From a virus, in IMG/VR virus record IMGVR_UViG_3300021964_000708, positions 1-20,606 of that record: a stretch of DNA of 20,606 bases. One strand, given 5' to 3'. The notes below the pieces were generated by a model, which was given only the letters and a program-made list of their open reading frames with translations, ran no database searches and was not told where the DNA came from. Within the stretch, counting starts at the first letter, position 1, and the number at the start of each line of letters is the position of its first letter. This document shows positions 1 to 20,606 of this stretch, one piece after another. The translations under genes and the position numbers were made by a program.

Positions 1-958
1 AATTGATGTTCTTTGCATTGGACGATGCAGTCGATATCTTTTCGTTCCTGAGTGATTCACTAATATCCTGGGAACATGTTGGACAAGTTGTATTCTCTTC
101 GAAGAACCGAGTTTCTTTGACGAGCGATTTAATGTTTGACTTAAGTTCATGCTCCTTTTCCTTGAGCGTCGCCTGTTTTGAACTGAGTTTATTAAGGGTA
201 CTTGTGACCTTTTCTGAATTGCTTTCGATAAACCTTCCAAGTTCCTCATTTTCAGTTGTGAGCTTGGACTGTTCTTCCTCAAGGACAACAATCTCCTCCT
301 TAATCTTATCAGCATATTCTTTGTTAAGTGCCTTGACGTCTTTAATGTATTTTTTCTGAGTTTCAATTTTATCAGAGATGAGATCAAGTTGGTAGGCAAC
401 TTCATTTGTCTGATCCTTCAGTGATGCGTTCTTTTCCCTCAGTATCTGATTCATCTTAGAGAATACATTGATATCAAGCAAATCTTCAATCACATCACGT
501 CGGTGGCCGGCCGGGAGCTGCATAAAAGGAATAAAGCTGCTACTTCCCAGCACGACCACCTGATGGAAGCTCTTGTGGTTTAGCTTCAGAATATTTTGTT
601 CCAACATTTTCTGGTATTCTTTCGCATGAGACTCTTGATTAAACATCTGATCATTTTTATAGATCTCAAACTTACCAGGCTTAATGCCACGAACAACTTT
701 ATATTCTGTCTGACCAACAGAGAACTCCACCTCTACCAAACACTGTTTTTGATTGATTGAGTTTACTAGTTGTGGTTTATTAATATTACGATGTGGTTTA
801 CCAAAAAGACCAAAGGAGATAGCATCTAGCATAGTAGACTTACCTGCTCCGTTTTGGCCTACAACTAATGTAGACTGAGATCGGTCTAATCGAATCTCAG
901 TAAAAGAATTGCCGGTAGATAAAAAGTTTTTATACCGTACAACCTTAAATGTTATCAT
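1..958 (-). CDS. 46: gp46 recombination endonuclease subunit, Rad50/SbcC-like ATPase (3'-truncated by window edge)
   Basis: This is the N-terminal 319 codons of the ATPase subunit of the T4 gp46/gp47 complex, the phage counterpart of Rad50-Mre11. The complex resects double-strand ends for recombination-dependent replication. Visible features are an N-terminal strand resembling T4 gp46 (VVRYKNFLSTG, residues 7-17), a Walker A loop GQNGAGKS at residues 34-41 followed by a conserved stretch ending FGLFGKP, a long charged helical region from about residue 165 that looks like coiled coil, and a CPTC zinc hook at residues 292-295. The frame stays open to base 1, so the second arm and the Walker B/signature lobe lie outside the window. 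The ATG at 958 overlaps the zinc-ribbon gene upstream by 14 bases. Codon choice seems to change inside the gene: CAA/AAA-rich near the start, CAG/AAG/CTC-rich later. Identification is confident from the motifs and the adjacent gp47. Confidence 0.95.
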   Translation of the reverse strand, partial: MITFKVVRYKNFLSTGNSFTEIRLDRSQSTLVVGQNGAGKSTMLDAISFGLFGKPHRNINKPQLVNSINQKQCLVEVEFSVGQTEYKVVRGIKPGKFEIYKNDQMFNQESHAKEYQKMLEQNILKLNHKSFHQVVVLGSSSFIPFMQLPAGHRRDVIEDLLDINVFSKMNQILREKNASLKDQTNEVAYQLDLISDKIETQKKYIKDVKALNKEYADKIKEEIVVLEEEQSKLTTENEELGRFIESNSEKVTSTLNKLSSKQATLKEKEHELKSNIKSLVKETRFFEENTTCPTCSQDISESLRNEKISTASSNAKNIN

Positions 959-1163
959 CTTCTATATACTCATTTACATGTTCACAAATGGTAACACCAT
1001 AACCATTTTCTTCTCTTAACATTTCGTATTGTACACAGCTTTTACAATCTTGTACATACCAACCCATGTGTCCATGAGTAATTATTGCTCGAGGATATGG
1101 TAACGTGCGTTGAAAGCAAAGCGGACATGTATAATTAGACGATGTCAAGCGCTTGGGCCTCAT
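945..1163 (-). CDS. Small zinc-ribbon protein of unknown function
   Basis: A 72-aa protein with a four-cysteine metal-binding pattern: CPLC at residues 13-16 and CKSC at 40-43, with two histidines (H30, H32) between them, typical of a zinc ribbon or treble-clef fold. The C-terminus is acidic (EYIEDDNI). I do not recognise a named family. It sits between gp47 and gp46, overlapping the end of gp47 by 29 bases and the start of gp46 by 14, so it is probably translated by coupling from the same message. A partner role in the resection complex, or nucleic-acid binding, is an inference from position only. The ATG at 1163 lies well inside gp47; a TTG at 1148 would shorten the protein by five residues without touching the cysteine knuckles. 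Confidence 0.75.
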   Translation of the reverse strand: MRPKRLTSSNYTCPLCFQRTLPYPRAIITHGHMGWYVQDCKSCVQYEMLREENGYGVTICEHVNEYIEDDNI

Positions 1164-2199
1164 TCATTAAATCACCCATCTCATTCTTAATACGATCTTT
1201 ATTCAAATCGGTTTCTACATTATCAACGTATGTATTCAACAATTCAGTAGTGTCTTCTACATCAATTCCGGAATCATCGACATTCTCGCCGATAAACTCT
1301 TGAAAGTTTTCTGCAATTTTAAGTTCGTTAATATCTTGAGACTGAATTCTATCTAAAAATCTTTCAAAGACAAAGTGATCAGACTTATGTGCCACAACAA
1401 CCTTAACAAACTTTTTAGACAAATCTCCTAATTCGTATGTGCCATTATAATCTGTTTCACGGTCATTGTACACTATTTTTTTAAATAAATTATGAGGGTT
1501 CCGCACGGGCGTGAGCTCACGGGTGGAAGTATCAAGTACATGGAAAAACTTAGGATCTCCAGCATCTGCCCATGATAATTCCATTTGATTACCAAGATAG
1601 TAAATATTATCACGTTGTGATTTTGTATGGAAGTGCCCAGACAAAACCATCTCAAATCGTTTAAAGAGAGCTGCGTCCATTCCAGTCGTTGACTTTATAC
1701 CACGCATCATATCAAATCCATTTAATTCTAGGTGGGCACCAATAATACTAGCTTTAGTATTTTGTAACCAGTCTACGGTAGATTGATAATTTTCATTATT
1801 AATCCAAGGGACAAGGCCTATATCTAATCCTTCATACTCTAATACAGTTGGCTCCATAATAATATGGATATTATTCATGTAGTGACCAAGGAACTCTTTT
1901 AAAGAACATAAGCCATTTGTGTTTTTATAATAAACATCATGATTGCCAGGAATGATATCCATTTGCATACCATTATCTCGGAGAGGATCTAAAAAGATTC
2001 TACGATTATGGTTGATAGCTTTTACAGATATTTGTTTGCGATTATCATAGTAATCGCCAAGATGAATAACTTGTTTAATGTTATGCTCTTGGCAGTACGG
2101 AAAGAATGTATCCGTATAAAATCTTGTTTGATTTTCTAGAAAAATATCTGCAGAGTTACGAACATCACAATGTGTGTCATTAAGAATTGCTATCTTCAT
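1135..2199 (-). CDS. 47: gp47 recombination endonuclease subunit, Mre11/SbcD-like nuclease
   Basis: The 354-aa metallophosphoesterase nuclease that partners gp46. All the phosphoesterase motifs are present in order: DTH at residues 8-10, GDYYDNRK at 48-55, GNHD at 85-88, a histidine at 156 (GAHLELNGF, strikingly like T4 VGHWELNGF) and GHFH at 188-191. These bind two metal ions and cut DNA ends. The length is close to that of T4 gp47. The C-terminal third is acidic and variable, as expected of the Rad50-binding and capping region. The ATG at 2199 lies within the last 20 bases of the AbrB-like gene upstream and has no strong ribosome binding site (the leader is A-rich), suggesting translational coupling. 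The gene runs into the zinc-ribbon gene and then gp46, forming one recombination block. Confidence 0.96.
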   Translation of the reverse strand: MKIAILNDTHCDVRNSADIFLENQTRFYTDTFFPYCQEHNIKQVIHLGDYYDNRKQISVKAINHNRRIFLDPLRDNGMQMDIIPGNHDVYYKNTNGLCSLKEFLGHYMNNIHIIMEPTVLEYEGLDIGLVPWINNENYQSTVDWLQNTKASIIGAHLELNGFDMMRGIKSTTGMDAALFKRFEMVLSGHFHTKSQRDNIYYLGNQMELSWADAGDPKFFHVLDTSTRELTPVRNPHNLFKKIVYNDRETDYNGTYELGDLSKKFVKVVVAHKSDHFVFERFLDRIQSQDINELKIAENFQEFIGENVDDSGIDVEDTTELLNTYVDNVETDLNKDRIKNEMGDLMNEAQALDIV

Positions 2200-2344
2200 A
2201 TTTTTTTATACTAAAAGTTCCGTCATTGTTATCAATCCATTGAAGTGTATCTCCAACTTCCCAACCCATATCATCTAATGTATTTTCATCAAATGGTAGT
2301 ATTAATTCACCATCAGAATCTTCTATGAGGTTAACCGTAGTCAT
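2180..2344 (-). CDS. 54-aa AbrB/SpoVT-like small protein
   Basis: A short gene of 54 codons with ATG at 2344 and TAA at 2180-2182. The start overlaps the gp55 stop codon as ATGA, and its end overlaps the gp47 start by 20 bases, filling exactly the space between those genes. The product begins MTTVNLIEDSDGELILPF and contains DDMGWEVGDTLQW (residues 24-36), followed by a short strand ending TFSIKKYE. The pattern of strand, 'GW..GD.L.W', 'DG.F.I.K' resembles the swapped-hairpin AbrB/SpoVT/MazE DNA-binding fold and small proteins of the same type in marine cyanophages. Such proteins bind DNA as dimers or act as antitoxins; which applies here cannot be seen, and no toxin partner is visible. The coding case rests on the perfect fit between neighbours and the coherent protein pattern. 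Confidence 0.78.
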   Translation of the reverse strand: MTTVNLIEDSDGELILPFDENTLDDMGWEVGDTLQWIDNNDGTFSIKKYEDSNS

Positions 2345-2913
2345 TCTAAAAACTCCGTCAAGTCGGAATCAGCATTAACTTTACGTTTTTTACGTTCAGT
2401 TTTTACAAATTCTTTTACTTGTCGATCCGATTCTTTAACTTTATCAATACGGCTTTTCAATGTATCAACAAACGCAGCTTCAACTGATAAATCTGATCCA
2501 TCAAAACTTTCAATAAAATCTTCTATTCCGGCCCTAGATAAGAATTTTAACTTAACGTCTTGTTGTTTTTTCTCTTTAGCAATTCTACGCAAGAATGCAT
2601 ACCATGATATCTGAGTAAAATACGCAAAGGCATTAGGCTTACCAGTTCGTGTTGCAGTTTCTATATTATAATTTTCAATAGCCTTCAAACAATTTTCAAC
2701 CGCATCCATTACCATTTCTTCTCGATATGTGTACCGAATAAAATTAGATTTATGTGATAAACCTTCGGCAATTCTTAAGAAGCATTCAGCAATATAATTT
2801 GGAACAATAGGTGTAGGTTGTTTTTTCTCTTTAGCTAAATTAGATTCTTTTACGTATTCAACAACCGCCTTTGAAAAATCAGCGTTATTTACGTAATGTG
2901 CTTGTTTTTTCAT
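2341..2913 (-). CDS. 55: gp55 late-transcription sigma factor
   Basis: A 190-aa homologue of T4 gp55, the small sigma-family protein that lets host RNA polymerase recognise TATAAATA late promoters together with gp33 and the sliding clamp. The match is visible in the N-terminal YVNN, in IAEGLS followed by a FxxYTxxxxEMxxDAxE stretch (about residues 48-72, the sigma region 2-like core), and in the AYFTQISWYAFLRRIAKEK helix (about 97-115). The last residues DLTEFLE parallel the T4 tail SLDFLYE, which binds the gp45 clamp. The ATG at 2913 was chosen because the protein then begins as in T4 (M, a few polar residues, YVNN) and GGAT lies about nine bases upstream; a TTG at 2925 would add four residues. 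The stop overlaps the next gene as ATGA. A sigma70-like promoter lies just upstream, so the gene is probably expressed before late genes. Confidence 0.95.
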   Translation of the reverse strand: MKKQAHYVNNADFSKAVVEYVKESNLAKEKKQPTPIVPNYIAECFLRIAEGLSHKSNFIRYTYREEMVMDAVENCLKAIENYNIETATRTGKPNAFAYFTQISWYAFLRRIAKEKKQQDVKLKFLSRAGIEDFIESFDGSDLSVEAAFVDTLKSRIDKVKESDRQVKEFVKTERKKRKVNADSDLTEFLE

Positions 2914-3066
2914 AATGTTATCCAATTAATATTAAGTATATTATACAACAATTAGTTATACATGTACACCAATATAATTAGTTTCGAAAAGAAAAAATAA
3001 AGATGTACAAATCCTAGTTTACAGTGTAAAATAAGTATGTACCGCCGGGGCGAAGGAGTATACCCA
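2914..3066. other. Largest gene-free stretch: intergenic regulatory region with a 13-base palindrome
   Basis: This 153-base gap between the Sm-like gene and gp55 has no convincing open frame. Besides the promoter candidate it contains a perfect inverted repeat TTTACA-G-TGTAAA at 3018-3030, two copies of TGTACA (2963-2968 and 3004-3009), and a GC-rich patch near 3042-3055 (CCGCCGGGGCG) that stands out in AT-rich surroundings. The GC-rich patch can form only a weak, imperfect hairpin on the minus strand and is not followed by a clean T run, so I do not call a terminator. The palindrome has the form of an operator or short-range regulator site, but no ligand can be named. Confidence 0.4.
2940..2968 (-). 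promoter_or_regulatory. Candidate sigma70-type promoter for gp55
   Basis: On the minus strand a perfect -10 hexamer TATAAT (2945-2940) is preceded, after a 17-base spacer, by TGTACA (2968-2963), which matches the -35 consensus at four of six positions. It lies 27 bases upstream of the gp55 ATG in a 153-base gene-free stretch. Expression of the late sigma factor from a host-type promoter before late transcription is what T4 biology would predict. The assignment is by pattern only; AT-rich sequence can give chance -10 matches. Confidence 0.45.
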
Positions 3067-3438
3067 TTAATGTAAATAAGTTATAAGGGTTTCTGCAGAA
3101 TCTTCTAGACTTTCTGACGTGTCAAATATTTCAGGTCCCTCTTGTGATGCCATTACTTCATTAACAACATCGGCAAAATAATCTAATGCAGTTTGGCTAG
3201 GCGTTGCTATAGCCAATATTTGATCAGCATTTAGTGCTTGCAAAGAATTTAAACTTTCTTGCATTGCCATCCATGGAGTAAATGTGTAATACTTATAACC
3301 ATTATCTTCGGCCGAAAGCTTAGGTTCAATTTTAAGGGATTTACGAATAACTAAATCTCTATTATTTTCATTATCCCATTCAACAACTTCGCAAATAATT
3401 TCTTCTTGGTTAGTCAGTTTAAAATGCTTAATATCCAT
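3067..3438 (-). CDS. Small protein with Sm/Lsm-like appearance, function unknown
   Basis: A 123-aa protein beginning MDIKHFKLTNQEEIICEVVEW. The pattern of a short strand (FKLTNQEEIICEVVEW), a second strand (DLVIRKSLKIEPK), a YTFTPWMAMQES stretch, and a later hydrophobic strand-helix (ADQILAIATPSQTALDYF) resembles the small Sm-like proteins common in marine T4-like phages. Sm folds bind RNA, as in Hfq. The C-terminus after about residue 98 is acidic and looks disordered. The start codon shares one base with the uvsW stop (TAATG), and a GGTGGGG sequence lies shortly upstream, so it is probably translated by coupling with uvsW. Assignment to the Sm superfamily is inference from strand pattern and remembered relatives; the open reading frame itself is secure. 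Confidence 0.8.
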   Translation of the reverse strand: MDIKHFKLTNQEEIICEVVEWDNENNRDLVIRKSLKIEPKLSAEDNGYKYYTFTPWMAMQESLNSLQALNADQILAIATPSQTALDYFADVVNEVMASQEGPEIFDTSESLEDSAETLITYLH

Positions 3439-4916
3439 TATATCCCCACCTTATATGTTTTATATATGAAGTTTTCAGACTTATACATTTTTAATCGTTC
3501 GTAGGAATGCAGTAAAGCAAAATTTTGTTGGGTGGTTCCGTTTGATAAATCATCCGTGATATCGTACAATTGAGTGATTCGCCCGTCATCTGATTTACGA
3601 AGACCCCTTCCAATTGATTGTAAGACTCTGATTTGTGATTTACTAGGACTAGCAAATACAATATTGTGGAGATTACGAATATTAATCCCAGTGCTAAAAG
3701 TCCCCAAGCTAGCGACGATAATTGCATCTTTTTGTTTTTCAGTAATTTTTCTAATTGCTTCTCTATCTGATGTTTCAGTTGCTCCAGATACGAAAAATAT
3801 TTTTCGGTCTTCATGTGCTTTATTCTCAATTAAATCAAATAGTATTTTACCATGTTTCTCTACAAATTGAAACAGGACAAGGGTATTACCTTTTTGGTCT
3901 AACGCAAGATTGCGAATAAACTGATTACGTTTTTCATGTCTTACGATATAATCAATTTCATCTTGGTATGACCGTTTTCCAAAATCTTCGTTGTACTCGA
4001 GGACGAGCCTTTTGATTTCGAGTTTAGCCAATGTGTCATTATCTTGGAGAGTTCGAGTGGTAGTGACTTTGTGCACTCTTCCGAAGAGTCCTTGCAATAC
4101 GAGCTCATGAGTTTGTGTTCCATCTAATGTACCTGTAGTACCAAATCTATATGCTGCTTCTGTGCACTTGTTCATAATAGAAGTCAATGATTTAGACTTA
4201 AATCCATGGCACTCGTCACCGACGACCATACCAAACTGTTCAAACCATGCACCACTTAATTTATATATACTCTGCCAAGTAGAAATGATTATCGGACATT
4301 CTGTGTCTTTATCTTTACCAGAATAAATTTTATGGACATTTTCTATTTGATAACCATAGTCTTTAAAGTCATTAGTCATTTGTTCTACTAACGATGTAGT
4401 AGGTACTACAATTAAAACCTTTTGGTGTTCTTCAGCTATCTGAGATAAAAAATATCTCACTAGTGTATAGATAATTAATGACTTACCAGAACCAGTCGGT
4501 GATAATAAAATCGCTCTCTTTTTCTCAAGCCCTTTGCAAACCGCGTCAAATTGGTAATCACGAATCGGAAACGGAAGACCAATACTATGAATGAAATCCA
4601 TTATCTCTTTTGGATCTACCTTGGCATTATTAGCAGCATTGTCAGGGTAACCATATTCAGTGCGTTCTGTGTCTATGGTATATCCACGCTGTACAACAAA
4701 TTGCTCGAGATGGTCGATGAGGCCGGCCGGTAAAGTATTAGCACGAATGTTATATAAACGAATCTTACCATCCCATAGTTTATTCCGGAATGCGGGCATA
4801 AACTTATATCCTGGAACATAGAATGAGAAAAACTCATTTAGCTCTTGAGCTTGGCCAAAATCACATTCTACATGTAATTCGCTATGACTTAGCTTCCTGA
4901 CTCGAATTGTCTCCAA
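3438..4916 (-). CDS. uvsW: UvsW-like ATP-dependent helicase (branch migration)
   Basis: A superfamily 2 helicase homologous to T4 UvsW, which unwinds recombination intermediates, stalled forks and R-loops and helps switch replication modes. Residue numbers are from the TTG at 4916 (492 aa). The N-terminal domain matches T4 (FFSFYVPGYKFMPAFRNKLWDGKIRL, about 29-54, quoted in part). Walker A SPTGSGKS is at about 139-146, the DECH box at about 234-237, motif III-like TTGTLDG near 260, and motif VI QSIGRGLRK at about 433-441. The C-terminus resembles T4 UvsW (FIYKTYKVGI versus FNYVMKTVNL). No ATG fits; the TTG start has AAGGA ten bases upstream and aligns with the T4 N-terminus, while a GTG at 4949 lacks a ribosome site. 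It overlaps uvsY by 28 bases and ends in TAATG with the next gene. Confidence 0.94.
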   Translation of the reverse strand: METIRVRKLSHSELHVECDFGQAQELNEFFSFYVPGYKFMPAFRNKLWDGKIRLYNIRANTLPAGLIDHLEQFVVQRGYTIDTERTEYGYPDNAANNAKVDPKEIMDFIHSIGLPFPIRDYQFDAVCKGLEKKRAILLSPTGSGKSLIIYTLVRYFLSQIAEEHQKVLIVVPTTSLVEQMTNDFKDYGYQIENVHKIYSGKDKDTECPIIISTWQSIYKLSGAWFEQFGMVVGDECHGFKSKSLTSIMNKCTEAAYRFGTTGTLDGTQTHELVLQGLFGRVHKVTTTRTLQDNDTLAKLEIKRLVLEYNEDFGKRSYQDEIDYIVRHEKRNQFIRNLALDQKGNTLVLFQFVEKHGKILFDLIENKAHEDRKIFFVSGATETSDREAIRKITEKQKDAIIVASLGTFSTGINIRNLHNIVFASPSKSQIRVLQSIGRGLRKSDDGRITQLYDITDDLSNGTTQQNFALLHSYERLKMYKSENFIYKTYKVGI

Positions 4917-5335
4917 GAGATCATATTCCTTATTGTTTGATGTCTCCACTTCAGATTATCGATAATATCTGTAAGTGTTTCAATAATAGTCTTCCAATAA
5001 ATTATTAGTTCTTCTGACTTTTGGATTTCTGGATCTGAATCATAATAATGATCCATTTCGCCTTTCATTACTTTTAAGCCATTAAACGGATCCGGATCCC
5101 AACCTTTTTCTTCTATTTCTTCCTGGGACATTTTGCCGTTATACCATAACCATTTTTCTTTAAGCAGAGTTTTTTGTTTAAACTCTGCTCTTTTCATTTG
5201 TAATTTAGATTCGGTTAATAGTCTAAGATATTTTGCATGAAGCTTTGGGGTATCACGAGAAGAAGTATCTAGATGTTTGTCATCAATAATGCAATCTTTT
5301 TCCCACATATCATGTATAGTATTCAAATCAATCAT
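4889..5335 (-). CDS. uvsY: UvsY recombination mediator
   Basis: A 148-aa protein matching T4 UvsY, the mediator that loads UvsX recombinase onto gp32-coated single-stranded DNA. Support comes from similar length, an all-helical charged composition, an N-terminal stretch 'KDCIIDDKHLD' comparable to T4 'KDVFIDSTKL', a central lysine-rich helix with WLWYNGKM comparable to T4 DYYSGR, and the C-terminal IRNMISWRQFESG comparable to T4 IKHIQDMRAFEAG. The ATG at 5335 has GGAG about nine bases upstream. The end overlaps uvsW by 28 bases, so the two are probably co-expressed, in keeping with their shared pathway. The uvsX gene is not in the window. The gene lies 27 bases after the tail tube-like gene, so late transcription from the 5869-5876 promoter could read into it. 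Confidence 0.9.
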   Translation of the reverse strand: MIDLNTIHDMWEKDCIIDDKHLDTSSRDTPKLHAKYLRLLTESKLQMKRAEFKQKTLLKEKWLWYNGKMSQEEIEEKGWDPDPFNGLKVMKGEMDHYYDSDPEIQKSEELIIYWKTIIETLTDIIDNLKWRHQTIRNMISWRQFESGS

Positions 5336-5362
5336 TCATAATCTCCAATAATATAATATTAT

Positions 5363-5863
5363 CTATACTAGCTCAAAATATGAGAATCTAAACGAAGCAG
5401 AAAACGTAATGAACGTATCTCCGCCTGATGTAGATTCAAATTGTATATCTCCAATTGCTGTTGGGGTACAATCTAAATATTTAATTTGTTTAGTCACATT
5501 GTTATGGCTCGATAAGATCATTAACGATATATCTGCAAAATGCGCTGGCAAATCATCGGACCTATTTAATGGACTAACCATATCGGTATCTAATATTCTA
5601 CGAATCCACTCATACATTTCTGTATAACCTTCTAAGTCTTCGTCTAATATAACATTTGCCGATAATTCATTGAATGTTAGTTTATCACCGGGTTGTGGTA
5701 TCCCAGCAATTTTTCTGAATGGAACTTCTACCGCACTAATCAACATTCCAGGATGGGTAAATGATTGACAAAAGAATTCCAAATTTGGATAATTCTTCCG
5801 GTCAAGCACCATCTTAAACGAGGTGGGCTGAAGATAATTGAAATTTGTAGTTAAATCTGCCAT
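5363..5863 (-). CDS. gp19-family tail tube-like protein
   Basis: A 166-aa protein beginning MADLTTNFNYLQPTSFKMVL. It has the strand pattern of the T4 gp19 tail tube family: an early FKMVLDRKNYPNLEFFCQS strand, a VPFRK segment, 'DKLTFNELSANVILDED' comparable to T4 'DRTFDDWTVTVMNDE', an EMYEWI helix, and a C-terminal hairpin 'YLDCTPTAIGDIQFES' comparable to T4 'IKGLWPTNVGELQLDW'. Tube proteins stack as hexamers to form the DNA conduit. It may be the tube itself or a relative such as a tube initiator or terminator; the window contains no other candidate to compare. The ATG at 5863 is preferred over an upstream in-frame start at 5908, which would run back through the terminator hairpin. A late promoter lies immediately upstream. 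Its position downstream of gp23 differs from T4, where gp19 precedes gp20. Confidence 0.85.
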   Translation of the reverse strand: MADLTTNFNYLQPTSFKMVLDRKNYPNLEFFCQSFTHPGMLISAVEVPFRKIAGIPQPGDKLTFNELSANVILDEDLEGYTEMYEWIRRILDTDMVSPLNRSDDLPAHFADISLMILSSHNNVTKQIKYLDCTPTAIGDIQFESTSGGDTFITFSASFRFSYFELV

Positions 5864-5868
5864 AACTT

Positions 5869-5876
5869 TATTTATA
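5869..5876 (-). promoter_or_regulatory. T4-type late promoter (TATAAATA)
   Basis: An exact TATAAATA octamer on the minus strand, the only sequence required by gp55-directed polymerase. It lies between the gp23 terminator and the tail tube-like gene, with only five bases between the octamer and the ATG. With the usual T4 spacing the transcript would start at or within a base or two of the ATG, giving an almost leaderless message. Confidence 0.75.
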
Positions 5877-5877
5877 C

Positions 5878-5906
5878 AAAAAATAAGGGCCACCCGAAGG
5901 TGGCCC
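5878..5906 (-). terminator. Rho-independent terminator after gp23
   Basis: On the minus strand, an eight-base-pair GC-rich stem GGGCCACC/GGTGGCCC (5906-5899 with 5894-5887) encloses a TTCG loop, closed by C-G to give the very stable C(UUCG)G tetraloop frequent in T4 terminators. It is followed by TTATTTTTT (5886-5878). It lies 48 bases past the gp23 stop codon and ends the head operon. On the plus strand the hairpin is followed by CCCAAAATAA with no T run, so it serves the minus strand. Confidence 0.92.
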
Positions 5907-5953
5907 AAAATAACTAAAGGAGAAACATAGTTATTATTATAGACTACTTATAC

Positions 5954-7288
5954 TTACGCTAGGATATTGTCCACACGGAAGATTCTGTAGTATTGGTTAG
6001 TCTTTGCAAGAGCAAGACCATCAGCTGGTGAAGTACCAACGAATGGGTTAGAAGCCATGCCGTAGCGAGTCTTGAAACCAATCTTAGGCTGGAAGCTTTC
6101 TTCTCCAACCGCACGAACCATAGTGAGTGGTACGTATGGGCAGTAGAACAAACCAGCGTCATAAGGATTAGTACCCTTATAACCAACAGTGATGTAATCA
6201 GCTGTTGCATATGGATCGATGTAAACACGAGTACGTCCGTTAAGAACACCAACAAATGTGTTACCAGTGTCGTCAACGTTCAACGTTGTGTTCATAGCTG
6301 GAGCATAGTCGAGCATGCCAGAAGCTGAAAGAGCAGAAGCAACATCTGAAGAACAGATGATGAAGTTGCCCTTACCTCTACGAGTTTCTTTAGCAATCGC
6401 GTTCGCTTCTCTTTCGAGTTGAACGATCAAGCCTTTGAACTTCTCAACAGACCAACGACCATCAGCATCAGTTGAAAGGTCGAACAAGCCAGGAGTACCA
6501 ACGTTTCCAGTTTGTGCACCAAGCTTAGCTTGTGAGTTGATAGTACGGATAACTTCACGGTTGATTTCCGCAAGAATCTCAGTTGACAAGATGTTAGCCA
6601 ACTCAGTTTCAGCATCAAGACCATGAATTGCTTTCAAGTCTTGAGCAAGTTCCAAAGTGTACTCAGCTTTCAACGCTCTTGACTTCGCTGTAACTGTTGC
6701 ACGCTCAATGGTGAATCCCATTTCAGCGAATGATTCGCCAACACCGTCACCCAAAGCTTCAGCTTCTTGAGTTGTGTATGGGTCGATTGCACCACGTGGA
6801 TCTACACGATCGCTATCAACATCTCCAGATGCAGAATCAACACCAGAAAGACCTGATGTATCAGCACCGTTGTAAGATGAAGTTGAAGAATCGCCAGAGA
6901 AGTTTGCAAGCGCTTCGTTAAACAATGCTTCATCACCGTTTGCAGCACCAGCTTTAGTAGTCTTGTAACGTGACTTCATAGCGAAGATCAAGCCAGTAGG
7001 ACCAGACATTGGCTGTACACCACACACGTCATACGCCATCAAGTTAGGCATAGCACGACGTACAAGCGCAATAAGAACAGGGTTCCAGTTTGCAGCTGAA
7101 GCAGTGTTGTTTGCAGGCGCAGCTTCATTTAGTGATTGAGACTGCATAGCTTCTTCATGAAAAGCTTTTTCTTGGTTTTCCAAAACAGCAGCAGTTACTG
7201 CCTTTCTGTGATAATCTGAAATAGAACCAGCTGTTTCTTCGTTTAGAACTGGTGACCATTTCTTGATCAAGTGATCATAAGATTCCAT
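5954..7288 (-). CDS. 23: gp23 major capsid protein
   Basis: A 444-aa T4-type major capsid protein (HK97 fold), the hexamer building block of the head. Diagnostic segments include LMAYDVCGVQPMSGPTGLIF (residues 83-102), the ERATVTAKSRALKAEYTLE region typical of T4 gp23 relatives, EINREVIRTI, and the C-terminal YYRIFRVDNI. A gp21 cleavage site fitting the L/I-x-E rule lies at SLNE^AAP (after residue 55), close to the T4 site, leaving a mature protein of about 389 aa. The ATG at 7288 has a strong AAGGAG seven bases upstream and lies 11 bases after the gp22 stop. Transcription ends at the strong hairpin 48 bases past the stop. No exact late promoter is visible directly upstream, so expression appears to depend on read-through from the promoter before the 66-aa gene. 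Confidence 0.97.
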   Translation of the reverse strand: MESYDHLIKKWSPVLNEETAGSISDYHRKAVTAAVLENQEKAFHEEAMQSQSLNEAAPANNTASAANWNPVLIALVRRAMPNLMAYDVCGVQPMSGPTGLIFAMKSRYKTTKAGAANGDEALFNEALANFSGDSSTSSYNGADTSGLSGVDSASGDVDSDRVDPRGAIDPYTTQEAEALGDGVGESFAEMGFTIERATVTAKSRALKAEYTLELAQDLKAIHGLDAETELANILSTEILAEINREVIRTINSQAKLGAQTGNVGTPGLFDLSTDADGRWSVEKFKGLIVQLEREANAIAKETRRGKGNFIICSSDVASALSASGMLDYAPAMNTTLNVDDTGNTFVGVLNGRTRVYIDPYATADYITVGYKGTNPYDAGLFYCPYVPLTMVRAVGEESFQPKIGFKTRYGMASNPFVGTSPADGLALAKTNQYYRIFRVDNILA

Positions 7289-7299
7289 TATGGGACTCC

Positions 7300-8364
7300 T
7301 TACTTATGGGTAGTTTTTTTAAGGGCTGAGACGTAATTAGCCATTGAACCAGAAGTTTCAATAGTTTCATCATCGTTTTCGTCTGTATCAATTACAGGCG
7401 TCTCTATTGTTTCTTTCTTATCGAAGTATGATTCTTTAACAGTTGCAACTCTTTCAGCGAAAGATTCTGCATCTTCAAAGTCAATATCTTCTACAAGAGA
7501 GTTCAGTTTTTCGACTTGAGTATCTGCAAGGTCCTTTGCCGCTTCGCGAACGATTTCACGACGTTGGAACCATTCCAAAGACTCAGCCATTTCGATAGCT
7601 TGAGCTGTAGTTCTGTTCAATGACTCTTCGAGTTCTTCAACAGTATCTGCCAACTCGTCGACCAGATCGACTTTAGACTCAGGAACATCAACGTAAGATT
7701 CTTCAAATAGATCTTTCAACCCATTCATGAAGTTCTCAGCGATTTCAGCTCTGAGGCCTGATTGAATAGCAACTTGATTGTCTGCCATCCACTGCTCAAC
7801 TACGTAGTTAAGATATGAGTCAACTTTTTCTACGAGATCTGACTTAGTAGTTTCGATTTCTTCAGAAAGTTCTTCTTCATATTTAGCTTCGAGACGATCG
7901 ATTTCTTCTACAAGCTTAGACTTAATAGCGGCTTCAAAAATTGTTTCAGCCTTATTTTTAAACTCTTCTGACAAAGTAGCTTCGTCATTAATAAGAGCGT
8001 TTAAGTCTTCAGAGAAATCAGCTTCATAGTGAATTTCAGTTTGTGCTTCTGCAACAACGCCTTCCTCAGACTCAAAGTCTTCTGCCATTAACTTAGAAAG
8101 AGCAACTGAAAGTTCTTCTCTCTTCATAGCAGAAAGTCTTGTATAAGCGGCATTAATCATACCAGCTTTTGTCTTAGGCATTGGATCTTTCTTGGTGTTA
8201 TCACCTTTGCGCTTTGGCGCAGTTTTACCGGCGTCACCAGCTTTATCCACAGAGGCTACAGACTGAGCTTCAGCGTTCTTAGGATCATGAGCTTCTTCCA
8301 TGACTTCGTTCTCAACGTCATCATGGAGTTCTAGATCTTGATCTTCAGTATATTGATCAGTCAT
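7300..8364 (-). CDS. 22: gp22 prohead core scaffolding protein
   Basis: A 354-aa, extremely acidic, helix-rich protein lying between protease and capsid genes, as T4 gp22 does. It forms the internal core around which gp23 assembles and is later degraded by gp21. The N-terminal 50 residues are acidic and low in hydrophobics, followed by a basic patch (KRKGDNTKKD, residues 51-60) and a segment KTKAGMINAAYTRL. From about residue 85 to 300 it is almost entirely charged amphipathic helix with coiled-coil character (for example EEIDRLEAKYEEELSEEIE). Many L-x-E tripeptides offer protease sites, as expected for a scaffold that is digested. The ATG at 8364 has AGGAG about seven bases upstream; that site overlaps the gp21 stop, the genes being 12 bases apart. 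Identification relies on composition and position, both very characteristic. Confidence 0.92.
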   Translation of the reverse strand: MTDQYTEDQDLELHDDVENEVMEEAHDPKNAEAQSVASVDKAGDAGKTAPKRKGDNTKKDPMPKTKAGMINAAYTRLSAMKREELSVALSKLMAEDFESEEGVVAEAQTEIHYEADFSEDLNALINDEATLSEEFKNKAETIFEAAIKSKLVEEIDRLEAKYEEELSEEIETTKSDLVEKVDSYLNYVVEQWMADNQVAIQSGLRAEIAENFMNGLKDLFEESYVDVPESKVDLVDELADTVEELEESLNRTTAQAIEMAESLEWFQRREIVREAAKDLADTQVEKLNSLVEDIDFEDAESFAERVATVKESYFDKKETIETPVIDTDENDDETIETSGSMANYVSALKKTTHK

Positions 8365-8376
8365 ATTTGACTCCTA

Positions 8377-9033
8377 TTATTTTGATTTGAGTAACGAGAG
8401 GAAATTCTTAAACTCACGAACTTGGACCTCATAAAGGTCTTTCCGCGGAGCTTTCTTAATTTCAGTCTCCATTTGTTCAATTTGTCTAGCTTCGATGATA
8501 CCGTTATTCCATATCCATTCAACACCTTCCATAACTCCATTAACAAAAGCATTAGGTGCAGATGGATCTTGAACAATATCGACAGCGTTGAGCATGAAGT
8601 CGTTACCGACCATCATGGCACCACTGCCTCTTTGCAGACTTCCCATACCACGAGTTGAGACGCCAACCCGGACACCACCATCAAGAAGACCTTCAACGAT
8701 CTTACCCATAGGAGTTGCCAAGATAGTCGCCTTTCCGATAACATCGTTTCCCTTCCATTCAAGGGATTCGATCTTATGCGAAACTTTATCAAGGTTAACC
8801 GTTGGACCTTCAGGGTGATTAAGTTCACCAACGGCTCTACCCTTTGAAACTTGTTCGTCAATATATTTACCAACAGCAGCTTCCATCACCGGCTTTGGAT
8901 ATATACGACCATTTCTATTTTTTTGTTCAGCTGCAGCAAAAACACCTTCAATAGCATATTTCTTTGTGCCATCGCCTTTCGCTTCAACGATACATTCAAT
9001 GCCTTGATCAGTGTATTCTGATATTAGTTTCAT
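8377..9033 (-). CDS. 21: gp21 prohead core protease
   Basis: A 218-aa homologue of the T4 prohead protease, which cleaves scaffold and capsid proteins after L/I-x-E during head maturation. The conserved catalytic elements are visible: GELNHPEGP with His73, and VGVSTRGMG with Ser126, the histidine-serine pair of the phage prohead serine proteases; Asp152 (NAVDIV) may complete the triad by analogy. The N-terminal half contains NRNGRIYPKPVM (residues 39-50), a hallmark of the family. The C-terminal 40 residues are charged and helical and may be lost by self-cleavage. The ATG at 9033 has AAAGGA about eight bases upstream and lies three bases after the preceding stop. Its substrates gp22 and gp23 follow directly. 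Confidence 0.96.
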   Translation of the reverse strand: MKLISEYTDQGIECIVEAKGDGTKKYAIEGVFAAAEQKNRNGRIYPKPVMEAAVGKYIDEQVSKGRAVGELNHPEGPTVNLDKVSHKIESLEWKGNDVIGKATILATPMGKIVEGLLDGGVRVGVSTRGMGSLQRGSGAMMVGNDFMLNAVDIVQDPSAPNAFVNGVMEGVEWIWNNGIIEARQIEQMETEIKKAPRKDLYEVQVREFKNFLSLLKSK

Positions 9034-9036
9034 ATA

Positions 9037-9237
9037 CTATCCTTTAAAGCTTTTAACGAAAGCTTCTGCAGCTTTCATCGCTTCTTTTTCTGAGCGATAA
9101 GCATCTAGGTAATCTCCATCAACATACGCGATGAATTTGCCTTTATCTTTGTGCACCATAATTGATACACCTTTAACTTTTTTATCTGCCACGTGTTCAC
9201 CAGGTGGCATTTTTCTTAGTGATTTAAATGTTTTCAT
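9037..9237 (-). CDS. 66-aa lysine-rich protein, unknown (first gene of head block)
   Basis: A 66-aa basic protein beginning MKTFKSLRKMPPGEHV, with GVSIMVHKDKGKFIAYVDGDYLDAYRSE forming a likely beta hairpin (about residues 23-50, quoted here only in parts: VSIMVHKD, GKFIAYVDG) and a C-terminal helix EKEAMKAAEAFVKSFKG. I do not recognise a named family. It occupies the place of the small prohead core genes 67/68 that precede gene 21 in T4, but T4 gp67 is strongly acidic while this protein is basic, so equivalence is not supported. A late promoter lies 13 bases upstream of the ATG, and no good ribosome binding site is visible in the short leader. It is probably made late with the head proteins. 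Confidence 0.75.
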   Translation of the reverse strand: MKTFKSLRKMPPGEHVADKKVKGVSIMVHKDKGKFIAYVDGDYLDAYRSEKEAMKAAEAFVKSFKG

Positions 9238-9250
9238 ATTTTTACTTAAT

Positions 9251-9258
9251 TATTTATA
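9251..9258 (-). promoter_or_regulatory. T4-type late promoter (TATAAATA) for the head block
   Basis: An exact TATAAATA octamer on the minus strand, 13 bases upstream of the 66-aa gene. It is the only exact late promoter between the large structural gene and gp23, so it probably drives the 66-aa gene, gp21, gp22 and gp23. With T4 spacing the leader would be about eight bases and lacks a Shine-Dalgarno-like sequence. Confidence 0.8.
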
Positions 9259-9339
9259 AGAATTAATTTTTCCAGATTTAATTAAATCGCCACTCGCTTC
9301 AGTTCGACTAATTTGCTAATACTACGAACTTTACTCATA

Positions 9340-12300
9340 TCACGCCTGTGATTCAGACCAAGATATTCTACCTTGAACTGATAACGGATTCGCCACAGTA
9401 ACGGTTGATGGATCTTCTTTTAGTTTTGCTACAACTGTAAGAATATCTGGTCCGTCTGGGAACGTACCATCCCCGCCCAATATTGAATTACCCAATGTTG
9501 CAACTTCACCTAAAGACTTTGCAGTTAGTACTGCGGTTCGATCACTACCTGTTGAACCCTGTGCATTAAAGCTAAATACTACAGTTCCGCCAGAAATGGT
9601 ATCTGATGATCCATGATAAATTAGCTGTGATAGCGATGGATTTTCAACTCGTGCCCATTGATTTGAGTTCAATTGTCCGTTTAATCTTAATTCAACCTCT
9701 AAGCCGTGTGTAGTCAAAATGTCAACTTCATTTAGAATTAGCTGCATTCTATTAATAATTTCTCTTTCACCTAGTGACCCAGGTGTATTAGTGTCTACCG
9801 AAGGAGCTAGCCGAATACTAATAACCGGAATATCCTTTGTTATAGATGCTAATGACGCGTCATTATTAGTATTTGTGGCAGATCCTGTAGATATAGTAAC
9901 GCTATATTGGCCCTCGGCTTGATTTTCAGCAGTGATTCGTTGATTAATAACTAGTAAGTCACGAATAGCTTTAGAAGAAGTCCTTGGATTATCATTATTA
10001 TCTCCTTCATATGACTCTATACTTGGAATATATGGTTGTTGTGGGAAGACATCCGGATCATCTGGATTTGCTAGTTCTGTACCTTCTGCCAAATGCGGAC
10101 CAGAAATACTCATACCAGCAGCAAAACTGTTAAAAGTAGGACTAGTACTTGATAGTTCGAGCGCATATCCAATTTTTCTATATTGGCGACCAATTAGTGT
10201 GTTATACCTATCGTTATCTTCAGCCCGAGCCGTTACTGTTACGGTTACATCACCGGATGAATCCGCATCTTGATTCAATAGTGTAGTAGTTAACGAGTTA
10301 GCAGTAAATACATATGCTTTATCATCATCAAACCGGCCATCCATAATTACAGAAGTACCCCAATGCGCTAAAGCAGGGACATAAGTAGGAGCTCCTTTAT
10401 TTGCTAGCTCATATCTAGCAGGCATATTACCAGATCGCATATACGCTTCAGTTTCAAAGTTACCATGCACAAATTCATGAACATATTTTACTACGCCATG
10501 TTGATCTTTAAATCCAAATCGTACTTTACCTGCACCATACCATGAGTAATCAATGTACGCCATTTGGATTTTACTAAGATCAAGTCTAAACCCGGATTTT
10601 CCAGTACCATCGCATTTATCCAAATTCCATTCTGTTTGAGATACCTTACGATCGGTTATCTTAGTTATAATTACATTTTCAGCTGCAGTACCACGATAAG
10701 AAGGAAGAATATTAAGTTGGACATCACTTGGAATTCTAGTGATTATATATGTTTGTCCTTTAATTACAATACTTTCACCAACCGTTAATTGCTGTGTAAA
10801 TTTAGTATTTGTGCCAAAAACTGCACCAGATTTAAATTGTACTGATGAAGTTCCGCTAATTTGTTTTGTAGCACTTCTAATACAACATAACAATTCTGAA
10901 CCGTTAAATTCATAGAATAAACCATTCTGATCATCAAATAGTCCGCATCTTAACGAGCAATTATTCCAATTATCCACATAATATTCTGGTCTTCCAGTTG
11001 CAAATTGATCACTAGGAACACCATCTAATTTTACATTAAATGAATAATCGCTAGCACTAATTACTCGGTGATTACCATTCCAGTAATCATTACCGTTATT
11101 AGCATTTTTAATAACTATATTTACGTTATCCGACGAATCTGTTATGTTAATTCTATGCGGATCACGCGTAGTAATTGTTGCAACCGAGTCAGCCCTAGTT
11201 AATGATTCAATATCTACAGTTGGTTTAAAGTTAACAGCAAATGATACCTGAATTCCTTTACCAGATTGGTATCTAAAATACTTACGCGTCTGCCGTATCA
11301 TTTTACTATCGGGGTTTGTTGATGGGATCAATTCGACACCACCGTCATATGGTCTATGTAATGCAAATCCATCAGCTCTAACTAATAATTTAGATCTTAC
11401 TGAGTATTTTGCATTAGATATATCACTATCAACGTTTTCAGTTAATTGCAAAATATTAGGAGAGTTAACGTAATCAATAGTACCTTCAATTGTTTTTCCG
11501 GCATTTAGCTGAAGAGCAATAGTAGGAAGACTACCAGCACTCGTAATATCAACAGCATTAGTTCCAGCTATGGCTTCAGCGACAGTATTATGCAATTTAT
11601 AGGTATTATCGGTCAATTGACTAGCATAATATCTATTACTATCTGTTAGTCCACCAACAACTCCTGTTGGTATAACGCTTATACCATCTGTATAAAGACT
11701 AGATGATATAGAATCTAGATTACTATCTGCTGTAAAAATATCAGTTGTAGTATTCCAAGCTCCGCTTAAAGTTTTAATTTTCGGTGAAACATAGATATCA
11801 AATCTATCACCAGCGCGGAATAACGAAGTAAATGCCGTATCTGTTCCTCTTACAATATTGTCACCTGAAGAGATATCAATTGATCCAATGCCTGGTGTTT
11901 CTCCAACAATAGACGTACCAGTTAAAACGACAGATCCATTTCCAGATGAATCAAATGTAATATATGCATTTTCAGAATCTAATGCTTGGGCTTCGGTAGA
12001 CGCTAATCTAAACCAATCTTTACTTATTCTTTTAGTATAATACGTATTATTATTATCAATATTTCCAAGTACTGTACCAGAAGCTTGTTCGTATAATAGC
12101 GAATTGCCTGTAATATAACCGTGATTTTGCAAGTTAATAGCATTTAAATTTAAATCAATATCTTGCTCTAAACTAATTGATTGTGTTCTGCGTAATACCT
12201 GACCGCTATTTCGTAATGTGAAAATTGGTATTCCATTAGATTCATACGAAGAATCTAGATTATACACACCATCTGCAGCACCTACGAAATTAGCTATAAG

Positions 12301-14859
12301 ATTATGTGTACCAGAATCAACTCCGGTAATATCAACCATAGTAGTTCTTTGTAACTTAAACGTACCTGCTGCAGTTGGCCGAGTAAAAGATAGCTGGTTA
12401 ATACTATTAACTCTATCAGAATCAGTGTAGTATAAAGTAATAAGATTTCCAGCTTTGTTAATAAAATAATAGTTTCCGGATGTTATTCCAGATTGTGCTG
12501 GTCCGGTAAGTTGAGTAGCTTTTATAATATTACCACTAGAGAAATTATTATTTGAACTAAAAATATTACCAGTAACTGTATCAATTCTAGGATCAGAGAC
12601 GGAAGAATTTTGATCAACTATTATTTGGGCTGAATCTAATCCAGTAGGTGTAGTAGCTAATTTGAAAAAATCACCAGCCTTATCATAAATATAGTAAGTA
12701 GTATCATCAGTAAGCCCTGGTATATTAGTTGCTCCATTATTATTGTATTTAACCGGATCTCCATTACTAAATGTATTATTAGCTATTCGAATAGTATCAT
12801 TATTTTCATTAACCGTGAATCCGGTGACTTGAATTTGTAAGTCGAGAGATCCGCCATCAGTAAAGTTAATATCGTTTCCGCCGGCGGCAGAGCGAAGGCC
12901 AAATCGATTTTCATTTATATAGCGAACTGTATATGTGCCATTCTGATTAACACCTGTTGGTAAAGTTCCGGCTAATGCAGTAATTGTAATTTCCGCACCT
13001 TCGCTAAATCCGTGATTTTGAATATAAAAAGAATTTCCGGTTTCAGATCTTTCCATTGGAGCGAATTGCATGTATTGCCATGCTGGTTCGCTATCTGGGC
13101 TGGCGTCGGTCGATCTAGACCTAGTTGTTCTTTGATACGTATCTGTCGGACTATTTGCTATTCTAAATAATTGCCAGTTATTATTTACTCCAATTGTTGA
13201 GCTTAAAGCACCTTGATAATTGTAATGTAAATATCCTCTACGTTGAGTACCAGGTAAATCCATATACAAAAATTGTGGGTTTTTATCTGTTATAGGTGAA
13301 GTATCTGCTGGCCAATATCTCCCAAATAGGGTCCAATAATCTAAAAACGTAGCCCATCTTTCTACATTAGCATTTGCAAAAATCTGTCTAACTGCCGCGA
13401 CATTTGTCGTTCCAAATTGATTATTATCTACAAACGAATGCCAATAAGTAGTATACGCTGAATTGGATAAGTATCCTGTGAGTGTAATATAAAAACATGA
13501 TTTTGTATTACCGTTTGATCTACCAGCATTATTATGGGCACTTGCTAGGTATCCAGTGTTAGTGCTATTAAACCGCGTAAAAAGTCTAATAGTATTAGCA
13601 TCATAAATCCTAGCCCAATAACTTGCATTAGAAACGTTAAGGGTCGTGTTTCCAATTGAATTTGGTACAAAATTTGATAATCCAGTAGCATTTGCACCCG
13701 GTTGATACCGCAAGGCAACAACATATGCTGACGAATTTGAAGATGACATAGGAACACCATGGCCATTAGGAAAATAGAGTTCCGAGTATCGACCACCAAA
13801 TAATCTAATTTCATAATCTTCTTCATTAACAAAAATCGCATGCGTACATGCGAAACCAAGTGCTGAAGCGCTTAATGTATTAACTGGCTTCCATGCAAAA
13901 GGTTGAACCATTCCATATGCCCAGTCGTTATTTTCACCGGTAGCTACGTTATTTACTTGAGATGTTTTTGTAATAATAGCAGCATTTACAGGATCAACTT
14001 GCGTGCTATCGCCAGAAAAATTTAAACTAGCTTTAGCAAAACTATTTGTCAAGAAGAAACTAGTATTTGTATTAAAATTAGTAGGAAACTGAGTTCGAAC
14101 CATAATTTTTGACGATTCATTTTCATCGGTAGTAACAGCTGATATTGATTGCAAATCAAATTCTGTCCCTTGGTAAATATTAGCAACAAAAACTTGAGTA
14201 TATGTTTCAGTAATATCAGATGAACTAGTCGCGAATCCTTTAGATTTGTATTCAAATGTAGTATCATTTTGTACTGCAGTAACAACAAATCCGCCATTTG
14301 CTAAATTTGAAGTTGTGCCTTGTACTAAAATAGGGGTTCCTCTAGATAGATTATGAGCATCTGCGCATGTAACAGTTACAAGATCAGATCCATTTCTAGT
14401 CGCCATACTAGTAACATTTAAACTAATATCACCATTGCGGCTAAAAAAAGTAGGAATATTTTTAACTAACTCTAAGGTTTCCCACTTAGTTGACTGTAAA
14501 CCATATTCAAAGTCAGTATCAATTAGGTTTTCTGGTTGGGAAACTCGAATTTTTGAAACAGGATCAGTGTAAGTTTCAGCAAACTCAACAACCGTGGCAT
14601 CATCTTCAATAAATACCTGAAGTTTATTAGAATCAGCCATCGCTGAAGTATCTTTTTGAAGCGTAATAGTTGTTTTAGTTTGATCATAGTCAAAGGAAAT
14701 ATTTGAAATTCCAGCATTTCTATCATTGAATGCAAAAATTCCTTCGCCATCAGTAACATTAGTAATTAATAAAAATCTATCTTGAGATAGAATTTCGTTA
14801 AAAGTGATTTTATTTGAGTCTGCGTTAAACTCATAATCATGAACTAGTCTTTTACCCAT
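9340..14859 (-). CDS. Very large virion structural protein (1839 aa), marine T4-like type
   Basis: A beta-rich structural protein whose N-terminus (MGKRLVHDYEFNADSNKITF) and following NLIDTDFEYGLQSTKWETLEL (about residues 138-158) match the large virion structural proteins of marine T4-like phages as I remember them. The middle (about 170-1150) is an array of degenerate units of the type 'HG(F/Y)..G..(V/I).Y ... YY ... FKLA', for example around the TTYYIYDKAGDFFKLA and NNTYYTKRISKDWFRLA segments. Near 1333-1390 is a conserved SGTSSVQFKSGAVFGTNTKF domain, and near 1430-1450 QMAYIDYSWYGAGKVRFGF with EAYMRSGNMPARYE. The last 250 residues form a separate region. It probably belongs to the tail, baseplate or fibre apparatus; which is not determined. 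The ATG at 14859 has AGGAT seven bases upstream, eight bases after the 77-aa gene, with which it shares a late promoter. It occupies the place where T4 has the portal gene 20. Confidence 0.88.
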   Translation of the reverse strand: MGKRLVHDYEFNADSNKITFNEILSQDRFLLITNVTDGEGIFAFNDRNAGISNISFDYDQTKTTITLQKDTSAMADSNKLQVFIEDDATVVEFAETYTDPVSKIRVSQPENLIDTDFEYGLQSTKWETLELVKNIPTFFSRNGDISLNVTSMATRNGSDLVTVTCADAHNLSRGTPILVQGTTSNLANGGFVVTAVQNDTTFEYKSKGFATSSSDITETYTQVFVANIYQGTEFDLQSISAVTTDENESSKIMVRTQFPTNFNTNTSFFLTNSFAKASLNFSGDSTQVDPVNAAIITKTSQVNNVATGENNDWAYGMVQPFAWKPVNTLSASALGFACTHAIFVNEEDYEIRLFGGRYSELYFPNGHGVPMSSSNSSAYVVALRYQPGANATGLSNFVPNSIGNTTLNVSNASYWARIYDANTIRLFTRFNSTNTGYLASAHNNAGRSNGNTKSCFYITLTGYLSNSAYTTYWHSFVDNNQFGTTNVAAVRQIFANANVERWATFLDYWTLFGRYWPADTSPITDKNPQFLYMDLPGTQRRGYLHYNYQGALSSTIGVNNNWQLFRIANSPTDTYQRTTRSRSTDASPDSEPAWQYMQFAPMERSETGNSFYIQNHGFSEGAEITITALAGTLPTGVNQNGTYTVRYINENRFGLRSAAGGNDINFTDGGSLDLQIQVTGFTVNENNDTIRIANNTFSNGDPVKYNNNGATNIPGLTDDTTYYIYDKAGDFFKLATTPTGLDSAQIIVDQNSSVSDPRIDTVTGNIFSSNNNFSSGNIIKATQLTGPAQSGITSGNYYFINKAGNLITLYYTDSDRVNSINQLSFTRPTAAGTFKLQRTTMVDITGVDSGTHNLIANFVGAADGVYNLDSSYESNGIPIFTLRNSGQVLRRTQSISLEQDIDLNLNAINLQNHGYITGNSLLYEQASGTVLGNIDNNNTYYTKRISKDWFRLASTEAQALDSENAYITFDSSGNGSVVLTGTSIVGETPGIGSIDISSGDNIVRGTDTAFTSLFRAGDRFDIYVSPKIKTLSGAWNTTTDIFTADSNLDSISSSLYTDGISVIPTGVVGGLTDSNRYYASQLTDNTYKLHNTVAEAIAGTNAVDITSAGSLPTIALQLNAGKTIEGTIDYVNSPNILQLTENVDSDISNAKYSVRSKLLVRADGFALHRPYDGGVELIPSTNPDSKMIRQTRKYFRYQSGKGIQVSFAVNFKPTVDIESLTRADSVATITTRDPHRINITDSSDNVNIVIKNANNGNDYWNGNHRVISASDYSFNVKLDGVPSDQFATGRPEYYVDNWNNCSLRCGLFDDQNGLFYEFNGSELLCCIRSATKQISGTSSVQFKSGAVFGTNTKFTQQLTVGESIVIKGQTYIITRIPSDVQLNILPSYRGTAAENVIITKITDRKVSQTEWNLDKCDGTGKSGFRLDLSKIQMAYIDYSWYGAGKVRFGFKDQHGVVKYVHEFVHGNFETEAYMRSGNMPARYELANKGAPTYVPALAHWGTSVIMDGRFDDDKAYVFTANSLTTTLLNQDADSSGDVTVTVTARAEDNDRYNTLIGRQYRKIGYALELSSTSPTFNSFAAGMSISGPHLAEGTELANPDDPDVFPQQPYIPSIESYEGDNNDNPRTSSKAIRDLLVINQRITAENQAEGQYSVTISTGSATNTNNDASLASITKDIPVISIRLAPSVDTNTPGSLGEREIINRMQLILNEVDILTTHGLEVELRLNGQLNSNQWARVENPSLSQLIYHGSSDTISGGTVVFSFNAQGSTGSDRTAVLTAKSLGEVATLGNSILGGDGTFPDGPDILTVVAKLKEDPSTVTVANPLSVQGRISWSESQA

Positions 14860-14867
14860 TTTCTATC

Positions 14868-15101
14868 CTATATTCCTAAAGCAACTGCTAAAACAGTTGC
14901 TTCTTCTTTTGAGACCATAGTTTTTGTTATAATATTACCGTTTTCGTCAATTTGATCCATAGTTCCATCTGGGTGGAAAATCATTGTCTCACCGGTAGAA
15001 TCTGAAATTACTAATTGGGCTGCAGCACCAGGACGAGCAGTCTCTGACGTTTCTACGAATGCCGCCACTCTACTAAATGCTCTGTTCTTTGATAGTGCCA
15101 T
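14868..15101 (-). CDS. 77-aa protein of unknown function
   Basis: A 77-aa protein beginning MALSKNRAFSRVAAFVETSE. The first 20 or so residues look helical and basic; then follows a short beta-rich stretch (AAQLVISDSTGETMIFHPDG, about residues 26-45) and acidic 'DQIDENGN', ending in a small hydrophobic helix (EEATVLAVALGI). I do not recognise it. It is the first gene behind a perfect late promoter, with a good GGAG site about seven bases before the ATG, and lies eight bases before the 1839-aa structural gene, so it is probably a minor virion or assembly protein working with that product. No signal peptide or membrane segment is apparent. Confidence 0.8.
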   Translation of the reverse strand: MALSKNRAFSRVAAFVETSETARPGAAAQLVISDSTGETMIFHPDGTMDQIDENGNIITKTMVSKEEATVLAVALGI

Positions 15102-15122
15102 TGTATTTCTCCGAATTTATTC

Positions 15123-15130
15123 TATTTATA
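15123..15130 (-). promoter_or_regulatory. T4-type late promoter (TATAAATA)
   Basis: An exact TATAAATA octamer on the minus strand, 21 bases upstream of the 77-aa gene. With T4 spacing the transcript would begin near 15117, leaving a 16-base leader that includes GGAG, a conventional arrangement. It should drive the 77-aa gene and the 1839-aa structural gene. No terminator hairpin is visible between the 411-aa gene and this promoter, so read-through from upstream is also possible. Confidence 0.85.
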
Positions 15131-15180
15131 TCAAGAAACTGATTAAACTATTTTTGCTTCCCATTTGTGTTTTTTCTTAA

Positions 15181-16416
15181 TTATACCGGTTCTTCTACTC
15201 CAGTAATTGTAGATCCGCCGCTAGTTGCGTATATTAAATCACCTTTATGGAATCGGATTCCGGCAAAACTAACAGCTGCACCATCATCAAGCTGCGCACT
15301 ATTCATGAATACTACCTTATCAATAACATCTGACATATCTGTACCAATTGACCAACTACTTTCTAAAGTTCCATCTAAGTAAAGATACATATTAGCCCCA
15401 ACTTTAGCAAAGTAACAATGATACCATGTACCTACAGTCAGTGTGGATGTTCGTTCGTTACCGGCGCTAACTCCATCCATGTAGATACTAGCATTTGTTA
15501 AACTATCTCTTAACCAAGTCAAACCGTATGCCGTACCGCCAATCGCGTATTTATCAGTTACTACCCATTGTCTAGTACTATAGCTATTATTATATCTTAT
15601 CCAGAATTCCATGGAACCATTTCCGGATGATACGGAAAAAGGATTTTCGTTAACTATAAATCCCTTTGAATGACCAGCCGTACTTTCATTAAAAAATCTA
15701 TGATTGCCCATACTAGCAGGAAAATCACCAATTGAGCCAGCCGCGGCAACTGTAGGCCAATCAGTAAATTCTGCCACACCCGCAATACTATAATATACCT
15801 GTCTAGACGCACCGTCCCCTCCAGCGGTCTGTGGCTGTGTACTAGTACTAGCTATCGTATCCATCAATGAGCCGGTAAACACTACACTACCCTCAAGCAC
15901 AATAAATGACAAAGTAAATGTCTGCGTTCCAGATGAGGCAACATTAACTCCATCATCGGCTTTAAATATAATCGTACCAGATTCAGTTGTTGCGGAATCT
16001 TCACCAAATGGAGTAATTGTAAAGATATTATCAGCCTGACTTATTGTTGCCAACCCATTAAAATCAGAATCAGCTTCAGCTGTATATGTAATCGGATCGC
16101 CATCAGAATCTGTGGCGGTAATTGTAATAGTAGAGATTGCACCTTCATTTGATAATTCGAATGGTGTGCTATTACCATCAGAATCTGTTACGGATTGAAT
16201 TGACGGAGCTACATTTAATAGAGCAACATTATACCAACCGGATCCGTTCCAAATGTATAACCTATTATTGCCTGTAACATAAGCTTGGTCACCAGCGGTA
16301 TTACCAGATATCGGCAAACTACTTCTAGTTGAGTAAATAGTCGCACCAGCCGAAACCCCGGCAGCAGTATTTGATGCTGTTACAATTGTACTTTTATAAT
16401 TTGAAAAACTTGCCAT
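15181..16416 (-). CDS. Tail fibre/adhesin-like protein with Ig/cadherin-like and LamG-like domains
   Basis: A 411-aa structural protein. Residues 1-68 include GDQAYVTGNNRLYIWNGSGW (42-61), a short module common in marine phage fibre proteins. Residues about 70-172 form an Ig/cadherin-like repeat with calcium-binding-type acidic motifs (ATDSDGDPITY at 101-111). From about 195 to the end the pattern is that of a LamG/concanavalin-type jelly roll: MEFWIRYNN, WVVTDKY, TWYHCYFAKVGANMYLYLDG and SFAGIRFHKGD. Such domains bind glycans, so a host-surface binding or virion-decorating role is likely but inferred. The ATG at 16416 was chosen over an upstream TTG at 16440 because it forms a TAATG overlap with the stop of the fibre gene, implying coupled translation. 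No late promoter lies in between, so it belongs to the upstream fibre transcript. Confidence 0.85.
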   Translation of the reverse strand: MASFSNYKSTIVTASNTAAGVSAGATIYSTRSSLPISGNTAGDQAYVTGNNRLYIWNGSGWYNVALLNVAPSIQSVTDSDGNSTPFELSNEGAISTITITATDSDGDPITYTAEADSDFNGLATISQADNIFTITPFGEDSATTESGTIIFKADDGVNVASSGTQTFTLSFIVLEGSVVFTGSLMDTIASTSTQPQTAGGDGASRQVYYSIAGVAEFTDWPTVAAAGSIGDFPASMGNHRFFNESTAGHSKGFIVNENPFSVSSGNGSMEFWIRYNNSYSTRQWVVTDKYAIGGTAYGLTWLRDSLTNASIYMDGVSAGNERTSTLTVGTWYHCYFAKVGANMYLYLDGTLESSWSIGTDMSDVIDKVVFMNSAQLDDGAAVSFAGIRFHKGDLIYATSGGSTITGVEEPV

Positions 16417-19400
16417 TAAGACGTTCCGCTTATTATCCAACCTTGAGTTGTATTATAGTAGACTAAGTCGATTGATGTTCTATTCACATCAATTGTAAAG
16501 TCTGAATCAGCTCCAAGAATTTTATTGCCGTTTCTACTAATAGTAATGTTATTTGTTCCGGCATTACCAGTTCCGTCAATAATTTTTATTTCATCACCAA
16601 GTGATGCTGAACTAGGTAAAGTTAAAGTAACTGCAGTTGTAGTGTCTATAATATATTTTTTATTAATTTCTGCAGTAATAGAACTAGTTACTTCACTATA
16701 TTTATCAGCTGTTTGTCTTGCTTGTACATAAGCAGAATCGATAAGACCCAATGCATTATCCGAATCAAATGTACTCGACGGCGGTATTCTTAAAGCTATA
16801 TAAGCAGAATCGATAAGACCCAATGCATTATCTGAATCAAATGCACTCGACGGTGGTATTCTCAAAGCTATATAAGCAGAATCGATAAGGCCTATAGTAT
16901 TGCTTGAATCATATGAGGTAAATCCTTGCTGATTCAAAACATTTGCAACATGAACTGAATCAATTAAACCATCGACTGTTACTAAACCAGTTGATGTAAC
17001 TTTAACAATACTTAAGAAGTCTCCAGAGTCAGTACCTTCGGTTAGTGTTATTGAAGTTCCGTTTGTTGCTATATAATCATTGCTATCAACAAGGATTGTG
17101 CCGTTTAAGAATACTAACGCTGATCCAGCAGTATATGATAATGCATTACCATCTCTGTCGGTGCCGCTAAACGTTGTTTGTCCTGAGTCTGCAATAAATT
17201 CATACGAGGTAATGTTAGTTTCAATCGTTGCATTAGTACCACCCCTGAAGGTAGAAATAGTAATGTTATCATTTATTTCTGATGGAGTATTTAATACTAT
17301 TGATACTCCAGAAGTAGCTATGTAATCAGCTGAATCTAATAGTAAAATACCGTTAACGAATACTTGTAACTGATCTGAAAAATACGACAACGAATTACCA
17401 TTTTGGTCATTGCCACTAAATGTTGTTTGACCAGAATCTGCAAGGTAATTATATGTTGTAACTGAATTATAACTTATAGAATTTGTTCGAGCCTGGACAT
17501 ATGCAGAATCAATTAAACCAATGACATTATCAGAATCAATACCAGATCCGCCACCAGTAATTCCTGGGTTTGTCTCTCTTGCAGTAACATAAGCGGAATC
17601 TATTAAATTAATAATTGCTGCAGAATCGAGTCCTCCACCAACAACACCAGCATTTGCTTCTCTTAAAGCAACATAAGCTGAATCAACAGTTGAAGTAATA
17701 AGAGCAATTACAGTAGCAGAATCAGTTCCGGAAACAGCATCAACTCTTTGGTTAATATATGCAGAATCTATAATTCCAGTTACAAACGCAGAGTCTCTCT
17801 GTTGATCGTTAGCCTGAATCAATGCAATGATCGCGGCTGAATCAACAACATCAGATGTAAGTGCTAATGTACCAGAAGTTGTCGGTGTAGTTAACGTGAC
17901 ATTACCAGAATAGTTGGCATGCGCTTCCGATTGGATTCTTGTGTAATGAGCGTTTGAAACTTCACAATAAAGATCAACATATGATGGAGTCGAACCAGTA
18001 CCGTTCCTAATTTCTATTTTTCCATCACCAATAATGGTTCCACCAATTGAGAACGAATCGGCAGCAAGCATCGATGTAATTCGCGCAGAGTCAATTGCAT
18101 CGGTCAAATAACCTTGAGTTGCAATTAATGCAATTGCTTCAGCAGAATCTAGGAAGTCGTATGTTGTTTGATTCGCTTGAATGTATGATGCATCAATAAC
18201 GCCAGTAACAGTAGTACTATCTAGGTAATTTGTATCATTAGTAAACGATGATAATGTAGTCGGCGCACCTGTAAGTGAACTATACGCAAAATCTTGAGCA
18301 GTTTCCCTTGCTTGTATGTAAGCAGAATCTATTAGGCCAAGAGTATTAGTTGAATCATAAGTCGAATAGCCATAACTAGTAATTAATGCAGTTGCGTCTG
18401 CCGAGTCAAAATCTGTCTTAGTACCGATAAGTGTAACTAATGTAGCGTAAGCCGAATCGTCATCGTTTAATGCTGCAGCAATTTCATTTAAAGTATTAAG
18501 AGTGCCAGGCGCTCCATCAATTAAATTATCAATTGCTGTTGTTACATATGTTTGCGTAGCGTATGAATTATTTGTTAAGTACACACCAGCATCAGAATCG
18601 TGTCTAGCTGTAGTGTAATAAAGATTAGTTCCTTCAGGTACAATAGTTGTATTTAGAGTTATAGTACTTGAATAGTCTGAATCATTTCCAATAAAAATCT
18701 TGCCAGCATCTAAATTTGGTGTAGCTGCTCCACGACCAGCACCTAATACAACTCCACCGCCGTTAGATGCATCTACTCGAGTAACGATTCCTAAGTTTTG
18801 TATTATATTAGATTCACCAGCCGGCTTAACATTTGTAAACCCTCCAGTTTCTGCAACAAAAATTACGTCACCTTCACTAAATGCCGAAGTATTTACACCT
18901 GAAATTTTACCAGATATAATTGCTCGCCCTTCTTCTTCATCATTTAATGAATCATTTAGAATCGAGACTGCTGGCATTAACGAGACAGTATCTGCACGCG
19001 CAGCAACAACTTCAATTGTACCAGATCCAATTGTTCCAGTTTGATGTAATGGTGTTCCCTTTGCTAATGGGCCACCAGACACGTTTTTAACTAAGACAAA
19101 CACAGCTTCAACTGCTGGATCATCAAATGTAAGTAATCCAGATCCATCAGTAGTAATCATCTGACCAGAAGTACCGTCAGCAATTGGATAAGAAAGTCCG
19201 GCTACTGTAATTTTAGCGAATTCTACCGAATCTGCAGTATTTAAATTTTGATCTGTCGATACTCTTTGTCTAATATATGCACTATCAATTAATCCAAGAG
19301 TATCAGCTGAATCATACTTAGTAAATCCATCTGAAGTTACAAGCGCAAGAACTGCAGCTGAGTCCGTACCATCCGTACCAGGAGTTTGCCTAGCTTGAAT

Positions 19401-20606
19401 ATAAGCGCTATCAACAATTATATTAACTACGTTTTCTATTCTAGAAGAATCGCCACCTAGCGCCATAACAACTAGCGCATCGCCAGAGTCCGCGGGAGAA
19501 GTTAATATTACACTTGAACCATTTGCCGCAGTATAATCTAGGCCATTCGATAGTAAAATACCGTTAATATAAACTTGTACAGCACTTGGCACATATCCTA
19601 CTGGGAATACTGTTTGTCCGGAATCAGCTATAATTGTATTTTCAACTACACCGACTCTACCATATGTTCCAGCCCTAACTGCAACATATGCGCTATCAAC
19701 AATTGATATTATTGATGCAGAATCACTGCCGGAAACACGCGCATTAATATAGTCAGAATCAATTAAGTTAATAATTGCAGCCGAATCCGTACCAGCTACT
19801 GTCCTAGCTTCAATATATGCTGAGTCAATAATTCCAAATATATTATTTGAGTCTAATACGGTTGGTGTTCCTGTTAATGAAGAATATGCAAAATCTTGAG
19901 GAGTTTGCCTTGCCTGAATATATGCAGAATCAACAATACCTTCTATAGACGCAGAATCTCTGAAAATATCATCTTGTCTTGCTTGTACATATGCGCTATC
20001 AATTAATGAAACTATATCGGCTGAATCTAATATATTTGGAGTATTTGTAAAATTATTATAATTTATATAATAAGCTCTATTATATCCGTCTAATAAACCA
20101 GCATTAGATGCATATGAGACTGAATCAGATTGCCTTACCTGAATGTAAGCAGAATCAACTAATTGTATTGTGTTAGCCGAATCATATGTTGTATAACCGT
20201 ATTCTTCAATTTGACCTGCTGCATTAGCGGAATCGTAATTAGTTTTTGCATTAATTAAAGTATTTAAAGTTTGGAATGCAGAATCGTCATCGTTTAATGC
20301 AGCTGCAATTTCATTTAGTGTATTAAGTGTTTCTGGCGCACCACCGATAATAGTTTGAATTTGTGAATCAACATATGATTGAGTGGCATAATCATTAAGA
20401 ATTTCTATTGTATTAGTAGAATCATATGTGGTATAATTAAACGACGTTACTATATCGCTAACATTCGCTGAATCTAAAATATTGGGTGTATTTGTAAAAT
20501 TATTATAATTTAAATAATAAGAACCTGCTAAACCGTTTAGGTTTTGTGCATTTACAGCAGAATCTTTTTGACGGGATTGTACATAGTTAGAATAAATTAA
20601 TAACAA
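16416..20606 (-). CDS. Repeat-rich tail fibre-like protein (5'-truncated by window edge)
   Basis: At least 1396 codons, open to the right edge; no genuine start is visible. Numbering is from the edge. About nineteen copies of a motif close to LIDSAYIQARQ recur throughout, spaced by 20-35 residues or by inserted domains. A pair of GAPxTLNTLNEIAAALNDDD modules, known from many phage fibres, lies near residues 77-105 and 692-725. A globular module (VKNVSGGPLAKGTPLH through GAGRGAATPNLDAGK) lies near 505-635. Three beta modules of the DSGQTxF...VFxNGxxL...DYxAtxGxSIxL type lie near 325-384, 1055-1120 and 1135-1200. The C-terminal 85 residues (KYIIDTTTAVTLTLPSSAS onward) are a common cap domain. 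This is typical of an elongated trimeric fibre or stalk for host contact. It ends in TAATG with the 411-aa gene. Confidence 0.88.
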   Translation of the reverse strand: MLLIYSNYVQSRQKDSAVNAQNLNGLAGSYYLNYNNFTNTPNILDSANVSDIVTSFNYTTYDSTNTIEILNDYATQSYVDSQIQTIIGGAPETLNTLNEIAAALNDDDSAFQTLNTLINAKTNYDSANAAGQIEEYGYTTYDSANTIQLVDSAYIQVRQSDSVSYASNAGLLDGYNRAYYINYNNFTNTPNILDSADIVSLIDSAYVQARQDDIFRDSASIEGIVDSAYIQARQTPQDFAYSSLTGTPTVLDSNNIFGIIDSAYIEARTVAGTDSAAIINLIDSDYINARVSGSDSASIISIVDSAYVAVRAGTYGRVGVVENTIIADSGQTVFPVGYVPSAVQVYINGILLSNGLDYTAANGSSVILTSPADSGDALVVMALGGDSSRIENVVNIIVDSAYIQARQTPGTDGTDSAAVLALVTSDGFTKYDSADTLGLIDSAYIRQRVSTDQNLNTADSVEFAKITVAGLSYPIADGTSGQMITTDGSGLLTFDDPAVEAVFVLVKNVSGGPLAKGTPLHQTGTIGSGTIEVVAARADTVSLMPAVSILNDSLNDEEEGRAIISGKISGVNTSAFSEGDVIFVAETGGFTNVKPAGESNIIQNLGIVTRVDASNGGGVVLGAGRGAATPNLDAGKIFIGNDSDYSSTITLNTTIVPEGTNLYYTTARHDSDAGVYLTNNSYATQTYVTTAIDNLIDGAPGTLNTLNEIAAALNDDDSAYATLVTLIGTKTDFDSADATALITSYGYSTYDSTNTLGLIDSAYIQARETAQDFAYSSLTGAPTTLSSFTNDTNYLDSTTVTGVIDASYIQANQTTYDFLDSAEAIALIATQGYLTDAIDSARITSMLAADSFSIGGTIIGDGKIEIRNGTGSTPSYVDLYCEVSNAHYTRIQSEAHANYSGNVTLTTPTTSGTLALTSDVVDSAAIIALIQANDQQRDSAFVTGIIDSAYINQRVDAVSGTDSATVIALITSTVDSAYVALREANAGVVGGGLDSAAIINLIDSAYVTARETNPGITGGGSGIDSDNVIGLIDSAYVQARTNSISYNSVTTYNYLADSGQTTFSGNDQNGNSLSYFSDQLQVFVNGILLLDSADYIATSGVSIVLNTPSEINDNITISTFRGGTNATIETNITSYEFIADSGQTTFSGTDRDGNALSYTAGSALVFLNGTILVDSNDYIATNGTSITLTEGTDSGDFLSIVKVTSTGLVTVDGLIDSVHVANVLNQQGFTSYDSSNTIGLIDSAYIALRIPPSSAFDSDNALGLIDSAYIALRIPPSSTFDSDNALGLIDSAYVQARQTADKYSEVTSSITAEINKKYIIDTTTAVTLTLPSSASLGDEIKIIDGTGNAGTNNITISRNGNKILGADSDFTIDVNRTSIDLVYYNTTQGWIISGTS
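16732..16875. repeat. Two tandem 72-base repeats inside the fibre gene
   Basis: Copies at 16732-16803 and 16804-16875 differ at four bases; the start of a third, diverged copy follows at 16876. Each encodes 24 residues (DSAYIALRIPPSS, then A or T, then FDSDNALGLI). Three differences are silent and one changes Ala to Thr. The frame is preserved, indicating a recent in-frame duplication within the DSAYI array. Confidence 0.95.

Follow-up and report, generated by a model that had tools for sequence, protein, structure and literature searches.

The 54-codon frame between the genes for gp55 and gp47 in a contig of a marine T4-like phage (IMGVR_UViG_3300021964_000708, analyzed over its whole stretch of 20,606 bases, hereafter the window) is a genuine gene of the phrog_661 family. 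We suggest that its product is an exchangeable accessory protein with an acidic version of the AbrB fold, acting most likely as a dimeric, DNA-mimic-like decoy; for this reading as a whole, we estimate a probability of about 0.4. The existence of the gene, its predicted fold, the slot in which it lies, one clear exchange, its accessory status and the acidity of its product are supported.

A genuine gene between gp55 and gp47

An earlier note on this DNA had fitted the frame exactly between gp55 (an ATGA overlap) and gp47 (20 shared bases). Both overlaps were confirmed, and the strand, which had been left unstated, is minus. The relevant features are as follows:

2180-2344, minus strand: gene for an acidic phrog_661 protein of predicted AbrB fold (codons 2344-2183, stop 2182-2180, 54 aa)
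2341-2925, minus strand: gp55 late sigma factor (phrog_234, 1.2e-49)
1135-2199, minus strand: gp47, SbcD-like recombination nuclease subunit (phrog_100, 7.7e-92; PF00149, 2.3e-10)
2341-2344, minus strand: ATGA, in which the start of the cargo gene overlaps the gp55 stop (read from the sequence)
2180-2199, minus strand: 20-base overlap, in which the gp47 start reads the end of the cargo gene, stop included, in a different frame
2353-2356, minus strand: GGAG, Shine-Dalgarno-like, within the last gp55 codons, 8 nt before the cargo ATG
2940-2968, minus strand: sigma-70-like TGTACA-17-TATAAT upstream of gp55 (10 of 12 positions, a consensus match only)

The cargo gene, as we call the gene held between gp55 and gp47, starts with the ATG at 2344-2342 on the minus strand; in the plus-strand reading, the interval 2180-2344 has three internal stops. 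There is one copy of the gene in the window. The start of gp55 is listed as a TTG at 2925, and by inspection the in-frame ATG at 2913 is likelier. It should be noted that the gene upstream of gp55 (3067-3438) weakly matches an Sm-like family (PF16243, 0.0076, under the cut-off) and that, by eye, similar small genes lie near AbrB-like genes in loci L156 and L011.

The window protein is a member of phrog_661 (6.4e-12 over residues 3-51, PHROGs v4 profiles), as are all 29 of the 29 members of alignment A1, in which it is included; PHROGs v4 gives the function of this family as unknown. For 20 slot genes, compared after the last eight codons had been trimmed to remove the gp47 overlap, pN reached pS in 1 of 190 pairs, and the median pN/pS was 0.60. 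The dN/dS values for the closest pairs of slot genes ranged from 0.03 to 0.49 in the 25 of 30 pairs where they were computable, and the value for the window and locus L125 was 0.13. Related frames at the gp55-gp47 junction are under purifying selection; conservation and dN/dS, which had been proposed earlier as a check on this gene, bear it out, and that the frame is a genuine gene, beyond chance, is confirmed. That the frame arose by chance or is junk, as its short length and an end constrained by the gp47 reading might suggest, can practically be dismissed given the purifying selection seen even with the overlap trimmed, the phrog_661 membership and the recurrence of the frame in 22 of 140 listed junctions.

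The gp55-gp47 junction as a cargo slot

Using gp47 (best 80 of 83 loci) and gp55 (best 80 of at least 600) of the window as seeds, we collected 140 distinct junctions, counting once those identical across the slot together with its 150-base flanks. Because this set was seeded by the window's own genes, with the best 80 taken for each, the proportions represent near relatives and not all marine T4-like phages. The gap between the two genes was 20 bases or less in 85 of the 140 listed junctions, 38 of which had exactly a 4-base overlap; in the others, it was 54 bases (one junction), 130-200 bases (32), 200-800 bases (18) or more than 800 bases (four). An AbrB-like frame of 50-79 residues, starting on the gp55 stop, was found in 22 of the 140, including the window; thus, the recurrence of a gp55-linked copy, raised in the earlier note, was observed. 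Other junctions contained an epimerase, a sulfotransferase, a tryptophan halogenase, an AAA kinase or a NUMOD3 frame, and some of the contents are small proteins with, by eye, a membrane-bound look. Among the listed junctions with gp47 at least 80% identical to that of the window, 10 of 12 carried the AbrB-like frame, one (L133) had no insert, and one (L140) had a frame with a NUMOD3 motif.

The same place is occupied in T4, where the interval between genes 55 and 47 contains a-gt.5 to a-gt.2, mobB, a-gt and 47.1 (T4 record), that is, accessory genes and a homing endonuclease, but no gene annotated as AbrB-like. In Phage C48C1, the nearest named relative, 64 bases separate the gp55 and gp47 matches, which is too short for a cargo gene, and this phage does not appear by name in the records that tblastn matched with the cargo gene. 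That exchangeable cargo occupies a slot at the gp55-gp47 junction is well supported. As a separate observation, the NUMOD3 frame of L140 (3600-4171) lies between a leftover gp47-like start and the intact gp47 start, an arrangement that looks, by eye, as if the insertion had duplicated the gp47 start region.

The ATGA coupling is also found where gp47 directly follows gp55, indicating that it belongs to the junction and not to the cargo. Since gp47 often starts on the gp55 stop when there is no cargo, any gene in the slot is placed for translation in step with gp55. When a gene overlaps a core gene tightly, this can therefore be due to the slot, not the cargo, which warns against inferring function from coupling. 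Counts of Shine-Dalgarno-like sites at the junction starts are only suggestive, given the loose purine pattern used: among the listed junctions with gp55 identity of at least 60%, the pattern was present at 31 of 47 gp47 starts with a gap of 0 or less, at 22 of 41 cargo starts, and at 16 of 41 gp47 starts located behind cargo.

The clearest exchange is seen in the comparison of the window with locus L022. Past its first 60 bases, gp47 is 98% and 97% identical, and those first 60 bases are 93% identical. Identity drops to 56% across the slot and is 73% over the final 400 bases of gp55; a crossover close to the start of gp47 would be expected to leave such a profile. Near relatives differ in their slot contents, and the pattern agrees with recombination between the conserved ends of gp55 and gp47. 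In a phylogenetic tree of the family, built from few columns and having several long branches, the gene from the window clusters (support 98/88) with four members located elsewhere in their genomes; five changes are required to explain slot membership on this tree, and the starred branches force at least two. The tree leaves out L227 (domain under 38 residues) and the slot near-copies L027, L030 and L039, and L243 is labelled as clamp-loader-linked in it though the contig ends before the next gene. A single origin of the slot copies was considered as well; it is at odds with the five changes, yet one clade is not rejected (p-AU 0.21), and hence the argument for repeated exchange is carried mainly by one pair, the window and L022.

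The gp55-gp47 junction is only one among several placements of phrog_661. Using tblastn, we found relatives in 101 phage records, named Synechococcus phages or cyanophages, and in the five regions inspected the gene is in other places, e.g., near baseplate genes in S-RIM8 and Syn9 and among glycosyltransferases in S-CAM9. The distance from the relative to gp55 is about 70 kb in Syn9 and S-RIM8, and the distance to gp47 is about 92 kb in S-CAM3 and 73 kb in ACG-2014d. A scan with the pattern WIDNNDG yielded 54 distinct family frames from the best 80 of 103 loci, and a scan of this scope misses many slot members. The gp55-gp47 slot accounts for two of the listed frames (L007 and L186, the latter sharing its contig with L125). 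Among the listed loci on virus contigs, the downstream neighbor was the gp44 clamp loader in 7 of 50 cases and gp47 in two; the neighbor genes of some loci were picked by a crude longest-frame method. The place directly upstream of gp44 is a second recurrent one for the family (L201, L233, L235, L236, L242, L245 and L249), with the linkage established by reading the locus for L201, L233, L236 and L242 and by the length of the next frame for the other three. Upstream in these four loci are a gp45-like gene (named by eye) and a SpeD-like gene; L201 has them adjacent, and in L233, L236 and L242 two further genes are interspersed. The SpeD naming follows S-adenosylmethionine decarboxylase matches in 5 of 51 upstream neighbors.

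Fourteen contigs were searched over their whole length. Seven of these, five with AbrB-filled slots and two with other family loci, had one copy each. No copy was present in the other seven, four measuring 94-155 kb and three 59-67 kb, in which the slot is empty or has other contents; any of the fourteen contigs may be a fragment. These results support the view that the cargo gene is accessory. A bacterial source was also sought by scanning genome contigs with one 7-residue pattern, which gave three loci and would miss relatives that do not have the pattern; it was not retained.

Predicted fold and charge

The AlphaFold2 model of the window protein, folded as a monomer from 29 sequences, has a mean pLDDT of 87.6 and a pTM of 0.53. 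In the Foldseek search of the PDB, the top rows were AbrB-N, SpoVT and an AbrB model, and all five rows with probabilities of 0.97-0.99 were AbrB, SpoVT or MazE, with MazE (1mvf) aligned at 1.6 A and a TMt of 0.82, while no match in this search had an E of 0.001 or less (best 0.068). Against viral models, Foldseek matched many phage proteins, some of them named SpoVT-AbrB. VIA-align returned 22 entries, and 15 of the first 19 (Z from 6.6 to 3.8) were titled AbrB, Abh, SpoVT, MazE, VapBC1 or Sso7c4, the other four being C68, C56 and, twice, a histone-like protein; no Z reached 8 in this search, and a Z under 8 may, as the tool warns, represent merely a common arrangement. We consider the prediction that the protein has the AbrB/MazE/SpoVT fold, with a swapped-hairpin subunit, to be well supported, in agreement with the earlier proposal of an AbrB/MazE-like fold, and the protein is presumably a homodimer.

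Assignment by sequence to Pfam or NCBIfam was tried for the window protein and four other slot proteins and gave sub-threshold matches only. The window protein resembles the swapped-hairpin domains of AbrB, SpoVT and MazE (PF04014) in predicted fold and in length, but it scores below the PF04014 cut-off (14.5 bits vs. 24.7, E 0.036), is acidic instead of basic, and has no arginine. A sequence-profile search of the PDB likewise gave no usable assignment, with a designed double-psi barrel as the best row (1.1e-5), followed by a formylmethanofuran dehydrogenase subunit (1.2) and, third, SpoVT (E 1.7). Accordingly, the fold is argued from the model.

The charge of the protein is unusual for this fold. 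The window protein has a net charge of -12, and the 68 distinct family domains, one of them truncated (L227), range from -12 to -4, with a median of -8, 43 having no arginine; these charges were calculated from sequence. As controls, we used bacterial PF04014 domains from 30 loci (L258-L287), omitting L285 (a 28-position match in a 772-residue frame) and counting L284 though it is below the family cut-off. The resulting 29 domains range in net charge from -2 to +7 (median +2), with four arginines at the median. Since the control pieces span 35-46 residues and the family pieces up to 54, part of the gap in net charge comes from length. Per residue, the median charge is -0.143 for 35 family frames vs. 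-0.014 for 335 small frames of the same contigs, and the family median falls at the 6th percentile of this background, which makes it extreme but not unique.

In the joint alignment, three columns with basic residues in 62%, 41% and 59% of the controls have acidic ones in 72%, 87% and 68% of family members, respectively, and another column, basic in 62% of the controls (chiefly arginine), is occupied by hydrophobic residues in the family and never by a basic one. By inspection, we take the first basic control columns to correspond to R8, R15 and R23/R24 of AbrB. Conversely, the last strand has, close to its end, a column (K48 in the window) with a basic residue in 96% of the family vs. 17% of the controls, so a basic patch remains. 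One AbrB study lists R8, R15, R23 and R24 as DNA contacts, and reports that the R15A replacement lowers DNA affinity only five-fold (PMC4022651). At the columns equated with these contacts, the 68 domains are mostly acidic or hydrophobic, and the window protein lacks arginine.

Possible function and expression

Because the basic columns of AbrB and MazE are acidic or hydrophobic in the family, protein contact, and not DNA binding, is the mode of action that we infer. A dimeric acidic decoy would occupy a host DNA-binding or regulatory protein and would bring an optional, host-dependent benefit. This reading provides a structural hypothesis that can be tested for a family of phage proteins of unlisted function and, if it is true, the retention of a DNA-binding fold with an inverted basic face would be a plain way for a DNA mimic or decoy to arise. 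Examples of phage DNA mimics are T7 Ocr, in which acidic surface residues are described as abundant, and SPO1 Gp44 (PMC2806950, PMC8208478); like phrog_661, they are phage-encoded, and we liken them by these descriptions. No paper on the cargo gene or on the gp55-gp47 slot was recognized among the titles and abstract openings surveyed; the word AbrB is absent from the main text of PMC2993671 and PMC3037559 and occurs once in PMC7824862. Against the decoy reading, its partner and function are conjectural, the basic K48 column persists, and the glutaredoxin fusions described below fit tethering equally well. A more specific version, which we regard as quite doubtful, is that phrog_661 represents a phage-adapted, charge-inverted AbrB branch, that is, an acidic decoy that would block host AbrB-type regulators through mixed dimers, or a DNA-binding defense or nucleoid protein, and would move among core-gene slots of marine T4-like phages.

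The alternative that survives best, albeit an unlikely one, is a small domain for dimerization or tethering, in the service of a phage enzyme and with no regulatory or counter-host role. It draws on the AbrB-like domains located N-terminal to glutaredoxin in L011 (1055-1468; PF00462, 6.1e-13), in L227 (37-351; 1.6e-12), where only the end of the domain is within the listed frame, near the contig end, and, by near-identity to L011, in L012 (1243-1656). The domain also forms the C-terminus of proteins of 174-207 aa (L015, 3518-4141; L020, 2404-2976; L253, 3605-4129) and the N-terminus of proteins of 152 aa (L194, 1737-2195; L200). However, most of the 54 listed distinct frames are free-standing and their neighbors are varied, such that no common client is seen among the listed loci.

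Next in order is an orphan MazE-like antitoxin that would neutralize the toxin of a host toxin-antitoxin defense, with no toxin of its own; this, too, we consider unlikely. MazE is among the best structural matches, a relative in DSL-LC02 lies directly behind a gene annotated as an antitoxin, one of 51 listed upstream neighbors matches a Phd-like antitoxin family, and one of the 29 members of A1 also matches phrog_4681, a toxin-antitoxin antitoxin (4e-4). MazE-type antitoxins grip the toxin by a C-terminal tail. No such tail is present in the window protein, which has six residues past the last strand, encoded in an end that is also read as gp47. Neither is there a cognate toxin gene beside the cargo, the immediate neighbors being gp55 and gp47, or a toxin match among seven window proteins (Pfam).

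The interpretation put forward in the earlier note, i.e., a DNA-binding regulator made with gp55 and tuning late or host transcription, holds for the fold and for the gp55-linked recurrence; the step from gp55 linkage to a late-transcription regulator is not supported, and we regard such a regulator as improbable. The predicted AbrB/SpoVT fold, the co-orientation and overlap with gp55 in the 22 junctions, and the recurrent place before gp44 (7 of 50 listed neighbors) would suit it, given that the T4 gp45 clamp acts in late transcription (a note in the T4 record). Nevertheless, the slot holds unrelated cargoes or none in the listed junctions, the gene has no copy in the seven contigs (59-155 kb) with no AbrB-like gene in the slot, and its relatives in four named cyanophages are about 70-92 kb from gp55 or gp47. 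Moreover, there is no TATAAATA nearby, and the basic residues named as DNA contacts in AbrB are missing from a protein with no arginine and a net charge of -12, the corresponding columns of the family being acidic or hydrophobic.

Sigma-70-like matches in the region around the one upstream of gp55 are only mildly in excess (26 vs. 18.6 in shuffles, sd 3.8). A late promoter before gp55 was considered and rejected: the window has three copies of TATAAATA, a number close to chance expectation, and the gp55 cluster has no copy. The cargo gene may be transcribed early, along with gp55 and gp47. TGTACA followed by a 17-base spacer is common to three promoter-like sites on the minus strand (2968-2940, 1472-1444 and 1056-1028). 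The TATAAATA boxes are also on the minus strand (5869-5876, 9251-9258 and 15123-15130) and, by inspection, lie just upstream of minus-strand frames that start at an in-frame ATG near 5863, at 9237 and at 15101, respectively.
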